A program made the translations under genes and the position numbers. A DNA stretch of 64,000 nucleotides from positions 310,001 through 374,000 of the forward strand of contig NZ_WTVH02000009.1 of NCBI RefSeq assembly GCF_012910785.2, read 5' to 3'. A model generated the notes under the pieces. The model was not told where the DNA came from. It did no database searches and saw only the letters and a program-made list of their open reading frames with translations. Below, piece by piece: positions 1 through 64,000 of this stretch. This DNA is from Aromatoleum buckelii. Lineage in GTDB: Bacteria > Pseudomonadota > Gammaproteobacteria > Burkholderiales > Rhodocyclaceae. The number at the start of each line of letters is the position of its first letter. Position 1 is the first letter of the stretch.

Positions 1-1
1 C

Positions 2-709
2 TCAAAGTGGTACGGCAGCTTCCAGGTGCTGACGGACTGCACGACGAACGTGAAGAAGAGCGAAGTGGTCGTCGTCTGCGGTCCGTCGGGCTCAGGCAAA
101 TCGACGCTGATCAAGTGCGTGAATGCGCTCGAACCGTTCCAGAAAGGCAGCATCGTCGTCAACGGCGTCGCCGTCGAAAACCCGAAGACCAACCTGCCGA
201 AGCTGCGCGCGCAGGTCGGCATGGTGTTCCAGAACTTCGAGCTGTTCCCGCACATGACGATCACCGAAAACCTGACGATCGCGCAGATCAAGGTGCTCGG
301 CCGCAGTCGCGAACAGGCTGTCGACAAAGGGTTGAAGCTGCTCGACCGCGTCGGCCTGAAGGCGCAGGCGGCGAAGTATCCCGGCCAGCTCTCGGGCGGC
401 CAGCAGCAGCGCGTCGCGATCGCGCGCGCGCTCGCAATGGATCCGATCTGCATGCTGTTCGACGAGCCGACGTCGGCGCTCGACCCGGAAATGATCAACG
501 AGGTGCTCGACGTGATGGTCCAGCTCGCGCAGGAAGGCATGACGATGATGTGCGTCACGCACGAGATGGGCTTCGCACGCAAGGTCGCGCACCGCGTGAT
601 CTTCATGGATCGCGGCGCGATCGTCGAGGACGCGCCCAAGGAGGAGTTCTTCGGCCAGCCGCGCTCCGAGCGCGCGCAGAACTTCCTCGCGAAGATCCTG
701 CATCACTGA
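2..709 (+). CDS. Polar amino acid ABC transporter ATP-binding protein (5' end outside window)
   Basis: This is the ATPase of a GltL/GlnQ-type importer that powers uptake of glutamate, aspartate or a similar polar amino acid at the inner membrane. The reading frame is open to the window edge (S-K-W-Y-G-S-F-Q...), so only a few N-terminal residues are missing. An internal GTG at 26 is too far in to be the true start. Visible motifs are Walker A GPSGSGKST, the Q-loop (VFQNFELFPH), the ABC signature LSGGQQQRVAIARAL, Walker B CMLFDEPTSALD and the switch histidine in CVTHEMGF. It ends 24 bp from a convergent gene. Permease and binding-protein genes presumably lie upstream, outside the window. The substrate cannot be fixed from the ATPase alone. 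Confidence 0.93.
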   Translation, partial: SKWYGSFQVLTDCTTNVKKSEVVVVCGPSGSGKSTLIKCVNALEPFQKGSIVVNGVAVENPKTNLPKLRAQVGMVFQNFELFPHMTITENLTIAQIKVLGRSREQAVDKGLKLLDRVGLKAQAAKYPGQLSGGQQQRVAIARALAMDPICMLFDEPTSALDPEMINEVLDVMVQLAQEGMTMMCVTHEMGFARKVAHRVIFMDRGAIVEDAPKEEFFGQPRSERAQNFLAKILHH

Positions 710-733
710 CCGGTCCGCGGCGTGCGGGGCCGT

Positions 734-1876
734 TCACGCGGCCATCGCCAGATCGGTCTTCTCGGGCTCGTCGAGGCGGGTCCGGATGAGGGCGGCGACG
801 AGATCGGACTGCGTCAACATGCCGACCACGTTGCGGTGCTCATCGACCACCGGCACGTGATGCAGACCGCCGTCGGAAAAAAGCTTTGCCAGTTCGAGGA
901 TCGGCTGGTCCGGGCGGGCCGTGACGACGTCGCGCGACATCACCTCGCCGATGAACATCGTGCCGACCAGGTCGCGGCGAATGAAGAAATCGTGCAGCGA
1001 GACGATGCCGACCAAGAGCCTCCGTTCGCCGGCGACGACCGGGATCGCCTTGATCTTGTGCCTCGCCAGCAGCGCCCAGGTCTCGCCGATCGATGCCTGC
1101 GTCCCGACGGTGACGACGTCCTCGGACATGATGTCGCCGCAGCGGACTTCGCCGAAGCGGCGGCGAAAAGCCCGTGCTTCGGCTGCAGCGAGGATTTCGC
1201 CGAGATCCTTGCTGCTGATATCGAGCAGTTCGCCGCGCGCGTCGAGCGCTTCGTTCAGGTCCGCGAGGGTGACGCCGACCCGGGCGCTCGGCAACGGGTC
1301 CGCCGTGAGATGAGGGTTTGCCTGCTCCTGTGAGCGATGCGGGTAGCGGCGTCCGAGGGCGATGTTGAACGCGAGGGCGAACAGCACGAGGCACAACGAA
1401 TCCACCGCGACCGGCCAGAACGCGAACTGGTAGCCCAGGTCCGCGACCGACGGGCCGCCGAGCACCGCAGTCAGCGCGACCGCGCCGCCGGGCGGGTGCA
1501 GGCACCGCAACTGGAGCATGACGACCAGCGCCAGTCCGACGGCGACCGCCGCGGCGAGTCCGGGAGTGCCGATCAATTTGGCGCAGGTGATGCCGACGAG
1601 TGCCGAGATCACGTTTCCGCCGATCACCGACCACGGCTGCGCGAGCGGACTCGACGGCATCGCGAACAGCAGCACTGCCGATGCGCCCATCGGGGCGATG
1701 AACCACGGGTTCGTCTCGCCGAGCACCTGTCGGCTGATCCACTCGGTGCATATCAGGCCGAGTAGGGCACCGATGCAGCCGAAGATCCTCTCGCGCCTGC
1801 TGACGTGATGCGCGTCGGGAATGAAGGCGTGCAGCCATGAGCGCAGCCGGCCCAGCTGCTTAAAACCGAAAGTCAA
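734..1876 (-). CDS. HPP-family membrane protein with C-terminal CBS pair
   Basis: About 380 residues. The N-terminal third carries four hydrophobic segments of the HPP family, with the signature region around LRCLHPPGGA. The C-terminal part (about residues 235-375) is two CBS domains (CGDIMSEDVVTV and GEVMSRDVVTA, the second ending VVGMLTQSDLVAALI). HPP proteins are inner-membrane proteins linked to nitrite or anion transport in other organisms; CBS pairs usually sense adenine nucleotides. I chose a TTG start at 1876 because AAAAGGGG lies 7 bases before it. The frame continues to an ATG at 1987, but that 37-residue extension is basic and low-complexity. The exact transport role is unknown. 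Confidence 0.85.
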   Translation of the reverse strand: MTFGFKQLGRLRSWLHAFIPDAHHVSRRERIFGCIGALLGLICTEWISRQVLGETNPWFIAPMGASAVLLFAMPSSPLAQPWSVIGGNVISALVGITCAKLIGTPGLAAAVAVGLALVVMLQLRCLHPPGGAVALTAVLGGPSVADLGYQFAFWPVAVDSLCLVLFALAFNIALGRRYPHRSQEQANPHLTADPLPSARVGVTLADLNEALDARGELLDISSKDLGEILAAAEARAFRRRFGEVRCGDIMSEDVVTVGTQASIGETWALLARHKIKAIPVVAGERRLLVGIVSLHDFFIRRDLVGTMFIGEVMSRDVVTARPDQPILELAKLFSDGGLHHVPVVDEHRNVVGMLTQSDLVAALIRTRLDEPEKTDLAMAA

Positions 1877-2023
1877 GATGTGTCCCCTTTTGTTCCCGCC
1901 CGTTCTGGGCTGTTTTTCGGCCGGCTGGCGCGGCTTCGTGCGACCTGCCCGGGAGCACCTGCCCGCCTTGAGTGACTGGTGCGGCATTCATTATAGGGAA
2001 GAGCGGCTAAAGATGCATGTTTG

Positions 2024-2051
2024 TTGACTCTTTAAAGCCAGCGCCTACTAT
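2024..2051 (+). promoter_or_regulatory. Candidate sigma-70 promoter for the AhpD/hemerythrin/sdh genes
   Basis: TTGACT at 2024-2029 and TACTAT at 2046-2051 are separated by 16 bp and lie about 60 bp before the ATG at 2113. The stretch is AT-rich against a GC-rich background. This is a prediction by eye. Confidence 0.45.
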
Positions 2052-2112
2052 TCCGTGTAACCGTGCGCATTTGCGCTGCATTTCCAACGGCAACGGATGG
2101 AGGTTTTCGACG

Positions 2113-2448
2113 ATGGACCAGTCTTTGTACCCGCAGTGGAATACCGAAGCCGCGCGCAAGCGCAAGGAACTCGCGCCCGGCCCTCTTGCTGCGTTCAAGG
2201 CGTTCAGCAACGCTGTTTTTGCCGACGGCGCCCTGCCGAAGAAGACGAAGGAGCTGATCGCGGTCGCGGTCGCGCATGTCACCCAGTGTCCATACTGCAT
2301 CCACGGCCACACCTCGGAGGCGCTCAAGAGCGGCGCGACCGAGGAAGAGATCATGGAGGCGATCTGGGTCGCCGCGGAAATGCGTGCCGGTGCCGCTTAT
2401 GCACACTCGCTGCTCGCGATCGAAACGATGAAGCAGTCACAGGGTTGA
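2113..2448 (+). CDS. Carboxymuconolactone decarboxylase / AhpD-like protein
   Basis: A 111-residue single-domain member of the CMD/AhpD superfamily. The redox motif CPYCIHGH, with its CxxC and following histidine, is intact, so a peroxidase or thiol-disulfide role is more likely than lactone decarboxylation. The sequence around it (KTKELIAVAVAHVTQCPYC) is typical of the family. The ATG at 2113 follows ATGGAGG by about 10 bases; an upstream ATG-like start at 2017 would add a non-conserved leader. The gene begins a rightward run and is 10 bp from the hemerythrin gene behind it, which suggests shared expression under oxidative or nitrosative conditions. Confidence 0.9.
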   Translation: MDQSLYPQWNTEAARKRKELAPGPLAAFKAFSNAVFADGALPKKTKELIAVAVAHVTQCPYCIHGHTSEALKSGATEEEIMEAIWVAAEMRAGAAYAHSLLAIETMKQSQG

Positions 2449-2458
2449 GGGGAGCATC

Positions 2459-3034
2459 ATGCCGAACGCGATCGTCCGGCTGCGGGCGGAACACGGGAAC
2501 CTCGAAGCGCTCGTGCGGCTGCTCGCGAGCCGGCCGGCTGCGGGAGTCGAGCCGGGGACGGCCGACCTCGAACTGCTGGTCGATGCCCTCTATTACCTGA
2601 CCAACTTTCCGGATGTGTCCCACCACCCGCTCGAAGATCGCATCGTTGAGCAGTTGCGGAAAAAGGACGCGTTGCCGCCGGGTTTCGGCGACGAGATCGA
2701 AGCGCAGCACGCGACGCTCGCACGGCAGGGTGCGGACCTGATGCGTGACCTGGAGTCGGCCGCGCGTGGGGAAACGATGTCGTGGGAGTTGGTCGGAGCG
2801 AACGTCCGTCTTTACGCGGAGCGCCTGCGCCACAACATGGCGGTCGAGGAGCTGGTGCTGTTTCCGGCGGCTGTCCGCTTTCTGGACGATGACGACTGGC
2901 GGGCAATCGACGGTGCGTCGGAGCGCACGCAGCAGGATCCGTTGTTCCCCGCCCCGGCGCAGGATCGTTTCGTCCAACTCCACCGAGTCATCGTCGCCGA
3001 GGCGAACTGCGGTTGCGAAGACGAGTCCACCTAG
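2459..3034 (+). CDS. Hemerythrin HHE domain protein (first copy)
   Basis: A 191-residue cytosolic protein with the di-iron hemerythrin-like fold. Likely ligands are visible in order: the histidine of RAEHGN near residue 12, HHPLED, a QH pair (EAQHATL) and HNMAVEE. Such proteins bind O2 or NO or protect Fe-S centres. It resembles the second hemerythrin at 5984-6574 along its whole length, including YYLTNFPD/YYITQFPD and a short C-terminal CGC motif. The two copies bracket the sdh-crp-ferredoxin genes. It is followed 18 bp later by sdhC, so co-transcription is likely. Confidence 0.88.
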   Translation: MPNAIVRLRAEHGNLEALVRLLASRPAAGVEPGTADLELLVDALYYLTNFPDVSHHPLEDRIVEQLRKKDALPPGFGDEIEAQHATLARQGADLMRDLESAARGETMSWELVGANVRLYAERLRHNMAVEELVLFPAAVRFLDDDDWRAIDGASERTQQDPLFPAPAQDRFVQLHRVIVAEANCGCEDEST

Positions 3035-3052
3035 CCACCAGTGGAGGCGAAC

Positions 3053-3439
3053 ATGCGAGCACCGCCCGGAAGCGCCCCGAAGTTCCTGAACTTGTCGCAG
3101 ATCCGCTTTCCGATCGGCGCGATCGCGTCGATCGGGCACCGCATCTCGGGCGTGCTGCTGCTCGTCGCGCTGCCGCTTCTCGCGCTCGCGCTCGACCGGT
3201 CGCTGCGCAGCGAAGCCGAATTCGAAGCGCTGCGCGATCTGGTGTCGGCGCCAGCGCGCGCGCTGCTCCTCGTCGTGGTCGTGTGGGCCGCGTCGCATCA
3301 CGTGCTCGCGGGGCTGCGCCACCTGCTGATGGATGCCGGCATCGGCAGCCGGCTCGACCAGGCGCGGACAAGCGCGTGGGCCGCGATCATCGCGGCGGCG
3401 GTGATTGCGCTCGCCGTTGCCATTAGGTGGCTGTCATGA
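3053..3439 (+). CDS. sdhC: Succinate dehydrogenase cytochrome b556 subunit
   Basis: A 128-residue membrane anchor of succinate:quinone oxidoreductase with three hydrophobic segments. The N-terminal family block RFPIGAIASIGHRISG contains the serine and arginine usually near the quinone site, and SHHVLAGLRHL carries the likely haem histidine. The ATG at 3053 is preceded by TGGAGG at good spacing; a GTG at 3041 is the alternative. Its stop overlaps the sdhD start (ATGA), indicating translational coupling. Confidence 0.9.
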   Translation: MRAPPGSAPKFLNLSQIRFPIGAIASIGHRISGVLLLVALPLLALALDRSLRSEAEFEALRDLVSAPARALLLVVVVWAASHHVLAGLRHLLMDAGIGSRLDQARTSAWAAIIAAAVIALAVAIRWLS

Positions 3440-3780
3440 GGCTGTTCCTCGGGCAAAGGGCGTGGATGCTGCAGCGTGCGACGGCGGTCGTGCTGCTGAT
3501 CTTTCTCGCGGCGGCCGCGGCGATGCTGCTGGCCGGCCCGCCGCTCAGCTATGAACGCTGGCACGCGCTCGCGACGAGTCCGCACGGCGGGGTGCTGATC
3601 GTCGTGCTTTTCGCGGCGCTGGCGCTGCACGGCTGGATCGGCATCCGCGACATCGTGCTCGACTACATTCACTCGCCTGCCGTGCGCCTGCCGCTGCTGG
3701 GGCTGATCGCACTGGTCCTGATCGCGATCGTGATCCGCGTCGCGCTGACGATCGCCGCGCATTTCATGACTACCGGATAA
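3436..3780 (+). CDS. sdhD: Succinate dehydrogenase hydrophobic membrane anchor
   Basis: A 114-residue protein with three predicted membrane helices. The segment AALALHGWIGIRDIVLDYI is typical of SdhD, with H and D residues near the haem/quinone region. Start and sdhC stop overlap by ATGA at 3436-3439. Normally the flavoprotein gene sdhA follows; here the next gene, 23 bp on, is sdhB. SdhD would anchor the Fe-S subunit at the inner membrane and pass electrons to ubiquinone. Confidence 0.85.
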   Translation: MRLFLGQRAWMLQRATAVVLLIFLAAAAAMLLAGPPLSYERWHALATSPHGGVLIVVLFAALALHGWIGIRDIVLDYIHSPAVRLPLLGLIALVLIAIVIRVALTIAAHFMTTG

Positions 3781-3803
3781 ACGCTCGCGGCAAGGAGGAA
3801 GAC

Positions 3804-4499
3804 ATGCGAATCAGCATCTATCGCTTCAACCCCGAAACGGACGCGAAGCCGCGCATGCAGGACTACGACGTCACGCCGGAAGCGGGCGACAAGAAGCTGC
3901 TCGATGCGCTGATGCGGCTCAAGACGATCGACGACAGCCTGTCGTTCCGCCGTTCGTGTCGTGAAGGCGTGTGCGGTTCGGACGCGATGAACATCAACGG
4001 GCGCAACGGCTTGGCGTGCCTGACGTCGCTGGCGGGGCTGAAGGAGCCGGTGGTGCTGCGCCCGCTGCCCGGTTTTCCGGTGATTCGCGACCTGATCGTC
4101 GACATGACGCAGTTCTTCGCCCACTACAACGCGATCAAGCCCTACCTGATCAACGACGAGCTGACGCCCGAGCGCGAGCGCCTGCAGACGCCTGAAGAGC
4201 GCGACCGCCTGAACGGCCTCTACGAATGCATCCTGTGCGCTTGCTGTAGCGCGTTCTGTCCGTCGTACTGGTGGAATCCGGACAAGTTCGTCGGCCCGGC
4301 GGGGCTGCTGCAGGCTTACCGCTTCATTTCCGACAGCCGCGACACGGCCACCGCCGAGCGCCTCGCCTATCTGGATGACGTATACCGGCTGTACCGCTGC
4401 CGCACGATCATGAATTGCACCGAGGTCTGCCCGAAAGGCCTCAGTCCGTCGCACGCGATCGAGCGCATCCGGCTCGCGCTGGTGCGCGAATCGTCCTGA
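3804..4499 (+). CDS. sdhB: Succinate dehydrogenase iron-sulfur subunit
   Basis: A 231-residue Fe-S subunit of normal length. The [2Fe-2S] domain shows SCREGVCGSDAM and GLACLT; the C-terminal domain shows CILCACCSAFCPSYWW for the [4Fe-4S] and CRTIMNCTEVCPKGL for the [3Fe-4S]/[4Fe-4S] centres. All cluster cysteines are present. AAGGAGG precedes the ATG. The gene follows sdhC-sdhD without sdhA in between, so the catalytic flavoprotein must be encoded elsewhere if this set works. Confidence 0.93.
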   Translation: MRISIYRFNPETDAKPRMQDYDVTPEAGDKKLLDALMRLKTIDDSLSFRRSCREGVCGSDAMNINGRNGLACLTSLAGLKEPVVLRPLPGFPVIRDLIVDMTQFFAHYNAIKPYLINDELTPERERLQTPEERDRLNGLYECILCACCSAFCPSYWWNPDKFVGPAGLLQAYRFISDSRDTATAERLAYLDDVYRLYRCRTIMNCTEVCPKGLSPSHAIERIRLALVRESS

Positions 4500-4532
4500 A
4501 CCGACACTCGGTCGTCGCTGTTTCGCAGGAGC

Positions 4533-5282
4533 ATGATGAGTCACGCACCGTCACTGGTTATTCCGCGGCCGACAGCCGCGCCGGCAGAGGCCCGCGCTGT
4601 CGCGGACCGGATGGCTGGACTGGCGCTGTTCTCGACGCTGGGGCCCGGCGATCTCGCACGCCTGGCCCGGGGCGCGCGCCATCGTCGCCTCGCGTCGGGC
4701 GAGCCGCTGTGGCTTACCGGCGAGCGCGCCGCGCACTTCGCCGTCATCGAGGCGGGAATCGTGCAGATCCGGCAGACGACGCCGATCGGGGACGGTGTCG
4801 TCGTCGGCCTGTTCCGTACAGGCGAAGCGGTCGGGCTCGCCGCGGTGCTCGAACACGGCCTGTTTCCAGCCGACGCGATCGCGATCGGCGGCGCGGTCGA
4901 CGTCCTGTCGATCCGCGCGGACGTGCTGCAGGAAGCGCTCGAGACTTCGGTGACCGTCGGCCTCGCCGTCAACCGGGCGCTGCTTCAGCATACGGCGGCG
5001 TTGCGCGCAAAGATCGACATCGTCAGCGCGGGCTCGGTGCCGCGGCGCCTGGCGGCATTGATGATCTACCTGATCGAGCGCTTTGGCCGTCCCGCCGGCG
5101 CGGACGCGGTCGCAGTCGAAGTGAATCTGACGCGCGAGGAAATCAGCCAGCTCGTCAGCGCGCGGGCCGAAACCGTCATCCGCATCCTCAGCCGATGGCA
5201 GAAAGCCGGCTGGCTGACGAACCGGCCGGGCGGCATCGAGATCACGCGCGCCGACATGCTGCGGCGGATCCTCGACACCTGA
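4533..5282 (+). CDS. Crp/Fnr-family transcription regulator
   Basis: A 249-residue regulator with a cyclic-nucleotide-binding-like sensor fold (about residues 30-150) and a C-terminal winged helix (LTREEISQLVSARAETVIRILSRW). There is no N-terminal cysteine cluster, so it is not a classic O2-sensing Fnr. It could sense NO/haem like Dnr/NnrR or another ligand. A second ATG one codon later (4536) is equally possible; GCAGGA lies upstream. It sits between sdhB and a divergent ferredoxin/hemerythrin pair that shares a TGA-N6-TCA palindrome, a plausible target site. Confidence 0.88.
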   Translation: MMSHAPSLVIPRPTAAPAEARAVADRMAGLALFSTLGPGDLARLARGARHRRLASGEPLWLTGERAAHFAVIEAGIVQIRQTTPIGDGVVVGLFRTGEAVGLAAVLEHGLFPADAIAIGGAVDVLSIRADVLQEALETSVTVGLAVNRALLQHTAALRAKIDIVSAGSVPRRLAALMIYLIERFGRPAGADAVAVEVNLTREEISQLVSARAETVIRILSRWQKAGWLTNRPGGIEITRADMLRRILDT

Positions 5283-5299
5283 CGGATCGTCGACACCTA

Positions 5300-5406
5300 T
5301 CAATGCTGCAACCAGAGACCGTTCGAGCTGAGCTTGTCGAAGCCCTGCGACCGACCGCCCTTCGACGAGCTCAGGGCGAACGGGTTGTATTCGGTTGCCG
5401 GTTTGA
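5300..5406. repeat. Dispersed terminal-inverted-repeat element, copy A (diverged)
   Basis: One of four copies in the window. It shows the conserved core GAGCTTGTCGAAG on the left and CTTCGACGAGCTCAGGGCG on the right, which can pair. Its outer ends (TCAATGCTGCAACC and TTGCCGGTTTGATA) are diverged from the TTAA-ended copies. It lies between the crp stop and the convergent ferredoxin gene, where its stem could also act as a bidirectional terminator. Confidence 0.8.
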
Positions 5407-5433
5407 TAGCGGCAATCCACTGCGCCGCGCCGG

Positions 5434-5757
5434 TCAGCGTTCCAGAAACTTCAGCTTGTCCTTCACTGTCGCCCACATCCCCGCGTCGGCCGGCGCCGGC
5501 TTGACTTCGACGATCGGCTTCCATTCCTTCGCGAGGGATTCGTTCAGCGCGATGAACTGCCGCTGGTCGTCCGGCACGTCGTCGTCGGCATAAATCGCGT
5601 CCACCGGGCATTCAGCAACGCACAGCGTGCAGTCGATGCATTCCTCCGGGTCGATGACGAGGAAATTGGGGCCTTCGCGGAAAGCGTCGGTCGGGCAGAC
5701 GTCGACGCAGTCGGTGTGTTTGCACTTGATGCAGGCTTCGGTGACCACGTAAGTCAT
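5434..5757 (-). CDS. FdxA-type seven-iron ferredoxin
   Basis: A 107-residue soluble ferredoxin. The spacing CIKCKHTDCVDVCP followed by CIDCTLCVAECP matches the [3Fe-4S][4Fe-4S] FdxA family, and the C-terminal tail is the usual long acidic type. The ATG at 5757 follows GAGAGGAGAAAAATC. It could carry electrons for the nearby 2-oxoacid oxidoreductase, though no direct link is shown. It is transcribed leftward from the region holding the AATGAC/GTCATT palindrome, divergent from the second hemerythrin gene. Confidence 0.93.
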   Translation of the reverse strand: MTYVVTEACIKCKHTDCVDVCPTDAFREGPNFLVIDPEECIDCTLCVAECPVDAIYADDDVPDDQRQFIALNESLAKEWKPIVEVKPAPADAGMWATVKDKLKFLER

Positions 5758-5837
5758 GATTTTTCTCCTCTCGCTGGGGGCCGGCCCGCCGCTTTGCCCG
5801 CTTCGGGCCGAAAGATGCCGGGGTTCGGCGCAAGCGC

Positions 5838-5907
5838 AGAGTAGGGCAGGGCGGCACCGGGCTGAATGACAAAAGTCATTTCGGCGGCGCGCATGCGTGC
5901 TTAACAT
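5838..5907. promoter_or_regulatory. Divergent class II promoters around a Crp/Fnr-type palindrome
   Basis: The perfect inverted repeat AATGACAAAAGTCATT lies at 5865-5880 and contains the TGA-N6-TCA half-site arrangement of the Crp/Fnr family. On the plus strand TAACAT at 5902-5907 could be the -10 of the hemerythrin promoter. With that -10, the palindrome centre falls at -41.5, the classic activator position. On the minus strand TACTCT (5843-5838) stands at the mirror position for the ferredoxin gene. The palindrome is about 111-115 bp from each start codon. Confidence 0.6.
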
Positions 5908-5921
5908 GAAATCGTGCAGTG

Positions 5922-5952
5922 ATCCCGCCCTTGGCAGTAGGGCAGGCGGGAT
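5922..5952 (+). other. Leader hairpin upstream of second hemerythrin
   Basis: ATCCCGCC (5922-5929) and GGCGGGAT (5945-5952) form an 8-bp perfect stem with a 15-nt loop, ending about 31 nt before the hemerythrin ATG. It would lie close to the 5' end of the transcript predicted from the -10 at 5902. No U-run follows, so it is not a simple terminator. Confidence 0.4.
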
Positions 5953-5983
5953 GTCGAGAACGAACCCAACATCGGAGACTGTC

Positions 5984-6574
5984 ATGTGCGCACATATCAA
6001 GAAGTGGAAAGCCGAGCACGCGAATTACCGCAAGCTGCTCGATCTCCTCGAAAGCCGGACCGAACTGTTCGCCCGCGGCGAGCAGCCGGATTACGAACTC
6101 ATGTCGGACGTCGTCTACTACATCACGCAGTTCCCCGACCGCTTCCATCATCCGCGCGAGGACGTCGCGTTCGGGATGCTCCTTGCCCATGATCCGTCCG
6201 CGCGGGACGTCGTCGACGAGCTGGCCGGCCAGCACCGGCAGATCGAGGCAAGCGGCGCGACGCTGGCTGCGGACCTGGCTGCCGCGGCTGCCGGAGCGAT
6301 GATGTCGCGCGCGACGATCATCGACGACGTGTGCCGCTACGTGGCGTTCCTGCGCGAGCACATGGACAAGGAGGAGCGCGAGATATTCCCCCGGCTCGGC
6401 GCTGCGTTGCAAAAGAAGGACTGGTTCCTCGTCGATTCGGCAATCCATCTCAGCGCCGATCCGCTCTTCGGCGATGCCGTGCAGGCACGTTTCAGGGGGA
6501 TCCAGCGGCAGATCGCTGCCCAGGCCGGCTGCGGATGCGCCGATCTCACCGAGAAGGCGTGCTGCCTCGAATGA
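5984..6574 (+). CDS. Hemerythrin HHE domain protein (second copy)
   Basis: A 196-residue hemerythrin-like protein, paralogous to the one at 2459-3034. Likely di-iron ligands are in KAEHANY, HHPRED, GQHRQI and REHMDKEE. The C-terminus is cysteine-rich (GCGCADLTEKACC), more so than the first copy (CGCED), which hints at an extra metal or redox function. The ATG at 5984 follows CGGAGAC; an upstream GTG at 5897 lies within the leader hairpin region and is less likely. The divergent promoter with a Crp/Fnr-type palindrome suggests control by O2 or NO. Confidence 0.88.
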   Translation: MCAHIKKWKAEHANYRKLLDLLESRTELFARGEQPDYELMSDVVYYITQFPDRFHHPREDVAFGMLLAHDPSARDVVDELAGQHRQIEASGATLAADLAAAAAGAMMSRATIIDDVCRYVAFLREHMDKEEREIFPRLGAALQKKDWFLVDSAIHLSADPLFGDAVQARFRGIQRQIAAQAGCGCADLTEKACCLE

Positions 6575-6664
6575 AACTGCGACTCCGCCCGTCGGCAGGA
6601 CGGCGGGCGGAGGTCGTAATGGCGCGGCACGAAATGAACAAAATGAACATCGTCTTCGTATAAC

Positions 6665-6698
6665 AACATGCACCATAGTGCGCGTTCTGAATTATACT
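6665..6698 (+). promoter_or_regulatory. Candidate kor promoter with overlapping palindrome
   Basis: TATACT at 6693-6698 is a good -10. Just upstream, 6665-6686 is an imperfect 22-bp palindrome with arms AACATGCAC and GTGCGCGTT (core GCAC-CATA-GTGC) that would cover the -35 region, where no good -35 hexamer exists. This fits a promoter controlled by a bound regulator. Confidence 0.45.
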
Positions 6699-6717
6699 GC
6701 TGAGCAATCACTGGCAG

Positions 6718-6734
6718 GGGCGGTCTGACCGCCC
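6718..6734 (+). other. Hairpin in the kor leader
   Basis: GGGCGGT-CTG-ACCGCCC is a perfect 7-bp stem with a 3-nt loop, about 90 nt upstream of korC. No U-run follows. It may stabilise the mRNA or be a chance GC-rich stem. Confidence 0.3.
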
Positions 6735-6826
6735 GCTGCGCCTCCACGGCCGCGGCGACCGGCGAGAAGAAGGAACTCCCGCACTCCCCGCGGGCGTCCG
6801 CAATCTTTCGGACAGGAAGAACAGAC

Positions 6827-8614
6827 TTGAAACCGACCGACATCAGCGCGCCCGACTACCTGCACAAGGTCGTCGACTGCCAGTGGGCCTGTCCGGCCCA
6901 CACCCCCGTCCCCGAATACATTCGCCAGATCGCGGCGGGAGATTTCGCCGCCGCGTACATGCTCAACTGGCGCTCGAACGTGTTCCCCGGCATTCTCGGG
7001 CGCGTCTGCGACCGCCCCTGTGAGCCGGCGTGCCGGCGCGGGCGCGTCGACAAGGAACCGGTCGCGATCTGCCGCTTGAAGCGCGTCGCGGCCGATTTCA
7101 AGGAAGACATCCACGAACTGCTGCCCAAAGCGCCGACGGTGAAGAACGGCAAGCGCATCGCCTGTGTCGGCGCCGGTCCCGCTTCGCTGACGGTCGCGCG
7201 CGATCTGGCGGTGCAGGGCTACAGCGTCACCGTGTTCGACAGCGGCCAGTCGGCCGGCGGCATGATGCGCAGCCAGATCCCGAAGTTCCGCCTGCCCGAC
7301 AGCGTCATCGACGAAGAGTGCGGCTATGTCGCCGGTCTCGACGTCGAGCTGCGCCAGAATGAATGGATCGGCAGTCTGCGTGAACTCCTTGCCGGCAGCT
7401 GGGACGCGGTGTTCGTCGGCACGGGCGCGCCGCGCGGTCGCGACGCGGACCTGCCGGGCCGCAAAGAGGCCGCGGCGAACATCCACGTCGGCATCGACTG
7501 GCTCGCCAACGTCGCGTTCGGCCACGTGACGAAGATCGCCCGGCGCGTCATCGTGCTCGGCGGGGGCAACACCGCGATGGACTGCTGCCGTTCGGCGCGG
7601 CGCCTCGGCGGCGAGGAAGTGCATGTCGTCGTCAGGAGCGGCTTCGACGAGATGAAAGCCTCGCCGTGGGAGAAGGAAGACGCGCTGCACGAAGGCATCC
7701 CGATCCACAACTACCTCGTGCAGAAGGAATTCACGCACGACAACGGGCGCCTGACCGGCGTGCTGTTCGAGAAGGTGCAGGCCGAATACGACGCCGACGG
7801 GCGCCGCTCGCTCGTGCCGACCGGTGAGCCCGACGTGCATATGGAATGCGACGAAGTGCTGCTCGCGATCGGCCAGGAAAACGCCTTCACGTGGATCGAG
7901 CGCGACATCGGCGTCGAGTTCGACCGCTGGGGCATGCCGGTGCTCGACCGCACGACGCTGCAGTCGACGCTGCCGCGCGTGTTCTTCGGCGGCGATGCGG
8001 CGCTCGGACCGAAGAACATCATCACCGCAGTCGCGCAAGGCCACGAAGCGGCGATCTCGATCGATCTCTTTTGCCGCAACGAACCGCTGACCAAGCGCCC
8101 CGGGCCGCTCGTCAATCTCGTCAGCCAGAAAATGGGCATCCACGAGTGGAGCTACGACAACCACGTGTCCGAGGAAGCGCGGCGCAAAGTGCCGGTGAAG
8201 ACGCTCGAGGAGGCGTTGAAGGACATCAAGCTCGAATTCGAACTCGGCTACGACTTGAAGCTCGCATGCGGCGAGACCGAGCGCTGCCTGAACTGCGACG
8301 TCGCGACGGTGTTCACGCCGAAGCTGTGCATCGAGTGCGACGCCTGTGTCGACATCTGCCCGACCGAATGCATCACGTTCACGACCGACGGCGAAGAGGA
8401 CGAGCTGCGCGCACGGCTCAAGGTGCCGGCGAAGAACCTCGAGCAGTCGCTGTATCTCGCCGAAGGGCTCAAGACCGGGCGGGTGATGGTCAAGGACGAG
8501 AACGTCTGCCTGCACTGCGGCATGTGCGCCGAGCGCTGCCCGACCGGGGCGTGGGACATGCAGAAATTCACTATCGACGTAGCACAAGCCGGAGCGGAGG
8601 CGCCCAGGTCATGA
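6827..8614 (+). CDS. korC: NAD(P)H:ferredoxin-type oxidoreductase subunit of 2-oxoacid oxidoreductase (GltD-like, 4 extra Fe-S motifs)
   Basis: A 595-residue flavoprotein. The N-terminal cysteine region (CPAHTPVPEYIR...VCDRPCEPACRRG) and two Rossmann folds (CVGAGPASLTVA near residue 109; VIVLGGGNTAMD near 240) match the glutamate-synthase small-subunit family. The C-terminus adds a two-cluster ferredoxin domain (CIECDACVDICP and CLHCGMCAERCP). It probably passes electrons between the KorAB catalytic core and NADP+ or NAD+, as in the three-subunit 2-oxoglutarate:NADP+ oxidoreductase known from Azoarcus evansii. The start is TTG with ACAGGAAG upstream. Its stop overlaps korA by ATGA. Confidence 0.75.
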   Translation: MKPTDISAPDYLHKVVDCQWACPAHTPVPEYIRQIAAGDFAAAYMLNWRSNVFPGILGRVCDRPCEPACRRGRVDKEPVAICRLKRVAADFKEDIHELLPKAPTVKNGKRIACVGAGPASLTVARDLAVQGYSVTVFDSGQSAGGMMRSQIPKFRLPDSVIDEECGYVAGLDVELRQNEWIGSLRELLAGSWDAVFVGTGAPRGRDADLPGRKEAAANIHVGIDWLANVAFGHVTKIARRVIVLGGGNTAMDCCRSARRLGGEEVHVVVRSGFDEMKASPWEKEDALHEGIPIHNYLVQKEFTHDNGRLTGVLFEKVQAEYDADGRRSLVPTGEPDVHMECDEVLLAIGQENAFTWIERDIGVEFDRWGMPVLDRTTLQSTLPRVFFGGDAALGPKNIITAVAQGHEAAISIDLFCRNEPLTKRPGPLVNLVSQKMGIHEWSYDNHVSEEARRKVPVKTLEEALKDIKLEFELGYDLKLACGETERCLNCDVATVFTPKLCIECDACVDICPTECITFTTDGEEDELRARLKVPAKNLEQSLYLAEGLKTGRVMVKDENVCLHCGMCAERCPTGAWDMQKFTIDVAQAGAEAPRS

Positions 8615-10458
8615 AAAGCGCACAATCGATCGCAAGCATCAACGACTTCGTCATCAAGTTCGCGAACGTCAACGGTTCGGGTTCGGCCTCGGCCAACGAA
8701 CTGTTCGCGCGCGCGGTCATGCGCATGGGCGTGCCGGTCGCGCCGCGTAACATCTTCCCGTCGAACATCCAGGGGCTGCCGACGTGGTACGAGGTGCGCG
8801 TGTCCGAAGCGGGCTGGCTGGGCGCGCGCGGTGGCTGCGACATGATGATCGCGATGAACCCGCAGACCTGGGACCGCGACGTCGCGAGCCTCGATGCCGG
8901 CGGTTATCTCTTCTACGACTCGACGAAGCCGATGCCGGCCTCGAAGTTCCGCGACGACATCACCGTGCTCGGCGTGCCGCTGACGGCGATGTGCAACCGC
9001 GAATACACCGATCCGCGCCAGCGCCAGCTGTTCAAGAACGTCATGTACGTGGGCGCCCTGATCGCGCTGCTCGACATGGAGTTCGGCGTCGCCGAAGCGC
9101 TGATCGTCGATCGCTACCGCGGCAAGGATCCGCTGATCCAGGCCAACGTGCATGCGCTGCGCCTCGGCTACGACTATGTGCGGGCGTACCTGCCGTGTCC
9201 GATCGGCCTGACGATCCGGCGCGCGGACGCCGTCGGCGACCGCATCTTCATCGACGGCAACAGCGCGTGCGGCCTGGGCGCCGTGTATGGCGGCGCGACC
9301 GTGACCGGCTGGTACCCGATCACGCCGTCGACGTCGGTCATCGAATCCTTCACGAGCTACTGCCGCAAGTACCGCACCGACCCCGACAGCGGGCATGCGC
9401 GCTACGCGGCGGTGCAGGCCGAAGACGAGCTCGCGTCGATCGGCATGGTCATCGGCGCGGCGTGGAACGGCGCGCGCGCTTTCACCGCGACCTCCGGCCC
9501 CGGCATCTCGCTGATGCAGGAATTCTTCGGTCTCGCGTATTTCGCCGAGATTCCGGCGGTGATCTTCGACGTGCAGCGCGGCAGCCCGTCGACCGGCATG
9601 CCGACGAAGACGCAGCAGTCCGATCTCCTGGCCTGCGCGTACGCGTCGCACGGCGACACGCGTCACGTGCTGCTGTTCCCGGAAAACCCTTACGAATGCT
9701 TCACGTTCGGCGCGCTCGCCTTCGATCTCGCCGACCGCCTGCAGACGCCGGTGTTCGTGCTGTCCGACCTCGACATGGGCATGAACGAATCGCTGTGCAA
9801 GCCGTTCGACTGGGACGACAGCCGCCGCTACGACCGCGGCAAGCTGATGACCTACGAAGAGCTCGAAGCGGGCAAGGACTTCGGCCGCTACCTCGACGTC
9901 GACGGCGACGGCATTCCGTATCGCACGATTCCCGGCACGCATCCGACCAAAGGCGCGTACTTCACGCGCGGCACGACGCGCAACGCGTACGCGAAGTACA
10001 GCGAGTCGGGCGCCGACTACGTCTACAACATGGAGCGGCTGCGGAGGAAATTCGACACCGCGAAAAACCTCGTGCCGGCACCGGTGCTGCACGCGGCCTC
10101 GCAGCCGACGCGCTTCGGTGCGATCCACTACGGCTCGACGAGTCCCGCGATGGCCGAGGCGAGCGCGCTGCTCGAAGCCGACGGCATCCACGTCGACACC
10201 TTGCGCGTGTGCGGCTTCCCGTTCTGCGACGAGATCATGCAGTTCATCGCCGATCACGAGCAGGTGTTCGTCGTCGAGCAGAACGAGAGCGGGCAGCTGC
10301 GTTCGCTCCTCATCAACGAAGGCGAGATCGATCCGAAGAAGCTCGTGCGCGTGCTGCATTACGACGGCTCGCCGATCACCGCGCGCTTCATCAGCAGCCG
10401 AATCGCCGATGCCCTGTCCGACCGCAAAATCAGTCCGATCCGCAAGGTGGCCTCATGA
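8611..10458 (+). CDS. korA: 2-oxoacid:ferredoxin oxidoreductase, fused gamma-alpha subunit
   Basis: A 615-residue subunit. The first ~200 residues are the gamma domain (NVNGSGSASANELFARAVMRMG, RGGCDMMIAMNP); the rest is the alpha domain with the pyrimidine-binding/TPP region (GWYPITPSTSVIE, AEDELASIGMVIGAAWNGARAFTATSGPGISLM). The fused gamma-alpha layout is that of 2-oxoglutarate oxidoreductases. The likely reaction is CoA-dependent oxidative decarboxylation of 2-oxoglutarate, giving low-potential electrons for anaerobic aromatic metabolism; another 2-oxoacid cannot be excluded. It overlaps its neighbours on both sides by ATGA, forming a tight korC-korA-korB operon. Confidence 0.8.
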   Translation: MKSAQSIASINDFVIKFANVNGSGSASANELFARAVMRMGVPVAPRNIFPSNIQGLPTWYEVRVSEAGWLGARGGCDMMIAMNPQTWDRDVASLDAGGYLFYDSTKPMPASKFRDDITVLGVPLTAMCNREYTDPRQRQLFKNVMYVGALIALLDMEFGVAEALIVDRYRGKDPLIQANVHALRLGYDYVRAYLPCPIGLTIRRADAVGDRIFIDGNSACGLGAVYGGATVTGWYPITPSTSVIESFTSYCRKYRTDPDSGHARYAAVQAEDELASIGMVIGAAWNGARAFTATSGPGISLMQEFFGLAYFAEIPAVIFDVQRGSPSTGMPTKTQQSDLLACAYASHGDTRHVLLFPENPYECFTFGALAFDLADRLQTPVFVLSDLDMGMNESLCKPFDWDDSRRYDRGKLMTYEELEAGKDFGRYLDVDGDGIPYRTIPGTHPTKGAYFTRGTTRNAYAKYSESGADYVYNMERLRRKFDTAKNLVPAPVLHAASQPTRFGAIHYGSTSPAMAEASALLEADGIHVDTLRVCGFPFCDEIMQFIADHEQVFVVEQNESGQLRSLLINEGEIDPKKLVRVLHYDGSPITARFISSRIADALSDRKISPIRKVAS

Positions 10459-11510
10459 CCTATCTCGCCAAACCGAAACTCCTCAGCGCCGACGCGCCGA
10501 AGAACGCGCTCGGCTACACGCGCCGCGACTACGAAGGGGCGATCTCGACGCTGTGCGCCGGCTGCGGGCACGACTCGATCAGCGCCTCGATCGTGCAGGC
10601 GTGCTTCGACCTCGACATCGAGCCGCACAAAGTCGCCAAGCTCTCGGGCATCGGCTGCTCGTCGAAGACGCCCGACTACTTCCTCGGCAACTCGCACGGC
10701 TTCAACTCGGTGCACGGGCGCATGCCCTCGGTGCTCACGGGTGCTGCGCTCGCCAACCGCAATCTGCTGTACCTGGGCGTGTCGGGCGACGGCGACTCGG
10801 CGTCGATCGGCATCGGCCAGTTCGCGCACGCGATGCGCCGCGGCGTGAACATGACCTACATCGTCGAGAACAACGGCGTGTATGGCCTGACCAAAGGCCA
10901 GTTCTCGGCGACCGCCGACAAAGGCTCGAAGAGCAAGAAAGGCGTCCTCAACAGCGACAGCCCGATCGACCTCGCGGCGCTCGCGCTGCAGCTTGGCGCG
11001 ACTTACGTCGCGCGCAGCTTCTCCGGCGACAAGGAGCAGCTCGTGCCGCTGATCAAAGGGGCGCTGCGCCACAATGGCCCGGCGCTGATCGACGTGTTGA
11101 GCCCGTGCGTGACGTTCAACAACCACAGCGGTTCGACGCGCAGCTACGACTACGTGCGCCAGCACAACGAAGCGGTCAACCGCGTCGAAGTGATCCTGCC
11201 GCGCGACCCGATCGAGACGTCGTATCCGCCGGGCAGCCTGCGCCGCATCGTGCAGCACGACGGCTCGATCCTGCACCTGAGGAAGCTCGACGTCGACTAC
11301 GACCCGTCGGACCGCATCGGCGCGATCAACCACCTGCAGGAGCGCCACGCGCTCGGCGAGATCGTCACCGGTCTCCTGTACGTCGACAGCAGCGCGCAGG
11401 ACATGCACAGCCACCTCAACACGGTCGAAAAGCCGCTGAACCAGCTCGGTGACGCGTATCTGTGTCCGGGCAGCAAGGCGCTCGAAGCGTTGAACGCGCT
11501 GCTCAGGTAA
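10455..11510 (+). CDS. korB: 2-oxoacid:ferredoxin oxidoreductase beta subunit
   Basis: A 351-residue TPP-binding subunit. The TPP motif runs from GVSGDGDSASIG to ENNGVYGLTKGQ. Cysteines for the single [4Fe-4S] cluster are seen in LCAGCGHDS, GIGCSS and SPCVTF. GVYGLTKGQ is characteristic of KorB-type beta subunits. The start overlaps the korA stop (ATGA). About 65 bp after its stop lies repeat copy B, whose stem may end transcription of the operon. Confidence 0.85.
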   Translation: MTYLAKPKLLSADAPKNALGYTRRDYEGAISTLCAGCGHDSISASIVQACFDLDIEPHKVAKLSGIGCSSKTPDYFLGNSHGFNSVHGRMPSVLTGAALANRNLLYLGVSGDGDSASIGIGQFAHAMRRGVNMTYIVENNGVYGLTKGQFSATADKGSKSKKGVLNSDSPIDLAALALQLGATYVARSFSGDKEQLVPLIKGALRHNGPALIDVLSPCVTFNNHSGSTRSYDYVRQHNEAVNRVEVILPRDPIETSYPPGSLRRIVQHDGSILHLRKLDVDYDPSDRIGAINHLQERHALGEIVTGLLYVDSSAQDMHSHLNTVEKPLNQLGDAYLCPGSKALEALNALLR

Positions 11511-11576
11511 ACCCCGGCCCGTAGCGCGCTCCCGGGCGTGCTGCGGGGCCGCAACCTCTATTCATCTATTAGCGCG

Positions 11577-11678
11577 TTAACCCGGCAACCAGATACCGTT
11601 CGGGCTGAGCTTGTCGAAGCCTCGGCAGGGCCTTTCGACAAGCTCAGGGCGAACGGTTGTATTTGATTGCCGCCTTAA
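11577..11678. repeat. Dispersed terminal-inverted-repeat element, copy B
   Basis: A 102-bp copy starting TTAACCCGGCAACCAGATA and ending TTGATTGCCGCCTTAA. The ends are imperfect inverted repeats (TTAACCCGGCA against TTAAGGCGGCA), and the cores GGGCTGAGCTTGTCGAAG / CTTTCGACAAGCTCAGGGC pair. It lies between convergent genes. The terminal TTAA supplies the stop codon of the leftward gene at 11675. Confidence 0.85.
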
Positions 11679-12781
11679 TAATTCATATCGATCCAGCGCC
11701 GGCCGCCAGTCACGAGCTCGTACAGGCGCCAGCCGGTGCGCTCTTCGCCACCCTCTGCGCGGCCGCACAGGCCGTAGCGGAACGGCGCGTCACCGCGCCC
11801 CGGAATCTCGAAGCGCAGGTCGCCAAAGCCGGCACAGCGGTTCACCGCGGCGATCTCGGCATGATCGAACACCGGGAACATCGCGAACCAGCGGTAGAAA
11901 GCGAACTCGTCGGCCGCCCACACTTCCCGCGCCAGTTCTTCGACGTTGCCGCCGCCGAACTTCGGCCGCGTCTCCCATTGCGCCAGCGCCACCGGCTTGT
12001 ACGGTGCCGAGAGGCGGCGGATGAAGTTGTCATCCGGCCCGGCCTCGAGCACTTCGCTGCGGCGAGTGTTGAGATGGGCGTAGTGATAGCGCGTGCCGTC
12101 GAACAGGATCGCTGTCCAGTTGAACGGTGAGGCCGGGCGCGGCGCCGCATCGACGACCACCGGCTCGATTTCGTGCTCGGCCGCATATGCGCGAGCCGCC
12201 TCGATCGCTTCGCCGCGGCCGACCGCTCCGACACCCACCCAGCCTGCGACGAGCACCAGCGCGACTGCGGCGGGCACTTTGCTGCGGCGCCAAACTGCGC
12301 TCGCAGCGAGGCCGGCAACGAGCAGTCCGGTCAACACAAGGTCGATGATGAAGGTCGTGCCCAGGCCGAAACGGCGATCCGACAACGGCGCGAAGATCAT
12401 CGTGCCGAACTGGGTAATGAGGTCGCCGGCGATGTGGATCAGGATCGCCGCGCAGGTGATGCCGTAAAACGTGCGCCAGTCCGGCCGCGCGTGTCGATGA
12501 CGGCCCGCGACGGCGGCGAACACCCACGCGAGCAGCATTCCCCACAGCGGCAACAGCAACAGCGAATGCGTGACGCCACGGTGGCCGCGCAGATACGCGA
12601 TGTCCGACAGGTAGCCGAGGACGAAATCGAGATCCGGGAATGCCGCGGCGGCAGCGCCGGCAGCAACCGCCTGCCATACCGGCGGAGCAGGCTTCGCAGC
12701 CGGCGTCGATGCGGGAGAAGGGCGTCGCGCGAGCAAGCGCCCGGCCAGTGCGCCGGACAGGGCGTGGGTCAGCGTATCCAT
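11675..12781 (-). CDS. Membrane-bound metal-dependent hydrolase (YdjM/DUF457 type)
   Basis: A 368-residue inner-membrane protein. The N-terminal half has the family pattern of histidines and aspartates (LTHALSGALAGR, AAFPDLDFVLGY, RGHRGVTHSLLLLP, HIAGDLIT) between hydrophobic segments, all consistent with a metal site. The C-terminal ~170 residues form an extra soluble domain of unknown role. The TAA stop lies in the terminal TTAA of repeat copy B. The leftward start at 12781 has only a weak ribosome site. Substrate unknown. Confidence 0.78.
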   Translation of the reverse strand: MDTLTHALSGALAGRLLARRPSPASTPAAKPAPPVWQAVAAGAAAAAFPDLDFVLGYLSDIAYLRGHRGVTHSLLLLPLWGMLLAWVFAAVAGRHRHARPDWRTFYGITCAAILIHIAGDLITQFGTMIFAPLSDRRFGLGTTFIIDLVLTGLLVAGLAASAVWRRSKVPAAVALVLVAGWVGVGAVGRGEAIEAARAYAAEHEIEPVVVDAAPRPASPFNWTAILFDGTRYHYAHLNTRRSEVLEAGPDDNFIRRLSAPYKPVALAQWETRPKFGGGNVEELAREVWAADEFAFYRWFAMFPVFDHAEIAAVNRCAGFGDLRFEIPGRGDAPFRYGLCGRAEGGEERTGWRLYELVTGGRRWIDMNY

Positions 12782-12970
12782 ACGGATTCGAGAATGCGGA
12801 GATGCAACGGTTCATTTTCGCACGGCTCCCGGTCGTCGCTCCGGCCTGCTGCCGATGTATCGATCGGGTTGACCTGCGTCATCGTTCGCCGCACGCGGGC
12901 TGTCTTCACCGTCGCTGTCGACTACATTTGAAGTGAACCTCGAGCAATTTTTGACAGTGTGGAGAGAATC

Positions 12971-13387
12971 ATGACGAATCGTTGTCTTGACCTGATCGTG
13001 AAGGATCACAGCCCGGTAACGCTCGCGCCTGCCGATACCATGCGGAGCGCGTGCGAGGCGATGCGGGAACGTAGCGTCGGTGCGGTGCTCATCATCGAGG
13101 AAGGGCGGCTCACCGGCATTCTGACCGGCCGTGACGTGGTCAGGGCGATCGCGGAAGGCCGCGATCCGGGCACGCCGCTTTCGATGGTGATGACGCCGGA
13201 CCCGGACACGATCGCCGGCGAATGCACCGCGATCGACGCGCTGCGCATGATGAGCGACGGCGGCTATCGCCATCTGCCGATCGTCGATGACGGCACCGTC
13301 GTCGGCGTCGTTTCGCGCGGCGATTTCAAAGGCCTGGAACTGGACCGGCTCGAAGAAGAAACCTGCCTGTGGGAGCGGATCTGCTGA
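12971..13387 (+). CDS. CBS-domain pair protein
   Basis: A 138-residue stand-alone Bateman module. CBS1 spans about residues 10-65 (SVGAVLIIEEGRLTGILTGRDVVRAI) and CBS2 about 75-128 (GYRHLPIVDDGTVVGVVSRGDF). Such proteins bind adenosine nucleotides and regulate partner enzymes. The ATG at 12971 follows TGGAGAGA. The C-terminus is short and ends with two cysteines (CLWERIC). No partner is evident nearby; the next gene is 246 bp away. Confidence 0.88.
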   Translation: MTNRCLDLIVKDHSPVTLAPADTMRSACEAMRERSVGAVLIIEEGRLTGILTGRDVVRAIAEGRDPGTPLSMVMTPDPDTIAGECTAIDALRMMSDGGYRHLPIVDDGTVVGVVSRGDFKGLELDRLEEETCLWERIC

Positions 13388-13633
13388 ACGAGCGTGCGGC
13401 CCGGCGGGGGTGAGTTCGAAGGCGCAGGGCACGGCGCCGATTGCCGGGCCCCCCCGAGGGCCGGCGCGCACTGGGCGCACGTGGATGCTGCGCTTGCGAA
13501 GCGGGGAAGGAGCGGGTAAAAAGCCGCACGATCGGCCGATGCGTGTTGTTCCCGTTGTCTTGCCGGCGGCGGGAATGATGGTGGGGCAGGTCGTACGGAA
13601 CTCTGTCGCCCGATCCTCCCCCTTCGCAAGTTC

Positions 13634-14641
13634 ATGTCAATCTGGAAAGAGCGTCTTCGTCGCCTCGTCGGGCTGGTCCAGCGTCACCCGAGACTCCTCG
13701 CTCTGTTCGGATTTGTCTCCGGCATCGCCAGCTTCGTGCTCGTCGACCGCCAGGAGGAGTTCGCGCGCGTCATCCCGCTGCTGATGCTGCTGAGCTGGAC
13801 GTGGCTGGTGCTGGAGAACGTCCTGAGCCGCAGCCTGGCGCGCCGCTTCGGGCATGAGCTGCCGGCGGGCGTGCTGCGCTATGCAACGCAGATGATCCAC
13901 CAGGAGAGCCTGTTCTTCGTCGTGCCGTTCTTTTTCGTGACGACCGCGTGGAACAGTGGTCAGGCATTCTTTTCCGCGCTGCTGCTCGTCGCAGCGCTCG
14001 TCGCGATCGTCGATCCCGTCTATTACAAATGGCTCGCGCCGCGCCGCTGGACCTACCTCGCGTACCATACGCTGACGCTGTTCGCCGTGCTTCTCACCGC
14101 GCTGCCGATCCTCTTTCACTTGACGACTCCCGAAAGCTACAAGCTGGCGATCGCCGTCGCGGTGGTGCTGTCATTGCCCAGCCTGTCGCGCAACGTGCCG
14201 TCCGACGGGTGGGGGCGGTGGGCGGCGCTGGGCGCATTGTCGCTGGCACTGGGGGCGACTGGCTGGCTGGCGCGCTCGTGGATACCGCCAGCCACGCTGT
14301 GGCTCACCGATGTCGCGGTTACCGTGAGCCTCGACGACCGCACGCCGGCCGAGAGCCTCGGGACCGTGACGGGCGCGCAACTGCAGTCGACGGGGCTCTT
14401 CGCCTACACCGCGATCCGCGCCCCGCGCGGGCTGGACGAGCGGGTCTACCATGTGTGGCAGCATGAGGGAATCGAAGTCGATCGTATCGCGCTCGACATC
14501 ACGGGTGGCCGGGAAGGAGGCTACCGATCCTGGACGCATAAAAGGAATTTTCCCGATAATGCGGTCGGGCGCTGGCAGGTGCAGGTATTGACGGAGGCGG
14601 GCCAGATGGTCGGCACGCTGCGGTTCCGGGTCGTGGACTGA
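13634..14641 (+). CDS. DUF5924/DUF2914 membrane protein
   Basis: A 335-residue protein with about eight hydrophobic segments in the first 225 residues and a soluble C-terminal domain. That domain (VYHVWQHEGIEVDRIALDI...GRWQVQVLTEAGQMVG) matches the DUF2914 pattern, and the membrane part resembles DUF5924. Function is not known. The 246 bp upstream (13388-13633) is GC-rich without a recognisable gene. Confidence 0.75.
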   Translation: MSIWKERLRRLVGLVQRHPRLLALFGFVSGIASFVLVDRQEEFARVIPLLMLLSWTWLVLENVLSRSLARRFGHELPAGVLRYATQMIHQESLFFVVPFFFVTTAWNSGQAFFSALLLVAALVAIVDPVYYKWLAPRRWTYLAYHTLTLFAVLLTALPILFHLTTPESYKLAIAVAVVLSLPSLSRNVPSDGWGRWAALGALSLALGATGWLARSWIPPATLWLTDVAVTVSLDDRTPAESLGTVTGAQLQSTGLFAYTAIRAPRGLDERVYHVWQHEGIEVDRIALDITGGREGGYRSWTHKRNFPDNAVGRWQVQVLTEAGQMVGTLRFRVVD

Positions 14642-14692
14642 TTCGGCCCCGGGTTTTTCGCCGCACACAACAAACTTTCAGGGAGATCGGCC

Positions 14693-15292
14693 ATGCAACA
14701 TGGGAGCAGGCGCAGGAGCAGTTTTCTGATCGGCGTCGCGCTGATCACGACGTTTGCGGCCGGCGCGGCGCTCGCCGACAAGCCGGAATGGGCAGGCGGC
14801 GGCAAGCCGGACAAGCAGCAGAACGAGCGGCGCAGCCGCGATGATGTACGCGAGCGGCGCGGCGATGATCGTCCGCGGCGCGCTGACGATCACGAGCGGC
14901 GCGGGGACAGCGACTACCGTGAGCGGCGCGGTGAGGACCGGGTTTCCCGCCATCGCGACAGCGATCGGCCGCGCGTGAACATCCGTTTCGGCGACCGGGA
15001 ACGCGTCGTCGTCCGCGAATATTATTCCGAACGGGTCCGCACCGGCTCCTGCCCGCCCGGTCTGGCGAAAAAAGGCAACGGCTGCATGCCGCCGGGCCAG
15101 GCGAAAAAATGGTCGGTTGGCAGACCGCTGCCGCGGGACGTGATCTATTACGATCTCCCGCCGGCGATCGTCGTCGAACTCGGCGTGCCGCCGCGCGGCC
15201 ACCGTTACGTGCGGGTCGCTGCCGACATCCTGCTGATCGCGGTCGGCACCGGGATGGTCGTCGACGCGATCGAGGATCTGGGCCGGATGTAA
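14693..15292 (+). CDS. RcnB/CigR-like secreted protein
   Basis: A 199-residue protein with a Sec signal peptide (FLIGVALITTFAAGAALA). A long charged stretch of RRGD/ERRG-type repeats follows, then CPPGLAKKGNGCMPPGQAKKW and a C-terminal RcnB-like domain (GRPLPRDVIYYDLP...GHRYVRVAADILLIAVGTGMVVDAI). This arrangement is that of the CigR anti-virulence/RcnB family in non-pathogens. It is probably periplasmic or membrane-attached by the final helix. Role unknown. Confidence 0.8.
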   Translation: MQHGSRRRSSFLIGVALITTFAAGAALADKPEWAGGGKPDKQQNERRSRDDVRERRGDDRPRRADDHERRGDSDYRERRGEDRVSRHRDSDRPRVNIRFGDRERVVVREYYSERVRTGSCPPGLAKKGNGCMPPGQAKKWSVGRPLPRDVIYYDLPPAIVVELGVPPRGHRYVRVAADILLIAVGTGMVVDAIEDLGRM

Positions 15293-15347
15293 CGGCTGGC
15301 CGGCAATCGACGAAATGCGCAGACAATCCACACACCCCCGGATGGAC

Positions 15348-16556
15348 ATGACAAACACCCCGAGCAGAACGAATGATTCCGCGAACCCTGCATGGCACGA
15401 CGAGACGCGCGTGCTGCACGGCGATGCGCATCTCTCCGACGATGCCGCAATCGTCGCGCCGATCTACTACACCGCAACTTTCAGGGCGGCCGACGCCCAC
15501 GACTTCGCCGAGCGTGCGAACACGCCGCGCCACCCGGGCTTTTACACGCGCTACGGCAACCCGACGCACCAGCGCGTCGAGGCCATCCTCGCCGAGCTCG
15601 AAGGCACTGAGTCCGCGCTGCTGACCGCGTCCGGCATGGGGGCGATCAGCACGACGGTGCTGGCGCTGGTCTCGGCGGGCGACCACGTTATCGCGCAGCA
15701 ACGCCACTACATGAGCACCGCGAAGCTGTTCGACGAAGTGCTGCCGAAGTTCGGCGTCAGCGTCTCGTTCGTCGAGCAGAGCGATCTCGCGGCGATCGAA
15801 GCGGCGATCCGGCCGAACACCCGCCTGATCATGCTGGAAACCCCGGCGAACCCGACGCTGGTGCTGACGGACCTCGAAGCGGTCGCCGCCCTCGCACGCA
15901 GCCGTGGCATCCTCACCATCGCGGACAACACTTTCGCTTCGCCGCTGAACCAGAAGCCGCACGCGCTGGGCATCGACATCGTCGTGCACAGCGCGACCAA
16001 GTATCTCGGCGGGCACCACGACCTGATGGCCGGCGTCGTGTGCTGCTCGGAAGCGCTCGCCGAGCGCATCTGGCGCATGCACGTCACGCTCGGCGCAGTG
16101 CTGTCGCCGATGGATGCGTGGCTGCTGCTGCGCGGCCTGCGCACGTTACCGGTGCGCATCGAGCGGATCAACGCGACGGCGCTAGCGTTTGCCGCCTGGC
16201 TCGAAGCGCAGCCGCAGGTCGAGCAGGTGTTCTACCCCGGCCTCGAGAGCCATCCGCAGCACGCGCTGGCGAAAAAGCAGATGAAAGGCTACGGTGCGGT
16301 GATCGCGTTCGCCGTCAGGGGCGGATTCGACGCGACCCAGCGGTTTGTTGCCGCGCTCGAACTCGCGACCCACGGCGTGAGCCTCGGCGGCGTCGAGTCG
16401 CTGGCCGTGCACACCGCGGCGATGTGGTCCGGCACGATGAACGAGGAGCAGATGAAGGCCGCTGGCATCGCTCCGAACTTCGTCCGCCTGTCGATCGGCC
16501 TCGAGCATCTGGAAGACCTCAAGGCCGATTTTAGCCAAGCATTCAATCGGGCGTGA
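15348..16556 (+). CDS. PLP-dependent trans-sulfuration family enzyme (cystathionine gamma-synthase / methionine gamma-lyase like)
   Basis: A 402-residue Cys/Met metabolism enzyme. The PLP lysine is in HSATKYLGGHHD; other family marks are YTRYGNPTHQRVE, ASGMGAISTTVLA and ETPANPTLVLTD. Sequence alone does not separate cystathionine gamma-synthase, beta/gamma-lyase and O-acyl-homoserine sulfhydrylase activities. Two other ATGs (15315, 15342) are possible starts; none has a strong ribosome site. It appears to be a single-gene unit. Confidence 0.82.
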   Translation: MTNTPSRTNDSANPAWHDETRVLHGDAHLSDDAAIVAPIYYTATFRAADAHDFAERANTPRHPGFYTRYGNPTHQRVEAILAELEGTESALLTASGMGAISTTVLALVSAGDHVIAQQRHYMSTAKLFDEVLPKFGVSVSFVEQSDLAAIEAAIRPNTRLIMLETPANPTLVLTDLEAVAALARSRGILTIADNTFASPLNQKPHALGIDIVVHSATKYLGGHHDLMAGVVCCSEALAERIWRMHVTLGAVLSPMDAWLLLRGLRTLPVRIERINATALAFAAWLEAQPQVEQVFYPGLESHPQHALAKKQMKGYGAVIAFAVRGGFDATQRFVAALELATHGVSLGGVESLAVHTAAMWSGTMNEEQMKAAGIAPNFVRLSIGLEHLEDLKADFSQAFNRA

Positions 16557-16651
16557 GTCGCGCTTTCTTCATTTTCGCCCGGCTGTACTGACGGGCGGAG
16601 GTGCAAAGCCGGTCGGTGCTGATATTGATATTGATTTTTCCGGGACAAATC

Positions 16652-17110
16652 ATGCTTATGCCATCTCTGCAAGTGCTGTTCGCCGCCATCCTCGCCTTGG
16701 CTGCTCCGGTAGCGGGAGCGGACGAAGGCAAGGACGAGTCGGGCAAGGGACGCGAGCGTGGCAGCTACTCGTCGGAGCGGGAGTGGAAGAGTGAAAAGCG
16801 TCGCGACGACGACAGAGAAAGTTCCTACTTCCACGAACACGGCTACACCCGCCTGAGCATTCCGCCGGGCCACTATCCGCCTCCTGGCGAATGCCGGATC
16901 TGGTACCCCGATCGTCCGGCAGGCCAGCAACCGCCACCGGGAAACTGCAGGTCGGTTCCTCCGGGCGCTTGGGCGATCCGACACCCTCATGACCGTCCCG
17001 GCTATGTGCACGTTGACGTCTATGAGCCCCGCCGTGGCGGCGCCCTCCTTGTTGTGGGCGAATTCAAAATCGCTTCGGGAGCCTTTGTGCGCATCGTCGT
17101 CGAGCCGTGA
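16652..17110 (+). CDS. Small secreted hypothetical protein with PPG-rich motif
   Basis: About 152 residues, with a clear signal peptide (LFAAILALAAPVAGA) and then a charged linker rich in E, K and R. The mature part holds SIPPGHYPPPGECRIWYP and GQQPPPGNC, a pattern I associate with small conserved proteobacterial exported proteins, but no function is known. An upstream ATG at 16601 would give an unlikely long hydrophobic N-terminus. No strong ribosome site is visible. Confidence 0.65.
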   Translation: MLMPSLQVLFAAILALAAPVAGADEGKDESGKGRERGSYSSEREWKSEKRRDDDRESSYFHEHGYTRLSIPPGHYPPPGECRIWYPDRPAGQQPPPGNCRSVPPGAWAIRHPHDRPGYVHVDVYEPRRGGALLVVGEFKIASGAFVRIVVEP

Positions 17111-17166
17111 TCCAGCCCTGACATTGCAACTGCGCGCGGCCGCGGTGACGCGTGATCACGGTGCGA

Positions 17167-17652
17167 TCAGGGATCGGCTGGCGCGTCCGGCACGTCCATG
17201 TGCTGCCGGGCGCGCTGCTTCGCGGCGACGTAGGCGGCGTGAGGAATGTGGAGCAGGTCGCCGAGCTTGCGCATCAGGTGGTTTTCATGATGGCTGATGT
17301 GGCCGTCGGCGAGCGCGACTTGCCACAGCAATTCGACAATCCGCAATTTCTGTTCGGCGCTGAAACCCTTGTTGATCTTCGAGGTGAAATGATGGAAATC
17401 GGTCGCTTCGGTGGCGTGCGTTTCGGCCAGTTCGAACAGGCGCTCGAGTTCGTCGTCGGCGAGGGCGAACTTGTCGCGCAAGGCCGCAAGCACAGCGTGG
17501 CGTTCCTGCGCGCCGATCTTCGCGTCGCTGCGCATCACCTCGACGAGCAGTACGGCGGTGGCCAGTTGCAGCGTGTGCTGGCTGGCCGGTTCGTCGGCGG
17601 AGGGAGGGGAGTCGAACAGCGAGCGGAACAGGTCGTTGAGAGTACGAAGCAT
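17167..17652 (-). CDS. TerB-family tellurite resistance-like protein
   Basis: A 161-residue all-helical protein with a TerB-like domain. The acidic metal-binding type helices are seen in EVMRSDAKIGAQERHAVLAAL and QVALADGHISHHENHLMRKL, the family's two D/E-rich repeats. The ATG at 17652 is preceded by GGAGAA. TerB domains are found in stress and tellurite-resistance systems, but no other ter genes are nearby. It is divergent from the EamA gene. Confidence 0.85.
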   Translation of the reverse strand: MLRTLNDLFRSLFDSPPSADEPASQHTLQLATAVLLVEVMRSDAKIGAQERHAVLAALRDKFALADDELERLFELAETHATEATDFHHFTSKINKGFSAEQKLRIVELLWQVALADGHISHHENHLMRKLGDLLHIPHAAYVAAKQRARQHMDVPDAPADP

Positions 17653-17853
17653 TCGGGGGTTCTCCGGGGGCAGCGGCATCGGCGAGTGGTGGATTGCGAG
17701 TTGCTGTAGTGACACCGCGTCGAACCGAAGGTGCCGCGGGGTCAGGCGGGGCGCGTGGGGCCAGGCGAATCGCGACGCGAGCAGGGCGCCGTTTTCCGGC
17801 ACCTCGAAAACATCGAATGGCAGGCTCGCGAAGACGTTCCAACAGGGCGGACA

Positions 17854-18774
17854 ATGAAAAAGAATCTCGAACTCAAACTCGCGGCCGGAATCCTCGTGTT
17901 GCTGTCGCTGATCTGGGGTTACAACTGGGTCGTCATGAAGAACGTCATGCGCTATGCCGATCCGTTCGACTTCTCGGCGATCCGCACGCTGTTCGGCGCG
18001 CTGGCGCTGTTCGCGGTCCTCGCGCTGCGCGGCCGCTCGCTGCGGCCGGTCGCCCTCGGCCCGACGCTGCTGCTGGGCCTGCTGCAGACGACCGCCTTCA
18101 CGGCGCTGATCCAGTGGGCGCTCGTCAGCGGCGGTGCCGGCAAGACGGCAGTGCTCGTCTATGCGATGCCGTTCTGGCTGCTGCCGATGGCGTGGGTGTT
18201 CCTCGGCGAACGGGTGCGCGGCCTGCAGTGGGTCGCCGTCGCGCTGGCGCTGGTCGGCCTCGTCTTCATCCTCGACCCGTCCAAACCGCAAGGGGATCTC
18301 TTCAGCACGATGCTGGCGCTGCTCGGCAGCGTCGCGTGGGCAGCGAGCGCGATCGTGCTCAAGCGACTGCGCGCAAGCACCCCGGTCGACCTGCTGTCGC
18401 TGACCGCGTGGCAGATGCTGCTGGGTTCGCTGGTACTGTGCGTCATCGCGTGGTGGCTGCCTTCCGAGCCGTCGCGCCTGACGCCGTATTTCATCGCCGC
18501 GCTGGTCTACAACGGCCTGCTGGCGACAGGGCTTGCGTGGCTGATGTGGGTGTTCATCCTCGACCGCATGCCCGCCGGCCTTGCCGGGCTGTCGTCGCTC
18601 GCAATCCCGGCGGTCGGCGTGCTGAGCGGCTGGGTCGAACTCGGCGAGCGCCCGAGCGGAGCCGAATCCTTCGGCATGCTGTGCATCGCCGTCGCGCTCG
18701 GCCTGATCAGCGCCATCGCGCTGCGCGGCCGGCAGCTGCAGGCCCGCGCCGCTAGCGCAGGTTCTCGGAGCTGA
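17854..18774 (+). CDS. EamA/DMT-family transporter
   Basis: A 306-residue inner-membrane protein with ten hydrophobic segments in two EamA repeats (LIWGYNWVVMKNVMRY in the first; the second begins near SVAWAASAIVLKRL). Proteins of this family export amino acids, metabolites or drugs; substrate unknown. The ATG at 17854 gives the usual length. Its 3' end overlaps the end of the convergent lipoprotein gene by 23 bp. Confidence 0.88.
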   Translation: MKKNLELKLAAGILVLLSLIWGYNWVVMKNVMRYADPFDFSAIRTLFGALALFAVLALRGRSLRPVALGPTLLLGLLQTTAFTALIQWALVSGGAGKTAVLVYAMPFWLLPMAWVFLGERVRGLQWVAVALALVGLVFILDPSKPQGDLFSTMLALLGSVAWAASAIVLKRLRASTPVDLLSLTAWQMLLGSLVLCVIAWWLPSEPSRLTPYFIAALVYNGLLATGLAWLMWVFILDRMPAGLAGLSSLAIPAVGVLSGWVELGERPSGAESFGMLCIAVALGLISAIALRGRQLQARAASAGSRS

Positions 18775-19012
18775 ACAGCACCACCTGATCGGCGACGAAA
18801 CTCACCTGCACGTGCCGCTTCTCGTCGCCCCAAGTGCAGCTTTTCACCGTCATCACGTCGCTGCAGTGGTTCGGCGCGCCGAGCAGCTGCTTGACCTCCT
18901 CGTACGTCATCCCGACCCTGATCTTGTCGTAGTTTTCGACAGTGACCTTGCTGCACGCGGTCGCGGCGACGCACAGGGCGGCAAGGCAGAGCAGGCGGGC
19001 GAGAGTTTGCAT
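18752..19012 (-). CDS. Small lipoprotein, DUF3862/SmpA-like
   Basis: An 86-residue protein with a lipoprotein signal (CLAALCVAATAC, lipobox cysteine at 20). The mature domain (YDKIRVGMTYEEVKQLLGAPNHC...TVKSCTWGDEKRHVQVSFVADQVV) has the BamE/SmpA-like fold signature of DUF3862. GGAG precedes the ATG. It is probably anchored in the outer membrane; role unknown. Its tail overlaps the convergent EamA gene. Confidence 0.82.
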   Translation of the reverse strand: MQTLARLLCLAALCVAATACSKVTVENYDKIRVGMTYEEVKQLLGAPNHCSDVMTVKSCTWGDEKRHVQVSFVADQVVLFSSENLR

Positions 19013-19176
19013 CGGCGAATCTCCGGGGGCGGGAACAGGGTGGTTGCACTGCCGGCGGTGTAACACAGAGTGCAGCCGAGCGTCACGCGTTTTGCATCGG
19101 GACTGCGGCGGTGCCGGCTTGCCGAGCTTCGCGGCGATCAGGCGAGCCGCGTCGTCGCCTCCCTTCGGGCGTCGGG

Positions 19177-19971
19177 TCAGGCTCCGGCACGGGCTCCGGC
19201 GAGCGCGTCGATCCAGCGGAGCCCGTCCGTCGTGCCCGCGGCCGGGCGGTATTCGCAACCGATCCAGCCGTCGTAGCCGAGGCGGTCGAGGTGGGCGAAC
19301 AGCCAGGCGAAATTGATTTCGCCCGTGCCGGGTTCATGGCGTCCCGGAGTGTCGGCAACCTGCATGTGCGCGATCTTCGGCAGAAAGCGCGCGATCGTGT
19401 TGCCGAGTTCGCCTTCCATGCGCTGCGCGTGGTAGATGTCGTACTGGATGAACAGGTTGTCCGAGCCGACCGCGTCGATGAGAGCGGCGGCCTGCGCGGT
19501 GCGGTTCAGATAGAAGCCGGGGATGTCCCAGGTGTTGATCGGTTCGATCAGCAGGCGGATGCTGGCCTCGGACAGTTTGTCTGCGGCGAAGCGCAGGTTG
19601 GCGACGAAAGTCTCATGCAGCGTGTTCGCGTCGACTCCGGCCGGGGCGATGCCGGCGAGGCAGTTGAGCTGCGCGCAGCCGAGCGCCTGCGCGTACTCGA
19701 TCGCGCATCCGACACCGTCCTGGAACTCGCCGACGCGGTCGGGGTGGCACGCGATGCCGCGCTCGCCGTGCTCCCAGTTCCCCGCGGGCAGGTTGTGCAG
19801 CACCTGCACGAGACCGGCGCGGTCGAGCCGCTCGGCGATCGCCTCCTTCGGCAGCGCATACGGGAACTGGAACTCGACGCCGCTGAAGCCGGCCTGCCCA
19901 GCGGCGTCGAAGCGGTCGAGGAAATCGAGTTCGTTGAACAGCATCGCGAGGTTCGCGGCAAATCTGGGCAT
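19177..19971 (-). CDS. hyi: Hydroxypyruvate isomerase
   Basis: A 264-residue TIM-barrel protein of the Hyi/AP-endonuclease-2-like family, interconverting hydroxypyruvate and tartronate semialdehyde. Metal-ligand regions are visible: LLIEPIN, QYDIYHAQRMEG, HMQVADTPGRHEPGTGEI and GCEYRPA. AAGGAAAA precedes the ATG at 19971. Neighbouring glyoxylate genes (gcl, glxR) are not present in the window, so it seems isolated. Other sugar isomerases of the same fold are the alternative. Confidence 0.87.
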   Translation of the reverse strand: MPRFAANLAMLFNELDFLDRFDAAGQAGFSGVEFQFPYALPKEAIAERLDRAGLVQVLHNLPAGNWEHGERGIACHPDRVGEFQDGVGCAIEYAQALGCAQLNCLAGIAPAGVDANTLHETFVANLRFAADKLSEASIRLLIEPINTWDIPGFYLNRTAQAAALIDAVGSDNLFIQYDIYHAQRMEGELGNTIARFLPKIAHMQVADTPGRHEPGTGEINFAWLFAHLDRLGYDGWIGCEYRPAAGTTDGLRWIDALAGARAGA

Positions 19972-20142
19972 TCGGGTTTTCCTTGTCGTTTCAGCCTGGC
20001 TGCGGGCGGCAGCGGGTCAGCGCAGCGGCGATAAAGTGTATTCCCGCACCCGCCTGTTCGCGATCACGGGTTATGATCCGCGCGGTTTCGCAGTTTCCGT
20101 CCATTCCTGTCCGCACAAGCGCCACGCACCCAGACGCTGAGC

Positions 20143-21306
20143 ATGAAATTCTCCACGCACCCCGTATGGCTGGTCGGCTTCCGGCCTTTCTTCATCCTCG
20201 CCTGCCTGTCCGGCATCGTGTTTCCGCTGGCATGGGCGGCCATCTTCGCCGATCACGCGGCGCTGCCGTCGCATCGCTTTTCCGCGGTGCAATGGCACGC
20301 GCACGAGATGTTCTTCGGCTTCGGCTGGGCGGTCATCGGCGGTTTCCTGCTCACGGCCTCGAAAAACTGGGTCCAGATCCGCGGCCATCACGGACCGGCG
20401 CTGATGCTGCTCGTGGCGTTATGGCTGGTCGAGCGGATCGGCATGTTTTTCGGCGGAAGCTGGCCGCCCGCGCTGTTCGCGCTGTCCAACGTCGCGTTCC
20501 TCGTCGCGATCGTCGCGACGCTGCTGTGGACGCTCGTCCGGCATCGCGCGACCGACAGCTTTCGCCGCGACAACTATTTCTTCCTGCTGATCCTGCCCGC
20601 TTTCCTGCTCGCGAAGTACCTGATCCTGAGTCCGGAGCACTTCCGCGCCGGCTGGCTGATGGCGCTCGGGCTGTTCCGCGTCGCGTTCCTCGTGATGATG
20701 GAGCGCACGCTGACGCAGTTCATGAAAGGCATTTTCCAGGTCGAACTGTTGCGCCATCCGCTGCTCGACACCGCGATCAAGCTGCTCGCGGTGTCGCTCG
20801 CGCTCGCCGGCCTGATGCCGCCGTCGCTCGCGGCGACGCTCTCGTGCGTGCTGGCGCTGCTCCTGGCGATCCGCTTCGTGTTCTGGAAGCCGCAGCTCGG
20901 GCTGCGCCGGCTCGAACTCGCAGTCATGTATCTCGGCTATCTCGCGATCATCGCGCAGCTGCTGCTCGCCGCGCTCGACATCTGGGCAGCATCGCCATGG
21001 ATCGGCGCGCTGGCGCTGCATGTGTTCACGTTCGGCACGATGGGGCTGGTGATCCCGGCAATGCTGGTACGCATCTCGAAAGGCCACACCGGACGCAAAG
21101 TGGTGTTCGAGCCGGCCGACAAGCTTGCGCTATGGATCATGCTCGCGGGCTTCGTGCTGCGCATCGTGCTGACGCAGCTCGACCCGGCTCGCTACGTGCT
21201 GTGGATCGACCTTTCCGCGTTGTGCTGGGCGGCCTGCTTCGGTCTTCTCGCGTGGCGCTATACGCCTTTCCTGCTGCAGGCGCGGATCGACGGCAAGGAG
21301 CACTGA
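20143..21306 (+). CDS. nnrS: NnrS-family haem/copper membrane protein
   Basis: A 387-residue inner-membrane protein with about twelve hydrophobic segments. Conserved histidines lie in [22 protein letters not shown], and [26 protein letters not shown] is the family hallmark. NnrS proteins are linked to nitric-oxide stress and denitrification. The gene stands alone, divergent from hyi. The 171-bp upstream region has no clear Fnr/NnrR box that I could find. Confidence 0.92.
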
Positions 21307-21400
21307 GCGCCGCCTGACCGTTCGACTGTTGCGACCCCGGCGTGCAACGTTACCGGGTTGCTATGGTCGACGGGTTTTCCTTCCAGTCGAGGACTGCTCC

Positions 21401-22828
21401 ATGACTCTGGTACGCGACAAGCTTTTCATCGACGGCCGCTGGATCGCTGCGCAAGGCAGCGGCTTCATCGACGTCATCGACCCGAGCGACGCGTCGGTCT
21501 ACGCCCGCATCCCTGAAGGCGTGCCGGCGGACGCCGAAGCGGCGATCGCCGCGGCGCGCGCAGCGTTCGGCTCGTGGTCGCGTACGACCCCGGCCGAACG
21601 TGCGCAATACCTCGAACGCATCGCCGCGGGCTTCCAGGCGCGCAGTGACGAACTTGCGGAGGCGATTGCGCACGAAGTGGGCATGCCGCTGAAAATGGCA
21701 TCCCGCATCCAGGTCGGCGGCCCGCTGTGGAGTTGGCAGCACTACGCGACGCTCGCGCGAGAGTTCGAATGGGAAGCGCGCGTCGGCAATTCGCTCGTCG
21801 TGCGCGAGCCGGTCGGCGTCGTCGGCGCGATCACGCCGTGGAACTTCCCGCTCAACCAGATCACGCTGAAAGTCGCGCCGGCGCTCGCCGCGGGCTGCAC
21901 CGTCGTGCTGAAGCCGTCCGAAGTCGCGCCGATCAACGCGTTCATTCTCACCGAGATCATCGAGGCCGCGGGGCTGCCGGCCGGGGTCTTCAACCTTGTC
22001 ACCGGCTACGGTCCGGTCGTCGGCGAAGTGCTCGCGTCCGACCCGCGAGTCGACATGGTGTCTTTCACCGGCTCGACGCGCGCCGGGCGGCGGGTCGCCG
22101 AGCTTGCGGCGGCGACGGTGAAGAAAGTCGCGCTCGAACTCGGCGGCAAGTCCGCGGCGATCGTGCTCGACGACGCGGATCTCGCCGCGGCGGTCAAGGG
22201 CACGGTGTCGAACTGCCTGCTGAACTCCGGGCAGACGTGCTCGGCGCATACGCGGATGATCGTGCCGCGGGCGAAAGTCGACGAGGCGGCGACGCTCGCC
22301 GCGGCCACGGCGTCGTCGTTCAAGGTCGGCCCGGCGCTCGCCGAAGGCAGCCGCCTCGGGCCGCTGGTGTCACAGGTGCAGCGCGACCGCGTCGTCGGCT
22401 ACATCCGTCGCGGCCTCGACGAAGGCGCGCGCCTCGCGTGTGGTGGCGTCGACGCGGCGCCTGCGGGCGCCGGTTTCTTCGTCGCGCCGACGGTGCTCGT
22501 CGTCGAGGACCCGAAAGCGACGGTCGCGCAGGAGGAGATCTTTGGCCCGGTGCTCGTGATCGTGCCGCACGACGGCGACGAGGATGCGATCGCGCTGGCG
22601 AACGATTCGATCTACGGCCTCGCCGGCAGCGTGTGGGCCGGCACCGACGAACATGCGCTCGCGGTCGCGCGCCGCATCCGTACCGGCCAAGTCGATGTCA
22701 ATGGCGCGCCGTGGAATCCCCTTGCGCCGTTCGGCGGTTACCGGCAGTCGGGACTCGGGCGCGAGAACGGGGTGTACGGGCTCGAGGAATTCCTCGAGTA
22801 CAAGGCGATCCAGCTGCGGCCGCGTTGA
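21401..22828 (+). CDS. NAD(P)-dependent aldehyde dehydrogenase
   Basis: A 475-residue ALDH-superfamily enzyme. It shows [14 protein letters not shown], the glutamate motif [12 protein letters not shown], and the catalytic cysteine in [11 protein letters not shown]. The ATG at 21401 fits the usual N-terminus ([12 protein letters not shown]). Substrate unknown. It is convergent with the alcohol dehydrogenase gene; the 157 bp between them holds no gene. Confidence 0.9.
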
Positions 22829-22985
22829 GGCGCGTACTGCGGTTGCGGCTCAGGGCGACTCGAGAATCCGCCTGATCGCGTTCTCGCCGTACGGCTTCGA
22901 GACGCGAAGGGGGAGGCCGATGCGGCCGCCCCCGGTCGGGACGACGAGAAGACGGCGCAGGCCGCCGCCTTTCGTCCTTTCGCCG

Positions 22986-24137
22986 TTACAGCGCGCCGCG
23001 GAAAATCGCCTCGATGTCGGCCTGCGTGGCCGGGCGAGGGTTCGTCAGGCCGCAGGCATCCTTCAACGCGTTCGCGGCGAGCGTCGGGATGTCCTCCGCT
23101 TTGACGCCGAGCTGCGTCAGCCCGGCCGGGATGCCGACATCGGCAGCGAGGCGGCGGATCGCGGCAAGACAACTCTCTGCCGCCGCGGCGTCGTCGGGCG
23201 CATCGACGTCGGCGCCCATCGCGCGCGCGACGTCTGCAAGGCGCGCGGCCGAAAAGCTCGCGTTGAACGCTTCGACGTGCGGCAGCAGCACCGCGTTGCA
23301 CACGCCGTGCGGCAGGTCATAGAACCCGCCGAGCTGATGTGCCATCGCGTGCACATAGCCGAGCGATGCGTTGTTGAACGCCATGCCGGCGAGGAACTGC
23401 GCATAGGCCATCTGCTCGCGCGCGTCGAGGTCATTGCCGTCGGCGACCGCGCAGCGCAGGTTCGCCGCGATCAGCGTTACCGCCTTCAGCGCGCACGCGT
23501 CGGTGATTGGCGTCGCCGCGGTCGACACGTAGGCTTCGACCGCGTGCGTCAGCGCGTCCATGCCGGTCGCGGCAGTCAGCGCGGCGGGCTTCGCGACCAT
23601 CAGCGTCGGGTCGTTGACCGACAGGATCGGCGTGACGTTGCGGTCGACGATCGCCATTTTGATGTGGCGCGCCTCGTCGGTGATGATGCAAAAACGCGTC
23701 ATCTCGCTCGCGGTGCCGGCGGTCGTGTTGATCGCGACGAGCGGCAGCTGCGGCTTGGCGGAGCGGTCGACACCTTCGTAGTCGCCGATCCGCCCGCCGT
23801 TGGTCGCGACGAGCGCGATGCCTTTCGCGCAGTCGTGCGGCGAGCCGCCGCCGAGCGAGATCACGCAGTCGCATTGCTTGTCGCGCAGCAGCGCGAGGCC
23901 GGCCTCGACGTTGCCTACCGTCGGGTTCGGCTTCGCGCCGTCGAACACCGTCGCCTGGATGTCCTGCTCCGCGAGGAGGGCCGCGACCTTGTCGGCGACC
24001 CCGGCGCGGGCGAGGCCGGCGTCGGTGACGATCAGCGCGTGGCGAAAGCCGTAACTGCGGATCGCGGCCATCGCGTCGGCAAGGCAGCCGGCGCCCATCA
24101 GGTTGACCGGGGGGATGAAGAAAGTCGTCGTGCTCAT
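22986..24137 (-). CDS. Iron-containing alcohol dehydrogenase
   Basis: A 383-residue group III alcohol dehydrogenase of the YiaY/AdhB type, oxidising a primary alcohol with NAD+. The nucleotide motif [13 protein letters not shown] and metal-site segments [15 protein letters not shown] and [18 protein letters not shown] are intact. AAGGAAA precedes the ATG. It follows the aldehyde dehydrogenase gene by 68 bp on the same strand. Together the two could turn an alcohol such as ethanol to the acid, driven by the sigma-54 promoter upstream. Confidence 0.9.
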
Positions 24138-24205
24138 GGTTCGATTTCCTTTGGATGCGGAATGAAAGGGGGCTTTGCGCCCCGTTGTCGTGATTTGAAT
24201 TGCGC

Positions 24206-25720
24206 TCAGAAGAAGCCGAGCTTGTCTTCGCTGTAGCTGACGAGCAGGTTCTTCGTCTGCTGGTAGTGATCGAGCATCATCTTGTGCGTCTCGCGGCCCA
24301 TGCCCGACTGCTTGTAGCCGCCGAACGCTGCGTGCGCCGGGTAGGCGTGGTAGCAGTTCGTCCATACGCGGCCGGCTTCGATGTGGCGGCCCATGTGGAA
24401 GGCAGTGTTGATGTTGCGCGTCCATACGCCGGCGCCGAGCCCGAACGGAGTGTCGTTCGCGATCGCGAGCGCCTCGTCGCGGTCCTTGAATGTCGTCACC
24501 GACACCACCGGGCCGAAGATCTCCTCCTGGAAGATGCGCATCTTGTTGTGGCCGCGGAAGACTGTCGGCTGGATGTAGAAGCCGCCTTCGAGCTCGCCGT
24601 CGAGGTGCGCGCGCTCGCCGCCGGCGAGCAGCTCGGCGCCTTCGTCGCGCCCGATCGCGAGGTAGCTCTGGATCTTGTCCATCTGCTCGCGCGACGCCTG
24701 CGCGCCGATCATCGTCGCCGGATCGAGCGGGTTGCCTTGGCGGATCTCGGCGACGCGTGCGAGCGCGCGCTCGATGAAGCGCTCGTAGATCGATTCATGG
24801 ATCAGCGCGCGGCTCGGGCAGGTGCACACTTCGCCCTGGTTCAGCGCGAACATCACGAAGCCTTCGATCGCCTTGTCGAAGAACGCGTCGTCCTTCGCCG
24901 CGACATCGTCGAAGAAGATGTTCGGCGACTTGCCCCCGAGCTCGAGCGTAACCGGGATCAGGTTCTGGCTCGCGTAGCCCATGATGAGCCGGCCGGTGCC
25001 GGTCTCGCCGGTGAAGGCGATCTTCGCGATCCGCTTGCTCGACGCGAGCGGTTTGCCGGCCTCGACGCCAAAGCCGTTGACGATGTTGAGCACGCCTGGC
25101 GGCAGCAGATCGCCGACGAGCTCGGCGAACACGAGGATCGACAGCGGCGTCTGCTCGGCCGGCTTGAGCACCACGCAGTTGCCCGCGGCGAGCGCCGGCG
25201 CGAGCTTCCACGCCGCCATCAGCAGCGGGAAGTTCCACGGGATGATCTGGCCGACGACACCGAGCGGCTCGTGGAAGTGGTACGCAACCGTGGTGTTGTC
25301 GATTTCGCCGAGGCTGCCTTCCTGAGCACGCACGCACGCGGCGAAGTAACGGAAGTGATCGATTGCGAGCGGGATGTCGGCCGCGCGCGTCTCGCGGATC
25401 GGCTTGCCGTTGTCCCAGGTCTCGACCTGCGCGAGCGTCTCGAGGTTCGCTTCCATGCGGTCGGCGATGCGGTTCAGCACCCCTGCGCGCTCGGCGGCGC
25501 TCGTCCGGCCCCACGCGGCCTTGGCTTTGTGCGCGGCGTCGAGCGCGAGCTCGACGTCCTGCTCGTCGGAGCGCGGAATCTCGCAAAGCGGCTTGCCGGT
25601 GATCGGGGTGATGTTGTCGAAGTGGCGCCCGGCGAGCGGCGGCAGCCACTGGCCGCCGATGTAGTTGCCGTAGCGGCCTTTCAGGTTCAGGCCGTACCGG
25701 GCGGGGTCAAGCTTGTTCAT
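24206..25720 (-). CDS. Acetaldehyde-type NAD-dependent aldehyde dehydrogenase (AcoD/ExaC-like)
   Basis: A 504-residue ALDH that closely follows the AcoD/ExaC family: [36 protein letters not shown], and a catalytic cysteine in [14 protein letters not shown], where the CTCPSR variant is typical of this group. The C-terminus (KLGFF) is also characteristic. AGGAGGAGCACG precedes the ATG. It is the first gene of a two-gene operon with the iron alcohol dehydrogenase, under a GG-N10-GC promoter and beside an AcoR-like activator. Confidence 0.92.
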
Positions 25721-25768
25721 CGTGCTCCTCCTGTATTGGACGCATCGCTGCGGATGCAGAGGACACAG

Positions 25769-25801
25769 CGCACGGAGCGTGCCAGCTGGCACGCATCATG
25801 C
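25769..25801. promoter_or_regulatory. Back-to-back sigma-54 promoters sharing a palindrome
   Basis: An 18-bp perfect palindrome GCGTGCCAGCTGGCACGC (25777-25794) holds two outward-facing TGGCACG elements. Minus strand: TGGCACG-CTCC-GTGC (GG at 25783-25782, GC at 25771-25770), aimed at the aldehyde dehydrogenase gene. Plus strand: TGGCACG-CATC-ATGC (GG at 25788-25789, GC at 25800-25801), aimed at the acoR-like gene. Both keep the invariant GG-N10-GC. Confidence 0.7.
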
Positions 25802-25934
25802 AGTGCAGCATGAGACGTTCCTTGCGCAGCGGGGCTTACGGGGCAGCGATATTGCGCCGCAAAAAAGGCGGCCGAAATTCGCCTCTTTTTTGGGCGTCCA
25901 GCCGGCGCATAATCGCGCCTACGACTTTCGTGTA

Positions 25935-25969
25935 GGTGTCGCAGCCCGGGACACCTGTCGCGAGACACC
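25935..25969. promoter_or_regulatory. Candidate activator binding sites (TGTC/GACA inverted repeats)
   Basis: GTGTC and GACAC arms at 25936-25954 and a tighter TGTC-GCGA-GACA at 25956-25967 overlap as a cluster. They lie about 160-190 bp upstream of the leftward sigma-54 promoter, the normal enhancer distance, and just before the activator gene. Confidence 0.5.
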
Positions 25970-25985
25970 CTGGACGAGGTTCCCC

Positions 25986-27839
25986 GTGACGCCGCTTTCC
26001 CTGACCGAAGCCCGCCGACGCTTTCTCGACGGCGCCGATCTGCCGCCGTGCAGCGTGCCCGAATCGATCCTGCGCTCATGGCGCCGCTGTCAAGGACTCG
26101 GGCTCGATGTCGGCCGCTGGCGGCCGCCGTCGCGGCTCACCGAGTCCGAGCTGTCGGCTCTGCGCGACGAGAACGCCGACTGGCTGCAACTCGCGCGGCC
26201 GACGATCGACGCGCTGTTCGACAGCGTGCTCGACGACGGCCACGTCCTGATCGTCGCCGACCGTAGCGGCCTGATCCTCGACGAGATGGGCCACCCCGAC
26301 TTCCTCGACCGCGCCGAACGCGTCGCGCTGACGCCCGGCATGGACTGGCGCGAGGACGTGCGCGGGACGAACGCGATCGGTACCGCGCTCGTGCTCGGCG
26401 GTGCGGCGACCGTGCGCGGTGGAGAGCATTTCCTCGAGCGTAACCGGCAGCTGTCGTGCACGGCGCAGGCGATCCACGACCCGCAGGGGCAACTCCTCGG
26501 CGTGATCGACGTCTCCGGCCAGCCGCGCCGGCTGCACGACGCGCATCGGCTGCAGGTCGAAGCGGCAGTGCGCCATATCGAGCAGCGGCTGTTCGACCGG
26601 CAGGCTGCGCGGCTGCACGAGCTGCGGCTCGCGTCCGAGCCGGCGCTGCTCGGCACGCCGCGCTGCGGTCGGCTGGGCTTCGACGAGGAGGGCGTGCTTC
26701 GCGCAGCCAACCGCGGCGCCCTCGCGGCGCTCGGGCTGGACCGGACGGCGCTCGGCCGGAGCCGTTTCGTCGACCTGTGCGGCCAAAGTCTGGAACACTG
26801 GCTCAGCCGTCACGGCACTCATGTCGCATCACTGCGCCACGCGGGCGGCGTGCTGTCGGCGCGGCTGCTGCTCGCGCGGCCACCGGGCGAACTCGCAGTC
26901 CCGCGGCAGCCGCCGGCGAGAAGCCGCGAAACGTCATCCGCCGGGCGTGCGAACGCGGCGGCCGACAGACTCGACGTCGGTTTGCCGGCGGGCCTGCTCG
27001 ACACCGCGCGCCGCCTGCTCGACGCCGACATCCCGGTGCTGCTGCTCGGCGAGACTGGCGTCGGCAAGGAGCGCTTCGTGCAGGCGCTGCATGCCGACTG
27101 CAGTCGCCGCGGCCGCCCGCTCGTCGCGGTCAACTGCGCGGCGATTCCCGAAGGGCTGATCGAATCGGAGCTGTTCGGTTACGAGGAGGGCGCTTTCACC
27201 GGTGCTCGTCGCCAAGGCAGCAAGGGCCGGCTGCGCGAGGCCGACGGCGGCGTGCTGTTTCTCGACGAGATCGGCGACATGCCGGCGAGCCTGCAGGCGC
27301 GCTTGCTGCGGGTGTTGCAGGAGCGGGTCGTGCAGCCGCTCGGCGGCGGTGCCGGCCAGCGGGTCGATGTGCGCATCGTCGCGGCGACTCACCGTGACCT
27401 CGCGCACGAAGTCGCCGCCGGGCGCTTTCGTGCCGACCTCTACTACCGGCTCGGCCATTACCCGCTGCGGCTGCCGCCGCTGCGCGAGCGCGGCGACGTC
27501 GCGCAGATCGCCGGAGCGCTGCTCGCCGATCACGGCGGCGCGCAGCGCGGCATCACGCTGTCGCCGGAGCTGGCCGCGTTCATCCGCCGCTATCCATGGC
27601 CGGGCAACCTCAGGCAGCTGGACAACCTGCTGCGCACGCTGCTCGCGCTCGTCGACGACGGCACGCTGCTGACGCCGACCCATCTGCCCGACACGCTGCG
27701 CGACGATGCCGCGCCGCAAGCCGCGGGCGACGCGGCACTGCAGGCGGCGCTCGCCCGTCATGGCGGCAACGCCAGCGCGGCCGCGCGCGCGCTCGGCATC
27801 AGCCGCAGCACGCTGTACCGTCGCCTCGGCCGGGGCTGA
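25986..27839 (+). CDS. AcoR-like sigma-54-dependent activator
   Basis: A 617-residue regulator. An N-terminal GAF-type sensor (about residues 70-220, GVIDVSGQP...) precedes the AAA+ domain with Walker A GETGVGKE, the sigma-54 contact GAFTGA, and Walker B VLFLDEIGDM. A Fis-type helix-turn-helix (ARHGGNASAAARALGISRSTLYRRL) ends the protein. The GTG start at 25986 follows GACGAGG; the frame is open further upstream, but that part is not family-like. It most likely senses an alcohol or aldehyde and activates the divergent dehydrogenase operon. Confidence 0.87.
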   Translation: MTPLSLTEARRRFLDGADLPPCSVPESILRSWRRCQGLGLDVGRWRPPSRLTESELSALRDENADWLQLARPTIDALFDSVLDDGHVLIVADRSGLILDEMGHPDFLDRAERVALTPGMDWREDVRGTNAIGTALVLGGAATVRGGEHFLERNRQLSCTAQAIHDPQGQLLGVIDVSGQPRRLHDAHRLQVEAAVRHIEQRLFDRQAARLHELRLASEPALLGTPRCGRLGFDEEGVLRAANRGALAALGLDRTALGRSRFVDLCGQSLEHWLSRHGTHVASLRHAGGVLSARLLLARPPGELAVPRQPPARSRETSSAGRANAAADRLDVGLPAGLLDTARRLLDADIPVLLLGETGVGKERFVQALHADCSRRGRPLVAVNCAAIPEGLIESELFGYEEGAFTGARRQGSKGRLREADGGVLFLDEIGDMPASLQARLLRVLQERVVQPLGGGAGQRVDVRIVAATHRDLAHEVAAGRFRADLYYRLGHYPLRLPPLRERGDVAQIAGALLADHGGAQRGITLSPELAAFIRRYPWPGNLRQLDNLLRTLLALVDDGTLLTPTHLPDTLRDDAAPQAAGDAALQAALARHGGNASAAARALGISRSTLYRRLGRG

Positions 27840-27841
27840 AC

Positions 27842-29323
27842 TTGGCTGGCCAACTGCTGCGAACCCTCCACGAGGACCGGGAAACCGTGTTCGATCCGCC
27901 TACCTGCCTGATCCCCGACTTTCTGCGCCCCGCGGGGCTCGCGTTCGTCGACATCGAAACCACCGGCACCACCGCGTCGCACGACTCGATCACCGAAATC
28001 GCGATCATCGAAGTCGACGAAGACGGGGTGCGGGAGTGGTCGAGCCTCGTGCGGCCCGACAGCCGCATCCCCGATTACATCGAAAGGATGACGGGCATCT
28101 CGAACCACATGGTCGCCGACGCGCCGACTTTCGCCGAACTCGCCGAAACGGTCTTCGACCGGCTGCACGAGCGGGTTTTCGTCGCGCACAACGCGCGCTT
28201 CGACCATGGCTTCATCCGCGCGGCGTTCCGGCGACTGGGCGTCGATTTCCGGCCGAAAGTGCTGTGCACGGTGCGGCTGTCGCGCCGCCTCTATCCGCAG
28301 GAGCGGCGACACAACCTCGATGCGCTGATCGCGCGGCACGGGCTGGAAGTCGAAGCGCGGCATCGGGCGCTCGGCGATGCACAGGCACTGTGGCAATTCT
28401 GGCAGCGCGTGCATCGGCAGTTCGGCGCGGCTCACCTCGAGCCGATGCTGCGCGAACTCCTCGGCCGTCCGGCGCTGCCGCCGCATCTCGGCTTCGACGC
28501 GATCGACGCGATCCCCGATGCGCCGGGCGTCTATCTTTTCTACGGCGAAAACGATCTGCCGCTCTACATCGGCAAAAGCAAGCACCTGCGCACGCGTGTG
28601 CTGGCGCATTTCGGTGCCGATCACCGCAACAGCCGGGAGATGACGCTTTCGCAGCAGGTGCGGCGCATCGACTGGATCGTCACCGCGGGCGAGATCGGCG
28701 CGCTGCTGAAGGAAGCCGAACTGATCAAGTCGCTGCTGCCGACGATGAACCGCAAGCTGCGCCGCAGCCGCGAACTGTGCAGCTGGGAACTCCAGCCGCA
28801 AGCCGACGGCGGCTGGCGACCGGAGCTGGTCCATGCGAGTGACCTCGATTTCGGGCGCCAGGAGCACCTCTACGGCCTGTTCCGCACGCGCCGCGCGGCG
28901 ATCGAGGCCCTGCGCAAGATCGCGGCCGAGCAGCAGCTGTGTCCGCCACTGCTCGGCCTGGAGAAGCCCGCCGGCGGCGGACGCTGTTTCACGCACCAGC
29001 TGCACCGCTGCAAGGGCGCCTGCGCCGGGGAGGAGTCGCAGCGGCTGCACGGCGCCCGCCTGATGCTCGCGCTGCACGACCTGCGGCTCGAGCACTGGCC
29101 ATATCCGGGTCCGGTCGGCATCCGCGAAGGCGACGCGATGCACGTCGTCGACAGCTGGTGTTACCTCGGAACGGCGTCGTCGGAAGTCGAGTTGCACGCG
29201 CTCCTCGAGGCGGGGCGGCCGAGTTTCGAACTGGACGCGTACCGCATCCTCGTGAAGGCGATGCGCGGCGCGAAAGTCGTCGATTTGCGGGACCTGGCGG
29301 CCGCGTCTCGCGCCTCGGCCTGA
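27842..29323 (+). CDS. DnaQ-like exonuclease fused to a GIY-YIG (UvrC/Cho-like) nuclease
   Basis: About 493 residues. The N-terminal half is a DEDDh exonuclease (FVDIETTGTTASHD near residue 35; AHNARFDHGFI; HRALGDAQAL). The second half begins with a GIY-YIG domain (APGVYLFYGENDLPLYIGKSKHLRTRV) and a UvrC-like tail with a cysteine near CKGACAGEE. It could excise and trim damaged DNA. The start is TTG at 27842, 2 bp after the previous stop, or GTG at 27887 with CGAGGA upstream. It is probably co-transcribed with the activator gene. Confidence 0.82.
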   Translation: MAGQLLRTLHEDRETVFDPPTCLIPDFLRPAGLAFVDIETTGTTASHDSITEIAIIEVDEDGVREWSSLVRPDSRIPDYIERMTGISNHMVADAPTFAELAETVFDRLHERVFVAHNARFDHGFIRAAFRRLGVDFRPKVLCTVRLSRRLYPQERRHNLDALIARHGLEVEARHRALGDAQALWQFWQRVHRQFGAAHLEPMLRELLGRPALPPHLGFDAIDAIPDAPGVYLFYGENDLPLYIGKSKHLRTRVLAHFGADHRNSREMTLSQQVRRIDWIVTAGEIGALLKEAELIKSLLPTMNRKLRRSRELCSWELQPQADGGWRPELVHASDLDFGRQEHLYGLFRTRRAAIEALRKIAAEQQLCPPLLGLEKPAGGGRCFTHQLHRCKGACAGEESQRLHGARLMLALHDLRLEHWPYPGPVGIREGDAMHVVDSWCYLGTASSEVELHALLEAGRPSFELDAYRILVKAMRGAKVVDLRDLAAASRASA

Positions 29324-29453
29324 GCGGCACACGCCTCGGCGCCAATCGACGGTTTCAACCGGGAACGCGGCTTGCCGGCGAACGGCAGCTCGCGCGTGTC
29401 GGCAATTCCAGCTTTCGGTGCGCGCTGCGTCCGGACCGTTGCAGGAGACCCCG

Positions 29454-30257
29454 ATGTCCTTCCGCCGAATGCTTCGCCGCAGCCTCGCCTTGTTCGTCGC
29501 AGGCGGCTTCGTCCCGCTGCTCGCGCCGGCCGGCGCTGCCGAACCCTCCCCGGAACCTCCGGGCGAGGAGAAATCTGCGAAAACGACAGTGCTCGAAGCG
29601 GGCGCGCGGATGTTGCAGGGCAATTCGCCGCTGGCGCCGATAGATATCCACCTGTCCGGTTTTCATCCCCTCAAGGATGATCCCGAACACCAGATGGAGG
29701 CGCATCATTTCTGCCACCAGGTAAACGAGGATTTCGCGCAGTGCGTGCTGTTCGACGGCAACGAAGCGGGCGCGAACCTCAACGGCGTCGAATACATCAT
29801 CTCGGCGAAGCTGTTCGAGACGCTGCCCGAAGATGAAAAGCCGCTGTGGCATCCGCACAACGGCGAAATCCTTTCCGGCCAGCTGATCGCGCCCGGCATC
29901 CCCGAGGCTGCGGAGAAGGCCCTGATGAAGGGCAAGATGAACAGTTATGGCAAGACGTGGCACGTGTGGAACACCGGCGCACACGGCGGCGCGGGCGACA
30001 GTCTGCCGCTGGGGCCGCCGCGGCTCGCGTGGTCTTTCAACCGCGACGGCGAGGCGCAGTCCGGCCTCGTCGAGCAGCGCGACCGGCGACTCGAGGTCGA
30101 TAGCGCCGCGAAACGTCGCGAACGCGCCGAACTGCAACCGCTTGCCCGCCCGCAGGCCGGCGTCGACGCGCTGAAAGGCAGGTTCCCGCGGCCCACGTCC
30201 CCGCTGCCCGGTGTCGTCGACCGCGGCGAGTCGGCCGAAATACGACGGCATGAATGA
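29454..30257 (+). CDS. OBAP/DUF1264 family protein with signal peptide
   Basis: A 267-residue protein with an N-terminal signal-like segment (SLALFVAGGFVPLLAPAGAA) and a DUF1264 domain related to plant oil-body-associated proteins. HHFCHQVNEDFAQCVLFDG, GVEYIIS, LWHPHNGEILSGQLIAPG and KTWHVWNTG are family blocks rich in histidine. The C-terminal ~60 residues are basic and variable. CAGGAGA precedes the ATG at 29454. In bacteria the role is unknown. Confidence 0.82.
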   Translation: MSFRRMLRRSLALFVAGGFVPLLAPAGAAEPSPEPPGEEKSAKTTVLEAGARMLQGNSPLAPIDIHLSGFHPLKDDPEHQMEAHHFCHQVNEDFAQCVLFDGNEAGANLNGVEYIISAKLFETLPEDEKPLWHPHNGEILSGQLIAPGIPEAAEKALMKGKMNSYGKTWHVWNTGAHGGAGDSLPLGPPRLAWSFNRDGEAQSGLVEQRDRRLEVDSAAKRRERAELQPLARPQAGVDALKGRFPRPTSPLPGVVDRGESAEIRRHE

Positions 30258-30364
30258 ACGGAACGGCCGTTACGTCGCCAATCCGCCGCTCTCCTACGCA
30301 AGGTGACAGTCAGGGGCAGTGAACGGCGCCCGCATGCGGGCGGTAATCGATTGTTGCAACGCCG

Positions 30365-30381
30365 TCGCCCCACGGGGGCGA
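30365..30381 (+). other. GC-rich hairpin before the diguanylate cyclase gene
   Basis: TCGCCCC-ACG-GGGGCGA is a perfect 7-bp stem with a 3-nt loop between the OBAP and cyclase genes. An A/T-rich stretch follows but no clean U-run; it may be a weak terminator of the upstream gene. Confidence 0.35.
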
Positions 30382-30441
30382 GTCCGATAATAACAAGATG
30401 TACAGTCCCTCCAGCTTTACGCCCGCTGCGGCAGGCCGATC

Positions 30442-31995
30442 GTGATCCCCGATTTCCTCCGTAAAATGAGACACGGGGCCAGCGAAAAACGCGCGCCCAA
30501 TCCAGTGTATGCAGAACAGGTAAAGCTGCTCTATGAGAATGCGCCTCTCGCCTATAGCACAACGCTGATCAACGGCGCGATCCTCGGTTACGTCCAGCTG
30601 GCATTCATTCCCCTTGCCGTGGTGCTGGCCTGGTATGGCTGCCTGTTGCTCGTCACCGCGCTCCGGGTCCTGGTGACCTGGCGCTATCGCAGAGTCAAGC
30701 GGGGCGCGCAGGAAGCTCGTTTCTGGAACATCGCCTATTCGATCGGCGCGGCGGCCGCCGGCATTGTCTGGGGGACCGCGGGCTGGGTGCTGTTCCCGCC
30801 CGATTCGATCGCACATCAGGTGTTCGTCGCTTTTGTTCTAGCCGGCATGGCCGCAGGGGGCGTCACCGTACTGGCGCCACGAATGGAAGCCTGCCTGGCG
30901 TTCCTGTTGCCTGCCCTGTTGCCGCTTGCCATTCAATATCTGACGCTGCACACGCCGTTGCAGACGGCGATGGGCGCCATGACGCTGATTTTCCTCGCGG
31001 CGATGTCGTTTTCCGCGTGGACTTTCCACCGCGTGATTCGCACTTCATTGCATCTGCGGTTCGACAAACAGGAACTGGAAGCGGAAGTCACGCGACGCCA
31101 GCGTGCCGAAGAACGGCTTTTCGAGGAAAAGGACAGGCTGCAGACGACCGTGAGTTCCATCGGCGAAGGCGTCGCCTTGATCGACGCAGACGGTCGCATC
31201 GAATATCTCAATCCTGCGGCGGAACAACTTTTCGGCCAGCGTTTCGACTATGTCCTGCACCGCGCACCGAACGAAGTGTTCGAATGCTTCGACGATCAAG
31301 GCGAGCGCATTGCCACCGCGCTCGAAGACAGCCTGCATTCGGCCACGCCGCAAAGGAAGCAATATGTCTTGTATGGAAAGGACACAGCGAAGTACGTCGT
31401 TGAAGAACTGGCCACACCGCTACTAGACCGCCTTGGGAAACTGGTGGGCGCAGTCTCGGTGTTTCGTGACGTGACGGAGGCACAGAGATTTACCGAACAG
31501 CTGATACACGCCGCCGATCACGACGTGCTTACCGGACTACCGAACCGCAACTTGTTAATGGACAGAACCAGGCAGGCGATCGCGCGGGCGCACCGCAAAC
31601 ATGAAAACTTTGCGCTGCTCTTCGTGGACCTGGACCAGTTCAAGGCGGTCAACGACACGATGGGACACGCCTGTGGCGACGCGCTTTTGGTCGATGTCGC
31701 AAAGCGTCTTACCGACTGCGTGCGCGAGGAAGACATGGTCGTCAGGCTGGGCGGGGATGAATTCGTGGTGCTGCTCGATGGCCCGACGCACCGCAGGCAC
31801 GTGGAAGCGGTCGCCAACAAGATTTTGCGCACCTTGCGCGAGCCTTTTCAACTCGGAGCCGAGTCCGCCACGATCTCCGGCAGCATCGGCTGCAGCCTGT
31901 ATCCTCATGACGGCCGCGACGTGGAAAGCCTGCTCGGCCGTGCCGACGCGGCGATGTACCGCGCCAAGCAGAGGGGGCGAAATCAGAAAACGTAG
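30442..31995 (+). CDS. Membrane-bound diguanylate cyclase (PAS-GGDEF)
   Basis: A 517-residue c-di-GMP synthase. Five or six membrane segments fill residues 40-195, followed by a short coiled linker, a PAS domain (about 230-345) and a GGDEF domain (355-515). The active-site GGDEF is at about 437-441 and an intact inhibitory RxxD (REED) lies five residues before it, so product feedback is expected. No EAL domain is present. The start is GTG at 30442; an ATG eight codons later is possible. Repeat copy C begins 13 bp after the stop. Confidence 0.9.
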   Translation: MIPDFLRKMRHGASEKRAPNPVYAEQVKLLYENAPLAYSTTLINGAILGYVQLAFIPLAVVLAWYGCLLLVTALRVLVTWRYRRVKRGAQEARFWNIAYSIGAAAAGIVWGTAGWVLFPPDSIAHQVFVAFVLAGMAAGGVTVLAPRMEACLAFLLPALLPLAIQYLTLHTPLQTAMGAMTLIFLAAMSFSAWTFHRVIRTSLHLRFDKQELEAEVTRRQRAEERLFEEKDRLQTTVSSIGEGVALIDADGRIEYLNPAAEQLFGQRFDYVLHRAPNEVFECFDDQGERIATALEDSLHSATPQRKQYVLYGKDTAKYVVEELATPLLDRLGKLVGAVSVFRDVTEAQRFTEQLIHAADHDVLTGLPNRNLLMDRTRQAIARAHRKHENFALLFVDLDQFKAVNDTMGHACGDALLVDVAKRLTDCVREEDMVVRLGGDEFVVLLDGPTHRRHVEAVANKILRTLREPFQLGAESATISGSIGCSLYPHDGRDVESLLGRADAAMYRAKQRGRNQKT

Positions 31996-32008
31996 AAAGG
32001 GGTTGTTA

Positions 32009-32110
32009 TTAAGGCGGCAATCAAATACAACCGTTCGCCCTGAGCCTGTCGAAGGGCATTGGTAGGGCTTCGACAGGCTCAACCCGAACGGTATTTGCCT
32101 GCCGGGTTAA
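32009..32110. repeat. Dispersed terminal-inverted-repeat element, copy C (reverse orientation)
   Basis: A 102-bp copy, inverted relative to copy B. It begins TTAAGGCGGCAATCAAATAC and ends CCTGCCGGGTTAA. Core arms GCCCTGAGCCTGTCGAAG and GGCTTCGACAGGCTCAACC can form a long stem. It lies just after the diguanylate cyclase stop. Confidence 0.85.
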
Positions 32111-32165
32111 TAGAAAGGGGTCGTCTCGGAAAACGGAAAGAATCGTACGAAACAGGACGGCATGA

Positions 32166-33185
32166 ATGAACGCAACGATGTGTCTTCCGCGCCATGTGCC
32201 GCTCATCGTCGCGACGCGCGGCAACGCGGTCGAATCGGTGCATTACGGGTCGATCGTCGTCGCGGGCGCGGATGGCGCGCTCGTGGGCGGGACGGGCGAC
32301 GTCGATTTCCCCGTCTTCACGCGCTCGACGCTGAAGCCGTTCCAGGCGCTCCCCTTCGTTGCCGACGGCGGTCCGCAGCGCTTCGGGTTCTCGACCGAGC
32401 AGGTTGCGCTGATGTGCGCGAGCCACTCGGCCGAACCCCGGCATGTCGCTGCCGTTTCAGACATGCTCGCGCGGATCGGGTGCAGTGAGCGCAATCTCCA
32501 GTGCGGCTCGCATCCGCCGATTTTTTACACTGCGACCGGAATCCCGGTGCCGACCGATCTGGTGCCGACCCCGCTGCATCACAACTGCTCCGGCAAGCAC
32601 GCCGGTTTCCTCGCGTGGTGCCGCCTGCATGACGAGCCGAGCGAGACCTATCTCGACCCGGATCACCCGTTGCAGCGGGCGATCCGGCGAACGCTCGTCG
32701 GCTTGCTCGACTGCGGCGAGCGCGAACTGATCGCAGGGACGGACGGCTGCGGCGCGCCGAATTACGCGCTGCCCCTCGCACAGCTCGCCCGGGCCTATGC
32801 GCGGCTCGCGGCGCCGAATGGCGACAGCGACGTCGCGGCCGACCTCCATGCGCTTTTCGCGGCGATGACCGCCCATCCCGAAATGGTGTCGGGCGAAAAG
32901 CGCGACGACCTGGCGCTGATGCAGGCTGCGCCGGGCGACTGGGTCGCGAAGGGCGGCGCCGAAGGGGTGCAGGCGCTCGGTATCGCAAGTCGCGGCATCG
33001 GCATCGCAGTCAAGATCGCGGACGGCGGCGCGCGCGCAGTGCGGATCGCAACGTATGCGGCACTCGAGCAACTCGGGCTGCTGCCGCCCGATATACGAAG
33101 CCTGCTGCAATGGCGCCGCGACGAGATTCGCAACCATGCCGGCGTCGTCACAGGCCGGCTCGTGCCGGTGTTCCGTCTGGGCTGA
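32166..33185 (+). CDS. L-asparaginase II (Rhizobium-type family)
   Basis: A 339-residue protein of the AnsA/ReAV asparaginase family, unrelated in fold to E. coli AnsB; it hydrolyses L-asparagine to aspartate and ammonia. The SxxK motif is in RSTLKPFQ, with HHNCSGKHAG and GTDGCGAPNYALP as further conserved blocks. No signal peptide is visible, so it is cytosolic. The ATG at 32166 gives the usual length; a second ATG four codons later is possible. Confidence 0.87.
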   Translation: MNATMCLPRHVPLIVATRGNAVESVHYGSIVVAGADGALVGGTGDVDFPVFTRSTLKPFQALPFVADGGPQRFGFSTEQVALMCASHSAEPRHVAAVSDMLARIGCSERNLQCGSHPPIFYTATGIPVPTDLVPTPLHHNCSGKHAGFLAWCRLHDEPSETYLDPDHPLQRAIRRTLVGLLDCGERELIAGTDGCGAPNYALPLAQLARAYARLAAPNGDSDVAADLHALFAAMTAHPEMVSGEKRDDLALMQAAPGDWVAKGGAEGVQALGIASRGIGIAVKIADGGARAVRIATYAALEQLGLLPPDIRSLLQWRRDEIRNHAGVVTGRLVPVFRLG

Positions 33186-33228
33186 TCGCCTGTCCTGGCG
33201 CGTCATGCGCCAGGCGTGGTCGCTCCGG

Positions 33229-33390
33229 CTACGGCGTCAGCCCCACCGAGCGCATCACGACGCGCAGTACCGCGGCGACGGCCATGACCACGGCGACGCT
33301 GACGGCCCAGATCAACACGAGCCAGCCGATGCGCCTTAGCCATCCACGCGCCGGCGTCGCGGCCGCTCGTGCCTCGACCGGCTCGCGCAT
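33229..33390 (-). CDS. DUF2474 small membrane protein, partner of cyanide-insensitive oxidase
   Basis: A 53-residue protein with one membrane helix (WLVLIWAVSVAVVMAVAAVLRVVM) and the typical ending RSVGLTP. Its ATG overlaps the cioB stop (ATGA), so it is translationally coupled. Position, length and sequence match DUF2474 proteins found after cioAB, analogous to CydX. It probably stabilises the oxidase. Confidence 0.8.
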   Translation of the reverse strand: MREPVEARAAATPARGWLRRIGWLVLIWAVSVAVVMAVAAVLRVVMRSVGLTP

Positions 33391-34397
33391 CAGTGATAGC
33401 CCTGCGTTTCGTCCACCTTGCCGCGGAACACGTAATAGCCCCACGCTGTGTACATCAGAATCAGCGGGATGATCAGCAGCGCACCGACGAGCGTGAACCC
33501 CATGCTCTGTGGCGGCGCGGCCGCTTCCCAGATCGTGATCCCGGGCGGGACGATGTTCGGCCACAGGCTGATGCCGAGCCCGCTGTAGCCGAGGAACACG
33601 AGAAACAGCGTCAGCACGAAAGGCGCGACGTCGGGCGCGCGGCGCAGCCGCTGCAGCAGCTGCCACGCCGTCAGCGCGACGAGGAGCGGCACCGGAGCGA
33701 ACCACAGCAGGTGCGGCCACGTGAACCAGCGCTGCGCGATGTCCTCGCGGGCGAGCGGCGTCCACACGCTGATCGCGACGATCACGGCGAGCAGAATCCA
33801 CGTCAGCGGCCGCGCGATCGCGATCATCCGCGCCTGCAGCGCCCCTTGCGTCTTGACGATCAGCCATGTGCTGCCGAGCAGCGCGTAGGTCACGACGAGG
33901 CCGGCGCCAACGAACAGCGGGAAGGGCGCGAGCCAGTCGAACGCGCCGCCGGCATATGCGCGATCGACGACCTCGATGCCCTGGATGTAGCCGCCGAGCG
34001 TGACGCCCTGGAAGAAAGTCGCCGCGAGCGAGCCGCCGATGAACGCCTTGTCCCACAAGTGGCGGTGCACATCGTCCGCCTTGAAGCGGAACTCGAACGC
34101 GACGCCGCGAAAGATCAGGCCGAGCAGCATCAGGATCAGCGGCAGGTAGAACGCGCTCAGCACCACGGCGTACGCGAGCGGGAACGCGGCGAGCAGGCCC
34201 GCGCCGCCGAGCACGAGCCAGGTCTCGTTGCCGTCCCACACCGGCGCGACGGTGTTCATCATCACGTCGCGATCGGTGCGGTCGGTGAAGAACGGGTACA
34301 GCAGACCGATGCCGAGGTCGAACCCGTCCATCACGACGTACATCATCACGCCGAACAGGATGATCACGGCCCACACCAGCGGAAGATCGATGCCCAT
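33390..34397 (-). CDS. cioB: Cytochrome bd-type quinol oxidase subunit II (cyanide-insensitive type)
   Basis: A 335-residue CydB-family subunit with about eight membrane helices. The N-terminal block VMMYVVMDGFDLGIGLLYP and WDGNETWLVLGG are signatures. GGAGG precedes the ATG. It follows cioA with a gap of 5 bp and overlaps the DUF2474 gene. With CioA it reduces O2 to water using quinol without proton pumping. Confidence 0.92.
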   Translation of the reverse strand: MGIDLPLVWAVIILFGVMMYVVMDGFDLGIGLLYPFFTDRTDRDVMMNTVAPVWDGNETWLVLGGAGLLAAFPLAYAVVLSAFYLPLILMLLGLIFRGVAFEFRFKADDVHRHLWDKAFIGGSLAATFFQGVTLGGYIQGIEVVDRAYAGGAFDWLAPFPLFVGAGLVVTYALLGSTWLIVKTQGALQARMIAIARPLTWILLAVIVAISVWTPLAREDIAQRWFTWPHLLWFAPVPLLVALTAWQLLQRLRRAPDVAPFVLTLFLVFLGYSGLGISLWPNIVPPGITIWEAAAPPQSMGFTLVGALLIIPLILMYTAWGYYVFRGKVDETQGYH

Positions 34398-34402
34398 GTC
34401 GT

Positions 34403-35836
34403 TCAACCTCCGCTGCGCGTGGCGGCGATGTCGTCGGCCGCCTCCGGGGCTGCCGAAAGCGGTCGTGCCGGAGTGCGCGGCCGGCCCGGGCCGCCGGGCA
34501 CCGGTTCCGTCCCTTCGTGCGTCACCGGTCCGTGACCGATGAGGCGCAGCAGATAGACGGTGCCCGCGCCGAAGACGACGAAATAGACGACAACGAAGAG
34601 CGCCAGCGTTGTCGTGAGCTGCCCTGCACCGTGCGACGACACGCCGTCGGCGGTGCGCATCACGTTGTACACGAGCCACGGCTGCCGGCCGATTTCGGTC
34701 GTGAACCAGCCGGCGAGCATCGCGACGAGGCCGGTCGGCCCCATCCACAGCGTGAATCGCAGCAGCGCGCGCGAGCGGAACATGTTCCCCCGCCAGCGCG
34801 CCCCCAGCGCCCACAGGCCGAGCGCGATCATCAGGAATCCCAGCCCCACCATGATGCGGAACGACCAGAACACGATCGTCGAATTCGGCCGGTCCTCGCG
34901 CGGGAACTCCTTCAGCCCGGGGAACTGGCCATCCCACGAATGCGTGAGGATCAGACTGCCGAGACGCGGGATATCGACTGCGAAGCGCGTCTCCTCGCGC
35001 TCCATGTCGGGCCAGCCGAACAAGGTCAGCGGCACGCCTTCGCCGGGTTTGTTCTCCCAGTGCCCTTCCATCGCGGCGAGTTTCGCCGGCTGGTGCTCGA
35101 GCGTGTTGAGCCCGTGGAAATCGCCGACGAGCGCCTGCAGCGGCGCGACGAAAAGCAGCATCCACATCGCCATCGACAGCATCTTGCGGATCGCCAGTGT
35201 GTCGCGCCCGCGCAGCAGATGCCACGCACCCGATGCGCCGACGATCAGCGCAGTCGCGAGGAAAGCGGCGATGCCCATGTGGACGAGGCGATACGGAAAC
35301 GACGGGTTCAGGATCACCGCGATCCAGTCCGTCGGCACGACGCGCCCGTCGATGATCTCGTAGCCCGCCGGCGTCTGCATCCAGCTGTTCGACGCGAGAA
35401 TCCACGTCGCCGACAACAGCGTGCCGGCCGCGACCATCACCGTCGCCAGGAAATGCAGGCCGGGGCCGACCCGCGTCCAGCCGAACAGCATGACGCCGAG
35501 AAAGCCCGCCTCGAGGAAGAACGCCGTCAGCACTTCGTAGGCCAGCAGCGGCCCGGTCACGCCGCCGGCGAAATCGGAAAAGTAGCTCCAGTTGGTGCCG
35601 AACTGGTACGCCATGACAATGCCCGAGACAACGCCCATGGCGAAGTTGACGGCGAAGATCTTCGACCAGAAATGGTACAGGTCGCGGAACACCTCCCGCC
35701 GGGTGCGCAGCCACTGGCCTTCGAGCACGACCAGGTAGCTGGCGAGGCCGATCGTGATCGCCGGAAACACGATATGAAACGAGATCGTAAACGCGAACTG
35801 GATGCGCGCGAGCAGCAGAGCGTCGAGGTCCCCCAC
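34403..35836 (-). CDS. cioA: Cytochrome bd-type quinol oxidase subunit I (cyanide-insensitive type)
   Basis: A 477-residue CydA-family subunit. Haem ligands are likely in SFHIVFP (His 21) and RLVHMGIAAF, and ALLAYEVLTAFFLEAGFLGVMLFGW is the conserved acidic helix. The Q-loop is short, which places it with the Cio subgroup, and GRQPW is present. The start is GTG with CAGGAGGAAAC upstream. The operon is cioA-cioB-DUF2474. The region before it is partly occupied by a broken transporter gene. Confidence 0.92.
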   Translation of the reverse strand: MGDLDALLLARIQFAFTISFHIVFPAITIGLASYLVVLEGQWLRTRREVFRDLYHFWSKIFAVNFAMGVVSGIVMAYQFGTNWSYFSDFAGGVTGPLLAYEVLTAFFLEAGFLGVMLFGWTRVGPGLHFLATVMVAAGTLLSATWILASNSWMQTPAGYEIIDGRVVPTDWIAVILNPSFPYRLVHMGIAAFLATALIVGASGAWHLLRGRDTLAIRKMLSMAMWMLLFVAPLQALVGDFHGLNTLEHQPAKLAAMEGHWENKPGEGVPLTLFGWPDMEREETRFAVDIPRLGSLILTHSWDGQFPGLKEFPREDRPNSTIVFWSFRIMVGLGFLMIALGLWALGARWRGNMFRSRALLRFTLWMGPTGLVAMLAGWFTTEIGRQPWLVYNVMRTADGVSSHGAGQLTTTLALFVVVYFVVFGAGTVYLLRLIGHGPVTHEGTEPVPGGPGRPRTPARPLSAAPEAADDIAATRSGG

Positions 35837-35938
35837 GTTACGTTTCCTCCTGTTCGTGCCCCACTGGCGGCCCTTTCGTGCGCATGCAATCCGTGGTCCC
35901 GCGCCGACGTGCCGCGGCGCTTTGGGGTGGTGCCACGG

Positions 35939-36169
35939 CTACACGGGCTCGGTGCGTCCGAGGCGCAGTCCGAGCAGCGCCCACAGCAGCGCGACCGGCG
36001 CGACGACGAGCGCGATCACCGCCGCGCCGAGGCCGAGCGCGGCAAGTCCGGCATAGATCCAGCCGCTTGCTAGGTCGCCGCCACGGTAGACGGCGGCATC
36101 GATGAACGCCTTGGACTTGTAGCGGGCTTCGCGGCCGACGCGCGTGAACAGCACCTCGCGCGCCGGCTT
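35939..36169 (-). pseudogene. C-terminal remnant of an MFS/nucleotide-exchange-like transporter
   Basis: 76 codons survive, from K-P-A-R-E-V-L-F-T to the stop. The sequence AREVLFTRVGREARYKSKAFIDAAVYRGGD and then two hydrophobic helices (GLAALGLGAAVIALVVAPVALLWALLG) match the end of NTP/NDP-exchange-like MFS transporters. No N-terminal part is present. It joins an aldo/keto reductase fragment in another frame at about 36165. Confidence 0.72.
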
Positions 36170-36572
36170 TGCGCCCGCTCGTCCACACCTTCGTCGCGAC
36201 GAACGCGTGCCGGTGCAGTTGGCGCTGGGCGAGGAGCTCCCCGACCGTTCGCTCGGCGCGCCCATACATCGGCGAGCTGTCGATGACCGAACCGCCGGCT
36301 TTGAACAGCGCGTCGAGCACGCCCGGGAGACGCTCGTATGCGTCGGAGCCGGGCGCGACGTCGAAGCCCTGATACGTGCCGAGGCCGACCACCGGCAGCG
36401 CCTCCCCGGTCGCGGGGACCGGCCGCGTCTGCATCCGCGGGCCCGTTTCCCCCGGCGCTGCGCTGGGGCGTGCGGGGAACATCGCCGCGGCGAGCGTGCC
36501 GGCCGCGAGGCGCAGGAAGTTCGCGCGCGTCATCGACGGGGCAGGGTCGGAAGGGTTGGTCCGCTCGATCAT
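36162..36572 (-). pseudogene. N-terminal remnant of an exported aldo/keto reductase
   Basis: About 137 codons are recognisable: an export-signal-like region (RANFLRLAAGTLAAAMFP) and the AKR start (LPVVGLGTYQGFD, SVIDSSPMYGRAE, FVATKVWTSGRKAG). The family then breaks off; a full enzyme needs about 180 more residues. The frame stays open for another ~110 codons across the transporter remnant, but that translation is not AKR-like. A deletion most likely fused the two genes. Confidence 0.75.
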
Positions 36573-36698
36573 GCGCATCTCCCACAGCAGCCGGTGTGAG
36601 GTTCTCGCCGTCGCGGTTGTGACTCCCGTCACCGCGCGCGAGTGCCCGGGCGGGCAGGAATTCGTTGCGAGCGGCGGTGAAGGTCGCCCACGGCGCCG

Positions 36699-39044
36699 TC
36701 AGCTCGTGATTACGGATCCAGTGTCCGCAAGCAACTGCGCCAGTTCAGCGTAATCGATTGGCTTGACGAGGTGGTGGTCGAAGCCGCTGTCACGCGAGCG
36801 ACGCCGGTCCTCGTCCTGGCCCCAGCCGGTCATCGCGACGACGAGGATGTCCTTGCCCCACGGCTGTTCGCGCATGCGGCGGCAGACCTCGTAGCCGTTG
36901 AGTCCCGGCAGGCCGATGTCGAGCAGGATCACGTCGGGGCGCAGCGCCTCGGCGAGCCGCAGCGCGTCGAGTCCGTCGAGCGCGACATGCGCAGCGTGGC
37001 CGGAGATCCCGAGCAGCGTCGCGAGCGACTGGGCCGAGTCGGCGTTGTCGTCGACGATGAGGACGCGGCGCGGCAGCGCGGGGCTCGGGGCGCCGCGGGC
37101 CTCGGGGGGAGGCGGCAGCTCGCCGACGAGGATCGGCAGCCTCACGGTGAATTCGCTGCCCTTGCCCGCCCCTTCGCTCGCGGCGCGCACCGTGCCGCCG
37201 TGCAGTTCGACGAGCCGCTTGACGAGCATCAGGCCGATGCCGAGTCCGCCCTGCGAGCGGTCGAGCGCGTGATCGACCTGAGAGAACATCTCGAACACGC
37301 TTTCGAGCTTGTCCGCCGGGATCCCGATGCCGGTGTCGTGCACCGTCACGAGCGCGTCGTTGCCATCGCGCTCGGCGCTGATCGTCACGCGCCCGTCCGG
37401 CTCGGTATATTTGCATGCGTTGTTCAGCAGATTGCTGAACACCTGCGTGAGCCGCACCGGGTCCGCGTGCAGGTAAATCGGCTCGGAAGGCGGGCGCACG
37501 ACGATTTCGTGGCGCAGCGCCTGCGCGAGCGGTCGGGAGGTCTCGGCGGCCTGGTACATCACTGAAGCAAGCTCGACCCGGGCCATGCGCAGTTCGAGCT
37601 TGTCGCGCGTGATTCGCGCGACGTCGAGCAGATCGTCGACGAGCCGGACCATCTGGGCGAGCTGCCGCTCCATCGTCTCGCGCGCCTGACGGAGCAGTTC
37701 GGGGTCGCCTTCGGCGAGCTTCATCGCCCCGATCATGTTGCTGAGCGGCGCGAGTGGCCCGCGGAGCTCATGCGCGAGCGTCGCGAGAAATTCGTCCTTG
37801 CGTCGGTCGGCGTCCTTGAGCTCGGTCATGAGCTCGTAGATCCGCAGTTCGTCGCGCTTGCGGTCGGTGATCTCGACCGCGACGATATTGATGCCGGCGA
37901 GTACGCCGTTGGCCCCGCGTAGGGGGTGCCAGGACTCGAGCCACGTCCGTTCGACTCCGGGACGGGCCGAGGTCTCGCAGGTCAGTTCGACTCCGGTGAG
38001 CGGCTCGCCGGTCTGCAGCACGCGGCGGAGCCCCGGTTCGACCTTGTCGGCGGCAGACGGCACGACTTCGCGCACCGTGCGGCCGATGTGCGCCTCGGCC
38101 GGCAGCCCGTTCATTTCGGCAAGGCGGCGGTTGATGCGGACGAAGCGCAGGTCGCGGTCGAGCAAAGCCATCCCGGCCGGATTGGTGTCGTAGATGTTCT
38201 GCAGTTCGTCGTGACGCTCGCGCAGTTCCGTCTCCCGCCTGCGCAGCGCGGTTTCTGTGTTCCGCCTGCTGCTAACGTCGCGGAAGATCAGCACGCACCC
38301 GAAGACGCGTCCGTGCCGGTCGCGGATTGGTGACGCGCTGTCGTCGATCGGCCGCTCGGCGCCGTCCCTCGTGATCAGCAGCGTGTGGTTGGCTAGCCCG
38401 ACGATCGTGCCGTCAAGCAACGCACGTGCACACGGGTTCTCGACCGGCTCCCGGGTGTCCTCGCGGACGATCCGGAACACCGTCTCGAGCGCCGCGCCGC
38501 GCGCTTCCGCAACGCGCCATCCGGTCAGCGCTTCGGCGACCGGGTTCAGGTACCTGACCTGCCCTTCGGGGTCCGTCGTGATGACGCCGTCGCCCACGCT
38601 CGCGAGCGTCACCCGCAGCACGTCCTCGCGCTGCTCCGCACGGCGCCGGTAACGGTGCAGCGATTCGCAGATCCCGGCCAAGCACACGCCGATGAGCGCG
38701 AAGCGAAGTGCGTCGAAGCGGTTGATGATCGAATCGACCGGCCACGCGAGGCGCGGCGGTGCGAAGAAATAGATGCCGATCGCCAAGCCCAGCACGACCG
38801 CCGTCAGCCCCGGCTTCAGTCCGCCGTACCATGCCGCGACGAGCAGCGCGAAATAGAACGTGAAGAACGGCAGATTGCCACCGAGCCAGGGGTCGAGCAA
38901 CCATCGGCCGGCGGACGCGATGGCGACCGCTGCGACGGCGACGACGAAGCCGTTCGTTGCGCGTCTCCGGTTGTCGGCACACTTGACGTCACCGAACACG
39001 CCGAGCCCCACGCCGACTGTGGCTGGTCGGGATTCGGTCATCAA
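36699..39044 (-). CDS. Hybrid sensor histidine kinase with PAS domains and receiver
   Basis: A 781-residue protein. N-terminal DUF4118-like membrane region (about residues 30-130), then two PAS domains (about 140-270 and 285-405), HisKA with the phospho-accepting histidine in ATLAHELRGPLAPLSN, HATPase with NLLNNACKY and DTGIGIPADKLESVFEMF, and a C-terminal receiver whose aspartate is in VILLDIGLPG. There is no output domain, so the signal must pass to another protein. No cognate regulator lies next to it. Signal unknown. Confidence 0.9.
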   Translation of the reverse strand: MMTESRPATVGVGLGVFGDVKCADNRRRATNGFVVAVAAVAIASAGRWLLDPWLGGNLPFFTFYFALLVAAWYGGLKPGLTAVVLGLAIGIYFFAPPRLAWPVDSIINRFDALRFALIGVCLAGICESLHRYRRRAEQREDVLRVTLASVGDGVITTDPEGQVRYLNPVAEALTGWRVAEARGAALETVFRIVREDTREPVENPCARALLDGTIVGLANHTLLITRDGAERPIDDSASPIRDRHGRVFGCVLIFRDVSSRRNTETALRRRETELRERHDELQNIYDTNPAGMALLDRDLRFVRINRRLAEMNGLPAEAHIGRTVREVVPSAADKVEPGLRRVLQTGEPLTGVELTCETSARPGVERTWLESWHPLRGANGVLAGINIVAVEITDRKRDELRIYELMTELKDADRRKDEFLATLAHELRGPLAPLSNMIGAMKLAEGDPELLRQARETMERQLAQMVRLVDDLLDVARITRDKLELRMARVELASVMYQAAETSRPLAQALRHEIVVRPPSEPIYLHADPVRLTQVFSNLLNNACKYTEPDGRVTISAERDGNDALVTVHDTGIGIPADKLESVFEMFSQVDHALDRSQGGLGIGLMLVKRLVELHGGTVRAASEGAGKGSEFTVRLPILVGELPPPPEARGAPSPALPRRVLIVDDNADSAQSLATLLGISGHAAHVALDGLDALRLAEALRPDVILLDIGLPGLNGYEVCRRMREQPWGKDILVVAMTGWGQDEDRRRSRDSGFDHHLVKPIDYAELAQLLADTGSVITS

Positions 39045-39141
39045 TCACCGCTGAAGTCCAAAAAACGCTGACGCCGGCGGCGCCCCGAGTGGAGAGCCTG
39101 TGGCGAGGTGGAATCGGTCCGCGCTTCATTCAATCTGGTTG

Positions 39142-39525
39142 CTAGGTCTGCCGCTGCCGCCAGGCGTCCAGGCTAAGGGCCCCAGGCCCGTGGATGCTCA
39201 GGACGAAGAAGCCACCGGCGATCGCGAGGTTCTTCATGAACGAGATGAACTGCATCTGGTTCGAGAAATCGTTGTGGAAGATCACTGCTGCGAGCAGGCA
39301 GAACACGGCCAGCCCGGCGGCGGCGAGCCGCGTCAGCAGGCCGAACGCTATCGCGAGGCCACCGCCGAGTTCGACGAAAATCACCAGCGGCAACAGCGCA
39401 CCGCTCACGCCCATCGATTCCATGTACTGCTGGCTGCCGGCGTAGCCTTTGATCTTCCCCCAGCCGCTGATGATGAAGATCAGCGCGAGCAGGAGGCGCC
39501 CCGCCAGAACGGTGAAATCCTTCAT
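39142..39525 (-). CDS. DoxX-family membrane protein
   Basis: A 127-residue protein with four hydrophobic segments and the DoxX opening ALIFIISGWGKIKGYAG. GAAGGAGAAC precedes the ATG at 39525. DoxX proteins are linked to oxidative stress or quinone use; function here is unknown. The IS element begins 113 bp upstream of the start and may have cut off an original promoter region. Confidence 0.87.
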   Translation of the reverse strand: MKDFTVLAGRLLLALIFIISGWGKIKGYAGSQQYMESMGVSGALLPLVIFVELGGGLAIAFGLLTRLAAAGLAVFCLLAAVIFHNDFSNQMQFISFMKNLAIAGGFFVLSIHGPGALSLDAWRQRQT

Positions 39526-39638
39526 CACTTGTTCTCCTTCGCATCGTGGGTCGGGACCGTTTCTTATATTTAGACGACAAATCGGAGGCTGACCGGTCGG
39601 AGTTGATGGGGCCGGAGCGTGCACCTGCAGAGACAAGA

Positions 39639-40917
39639 GGGCGCCTCGAAAAACCTCGACTCGCCCACCCTTGGTAAAATTACAGCGTCCTCAATCTCGC
39701 CACAGCCGACATCGATGAAACCGCGCAGCGCCATCAAGACCGACCTGTTTGCCTTTGATGCCCACTGCAAGAAGATCGACACGCTGGGTGACCCGCTGGT
39801 CGAGATCGAATCGCATATCGATTTTCCCGCGCTGGCGGCCGAGGTCGATATGATTGCGCCGCGACTCGTGAGTGCGCAGGGCGGGCGCCCGCCATACCCG
39901 ACCGAGACGATGGTGCGCATCCTGGTGTTGAAGCGTCTGTACAACCTGTCCGATGAGCAGATGGAGTACCAGTTGCTCGACCGCATGAGCTACAAGCGCT
40001 TCTGCGGACTGGCGAATGCGACGAACGTTCCGGATCGCACCACGGTGTGGACCTTCGAGAACCGGATTGGTGAAGCGGGGGCGAAGGCCTTGTTCGACGG
40101 GGTCTCGACGCAGCTGCTCAAGAAGGGGTTCATCGCGCGCGGCGGTCAGATCATCGACGCGACGCTGGTGCCGGCGCCCAAGCAGCACAACCGCCGCGGC
40201 GAGAAGGAACTGATCGAGCAAGGCGCAATGCCCGCCTCGTGGCGCCCGGCGAAGCGGCGCCAGAAGGATACTGAGGCGACCTGGACCAGGAAGCACGGCA
40301 AGAGCTACTTCGGCTACAAGCTGTCGATCAACATCGACAAGAAGTACAAGATCATCCGCCGAATCGAGACCGATACTGCCAGCACGCACGACAGCCAGCA
40401 CTTTGACAACGTCTTCGACACGCGCAACACGAGCCGCGATGTCTATGCCGATCGGGGCTACCCGTCCGAGCAGCGTGAAGCCAGGCTCAAGGAGAACGGC
40501 TTTCGCAACCAGATCCAGCGGAAGGGCAAGCGCAACAAGCCGCTGTCCGAGTGCCAGCAGCGACGCAACAAACGCATCGCCAAGACGCGTGCGCGGGTCG
40601 AGCACGTGTTCGGGGCCATCGAGCAGATGGGCGGCAAGCTGCTGCGCACCATCGGTCAGGCGCGGGCGAACTTTGCGATGACGATGATGGCTGCCTGCTA
40701 CAACCTGAAGCGGCTGGTCTATTTCAGGAAGGCCGGAATCGAGGCCTTCTGACGCCCGAAATGGGCCGCATCGCCGATGTCCGAGGCGATTCGAGGCAAA
40801 AACTGAGCGACACCGCGGGAAGAAGCGGTGATTTGCCGAAGGAACTGAACCGAATTCGGTCGCGGTCATCGTGTCGCACCGGGGTTCATTGAAAACCTCG
40901 GGTTATTCGAGGTGCCC
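39639..40917. mobile_element. Complete IS5-family insertion sequence with 4-bp target duplication
   Basis: The element is 1279 bp. Left end GGGCGCCTCGAAAAACC and the reverse complement of the right end GGGCACCTCGAATAACC match at 15 of 17 positions. AAGA flanks both sides (39635-39638 and 40918-40921). It carries one intact transposase gene, so it may still be active. Confidence 0.9.
39715..40752 (+). CDS. IS5-family transposase
   Basis: A 345-residue DDE transposase. The three acidic positions fit IIDATLVPAP, the YADRGYPS block and RARVEHVFGAIEQMGGKLLR (the Y-2-R-3-E-like signature). The N-terminal DUF772 region (YPTETMVRILVLKRLYNLSDEQMEYQLLDRMSYKRFCGL) is complete. No frameshift or internal stop is present. 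It moves the surrounding 1279-bp element by cut-and-paste or copy-type transposition. Confidence 0.94.
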   Translation: MKPRSAIKTDLFAFDAHCKKIDTLGDPLVEIESHIDFPALAAEVDMIAPRLVSAQGGRPPYPTETMVRILVLKRLYNLSDEQMEYQLLDRMSYKRFCGLANATNVPDRTTVWTFENRIGEAGAKALFDGVSTQLLKKGFIARGGQIIDATLVPAPKQHNRRGEKELIEQGAMPASWRPAKRRQKDTEATWTRKHGKSYFGYKLSINIDKKYKIIRRIETDTASTHDSQHFDNVFDTRNTSRDVYADRGYPSEQREARLKENGFRNQIQRKGKRNKPLSECQQRRNKRIAKTRARVEHVFGAIEQMGGKLLRTIGQARANFAMTMMAACYNLKRLVYFRKAGIEAF

Positions 40918-41013
40918 AAGAGAGCGGGCAACAAGTCGTCAATGGCATCTGCGTGGCGGAACCGTCGTTCCCCAACCCTCAGTGTCCTCCGCCCACCCCG
41001 CCGCCAATTCAAC

Positions 41014-41847
41014 TCAGATGGCGGAGTGCAGATGTCCTGCAACCAACGCGAACAGTTCGTTTCGGTGATGTATTCCGAGGCGCTCGAACGCCCGGTCACG
41101 GTAGGTTTTCACGGTCGCCGCAGACAATTGCAAGTCGGCTGCGATGCCCTCATGAGTCCACCCTTTGAGCATGCGTTCGCATACCTCTCGCTCGCGCCGG
41201 GTAAGAGCATTCAGCTGAAAATGATCTGTACTGGCCTTTCCACAGAGCGACAGGTGCCGGTTGACCGAAGCGAGGAGCGGGCGTCCGAACTTCCGGATGG
41301 CGTCGATTTCATCGTCGGAAAACGCCTGCTGTCCTTCGTTGCGATAGAAATTGATCGACGTCAGTCCGGATTCGTCGTGTGCGGAAACGATCGACAGCCG
41401 CTCGCGGAGCCCATGCCGAGAGTAGATCGCCTCGCGGTGCCGTGCCGAAAATTCCGTCGCATGCCAGTGCAGAAGGGCAGCGTCAGCCTCGCGCAGATGC
41501 TCTTTGGCCAAACAGAACGTTTCATCCCTTCGGTACAGCGACGCGCGGTAGACACGCCAGGATTCCCGGGTGCCGTCCGACACACCGAAACTCCCGGAGG
41601 CGTGCAGCGTCGGGGGCTGGTCGTCAAAGAGGCGATAGACAGACCACCAACAAAGAGGCATCCACCGATTGAGCTGCGCCAGTGCCTCCTTGCCGAACGT
41701 CGCGTCCCCGATCGAACCGATAACACCCACGAGCGCTTCCTGCGCCCCGCTTTCGTCGGTGCGGCAACTGGAAGCCACTGATTTCTGAAGCGAGATCAAT
41801 TGCATAAGGGAAGGGCCCGCGAAACGTGTCCCCATCGCAGGGGACAT
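41014..41847 (-). CDS. LuxR-family transcription regulator
   Basis: A 277-residue regulator. The first ~200 residues form an unassigned sensor region (WMPLCWWSVYRLF, FSARHREAIYSRHGLRERLSIV). The C-terminus is a LuxR helix-turn-helix (LTRREREVCERMLKGWTHEGIAADLQLSAATVKTYRDRAFERLGI). The ATG at 41847 has AGAGG upstream, but it lies in a TGTCCCC/GGGGACA inverted repeat. ATGs at 41835 and 41805 are alternatives. It is divergent from the solute-binding-protein operon and most likely controls it. Confidence 0.82.
   Translation of the reverse strand: MSPAMGTRFAGPSLMQLISLQKSVASSCRTDESGAQEALVGVIGSIGDATFGKEALAQLNRWMPLCWWSVYRLFDDQPPTLHASGSFGVSDGTRESWRVYRASLYRRDETFCLAKEHLREADAALLHWHATEFSARHREAIYSRHGLRERLSIVSAHDESGLTSINFYRNEGQQAFSDDEIDAIRKFGRPLLASVNRHLSLCGKASTDHFQLNALTRREREVCERMLKGWTHEGIAADLQLSAATVKTYRDRAFERLGIHHRNELFALVAGHLHSAI
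41827..41846. promoter_or_regulatory. Inverted repeat at the luxR start
   Basis: TGTCCCC (41827-41833) and GGGGACA (41840-41846) are perfect 7-bp arms around a 6-nt spacer, overlapping the first codons of the LuxR gene. It could be an autoregulatory operator or an mRNA hairpin that hides the start. Confidence 0.4.
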
Positions 41848-41880
41848 ACAAACCTCTGTGCTCGACCTAGTCTTGCCCTG

Positions 41881-41942
41881 TGAGACCGCTTCATGCCGTA
41901 ACTGCGGCATGGTCGGCGACTGCGCCGACGAATGCGGTCTCA
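41881..41942. promoter_or_regulatory. Nested inverted repeats (possible three-way RNA junction or multi-site operator)
   Basis: An outer 9-bp perfect pair TGAGACCGC (41881-41889) / GCGGTCTCA (41934-41942) encloses two perfect 7-bp hairpins: CATGCCG-TAACTG-CGGCATG (41892-41911) and GTCGGCG-ACTG-CGCCGAC (41912-41929). The block sits exactly in the middle of the 128-bp gap, 33 nt from each start codon. Either strand could fold into a three-way junction; as DNA, the 20-bp and 18-bp palindromes could be operator sites for the LuxR regulator. Confidence 0.6.
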
Positions 41943-41975
41943 TGACTGCCATTCCGATAATAGTGGGAGACAAGG

Positions 41976-43154
41976 ATGAAGAAAACAGTTCCAAGCTGGG
42001 CCGTTGTTGCTACGGCCGTCACCGTTCTGGGTCTATCGCTCGCCGGTTCAGCGGCAGCTCAGATCAAAGTCGGGATCACATTGTCGACGACGGGGCCGGC
42101 AGCGTCCCTCGGCATTCCGGAGAAAAATACGGTAACGCTGTTCCCGAAGGAAATTGCCGGACAGCAAGTGGAGTACATCGTACTGGACGATGCGTCCGAC
42201 CCGACAACGGCGAGCAAGAATGTGCGGCGGTTCGTCGATGAGGGCAAGGTCGATGTGATTATCGGTTCGACGATTTCCCCGAACTCGCTCGCGATGATCG
42301 ACGCGGCGGCCGACACAGGAACGCCGATGATCAGCATCGCCGGCGCCTCGCGAATCGTCGAACCCATGGATGCCAAGCGCAAGTGGGTATTCAAGACGCC
42401 GCAGCACGATTCCCTGATGGCCGAGGGGATCATCGAGCATTTCACGGGCGCAGGGGGCAAGGCATTGGCCGTGATTGCCCAGTCGGACGCTTATGGCGAG
42501 GGGTGGCTGGCTGAATTGCAGAAGTTCGCGGCCGCGCGGGACGTGAAAATCGTCGCGCTTGAACGGTACAACCGTGCCGACACGAGCGTCACGGCCCAGG
42601 CGTTGAAGGTGATGTCGGCCAAGCCGGACGCCGTGGCTGTCGTCGGCGCGGGCACACCCGCTGCACTTCCGCAAAAGACCTTGCGTGAGCGTGGCTACAG
42701 CGGGTCCATCTACCAGACCCATGGCGTTGCCAACAACGACTTTCTGCGTGTCGGCGGCAAGGATGTCGAAGGCACGATTCTCCCCGCCGGACCGGTGCTC
42801 GTTGCAGCGCAACTCCCCGTGTCGGAGATCAAGACCGTGGCGATGGACTATGTGCAGCGATACGAGGAGGCCTTCGGCAAGGACACCGTAACCACTTTCG
42901 GTGCCCATGCGTGGGATGCGATGTTGCTGCTGCGGAATGCAGTTCCTGGCGCGCTGGCGAAGGCCGCGCCCGGTACGCCCGAGTTTCGGACTGCGCTCCG
43001 CGATGCGCTGGAAGGCACCAAGGACCTGACCGTTTCGCACGGCATCATGACGATGACTCCTGACGATCACAATGGCATGGACGCCCGGTCGCGCGTGATG
43101 GTGACGATCGAGAAGGGCCGGTGGGCCCTCATTCCCGAAAGCAAGGCGCAGTAA
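41976..43154 (+). CDS. Branched-chain amino acid-type ABC transporter solute-binding protein
   Basis: A 392-residue periplasmic protein with a Sec signal (VVATAVTVLGLSLAGSAAA, cleavage before QIKVG). The mature sequence is a LivK-like type I binding fold (KVGITLSTTGPAASLG, DDASDPTTASKNVRRFV, VDVIIGSTISPNSLA). Members near acyl-CoA genes often bind aromatic or other carboxylic acids rather than amino acids. No permease or ATPase genes are next to it. GGGAGACAAGG precedes the ATG. It starts a three-gene operon. Confidence 0.9.
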   Translation: MKKTVPSWAVVATAVTVLGLSLAGSAAAQIKVGITLSTTGPAASLGIPEKNTVTLFPKEIAGQQVEYIVLDDASDPTTASKNVRRFVDEGKVDVIIGSTISPNSLAMIDAAADTGTPMISIAGASRIVEPMDAKRKWVFKTPQHDSLMAEGIIEHFTGAGGKALAVIAQSDAYGEGWLAELQKFAAARDVKIVALERYNRADTSVTAQALKVMSAKPDAVAVVGAGTPAALPQKTLRERGYSGSIYQTHGVANNDFLRVGGKDVEGTILPAGPVLVAAQLPVSEIKTVAMDYVQRYEEAFGKDTVTTFGAHAWDAMLLLRNAVPGALAKAAPGTPEFRTALRDALEGTKDLTVSHGIMTMTPDDHNGMDARSRVMVTIEKGRWALIPESKAQ

Positions 43155-43156
43155 GC

Positions 43157-44986
43157 ATGAGGGCGTTCCACATTTCAACGGCGCGCGACGTCGAGCGCAT
43201 CGCCGCCGAACCGTATGAGCATTTCATGCGTCACGGCAGCGTATTCGAGGCTCTGGCGGACTCGGCGAAGCAGCATTCGGACCGCAACGCGCTGACCTTC
43301 ATCAGCGTCCCGGATCCCGAAGTGCCGGCCCGCAGATGGACCTATGCGGAACTCGTGACAGAGATCAGGCGGACCGCGAACCTCTTCCACACGCTCGCCG
43401 CAGGGGAGGAGCCGCGCATCGCGATGCTGCTTCCACCCATTCCGGAGGCGTACTTCGCGTTATGGGGAGGCGAGACGGCCGGCGTGGTGTGTCCGATCAA
43501 CTACCTGCTGAATGCCGAACACATCGGCGAGCTGATCCGTGCGGCGCAAGCGAACATCCTCGTGACGCTCGGGCCCAACCCCGACCTCGACATCTGGTCG
43601 CGCGTGCCGCGATTGCTTGCGGAGTGCCCGGGTTTGCGCCAGGTGCTGGCGGTGGGGGGAGGACCGGGCGCCGTCGATCTCGCCCACGAAGTCGCCTCGA
43701 TGCCGGGCAATGCGCTCATGTTCGAGCGTCAGGTCGGGTCGACAACGCTTGCGGCCCTGTTTCATACCGGTGGCACCACCGGCGCCCCGAAGCTTGCCCA
43801 GCACACCCATGGCAACCAGCTTCATGCGGCTTGGGGCGCGGCGCAGATGTATGCCATGACCGAGCGTGACGTCATGCTGAACGGCTTCCCGTTGTTCCAT
43901 GTCGCCGGAGCGTTCGTATACGGCCTGTCAACGCTGCTGTCCGGCGGCGAAGTCGTGCTGCCCACGCTGCTCGGCATGCGCAACACCGGCTTCGTCGAGC
44001 GCTACTGGACCTTTGTCGAGCGCCACCGCGTCAGTTTGCTCGCGGCGGTTCCGACGGTCATCGCGTCGCTCATGAACACGGATCCGGGCGCGGCTAGCCT
44101 GGACAGCGTCCGTGCACTGCTCACGGGCGGGTCGCCGCTGCCGACCGAACTCGCCACGGCTTTCGAGCGACGCTTCGGCCTACCGGTCAGGAACATTCTC
44201 GGCATGACCGAGTGCGCTGGCGTTATCAGCATCGAGCCGTTTCATGCGCCGCGTACGCCCGGATCCTGCGGCTTGCCTTTGCCCTTCACCGAAGTCCGGG
44301 CGGTGGCCGACGACGGGCGAGCCTGCGTTGCAGACGAAACGGGCATTCTTCGCGTGCGGGGACCGAACGTCGGCCCCGGCTACACCGATGCGCGGCGTAA
44401 CACGGGCACCTTCACCGAAGACGGCTGGCTGATTACCGGCGATATCGGTCATGTCGATGCCGAAGGGCGCGTCTTCGTCACGGGCCGAGCCAAGGATGTG
44501 ATCATCCGCAGCAGCCACAACATCGACCCGTGCGTGATCGAGGATGCGTTGTTGAGGCACCCCGACGTCCTGATGGCCGCAGCGGTCGGCGAACCTGACG
44601 AATATGCGGGGGAAATGCCGGTGGCTTTCGTGTCACTCAAGCCCGGGGCAAAGGTCGACGCCGCGGCGCTGGCCGCTTTCATCGAACAGCACATACCCGA
44701 GCGGCCGGCTTTTCCGCGGCGCATCGACATCATCCCCGCCATCCCGGTCACCGCAATCGGCAAGGTGTACAAGCCGGCGCTGCGCGCGCTGGCGACCGAA
44801 CGGGTAATCCAGGATCGGCTGGCCGATGCAGGACTCGGCGGCAAGGTCGAGGCGATGGCCGTGGAAACCCCGTCGGGGCCCGCAATACGATTCGTGATTG
44901 CGGACAAGGCGTCGCGGCCCGAGCTCGAAGCGCGCGTACGCGAGCTCCTGCGGCCCTACGCAGTTCCTTTTGATTTCCAGGATTAG
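43157..44986 (+). CDS. AMP-forming acyl-CoA synthetase
   Basis: A 609-residue member of the adenylate-forming superfamily that activates a carboxylic acid to its CoA thioester. The P-loop-like motif LFHTGGTTGAPKLAQHTH, the A5-type motif GMTECAG, the GWLITGDIGHVD block and the C-terminal lysine in VTAIGKVYKPAL are present. The ATG lies 2 bp after the previous stop. Substrate unknown; the context suggests the ligand of the upstream binding protein. The C-terminal ~70 residues extend past the usual end of the family. Confidence 0.9.
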   Translation: MRAFHISTARDVERIAAEPYEHFMRHGSVFEALADSAKQHSDRNALTFISVPDPEVPARRWTYAELVTEIRRTANLFHTLAAGEEPRIAMLLPPIPEAYFALWGGETAGVVCPINYLLNAEHIGELIRAAQANILVTLGPNPDLDIWSRVPRLLAECPGLRQVLAVGGGPGAVDLAHEVASMPGNALMFERQVGSTTLAALFHTGGTTGAPKLAQHTHGNQLHAAWGAAQMYAMTERDVMLNGFPLFHVAGAFVYGLSTLLSGGEVVLPTLLGMRNTGFVERYWTFVERHRVSLLAAVPTVIASLMNTDPGAASLDSVRALLTGGSPLPTELATAFERRFGLPVRNILGMTECAGVISIEPFHAPRTPGSCGLPLPFTEVRAVADDGRACVADETGILRVRGPNVGPGYTDARRNTGTFTEDGWLITGDIGHVDAEGRVFVTGRAKDVIIRSSHNIDPCVIEDALLRHPDVLMAAAVGEPDEYAGEMPVAFVSLKPGAKVDAAALAAFIEQHIPERPAFPRRIDIIPAIPVTAIGKVYKPALRALATERVIQDRLADAGLGGKVEAMAVETPSGPAIRFVIADKASRPELEARVRELLRPYAVPFDFQD

Positions 44987-45037
44987 CGCACAGGTCGCGA
45001 TGGATACGCCTGTGCCTCCAAACAAGTGGATGGCCAA

Positions 45038-45847
45038 ATGACTCTTCCGATCACGTTCCAGTGCCACGGCGCGATTGCCACGATCACCTTGAACGCGCCG
45101 CAAACCCGTAACGCGCTCACGCCCGAGATGCTCTGTCGCCTGTGTGATGCAGTGAAGGCATTCGCGAGCGATCCTGCGCTGCGTGTAGCAATCATCACCG
45201 GTAGCGGCGACCGCGCTTTTTGTGCCGGAGGCGACTTGGGACGGACGATCCCGCTTTTGAGCGGAGATCGCACTCCCGAGGACGAATGGGACCATCGGCT
45301 GCTATCGGATCCCGAGATCCTTGCGGCGTCGGGCTTGCGCGAATATCCACTGCATAAACCGGTGATCTCCGCAATCAATGGCGCATGCATGGCAGCGGGG
45401 TTCGAGCTGGTGCTCGGGACGGATTTGCGCATCGCCGCCGAACACGCAACCTTTGCGCTGCCCGAAGTAAAGCGGGCGGTGATCCCGTTTGCGGGATCGA
45501 TGGTCCGTTTGCCGCGGCAGGTATCGTACTGCCATGCGATGGAGATCATGCTCACGGGCGACGCGCTCACGGCCGACGAGGCATATCGCATCGGGCTGGT
45601 GAATCGAGTCGTGCCTGCGTCGCAGGTCATGCCAGAAGCGCTTGCGCTGGCCGAGCGAATCGCGAAAAACGGGCCTCTCGCAGTGCAGGCCGTCAAGCGC
45701 ACGGTGGTCGAGTCCAGCGGGCTGCCGCTCAGCGAGGGGTATCGCCTCGAGGACGAGAGCAAGCGAAGCGTGTTGTCGAGCGAAGATGCCCGTGAAGGCC
45801 CGCGCGCTTTCCTGGAAAAACGCGAACCGCATTTTCACGGACGTTGA
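45038..45847 (+). CDS. Enoyl-CoA hydratase/isomerase family protein
   Basis: A 269-residue crotonase-fold enzyme. The oxyanion-hole segment AFCAGGDLG and the glutamates of GFELVLG and ALPEVKRAV are at the positions of the two catalytic glutamates of true hydratases. A GTG at 45026 is an alternative start. It follows the acyl-CoA synthetase gene by 51 bp. It probably hydrates an unsaturated acyl-CoA made from the same substrate. It could in principle serve 3-methylglutaconyl-CoA in the leucine pathway, but it is far from those genes. Confidence 0.9.
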   Translation: MTLPITFQCHGAIATITLNAPQTRNALTPEMLCRLCDAVKAFASDPALRVAIITGSGDRAFCAGGDLGRTIPLLSGDRTPEDEWDHRLLSDPEILAASGLREYPLHKPVISAINGACMAAGFELVLGTDLRIAAEHATFALPEVKRAVIPFAGSMVRLPRQVSYCHAMEIMLTGDALTADEAYRIGLVNRVVPASQVMPEALALAERIAKNGPLAVQAVKRTVVESSGLPLSEGYRLEDESKRSVLSSEDAREGPRAFLEKREPHFHGR

Positions 45848-45882
45848 GTTGTCGAGCGGGGCCGGGGGCGAAACCCCCGCGC

Positions 45883-46434
45883 CTACGCCCAGCCGAGCGC
45901 GCCGGCCACCGCGCCGAGGGCGATCAGCCAGATCGGCGCGAGGCGCGTGCGCAGCATCGCGACCACCGTCGCTGCGATCAGCACGATGCCGCCGACGCGG
46001 TGGGCCGGTTCGCGCACGAAAGGCAGCGCGAGCACCCAGCCGGACGAGAACATCAGCCCGACCGTGACCGGCGCGAGTCCGGCGGTGAACGCGCGCACCG
46101 CCGGCGTGTCGCGGCGCCGGCTGCCCCAGCGGCTGACGCTGAGCGACAGCAGCGTCGACGGCAGCAGGATGCCGACGAACGCAGCAGCTGCTCCGAGCAG
46201 ACCCGCCACCTGGAAGCCGAGCACCGGCACGAACAGCACGTTCGGCCCCGGCGCGGCCTGCGCGAGCGCGATCGCGGTCGTGAAGTCCGCGTCGGTGAGC
46301 CAGCCGCGATCGTGCACGAGCAGGCGATGCATCTCCGGCGCCGTTGACATCGCGCCGCCGATCGACAGCAGCGACAGCGTCAGGAAGTGCAGGAAGAACT
46401 CCGGCAGGTCGGACAGCATGAAGGCCGTCGTCAT
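45883..46434 (-). CDS. Chromate transporter-family half protein (second subunit)
   Basis: A 183-residue single-domain ChrA (CHR family) protein with about six hydrophobic segments. The signature SIGGAMSTAPEMHRLLVHDRGWLTDADFTTAIALAQAAPGPN is complete. The ATG overlaps the stop of the preceding half (ATGA), so the two short ChrA proteins are made together and should form a heterodimer. Function may be chromate or sulfate export, or unknown anion transport. Confidence 0.85.
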   Translation of the reverse strand: MTTAFMLSDLPEFFLHFLTLSLLSIGGAMSTAPEMHRLLVHDRGWLTDADFTTAIALAQAAPGPNVLFVPVLGFQVAGLLGAAAAFVGILLPSTLLSLSVSRWGSRRRDTPAVRAFTAGLAPVTVGLMFSSGWVLALPFVREPAHRVGGIVLIAATVVAMLRTRLAPIWLIALGAVAGALGWA

Positions 46435-47036
46435 GGCTGCCGCTCCTGCCGCGCGATGCACCAGCGGGCGAGCCCCCAGGCGAAGACGCCGAACCCGATC
46501 ACGACCCATGCCAGCGGCACGCGCAACACCGCGACGGCAACAAGCGTCGTCAGGCCGAGCAGCGTGCACAGCACGACCCCCATCGGATTGCGCCGCAACG
46601 TGCCGAGCATCTTGAAGCCCATCGCCAGCATCAGCCCTGCGGCGACGGCACCCATGCCGCGCAATGCTCCGGCGACGACCGGGTAATCGGAAAGCCGGTT
46701 ATAGCTCGCAGCGAGCACCAGCACCAGCACCAGCGGTGCAAGCAGCATGCCGCCGATCGCCGCTAGTGCGCCGCGCCAGCCGAAGAAGCGGTCGCCGAGC
46801 ATCAGCGACAGATTGACGACGTTCGGGCCCGGCAGCAGCTGCGCGAGCGAATACGCGGCGATGAATTCCTCGCGCGTCAGCCAGCCGCGGCGATCGACGA
46901 GTTCGCGCTGGGCGACCGCCAGCACGCCGCCGAAGCCCTGCAGCGCGAGCACGGTGAAAGCGATGAACAGATCGAGCGGCGAGCGCGGACCGGGACCGGC
47001 TGCAAGGGTCGCGATCGCGGGGGGCGGTGAAGTCAG
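46431..47036 (-). CDS. Chromate transporter-family half protein (first subunit), probable CTG start
   Basis: About 201 residues, the partner half of the split ChrA. The conserved beginning (SPLDLFIAFTVLALQGFGGVLAVAQRELVDRRGWLTREEF) extends well upstream of the only standard start, a GTG at 46952, which would cut through the first helix. The frame upstream has no ATG, GTG or TTG before a stop. A CTG at 47036 with GGAG six bases before it is the best candidate start. SLAQLLPGPNVVNLS is the second family signature. Confidence 0.75.
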   Translation of the reverse strand: MTSPPPAIATLAAGPGPRSPLDLFIAFTVLALQGFGGVLAVAQRELVDRRGWLTREEFIAAYSLAQLLPGPNVVNLSLMLGDRFFGWRGALAAIGGMLLAPLVLVLVLAASYNRLSDYPVVAGALRGMGAVAAGLMLAMGFKMLGTLRRNPMGVVLCTLLGLTTLVAVAVLRVPLAWVVIGFGVFAWGLARWCIARQERQP

Positions 47037-47142
47037 TTTGGGCTCCGGCAGTGGGGGTCGGCGAGGGAAGGCGGGAGCTTATCGCAAACGATGCTCCGGG
47101 GCGCGCCCCCGCCGCGCGATCCTCCCGCTGCGGCGCCGCCTT

Positions 47143-47790
47143 TCAGTCCGCTGCCTGCGCGCCCGGTTTGGTGCGAAACCGCTCGAGGCAGGCCACGACT
47201 TCGTCATCCTCGACCTGATCGAAGTTGCGATAGAACTGCCCGACGGCCATGAAATTCGCCGGCGTGTACAGGCACACGACTTCGTCGGCGTAAGGCTTCA
47301 CTTTTTCCACGCTCGCGGGCGCTCCGACCGGCACCGAGCAGATAAGCCGCTGCGGCCCCTTGCTGCGGACTGCGTGCAGCGCGGCGATCATCGTTGCGCC
47401 GGTCGCGAGCCCGTCATCGACGACGATGACGATGCGCCCGGCGGGATCGACCGGCGGATGTCGCGGCGAATACGAGCGGCGCCGTTCCTTCAGGCGCTCG
47501 AGCTGCCGCGCGCGCTCGCCCTCGAGGTAGTCCTCGCCGGCGGCATCGGGATCGGAGACGAACGACCAGCCGCTCTCGTCGATCGCCCCGACTGCGTATT
47601 CCGGCTGCCACGGCGCGCCGAGCTTGCGCACCAGCACGACGTCGAGGTCGGCCTGCAGCGCTTCGGCCAGGGCGGCGCCCATCGGCACGGCGCCGCGGGG
47701 AATCGCGAGAACCAGCGCGTGCTTCCCGCGCCACGTGTCCAGTGCGGCGGCGAGCTGGGCAGCCGCGTCCATTCGGTCTGCGAACTGCAT
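47143..47790 (-). CDS. Phosphoribosyltransferase-domain protein
   Basis: A 215-residue type I PRTase-fold protein. The PRPP-binding motif is VIVVDDGLATGATM, and LAIPRGAVPMGAALAEAL is the usual N-terminal block. Proteins of this kind are often of unknown substrate and sit near stress or polyphosphate genes. AAGGAGA precedes the ATG. It reads leftward and ends 106 bp before the chrA pair on the same strand. Confidence 0.87.
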   Translation of the reverse strand: MQFADRMDAAAQLAAALDTWRGKHALVLAIPRGAVPMGAALAEALQADLDVVLVRKLGAPWQPEYAVGAIDESGWSFVSDPDAAGEDYLEGERARQLERLKERRRSYSPRHPPVDPAGRIVIVVDDGLATGATMIAALHAVRSKGPQRLICSVPVGAPASVEKVKPYADEVVCLYTPANFMAVGQFYRNFDQVEDDEVVACLERFRTKPGAQAAD

Positions 47791-48025
47791 GATGTCTCCT
47801 TCGCGGCGCCCGTCCAGGCTCTCGGCCCATTGCCAGCGGCTGGGGGCGCGGTCGTCTCATGGAGGCGTCGACGCGCCTGCGGAGCGGAAGTTCGGCGATG
47901 AAAGGGAGGGTTTCGCTCGCCCTGCCGGCGTCGCGGCAGCACGAAATTTCGCCAGCTGCATCGCGCGAGACAGCCGCGCACAGCCCGTTGTACCTTCGGA
48001 CTTCCACTGCTGCCGGAGTCCCGCG

Positions 48026-48337
48026 ATGCATCTCGTCCAGATCCTGATCCCCGTCACCGACAACGACGGCCGGCGCTTCGAGCGGCGCACGTTCGAGCGC
48101 GTGCGCCGCGAGCTGATCGCGCGCTTCGGCGGGCTCACCGCATTCGTGCAGGCGCCCGCGCTCGGGCTATGGAAGGATGCGCAGAGCGGCACGACCGCGA
48201 AAGACGACATGATCCTCGTCGAAGTGATGGTCGAGGCATTCGACCGCGAGTGGTGGGTCGGCTACCGCGCGGAGCTCGAGCGCACGTTCCGCCAGGACGA
48301 AATCGTCGTGCGCGCGATCGTCTGCGAGCGGATCTGA
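48026..48337 (+). CDS. Conserved small hypothetical protein
   Basis: A 103-residue soluble protein (HLVQILIPVTDNDGRRF, FGGLTAFVQAPALGLW, DDMILVEVMVEAFDREWW). No signal or membrane segment. The alternating hydrophobic pattern suggests a small alpha/beta ferredoxin-like fold, but I do not recognise a function. GCCGGAG precedes the ATG. The 235 bp upstream (47791-48025) contains no gene I can see. Confidence 0.7.
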   Translation: MHLVQILIPVTDNDGRRFERRTFERVRRELIARFGGLTAFVQAPALGLWKDAQSGTTAKDDMILVEVMVEAFDREWWVGYRAELERTFRQDEIVVRAIVCERI

Positions 48338-48374
48338 CCAAGGCTGCGGGAATTTGCCGCGGGCGCGTGTCCGG

Positions 48375-48398
48375 CCCGCTCACTCGCCCGCTCACTCG
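48375..48398. repeat. Short tandem repeat at the end of the Rieske gene
   Basis: CCCGCTCACTCG occurs twice in tandem (48375-48386, 48387-48398) followed by a partial third unit. The stop codon of the FAD/Rieske gene lies inside it. Confidence 0.7.
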
Positions 48399-49936
48399 CC
48401 CGATGAGGCGTCCGCATCGAACTTGGCGAGCGGCTTCGCGGCCGGGCCGTGCAGCGGCCGGCCCTCGGTGTCGAAGCGCGAGCCATGGCATGGGCAATCC
48501 CACGAGTGCTCGACAGGGTTCCACGAAACGATGCAGCCCAGATGCGTGCATGCTGCGGAATGCACGTGCAGCGTTCCGTCGTCGTCGCGCGACACCGCCA
48601 GCTTGCGCGCGCCGTCCTGCACGATCGCTCCCTGGCCGGGTGCGACCGCGTCGAACGACGGTGCGTCGCCGCGCTTGAGCCAGTCGCCGTACTGCGCGAG
48701 CGTGTTCGCCTGCTCGCGCACGAATTCGCCGAGCCCGTGCGTCGGCTTGCGCGCGGGCTCGTAGAGCCAGGTCCACGGGTTGTCGCGTCCCATGATCAGG
48801 TCGGTGACGAGCATCGCGCCGGCAGTGCAGTGCGTCATGCCGTTGCCGGAGTCGCCGGTGATGATGTAGACGTTGCCGTCGCCGAGCGGGTTGCGCCCGA
48901 GATACGCGACGCCGTCGGCCGGCTCCATGACTTCGCCGGACCAGCGGTAGTCGACGGCGCCCGCCATCGGGAAGCGCTTGCGCACCCAGTCTTCGATGAT
49001 CCGGTAGCGGTCTTCCGGATGCTCTTCCTGGCCGACCTTGTGGTCGCAGCCGCCGACGATCAGGTAATCGTGATCGGCCTGCGGGTCGGGCGTCGCAATG
49101 CGCACGTAGTAGTACGGGTCGCCGTTGTCCCACAGCAGGATCCGCGGCACCGAGCCGCGCGGCACGCGCAGGCCGAGCACGTAGGTGCGATACGCGGACT
49201 GCTTCGTATGCATCACGACGCGGTCGTTGAACGGCGTGTTCGTCGCGACGACGACTGCGTCCGCGCGCACTTCGCCGGCGTCGGTGCGCACGACCTGCAA
49301 GTGGCGCTGCGCCTCGATGTCGAGCGCCCGCGTGTGCGTGTGGATCTGCCCGCCGCGCCGCACGATCGCCTCGGCGAGTCCGGCGAGGTAGCGCAGCGGG
49401 TGGAACTGCGCGAGGTTCGCAAAACGCACGCACTGCCCGGTGTCGAAGGCGAGGTCCGGCGCGCGCACGACTTCATCGACCGCAACGCCCGCGCGCAGCG
49501 CGGCGCCGAACTCCTCGTGGATGCCGGCGAGGCCCGACGTCGTCAGCGAGAACAGGTAGCCGTCGAGGCGCTCGAAATCGCAGTCGATGCGCTCGCTTTC
49601 GATGATCGCGCGGACTTTCTCGGTCGCCTGCACGAAGCTCTCCGCGACCACTTTCGCGCCGTCGGCGCCGAAGGCTTTTTCGATGTGGTGGTAGCGGTTG
49701 TCGGGCGGGAAGAAATGCGCCGTCGTGCGGCCGGTGTCGCCGGCGCCGAGCTCGGCCGCCTCGACGAGCACGACGCGCCGGCCTTCGAGCGCGAGCAGAT
49801 AAGCCGTCGTCAGCCCGGCGATGCCGCCGCCGATCACGCAGACGTCGGCGTGGACCGAGGTTGTAAGCGGCGTGAAGCGCGGCATCTCGGTGGTCGCCAT
49901 CCAGATCGAGCGGGAGCCGGGATAGGGGACAGACAT
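48392..49936 (-). CDS. FAD-dependent oxidoreductase with C-terminal Rieske domain
   Basis: A 514-residue protein. The N-terminal DAO-type FAD fold has VCVIGGGIAGLTTAYLLALEGRRVVLVEA near residue 32 and TGDSGNGMTHCTAGAM near the C-terminal side of that domain. The last ~90 residues are a Rieske [2Fe-2S] domain (CTHLGCIV, CPCHGSRF). AAGGAGG precedes the ATG. Such fusions are widespread but their substrate is unknown. A 12-bp tandem repeat covers the stop codon. Confidence 0.9.
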   Translation of the reverse strand: MSVPYPGSRSIWMATTEMPRFTPLTTSVHADVCVIGGGIAGLTTAYLLALEGRRVVLVEAAELGAGDTGRTTAHFFPPDNRYHHIEKAFGADGAKVVAESFVQATEKVRAIIESERIDCDFERLDGYLFSLTTSGLAGIHEEFGAALRAGVAVDEVVRAPDLAFDTGQCVRFANLAQFHPLRYLAGLAEAIVRRGGQIHTHTRALDIEAQRHLQVVRTDAGEVRADAVVVATNTPFNDRVVMHTKQSAYRTYVLGLRVPRGSVPRILLWDNGDPYYYVRIATPDPQADHDYLIVGGCDHKVGQEEHPEDRYRIIEDWVRKRFPMAGAVDYRWSGEVMEPADGVAYLGRNPLGDGNVYIITGDSGNGMTHCTAGAMLVTDLIMGRDNPWTWLYEPARKPTHGLGEFVREQANTLAQYGDWLKRGDAPSFDAVAPGQGAIVQDGARKLAVSRDDDGTLHVHSAACTHLGCIVSWNPVEHSWDCPCHGSRFDTEGRPLHGPAAKPLAKFDADASSGE

Positions 49937-50259
49937 CGTTCGCCTCCTTGTGCAGTCCGTAGCGCAACCGGTCCGGGCGGGCAGATGCCGCGGGCCGAGC
50001 GTTGCGTCGACTGGCGCGCGCCGCGCTAAGTTCGGCGACCGGTGGCCCGAAGACGCCGCGTCCTGCGGTCGGAAAGACGGGCCGGGAGCGGGGATCGCAT
50101 TCAACCCGTATAAGTCCTGCGGCATGACAGTTGCTCAATGGCATTCCCGCGGTTCAGCGTCTAGTGTTCGAACTGGCGTCCGGTCAGGTTTGGGCACCCT
50201 GTCCGGGGAGCCGGCACGAATCCGCTGGAGCTTTCGACGCAAAGTCAAAGGAGAAAGCG
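49937..50259. other. Divergent intergenic region, 323 bp
   Basis: This gap lies between the leftward FAD/Rieske gene and a rightward small gene. It should hold both promoters, but I could not find a convincing -35/-10 or sigma-54 element or a strong repeat. The only clear signal is the AAAGGAGAAAG ribosome site at its right end. Confidence 0.5.
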
Positions 50260-50421
50260 ATGAAAGGAAGACGCAGCCCGGTCGAGCACTTCCTCGACGA
50301 GCTGGGCGCGGCGGACGCCTATGCAGGCGTCGGCGTGCAGAGCATCGCCGCGCGGTCGGGACGTGACCTGCAGGCGTATCGGGGATCCGCGTGGCTCAGC
50401 TGCGCCCCGCACCGCGGGTGA
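50260..50421 (+). CDS. Small hypothetical protein (53 residues)
   Basis: A short gene with a very strong ribosome site (AAAGGAGAAAG, 5 bases before the ATG). The product (start MKGRRSPVEHFLDELGAADAY) is soluble with no known motif. Its stop is 4 bp before the next gene, suggesting coupled translation. The good ribosome site is the main reason to believe it. It could be a leader peptide rather than a functional protein. Confidence 0.5.
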   Translation: MKGRRSPVEHFLDELGAADAYAGVGVQSIAARSGRDLQAYRGSAWLSCAPHRG

Positions 50422-50425
50422 AGTG

Positions 50426-51028
50426 ATGGCCGACCTGCTCGACGAAGCCGAAGCGCACTTTCGCGCGCTGGAAAGCTATCGCGCGACGCTGCACTCGATC
50501 GGGCCCAACGGCGATCGGCAGGTGATGCGTTACTTCTATCGCAAACCCGGCTGGGTCCGGATCGACTGCGTCGAGCCGCATCGCGGCGCGGTGCTGATCT
50601 ACGACCCCGGGGCGCGGAAGGTGCGGCTGTGGACGTTCGGCCTCGGCTTTGGCTGGGGCTTCGGATTTATGCCCGCGCTGAGCCTCGCGCCCGACAATCC
50701 GCTGGTGCGCAGCCCACGCGGTCACACCGTCGATCGCTCCGACGTCGGCGCGCTGTTCGAGAATCTGCAGTCGCTGCGCGCCGGCGGTAGCTTCACGCCA
50801 CTCGGCGAGGGAGCGATCTCCGGGGAGCCGGCCGTCGGCTTCGAAGTCGCCGGCGCGGCCGGCCTCATCGTGGATGGAGCGCATCGCAACCGGGTGTGGC
50901 TTGCGCAGGACACGTTGTTTCCGCGGCGAGTCGAAAATTTCGACGAGGCGGACGATCTCGTTGAAATCGTCGACCTCATCGATGTCGAGCTCGACGTGGA
51001 TTTTCCCGAGCGGTTCTTTGCGCCGTGA
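50426..51028 (+). CDS. LolA/DUF1571-like hypothetical protein lacking a signal peptide
   Basis: A 200-residue protein. FRALESYRATLHSIGPNGDRQVMRYFYRKPGWVRIDC and GAVLIYDPGARKVRLWTFG resemble the beta-barrel half of LolA-like outer-membrane lipoprotein-binding proteins (DUF1571 type). Such proteins are normally exported, yet no signal sequence is visible from this ATG or in the open frame upstream. The stop overlaps the next gene's GTG. It lies between the 53-residue gene and an SRPBCC gene. Confidence 0.62.
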   Translation: MADLLDEAEAHFRALESYRATLHSIGPNGDRQVMRYFYRKPGWVRIDCVEPHRGAVLIYDPGARKVRLWTFGLGFGWGFGFMPALSLAPDNPLVRSPRGHTVDRSDVGALFENLQSLRAGGSFTPLGEGAISGEPAVGFEVAGAAGLIVDGAHRNRVWLAQDTLFPRRVENFDEADDLVEIVDLIDVELDVDFPERFFAP

Positions 51029-51552
51029 GAATGGACGAACCGCGGATGACTCATGCGCGCGAACGCGTGATCCGATACGACGTGACGACGTGGTGGCGAT
51101 TCGACGCGCCGGTCGAAGCGGTCTGGGACGCGATCGTCGACGCCGAGAACTGGCCCGTCTGGTGGTCCGGTATCGAGGAAGTCGTCACGCTTGCGCCCGG
51201 CGACGGGAGCGGAATTGGCGCGAGGCGCCGCTGCACCTGCCGCGGGCTGCTGCCGTTCCGCCTGACGATCGTCACCTGCGTCACGCGGGTCGAACCCTTG
51301 AGCCTGATCGAAGGGCGGGTCAGCGGCGAACTCGAAGGCGTCGGCCGCTGCCATCTCGTCCGCGACGCGCGTTTCACGACGGTGCGCTACGAGTGGCAGG
51401 TGCGCACGGTGCGCCGGTGGATGAACCGGCTCGGCCCGCTCGCGAAACCGATCTTCCGCTGGAACCACGTCGCGATGATGCACGCCGGCGGCGTCGGCCT
51501 CGCGCGTCACCTCGACAGCCGCGCTGTCCCGTGGACCGGCGGCTCCGCGTGA
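51025..51552 (+). CDS. SRPBCC/polyketide-cyclase-like protein
   Basis: A 175-residue protein with the START/Bet v1-like beginning VTTWWRFDAPVEAVWDAIVDAENWPVWWSGIEEVV. The fold forms a hydrophobic ligand pocket; the ligand is unknown. The GTG at 51025 overlaps the previous stop (GTGA); an ATG two codons on is an alternative. It completes a three-gene run with the 53-residue and LolA-like genes. Two lipid-binding-like products side by side hint at lipid handling. Confidence 0.78.
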   Translation: MRMDEPRMTHARERVIRYDVTTWWRFDAPVEAVWDAIVDAENWPVWWSGIEEVVTLAPGDGSGIGARRRCTCRGLLPFRLTIVTCVTRVEPLSLIEGRVSGELEGVGRCHLVRDARFTTVRYEWQVRTVRRWMNRLGPLAKPIFRWNHVAMMHAGGVGLARHLDSRAVPWTGGSA

Positions 51553-51620
51553 CCTCGATCCGGGAGCTTGTCGGTAGCATTTCGATACCCTCCCGGCGGC
51601 GCGGGCCGGCAACGCGTTCC

Positions 51621-52682
51621 CTATGCTTCCGAGGCGCTTGTCGCCGCTACTACGCGGCTGCGGAAGGCGGTCGGTGAATCGCCGGTCCATTGACGGAACG
51701 CGCGTGAAAAGCTCTTCTCGTTGCGAAAACCGGTCGCGAGCGCGATCTGCTTGATCGACCGGTTCGTGCGGTTCAGCAGGTCGACGGCGCGCTCGCGGCG
51801 GGCTTCGTCCTTCAACTGCTGCACCGACGCGCCTTCCTCTTCCAGCTGGCGGTGCAGCGTGCGCGGTGAAAGGTGCAGCCGTTCGGCGAGCGTCTCCGCA
51901 GTCGCGCCTTCGTCCAAGCGTTCGCGCAGCAGATGGCGCACGCGCTGCACGAGCAGGCGGTCGCGGCGGTACTGCAGCACGGTCAGCGGCAGCGCGCGGC
52001 GCAGCATCTGCTGCAGCGCCGCCTCGTCGCGCCGCAGCGGCAGGCACAGGTACCGTGCGTCGAAGCTGATTCCGGCCTGTTCGGCGTCGAAGTGCACCGG
52101 CCCCTGGAACAGCAGCGGATAGACGGAACGGTGCGGCGGCGGCGGAAACGGGAAGCGTGCGCCGAGCAGCGGGATGCGCGAGTCGACGACCCAGCACGCG
52201 TAGCCGAGCAGGTAGCGCAGGATCGTGACGAGGCAGAACTCGTGCATCTCGCCGAGGTAACGGCGCACTTCGATCCGCACGTGCGCGACGTCGCGCTGCA
52301 CGTCGAGGTGCAGGAGGATGTCGTCGGTGAGCAGACGATGATGACGGCACCAGCGCTTGAGCGCGACGCCGAGGTCGGGAGACGTGATCGACGCCCGGCA
52401 CAGCATTCCATACGAGCCCCACGGCAGGCGGCGCGAGAACCAGCCGAGCGCCTCGTCGTCGAGTTCCTGCATCGCGACGCCGGACATGATCTCCATCTGC
52501 GCCGCGGTGACGCGCCCGTCCGGGTTTTCCAGCACCGCGGGCGAAATGTGCGCCTGTCGCAGCGCGTTGGCAGGATTGATGCCGTAGCGGCGGTACGCGG
52601 CGGCAATCGCGCGGATGAACGCGATCGGCGTGGCCGCAGGGCCACGCGTCGGGTCGGCAGGCGAAGGAAGCAGCGAAGGCAT
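51621..52682 (-). CDS. AraC-family transcription regulator
   Basis: A 353-residue regulator of the OruR/ArgR-like AraC group, with a ~220-residue N-terminal sensor (Arabinose-binding-like fold unlikely; PF12625 type) and a C-terminal AraC DNA-binding domain (LAERLHLSPRTLHRQLEEEGASVQQLKDEARRERAVDLL, IKQIALATGFRNEKSFSRAFRQWTGDSPTAFR). It is divergent from the leucine/isovalerate operon. A perfect direct repeat GTTGGCACG with 21-bp phasing lies 18-47 bp before its start. It most likely controls the liu genes and itself. Confidence 0.9.
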   Translation of the reverse strand: MPSLLPSPADPTRGPAATPIAFIRAIAAAYRRYGINPANALRQAHISPAVLENPDGRVTAAQMEIMSGVAMQELDDEALGWFSRRLPWGSYGMLCRASITSPDLGVALKRWCRHHRLLTDDILLHLDVQRDVAHVRIEVRRYLGEMHEFCLVTILRYLLGYACWVVDSRIPLLGARFPFPPPPHRSVYPLLFQGPVHFDAEQAGISFDARYLCLPLRRDEAALQQMLRRALPLTVLQYRRDRLLVQRVRHLLRERLDEGATAETLAERLHLSPRTLHRQLEEEGASVQQLKDEARRERAVDLLNRTNRSIKQIALATGFRNEKSFSRAFRQWTGDSPTAFRSRVVAATSASEA

Positions 52683-52699
52683 CGAGCGATGATAGAAGC

Positions 52700-52729
52700 G
52701 TTGGCACGATTTGCAACCATGTTGGCACG
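52700..52729. promoter_or_regulatory. Direct-repeat operator between araC-type gene and liuA
   Basis: GTTGGCACG occurs at 52700-52708 and 52721-52729. The 21-bp start-to-start distance is two helical turns, as expected for an AraC-family dimer. It is about 120 bp upstream of the liuA ATG. Confidence 0.6.
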
Positions 52730-52847
52730 CGGCGCGCCGCCGGGCGGCCTACTCTAGTGCGATCACGACGATCTGCCGGGGCCGGTCTAAGCTTCTCCTG
52801 CGGACGCCCCGAACACGAAGCCACCACGACAGGAACGAGGAGATCCC

Positions 52848-54019
52848 ATGAACATTCCGAGCCTCAACTTCAACCTCGGCGAGACGATCGAGATGTTGCG
52901 CGACACCGTCCAGGCTTTCGCCGCCGAGCAGATTGCGCCGCGCGCGGCCGAGATCGACCGGGTGAACGAGTTCCCGGCCGACCTGTGGAAGAAGCTCGGC
53001 GAGCTCGGCCTGCATGGCATGACCGTCGAGGAGGAATACGGCGGCACGAACATCGGCTACCTCGCGCACATCATCGCGCTCGAGGAAGTCTCGCGCGCGT
53101 CGGCGTCGGTCGGGCTGTCGTACGGCGCGCACTCGAACCTGTGCGTGAACCAGATTCGCCGCAACGGCAACGCCGCGCAGAAGAGGAAATACCTGCCGAA
53201 GCTGATCAGCGGCGAGCACGTCGGCGCGCTCGCGATGAGCGAGCCGAACGCCGGGTCGGACGTCGTGTCGATGAAGCTGCGCGCCGACAAGCGCGGCGAC
53301 CGCTTCGTGCTGAACGGCGCGAAAATGTGGATCACGAACGGCGGCGACGCGGACACGCTGGTCGTCTATGCGAAGACCGACCTCGACGCGGGGCCGCGCG
53401 GCGTGACCGCGTTCATCGTCGAGAAAGGCATGAAGGGCTTTTCGCACGGCACGCACCTCGATAAGCTCGGCATGCGCGGCTCGAACACGTTTCCGCTGTT
53501 CTTCGACGACGTCGAAGTGCCGGAAGAGAACGTGCTCGGCCAAGTCGGCGGCGGCGTCAAAGTGCTGATGAGCGGCCTCGACTACGAGCGCGCCGTGCTG
53601 TGCGGCGGGCCGCTCGGCATCATGGCCGCGTGCATGGACGCCGTCGTTCCCTTCATCCACGAGCGCAAGCAGTTCAATCAACCGATCGGCGAGTTCCAGC
53701 TGATGCAGGGCAAGCTCGCCGACATGTATTCGACTTGGATGGCGACGCGCGCGTACGTCTATGCGGTGGGTCAGGCGTGCGACCGCACGGACCATTCGCG
53801 CACACTGCGCAAGGACGCGGCGGGCGCGATCCTGTATTCGGCCGAGAAGGCGACGTGGATGGCCGGCGAGGCGATCCAGGCGCTCGGCGGCGTCGGCTAC
53901 ACGAACGAATACCCGGTCGGGCGGCTGTGGCGCGACGCGAAGCTGTACGAAATCGGCGCCGGCACGAGCGAGATCCGCCGCATGCTGATCGGGCGCGAAC
54001 TGTTCGCGGAGACCGCGTG

Positions 54020-54020
<1 letters not shown>
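52848..54020 (+). CDS. liuA: Isovaleryl-CoA dehydrogenase
   Basis: A 390-residue acyl-CoA dehydrogenase converting isovaleryl-CoA to 3-methylcrotonyl-CoA, with electrons to ETF. Family motifs are [36 protein letters not shown] and [44 protein letters not shown]. The residue pattern [17 protein letters not shown] places the catalytic glutamate in the isovaleryl type position. CGAGGAGATCCC precedes the ATG. The stop overlaps the liuB start (TGATG). It opens the leucine block. Confidence 0.94.
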
Positions 54021-55627
<1,607 letters not shown>

Positions 55628-55639
55628 GGGGAGACAACA

Positions 55640-57643
55640 ATGTTCGAAAAGATCCTCATTGCGAACAGGGGAGAAATCGCCTGTCGCGTGATCAAGACTG
55701 CGCGCAGGATGGGCGTCCGCACCGTCGCCGTCTACTCCGAAGCCGACGCGAACGCGCGCCACGTGCGCCTCGCCGACGAGGCGGTGCTGATCGGGCCGGC
55801 GGCGGCGAAGGAGAGCTACCTCGTCATCGAGCGCATCATCGCCGCCGCGCAGCAGACCGGCGCGCAGGCGATCCATCCCGGCTACGGCTTTCTGTCGGAG
55901 AACGAGGAGTTCTGCGACGCGTGCGAGCGCGCAGGCATCGTCTTCATCGGCCCGCCGGTGTCGGCGATCCGCGCGATGGGTTCGAAGTCCGAAGCGAAGA
56001 AGCTGATGGAAGCGGCCGGCGTGCCGCTGACGCCCGGCTACCACGGCGACAACCAGGAGCCCGGCTTCCTGCACGAGCAGGCCGACCGCATCGGCTACCC
56101 GGTGCTGATCAAGGCCGCGGCCGGCGGCGGCGGCAAAGGCATGCGGCTCGTCGAGAAGTCGGACGACTTCGAAGCGGCGCTCGCGTCGTGCAAGCGCGAA
56201 GCGGCGTCCTCGTTCGGCGACGAACACGTGCTCGTCGAAAAATACGTGACGCGTCCGCGCCACATCGAGATTCAGGTGTTCGGCGACATGCACGGCAACT
56301 GCGTGTATCTCTTCGAGCGTGACTGCTCGGTGCAGCGCCGCCACCAGAAAGTGCTCGAGGAAGCGCCTGCGCCGGGCATGACGCCGCAGCGTCGCGCGGC
56401 GATGGGCAAAGCCGCGGTCGAGGCGGCGAAAGCGGTCGGCTACGTCGGCGCTGGCACGGTCGAATTCATCGCGAACCAGGACGGCACGTTCTATTTCATG
56501 GAGATGAACACGCGGCTGCAGGTCGAGCATCCGGTGACCGAGATGATCACCGGCCTCGACCTCGTCGAATGGCAGCTGCGCGTCGCGTCGGGCGAGCCGT
56601 TGCCGCTCGCGCAGGAACAGCTCGAGATCCGCGGGCACGCCCTGGAAGCGCGGATCTACGCCGAGGATCCGGCGAAAGGTTTTTTGCCGTCGACCGGCAA
56701 GCTGCTGCATCTCGCACCGCCAGCCGAAGGGCTTCACGTGCGCGTTGATACCGGCGTTGAGGAGGGCGACGAGATCAGTCCGTTCTACGACCCGATGATC
56801 GCGAAGCTGATCGTCTGGGACGAGAGCCGCGAGCAGGCGTTGGCGCGCATGCTCCAGGCGCTCGCCGACTATCGTGTCGTCGGCGTCGCAAACAACATCG
56901 AGTTCCTGTCGCGGCTGACCGCGTGTCCGGCGTTCGCCGGCGCCGACCTCGACACCGGGCTCATCGAGCGCGAGAAAGCGTATCTGTTCCCGGAGGGCGA
57001 GACGACGCCGGACGCGGTCTGGCTCGTTGCCGCGCTCGGCGAACTGCTGCGCGAGGCGACGTGGGCCGAAGAGGCTGCGCGTCGCGGCTCCGATCCGGTT
57101 TCGCCGTGGCATGCGCGTGACGGCTGGCGGCTCAATGCGACGGCGAATCGCGGACTGATCTTCCGCCTCGGCGAGCTGCAGAAAACGGTCCAAGTCGCGT
57201 ATCGCGGCGACCGCTACACGCTGACGGTCGATGGCAGGTCGGCCGAAGCGCGCGGGCGGGTCAATGAACGCGGCCGGCTGCGCGTCGAACTCGACGGCAC
57301 GCGCATGGATGCCACAGTCATCACCGCGGGGCGGATGCGCCACGTGTTCCTGCACGGGCGCAGCTGGCAGCTCGCGAACGTCGACCCGCTGCATTTCTCC
57401 GGTGAAGGCGGTGGCGCCGAAGGCGGGTTGCTCGCGCCGATGCCGGGCAAGGTCATCGCGCTGTTGGCGGAAGCCGGTGCGAAGGTCGCGAAAGGTGCGC
57501 CGCTCCTGATCCTCGAAGCGATGAAGATGGAGCACACGATCAACGCGCCGGCGGCCGGCACCGTCAAGGCGTTCCGCTTCGCGGTCGGTGACCAGGTCGG
57601 TGACGGCGCGGAGCTCGTCGAGTTCGAGCCCGAGAAAGGCTGA
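55640..57643 (+). CDS. liuD: 3-methylcrotonyl-CoA carboxylase, biotin-containing (alpha) subunit
   Basis: A 667-residue protein. Biotin carboxylase domain (about 1-450) with the ATP motif [14 protein letters not shown] and [30 protein letters not shown]-type linker follows, then a C-terminal biotinyl domain with the biotin lysine in EAMKMEH. AAGGGGAGAC precedes the ATG. It works with LiuB in an alpha6-beta6 complex in the cytosol. Confidence 0.95.
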
Positions 57644-57660
57644 TTGGAGAGGGGAGACAC

Positions 57661-59349
57661 ATGACGCAGTTGAGCTACGTCCACGGCGCATCCGGCAAAA
57701 CGCTGATCGGCCAGACGATCGGACGTTTTTTCGACGAGGCGTGCCAGCGCCACGCGCAGCGCGAGGCGCTCGTCGTGCGCCACCAGAACGTGCGGCTGAC
57801 TTATGCCGAGCTGAAGCTGAAAGTCGATGCGCTCGCGTGCGCGCTGATGCGCCTCGGGCTCGCGGCGGGGGATCGCGTCGGCATCTGGTCGCAGAACAAT
57901 CTCGAATGGGCGCTGACGCAGTTCGCGACCGCGAAAGCCGGCCTCGTGCTCGTCAATATCAACCCTGCGTACCGCCGCAGCGAGCTCGAATACGCGGTGA
58001 ACAAAGTCGGTTGCCGCGCGCTGGTGCTGTCGCCGTCGTTCAAGGGCAGCGACTACCTCGCGATGCTCGCCGACCTCGCGCCGGAGCTTGCCAATTGCGA
58101 GCCGGGCGCCCTCGAAGCCGCGCGGCTGCCGTCGCTGAACTGGGTCATCCGCATGGGCGCGGAGAAGAGCGCCGGGATGCTGAACTTCGACGACCTGCTC
58201 GCGACGCCGTCGCGCGACGAGCTCGTCGAGCTCGCGGTGCGTGGTGAAACGCTGCAGTTCGACGACCCGATCAACATCCAGTTTACGTCCGGCACCACCG
58301 GCCAGCCGAAAGGCGCGACGCTGTCGCACCACAACATCCTCAACAACGGTTTTTTTGTCGCCGAAGCGATCCGCCTCGTCGAAGGCGACCGGCTGTGCAT
58401 CCCGGTGCCGCTTTACCACTGCTTCGGCATGGTCATGGGCAACCTCGGCTGCGTGACGCACGGCGCGACGATGGTCTATCCGTGCGAAGCGTTCGAGCCG
58501 CTCGCAGTGCTCGAGACGCTCGCCGAGGAGCGCTGCACCGCCGCGTACGGCGTGCCGACGATGTTCATCGCGATGCTCGACCACCCGCGCTTTGCCGACT
58601 TCGACCTCACGCGCCTCAGGACCGGCATCATGGCGGGCAGCCCGTGCCCGATCGAAGTCATGAAGCGCGTCATCGACAGGATGAACATGCGCGAAGTGAC
58701 GATCGCGTACGGCATGACCGAGACATCGCCGGTGAGCTTCCAGAGCGGCACTGGCGATCCGGTCGAGCGGCGCGTGTCGACGGTCGGCCGCGTCCAGCCG
58801 CATCTCGAGGTCAAGATCGTCGACAACGACGGACGCATCGTGCCGCGTGGTGTCGCGGGGGAATTGTGCACGCGCGGCTACTCGGTGATGCTCGGCTACT
58901 GGAACGACGTCGACAGGACGCGCGATGCGATCGACGCCGCCGGCTGGATGCACACCGGCGACCTCGCGACGATCGACGACGAGGGCTACTGCAACATCGT
59001 CGGCCGCATCAAGGACATGGTGATCCGCGGCGGCGAGAACCTGTATCCGCGCGAGATCGAGGAGTTCCTCTATCGCCACCCGAAGATCCTCGACGTGCAG
59101 GTCGTCGGCGTGCCGGACGCGAAGTACGGCGAGGAGCTGTGCGCGTGGATCATCGTGCGCGACGGCGAAGCGCTTTCCGCCGACGAAGTCAGAGCGTTCT
59201 GCCAGGGCCAGATCGCGCATCACAAGGTGCCGCGCTACATCAAGTTCGTCGACGCGTTCCCGATGACGGTGACCGGCAAGATCCAGAAGTTCCAGATCCG
59301 CGAGCAGATGAAGCGCGAGCTCGGGCTCGACGAGGCGAAGACCGCTTGA
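57661..59349 (+). CDS. AMP-forming acyl-CoA ligase in the leucine block
   Basis: A 562-residue adenylate-forming enzyme close to the ACSF2-like group. [48 protein letters not shown] and the C-terminal lysine in [14 protein letters not shown] are all present. Position between liuD and the HMG-CoA lyase gene suggests it activates isovalerate or a related branched acid so that external acids can enter the pathway. GAGGGGAGACAC precedes the ATG. Confidence 0.9.
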
Positions 59350-59370
59350 CGAAGAGGACAGGGGACGAGG

Positions 59371-60285
59371 ATGAAGCTGCCGAACACCGTAAAGATCGTC
59401 GAAGTCGGGCCGCGTGACGGCCTGCAGAACGAGAAGCAGGTCGTCGCGACGGACACCAAAGTCGAACTGATCGCGCGCCTCGCCGACGCCGGCCTGAAAG
59501 CGATCGAGGCGACGTCGTTCGTGTCGCCGAAATGGGTGCCGCAGATGGCGGACAACGTCGAAGTCATGGCACGGATCGAGCGCCGGCCGGGCGTCGCCTA
59601 CCCGGTGCTGACGCCGAATCTCAAAGGCTTCGAAGCGGCGCTCGCCGCCGGCGCCGACGAGGTCGCGGTGTTCGGCGCGGCGTCGGAGTCTTTCAGCCAG
59701 AAGAACATCAACTGCTCGATCGCCGAATCGCTCGCGCGCTTCGAGCCGGTGATCGGCGCGGCGAAGGCCGCGGGCGTGAAGGTGCGCGGCTACGTGTCGT
59801 GCGTGCTCGACTGCCCCTACGAAGGCGAAATCCGGCCGGAAGCGGTCGCGCTCGTCGCCGGCACGCTGTTCGAAATGGGGTGCCACGAAGTGAGCCTTGG
59901 CGACACGATCGGCACCGGCACGCCGGCGAGGACGCAGCGCATGCTCGAAGCCGCGATGCGCCGTGTGCCGGTCGCGCGGCTCGCAGGCCACTATCACGAC
60001 ACCTACGGCATGGCGATCGCGAATATCTACGCGTCGCTCGAACTTGGGCTGGCGGTGTTCGATGCGTCGGTCGCGGGCCTGGGTGGCTGCCCGTACGCGA
60101 AAGGCGCCTCCGGCAACGTCGCGACCGAGGACGTCGTCTGGCTGCTGAACGGACTCGGCATCGACAGCGGTGTTAATCTCGACCGGCTCGTCGACACCGG
60201 AGCATGGATCAGCAGCCTGCTCGGGCGCGAGCCGGCCTCGCGCGTTTCACGCGCGTTGCGCGCAGGCCGCGCGGCAGACTATTAA
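59371..60285 (+). CDS. liuE: Hydroxymethylglutaryl-CoA lyase
   Basis: A 304-residue TIM-barrel lyase that splits HMG-CoA to acetyl-CoA and acetoacetate. [15 protein letters not shown] is the signature start, [13 protein letters not shown] follows, [12 protein letters not shown] holds metal ligands, and the catalytic cysteine is in [14 protein letters not shown]. The TAA stop lies in the terminal TTAA of repeat copy D. It is the last enzyme of the leucine route before acetoacetate activation. Confidence 0.95.
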
Positions 60286-60383
60286 CCCGGCAGCCAAATA
60301 CCGTTCGGGCTGAGCTTGTCGAAGCCTTGGCAGCGCCCTTCGACGCGCTCAGAGTGAACGGTTAGATTGGATTGGCGATTGCA
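60282..60383. repeat. Dispersed terminal-inverted-repeat element, copy D
   Basis: It starts TTAACCCGGCAGCCAAATAC and keeps the core GGGCTGAGCTTGTCGAAG; the right arm (CTTCGACGCGCTCAGAGTG) and the right end are diverged. The terminal TTAA contains the HMG-CoA lyase stop codon. It separates the lyase gene from the GST gene. Confidence 0.8.
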
Positions 60384-60441
60384 ACTGGCGGCGCGTCGCT
60401 GCCGCCCGATTCCTACGACCCGTACCGGAGCGCCGCACACG

Positions 60442-61119
60442 ATGACGATGACCCTCTACCATTGCCTCAGCGCACGTTCGTTCCGCCCGTTGTGGATGCT
60501 CGAAGAGCTCGGGCTGCCGTACGAGCTGAAGGTGCTGCCGTTTCCGCCACGACAAGAGGCCGAGCCGTATCTCGAAGTCAATCCCCTCGGCACGATCCCG
60601 GCGTTCTTCGACGGGGACACGCGCATGACTGAATCGGCGGCGATCTGCCAGTACCTCGCCGCGCGCCATTCGCCGCGGCAACTCGACGTCGCCGCCGACG
60701 AGTCGGCGTTCGGCGCGTATCTGAACTTCCTGCATTTCGGCGAGGCGACGCTGACATTCCCGCTGGCGCTGATCCTGCGCTACAGCCGCTTCGAGCCGCC
60801 GGAACGCCGGCTGCCGCAGGCGGCCGAAGACTATACACGATGGTTCCTGTCGCGGCTGCGCACGCTCGAGCCGCTGCTCGCGCATCAGGAATATCTGTGC
60901 GCCGGCCGCTTCACCGCAGCCGATGTGTCGGTCGGCTACGCGCTGCTGCTCGCCGATGACGTCGGGCTCCGGGAGCGTTTCAAGCCGGCGACGCTCGCGT
61001 ACTGGCAGCGGCTGCAGGCGCGCGACGGATTTCAACGGGCGCTCGCGGCGCAGCAGCGCGCGGCGATCGAGCAGGGCGTGGCACCGCAACCGGTCGCGCA
61101 GGCGAGCGGTCCGTTCTGA
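60442..61119 (+). CDS. Glutathione S-transferase family protein
   Basis: A 225-residue protein. The N-terminal thioredoxin-like domain ([31 protein letters not shown]) has a serine-type active site region and the glutathione-binding [10 protein letters not shown]. The C-terminal helical domain includes [15 protein letters not shown] with the conserved N-capping aspartate. It lies between the lyase and acetoacetyl-CoA synthetase genes, but repeat copy D lies upstream. Role in the pathway is unclear. Confidence 0.88.
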
Positions 61120-61138
61120 ACGAGGAGACGGAAAAGAG

Positions 61139-63127
61139 ATGACGAACAACGAATCCGGCGACCGCCCGCTGTGGTCGCCGCGGCCCGAACAGATCGCGGC
61201 GACGGGAATGGCCGCTTTCACCGAACGCGCGCGCCGCACCACCGGCCTGCCGCTTGTCGATTACGCTGCGCTGCATGCCTGGTCGATCCATTCGCCGGCC
61301 GCGTTCTGGCGCGAAGTCTGGGACTTCGGCGGTGTCATCGGCGAGCAGGGCGAGCGCGGCCTGATCGACGCGGAACGGATGCCCGGCGCGACCTGGTTTC
61401 CCGATGCGCGGCTGAACTTTGCCGAGAACCTGCTGCGCGAGTCCGCGAACCCGCAGGCACTCGTGTTCCGCGGCGAGGACCGGCTCGAGCGGCGCATGAC
61501 GCGCGCCGAACTGCGCATCGAGGTCGCCCGCTTCGCGGCCGCGTTGCGCGCGCTCGGCATCAAGGAGGGCGACCGCGTCGCCGCGTTCATGCCGAACATG
61601 CCCGAGACGCTCATCGCGATGCTCGCGGCGTCGTCGATCGGCGCGGTGTTCACGAGCGCGTCGCCCGACTTCGGCGTGCAGGGCGTGCTCGACCGCTTCG
61701 GCCAGACCGAGCCGAAGCTGTTGATCGCGTGCGACGGGTACTGGTACGGCGGCAAGGCGATCGACGTGCGCCCGAAGCTCGCCGAGCTGGCGCCGCAGCT
61801 GCCGAGCGTCGCGCGGCTCGTCGTCGTGCCGTATCTCGCTGCCGGGGTCGCGCTCGATCTTTCGGGCGTGCCCGGCGCGGTGTCGTATGACGACTTCGTC
61901 GCGCCGCACCTCGCGGCGACCGAACCGCAGTACGTCCGCCTGCCGTTCAACCATCCGCTGTACGTGATGTATTCGTCCGGCACGACCGGCGTGCCCAAAT
62001 GCATCGTTCACGGCGCCGGCGGGACCTTGCTGCAGCACCTGAAGGAACACAAGCTGCACACCGACGTGCGCGAAAGCGACCGCCTGTTCTACTTCACGAC
62101 CTGCGGCTGGATGATGTGGAACTGGCTCGTCTCGGGCCTGGCGTGCGGCGCGACGCTGATGCTGTACGACGGCAATCCTTTCGTAGACGAGGGCCGCATC
62201 CTGTGGGATTACGCGCAGGCCGAGCGCTTCACGCATTTCGGCACGTCGGCGAAATACATCGAGACGCTGGCGAAAGGCGACGTGCGCCCGAGGCAGTCCC
62301 ACGACCTTTCCGCGCTGCGCGCAGTGCTGTCGACCGGCAGTCCGCTCGCGCCGCAAAGCTTCGACTTCGTTTATGACGCAATCAAGCCCGACATGCAGCT
62401 GGCGTCGATCTCCGGCGGCACCGACATCATCTCGTGCTTCGTGCTCGGCAACCCGACGCTGCCGGTGTGGCGCGGCGAGATCCAGTGCATCGGCCTCGGC
62501 CTCGCGGTCGAGGTGTGGGACGACGACGGCCGCCCGGTGGTCGGCGAGAAAGGCGAGCTCGTCTGCCGCAAGCCGTTCCCGAGCATGCCGATCGGCTTCT
62601 GGAACGACCCGGACGGGGCGAAGTACCGCGCCGCGTATTTCGAGCGTTTTCCGGGCGTGTGGTGTCACGGCGACTTCTGCGAGATCACCGCGCACGGTGG
62701 CCTGATCATCCATGGTCGCTCGGATGCGACGCTGAACCCTGGCGGCGTGCGCATCGGCACGGCTGAAATCTACCGCCAGGTCGAGAAGCTGCCGGAGGTG
62801 CTCGAATCGATCGTCATTGGCCAGGACTGGCCGCCCGAAGCGCCGACCGATGTGCGTGTCGTGCTGTTCGTCAGGCTCGCCGAAGGCGTCGTGCTCGACG
62901 ACGCGCTCGTCGCGCGCATCCGCCAGGCGATCCGCGACAATGCGACGCCGCGCCACGTGCCGGCGAAGATCGTCCAGGTCGCGGACATCCCGCGCACGAA
63001 GAGCGGCAAGCTCGTCGAGCTCGCAGTGCGCAACGTCGTGCATCGGCAGCCGGTGAAGAACATCGAGGCGCTCGCGAACCCGGACGCGCTCGAGCAGTTT
63101 CGCGATCGCGCCGAACTTCGCACCTGA
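61139..63127 (+). CDS. Acetoacetyl-CoA synthetase
   Basis: A 662-residue adenylate-forming enzyme with all AACS marks: [59 protein letters not shown] and [21 protein letters not shown]. The C-terminal lysine is in [24 protein letters not shown]. It activates the acetoacetate made by HMG-CoA lyase, completing leucine degradation. GAGGAGACGG precedes the ATG. It is convergent with guaD, 17 bp apart. Confidence 0.94.
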
Positions 63128-63144
63128 AGTGCGCTCCGCACCGG

Positions 63145-64000
63145 TCAGCAGGGCCGACGCCAGGCAGGTTCGCCGAGGATGTGGGTCGCCGCGACGGCGC
63201 GGTCGTCGCCGAGCAGCATCAGCGCGAACAGCCGCTCGGCGAGAGTCGTCGCGACGGCCGTGCGCCGGGCGAGCAACGGCGTCGCGGCCGGGTCCAACAC
63301 CACGAGGTCGGCTTCGCGGCCGGTGTCGAAACTGCCGATGCGGTCGTCGAGATACAGACTGCGCGCCCCGCCGCGGGTCGCGAGGTAGAAGCCGCGCTCG
63401 ACCGGCAGCCGCTGTCCCCGGAGTTGCTGCACTTTGTAGGCTTCGTTGAGCGTCTGCAGCATCGAGAAGCTGGTCCCGCCGCCAACGTCGGTGCCGAGCC
63501 CGACCCGCACGCCGGCAGCCTGCGCCCGATCGAGATCGAACAGGCCCGACCCGAGGAACAGGTTCGAGGTCGGGCAGAAGCTGACCGCCGCTCCCGTGGC
63601 GGCCATGCGGCCGCGATCGGTGTCGTCGATCCACACGCAGTGCGCGAACACGCTGCGCGCGCCGAGCTGGCCGTAGCGTTCATACACATCGAGGTAGCTG
63701 CGCGCTTCCGGGTAGAGCTTCGCGACCCACGCCACCTCGCGCTCGTTCTCGGCCAAGTGAGACTGCAGATAGATGCCGGGATGATCGGCGAAGAGGCGTC
63801 CGGCGAGCGCCATCTGCGCCGGCGTCGAAGTCGGGGCGAAACGCGGCGTCACTGCGTACAGCAGGCGGTCGCGGCCGTGCCAGCGCTCGATCAGCGCTTT
63901 CGATTCCGCCTCGCCGCGGTCCGTCGGGTCGCCCAGGAAGTCCGGGCAGTTGCGATCCATCAGCACTTTGCCGGCGATCATCCGCATGTGCCGTTTGCGC
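63145..64000 (-). CDS. guaD: Guanine deaminase (N-terminal part outside window)
   Basis: Only the C-terminal ~285 residues are present and the frame is open at the window end. The amidohydrolase features RFAPTSTPAQM, SHLAENEREVAWV, FAHCVWIDD and GLGTDVGGGTSFSML carry metal-binding histidines and aspartate. GKVLMDRNCPD is specific for GuaD. It hydrolyses guanine to xanthine and ammonia in purine salvage or catabolism. Confidence 0.93.
   Translation of the reverse strand, partial: RKRHMRMIAGKVLMDRNCPDFLGDPTDRGEAESKALIERWHGRDRLLYAVTPRFAPTSTPAQMALAGRLFADHPGIYLQSHLAENEREVAWVAKLYPEARSYLDVYERYGQLGARSVFAHCVWIDDTDRGRMAATGAAVSFCPTSNLFLGSGLFDLDRAQAAGVRVGLGTDVGGGTSFSMLQTLNEAYKVQQLRGQRLPVERGFYLATRGGARSLYLDDRIGSFDTGREADLVVLDPAATPLLARRTAVATTLAERLFALMLLGDDRAVAATHILGEPAWRRPC

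Follow-up and report, generated by a model that had tools for sequence, protein, structure and literature searches.

Gene neighbourhood and the start of luxR

The window, that is, the whole 64,000-nucleotide stretch of Aromatoleum buckelii DNA that was analysed, carries a 62-nt block of nested inverted repeats (41881-41942) between two divergent genes. On the minus strand lies luxR (41014-41805), which encodes a LuxR-type regulator with a GerE domain. On the plus strand, the gene of a periplasmic binding protein (41976-43154; PF13458, E 1.4e-47) is followed by an acyl-CoA synthetase gene (43154-44986; NF005714, 647.8 bits with a cut-off of 632) and by an enoyl-CoA hydratase family gene (open reading frame 45026-45847; PF00378, E 7.3e-59 for 45038-45847). 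The ribosome-binding sequence of the binding-protein gene, GGGAG, was recognised from the sequence at 41965-41969 on the plus strand and is mostly paired in a predicted weak hairpin. Near the 3' side of luxR, a 377-aa open reading frame (39619-40752) presumably encodes an IS5-type transposase.

The start of luxR was placed at 41805 (MQLI...), a methionine which was invariant in the seven aligned sequences, the window's included. The first-pass annotation had used an in-frame ATG at 41847. There is no ATG at this position in two close relatives, the genomes G007 and G013, both of which have one extra base between 41805 and 41847 relative to the window, and the LuxR proteins are similar only from residue 13-14 of the longer form onward. 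The G run upstream of luxR (41806-41847) is one base shorter in the window genome than in both close relatives. The missing base together with the ATG at 41847 thus produces a false in-frame N-terminal extension of luxR. With the start at 41805, luxR is separated from the block by 75 nt, and the ATG of the binding-protein gene at 41976 by 33 nt; the earlier distance of 33 nt to both start codons therefore holds on the side of the binding-protein gene and not on that of luxR.

The AlphaFold model of LuxR had a mean pLDDT of 81. Its best matches were LuxR-type receptors, TraR, QscR and SdiA among them, with query-length TM-scores of 0.33-0.54 and large whole-chain rmsd values, and the TM-score with the ligand-binding domain of VqsR was 0.71 by target length. 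At E ≤ 1e-15, luxR was detected in 3 of the 17 genomes of the genus (the window's, G007 and G013). The same three of 17, called the trio below, contained intergenic DNA matching over the whole length, with identities to the window of 94% (G007) and 88% (G013). The binding protein has three paralogs in the same genome (G000:C5:557281, G000:C4:752758 and G000:C2:126953) with identities of 62, 51 and 49%, respectively, and at least two matches to it at E ≤ 1e-100 were present in all 17 genomes of the genus.

Structure and rarity of the folded block

The three perfect stems of 9, 7 and 7 bp described in the first-pass annotation were confirmed at 41881-41889/41934-41942 (outer arms), 41892-41898/41905-41911 (hairpin 1) and 41912-41918/41923-41929 (hairpin 2), the arms of the two hairpins reading CATGCCG/CGGCATG and GTCGGCG/CGCCGAC, respectively. 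The two inner hairpins abut at 41911/41912 with no gap, and both loops, TAACTG and ACTG, end in ACTG, as had been described. The pentamer ACTGC was seen by eye three times, at 41901-41905 and 41919-41923 (both loop ends) and past the stem at 41944-41948, possibly by chance.

The predicted plus-strand RNA fold of 41881-41942 was the proposed three-way junction, with -40.9 kcal/mol, a z-score of -7.41 and none of 200 shuffles as stable; the z-score of the minus-strand fold was -6.41. The outer stem is lengthened to 10 bp (41880-41889/41934-41943) by a G.U pair between G41880 and U41943, and the resulting 64-nt version (41880-41943) had -42.3 kcal/mol and a z-score of -7.1.

A search for nested perfect stems with stricter limits (outer stem at least 7 bp, inner stems at least 6 bp) returned nothing but the block in the window; the 15 control sequences, which were second-order Markov sequences of 64 kb each, together yielded a single weaker case. 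With looser limits, applied to 864 kb (the window and a further 800 kb of its genome), the block had 23 perfect base pairs and the runner-up 19. In the same DNA, 62 of the 107,672 plus-strand windows of 64 nt, taken with a step of 8, reached -42 kcal/mol, so the raw stability of the block is by itself unexceptional. The outer arm pair, with the arms 20-60 nt apart, occurred a single time in the 4.16 Mb genome. The block is thus a real and unusual fold.

A probable operator and -10 element upstream of the block

A palindrome TGTCC-N10-GGACA of lux-box length is located at 41827-41846, outside the block, and is the probable operator of LuxR. It was studied in 15 luxR loci, consisting of the trio and 12 others (40 to 73% identity); L021 and L022, apparent duplicates of L017 and L018, were left out. 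The homologue searches behind this set considered the best 6 candidates per genome in samples of the family and the order (395 and 399 genomes, respectively), and further homologues are possible. With at most one mismatch of 10, the palindrome was present upstream of luxR in 10 of the 15 loci (the trio, L018, L020, L024, L025, L026, L027 and L028), which make up eight lineages when the trio is counted once. A clear site was absent in the remaining five: L019 had a longer overlapping palindrome with 2 mismatches, the site of L030 had 3 mismatches, with TACGCT 21 nt further on, and L023, L029 and L031 showed no clear palindrome upstream of luxR. By eye, the downstream gene resembled that of a related binding protein in L018/L022, L019, L020 and L026.

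Exactly 21 nt past the palindrome, a YASNCT hexamer was found in all eight lineages (TAGTCT, TAGCCT, CAGACT, TAGCCT, TAGTCT, TAGACT, TAGCCT and TACCCT), while none of the other gaps between 0 and 79 had it in more than one of the eight. As YASNCT was derived from the same loci, it is the comparison with the other gaps that serves as the test and not the raw match. In the window the hexamer is TAGTCT at 41868-41873 on the plus strand, a probable -10 element. The 4.16 Mb genome contained the combined pattern TGTCN12GACAN21YANNCT at a single place, on the strand reading toward the binding-protein gene. The operator palindrome alone was uninformative, since it occurred at 4 places in the genome compared with 3 for a control pattern. 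No exact match of the operator was found in viral contigs.

A consensus scan of 41700-42100 revealed no intrinsic terminator and no standard sigma-70 promoter; the latter is expected of an activator-dependent promoter which has no -35 element. The predicted transcription start, the 7th base after the -10 element, is G41880, and a purine occupies this position in 6 of the 8 lineages. The distance from the operator centre to this start is 43.5 nt. PMC3376562 describes the lux box as a 20-bp repeat centred at -42.5. The site at 41827-41846 is likewise an inverted repeat of 20 bp, with its centre at -43.5 from the predicted start; it precedes the probable -10 element and lies beside a LuxR-type gene, together with which it is conserved, although its sequence differs, being TGTCC-N10-GGACA. 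Together, 41827-41846 and 41868-41873 resemble a lux box combined with a -10 element of the activator-dependent type.

A LuxR operator within 41881-41942 was rejected. The first-pass annotation had proposed that the block could be a compact operator for LuxR and had pointed to the lux-box length of a 20-bp palindrome in it. However, the palindrome which accompanies the luxR orthologs at a constant place in the promoter is that at 41827-41846, and it is unchanged across the trio, whereas the 20-bp palindrome of the block has changed within the trio.

The block as the predicted 5' end of the mRNA

The predicted start near G41880 coincides with the foot of the outer stem, and the block therefore most likely makes up the first 64 nt of the binding-protein mRNA (41880-41943) and is not the LuxR operator. 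In a leader starting at 41880, the predicted unpaired probabilities of nucleotides +1 to +3 were 0.19, 0.05 and 0.00, respectively. With the start at 41879, the unpaired probability of the first nucleotide was 0.71; according to work on ompA, protection could be weakened by a few unpaired nucleotides at the 5' terminus. In longer transcripts, the nine outer pairs formed with mean probabilities of 0.994 (start at 41880) and 0.996 (start at 41879). The ribosome-binding sequence and the ATG of the binding-protein gene were predicted to be paired even with the block folded. An upstream mini-ORF in the leader, considered by eye, was rejected as its frame is not kept among the three species.

Conservation of the fold

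For the first 64 nt, the z-score was -7.1 in the window, compared with -3.8 and -2.9 for the two relatives. No such fold was obtained in the seven other lineages with the same promoter, in which the z-scores ranged from -1.9 to 0.6. The first-pass annotation had named homologous intergenic regions that keep neither the pairing nor the palindromes as evidence against its proposal. Such regions, as judged by folding, are those of the seven distant lineages; in G007 and G013 the loss is partial, the outer stem being largely kept and the inner stems damaged.

The 5' arm of the outer stem (41880-41889) had no differences in its 10 positions in either relative. The 3' arm (41934-41943) differed at 1 of 10 positions in G007, which broke one pair, and at none of 10 in G013, where one base is inserted at its end. 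In hairpin 1 (41892-41911), which has 8 pairs when U41899.G41904 is counted, one pair was broken in G007 and two were broken in G013. Hairpin 2 (41912-41929) was intact in G007 and had lost 2 of its 7 pairs in G013. Accordingly, 23 and 21 of the 25 pairs are formed in G007 and G013, respectively, and the perfect form exists in the window genome only.

None of the nine block substitutions of G013 fell in the outer arms (P 0.026), and with G007 and G013 pooled the arms received 1 of 14 (P 0.031). In G007 alone, with 1 of 5 substitutions in the arms (P 0.50), no sparing was detectable. The interior of the block was the fastest-changing stretch of the aligned region, with 9 of 44 positions substituted in G013 compared with 10 of 176 elsewhere (P 0.0045). 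The sequence after the block was identical in G007 (0 of 32 positions differing) and differed at 4 of 32 positions in G013.

No pair was changed on both sides among the 25 pairs of the three sequences, a comparison of low power since only these three sequences carry the fold. Six of the 75 pair cells were broken, and the resulting paired share of 92.0% was reached by 164 of 500 shuffles. When the same substitutions were placed at random, folds as stable were obtained in 0.41 (G007) and 0.089 (G013) of the trials; this test leans toward decay because the window sequence from which it starts was chosen for its perfection. According to these comparisons, the promoter appears old and the junction young, and the junction may or may not have a function.

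Search for further copies and for known RNA families

A covariance model, R1, was built from the three trio sequences and was used to score the best 150 of about 1,470-2,010 first-look candidates per genome in the 17 genomes. At the three orthologous places the model reached 102, 98 and 85 bits, and no other candidate scored exceeded 31 bits. Weaker matches at E ≤ 1 occurred at least once in each of the 17 genomes. All six of the weaker places that were inspected lay inside open frames that read by eye like ordinary proteins, and the weak matches were therefore taken as chance G+C-rich structure. At 13 luxR homologue loci, R1 gave no match below E 0.08 and none in the leader; in the same run on the window, the block's own minus strand scored E 0.03 and 19871-19914 scored E 0.036. 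The block as a repeated element was rejected: the outer arms occur once in the genome and, among the candidates scored, R1 is strong only at the three orthologous copies.

At the gathering threshold, no Rfam family matched in the window. At E ≤ 10, the only match within 41500-42300 was a 13-nt match to RsmY at 41733-41745 on the minus strand (E 6.3), outside the block, so a known RNA family was rejected as well. The block resembles the riboswitches and structured leaders of Rfam in its stable multi-branch leader fold and differs from them in matching no family. The plasmid collection contained no match to 41820-42120, and none of the papers listed by the literature search dealt with the locus.

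Discussion

The folded block probably forms the structured 5' terminus of an mRNA under activator control. The full reading, namely a 5'-terminal leader structure of the mRNA of the binding-protein, acyl-CoA synthetase and enoyl-CoA hydratase operon with a LuxR-driven start at about G41880 and mRNA protection as the likeliest effect, is put forward tentatively, at a little under an even chance. According to this proposal, the LuxR-type regulator would bind in the -35 region, at the palindrome 41827-41846, and bring RNA polymerase to the -10 element TAGTCT. Transcription would then start at about G41880, and the first nucleotides of the RNA would immediately be locked in the 10-bp outer stem. 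The three genes would be co-transcribed, and the pairing of the terminus could shield it from RppH and RNase E and thereby prolong the life of the mRNA.

The review PMC3997798 states that RppH and RNase E depend on single-stranded 5' ends, which accounts for the stabilising effect of 5' secondary structure. Given this requirement, shielding the binding-protein mRNA at its 5' terminus would be the most economical function and the most likely role of the structure.

The 5' stabilising stem-loops of bacterial mRNAs such as ompA and papA offer a comparison. The block is similar to them in that the paired RNA end is predicted at or within 1-2 nt of the start and in that a long leader precedes a separate ribosome-binding site. 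It differs in being a three-way junction instead of a single stem-loop, in being restricted to three species and in having a predicted start.

Almost as likely as a function is an incidental origin, in which free spacer between the transcription start and the ribosome-binding sequence became a set of near-perfect nested palindromes with no selected role, possibly with the help of template switching during replication. This explanation has a substantial chance of being right, though somewhat below even. It is favoured by the fast change of the interior, the lack of compensatory changes, the non-significant mutation simulation and the restriction of the fold to the trio among the eight lineages. 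The perfect form, too, is confined to one genome (of the 25 pairs, G007 has lost 2 and G013 has lost 4). Three observations speak against it: the outer arms are spared in G013 and in the pooled data, all three trio sequences fold better than their shuffles, and the foot of the stem falls on the predicted start.

Nested palindromes bound as DNA by a protein other than LuxR, with half-sites TGAGACCGC about five helical turns apart, would agree with the symmetry of the block as DNA and with the better conservation of its outer arms. Such an operator is nevertheless improbable: the LuxR-linked palindrome lies elsewhere, the outer arm pair occurs only once in the genome, the block is downstream of the predicted start, and the block model had no significant match in the 13 other luxR loci. 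Equally doubtful is a regulatory RNA of recent, lineage-specific origin, still evolving from free spacer at the 5' terminus of the transcript of the LuxR-activated operon; its folding, dependent on a ligand, a protein or temperature, would add a second layer of control to the regulator's sensing.

No sign of a riboswitch was found. The first-pass annotation had suggested a ligand-sensing leader RNA; its leader position is in agreement with a transcript predicted to begin where the outer stem begins, while the ligand-sensing part is unsupported. A riboswitch-like three-way junction controlling the operon after the transcription start would fit both the stable fold and its place in the 5' leader of a binding-protein/acyl-CoA operon. 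However, neither an Rfam match nor covariation in the three sequences was obtained, a terminator-like site is absent, and the fold is missing from the seven other lineages that share the regulator and the promoter. Moreover, the inspected weaker model matches all lay in open frames, and a LuxR-type sensor probably controls the promoter already. This possibility is therefore considered very unlikely. A translation spacer or standby element, in which a compact fold holds the upstream leader off the ribosome-binding sequence, is just as hard to credit, since this sequence and the ATG are predicted to be paired even with the block folded and other lineages manage without the fold, despite the end of the block 33 nt before the ATG and the conservation of the following sequence in G007 and, to a lesser degree, in G013.

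If the block does form the protected 5' end of the operon mRNA, it would be a neat natural case of a promoter whose architecture places the first transcribed base at the bottom of a structured leader. The side result may be more useful in practice: the conserved layout of operator and -10 element for this family of LuxR-type regulators gives binding and induction experiments a defined target.
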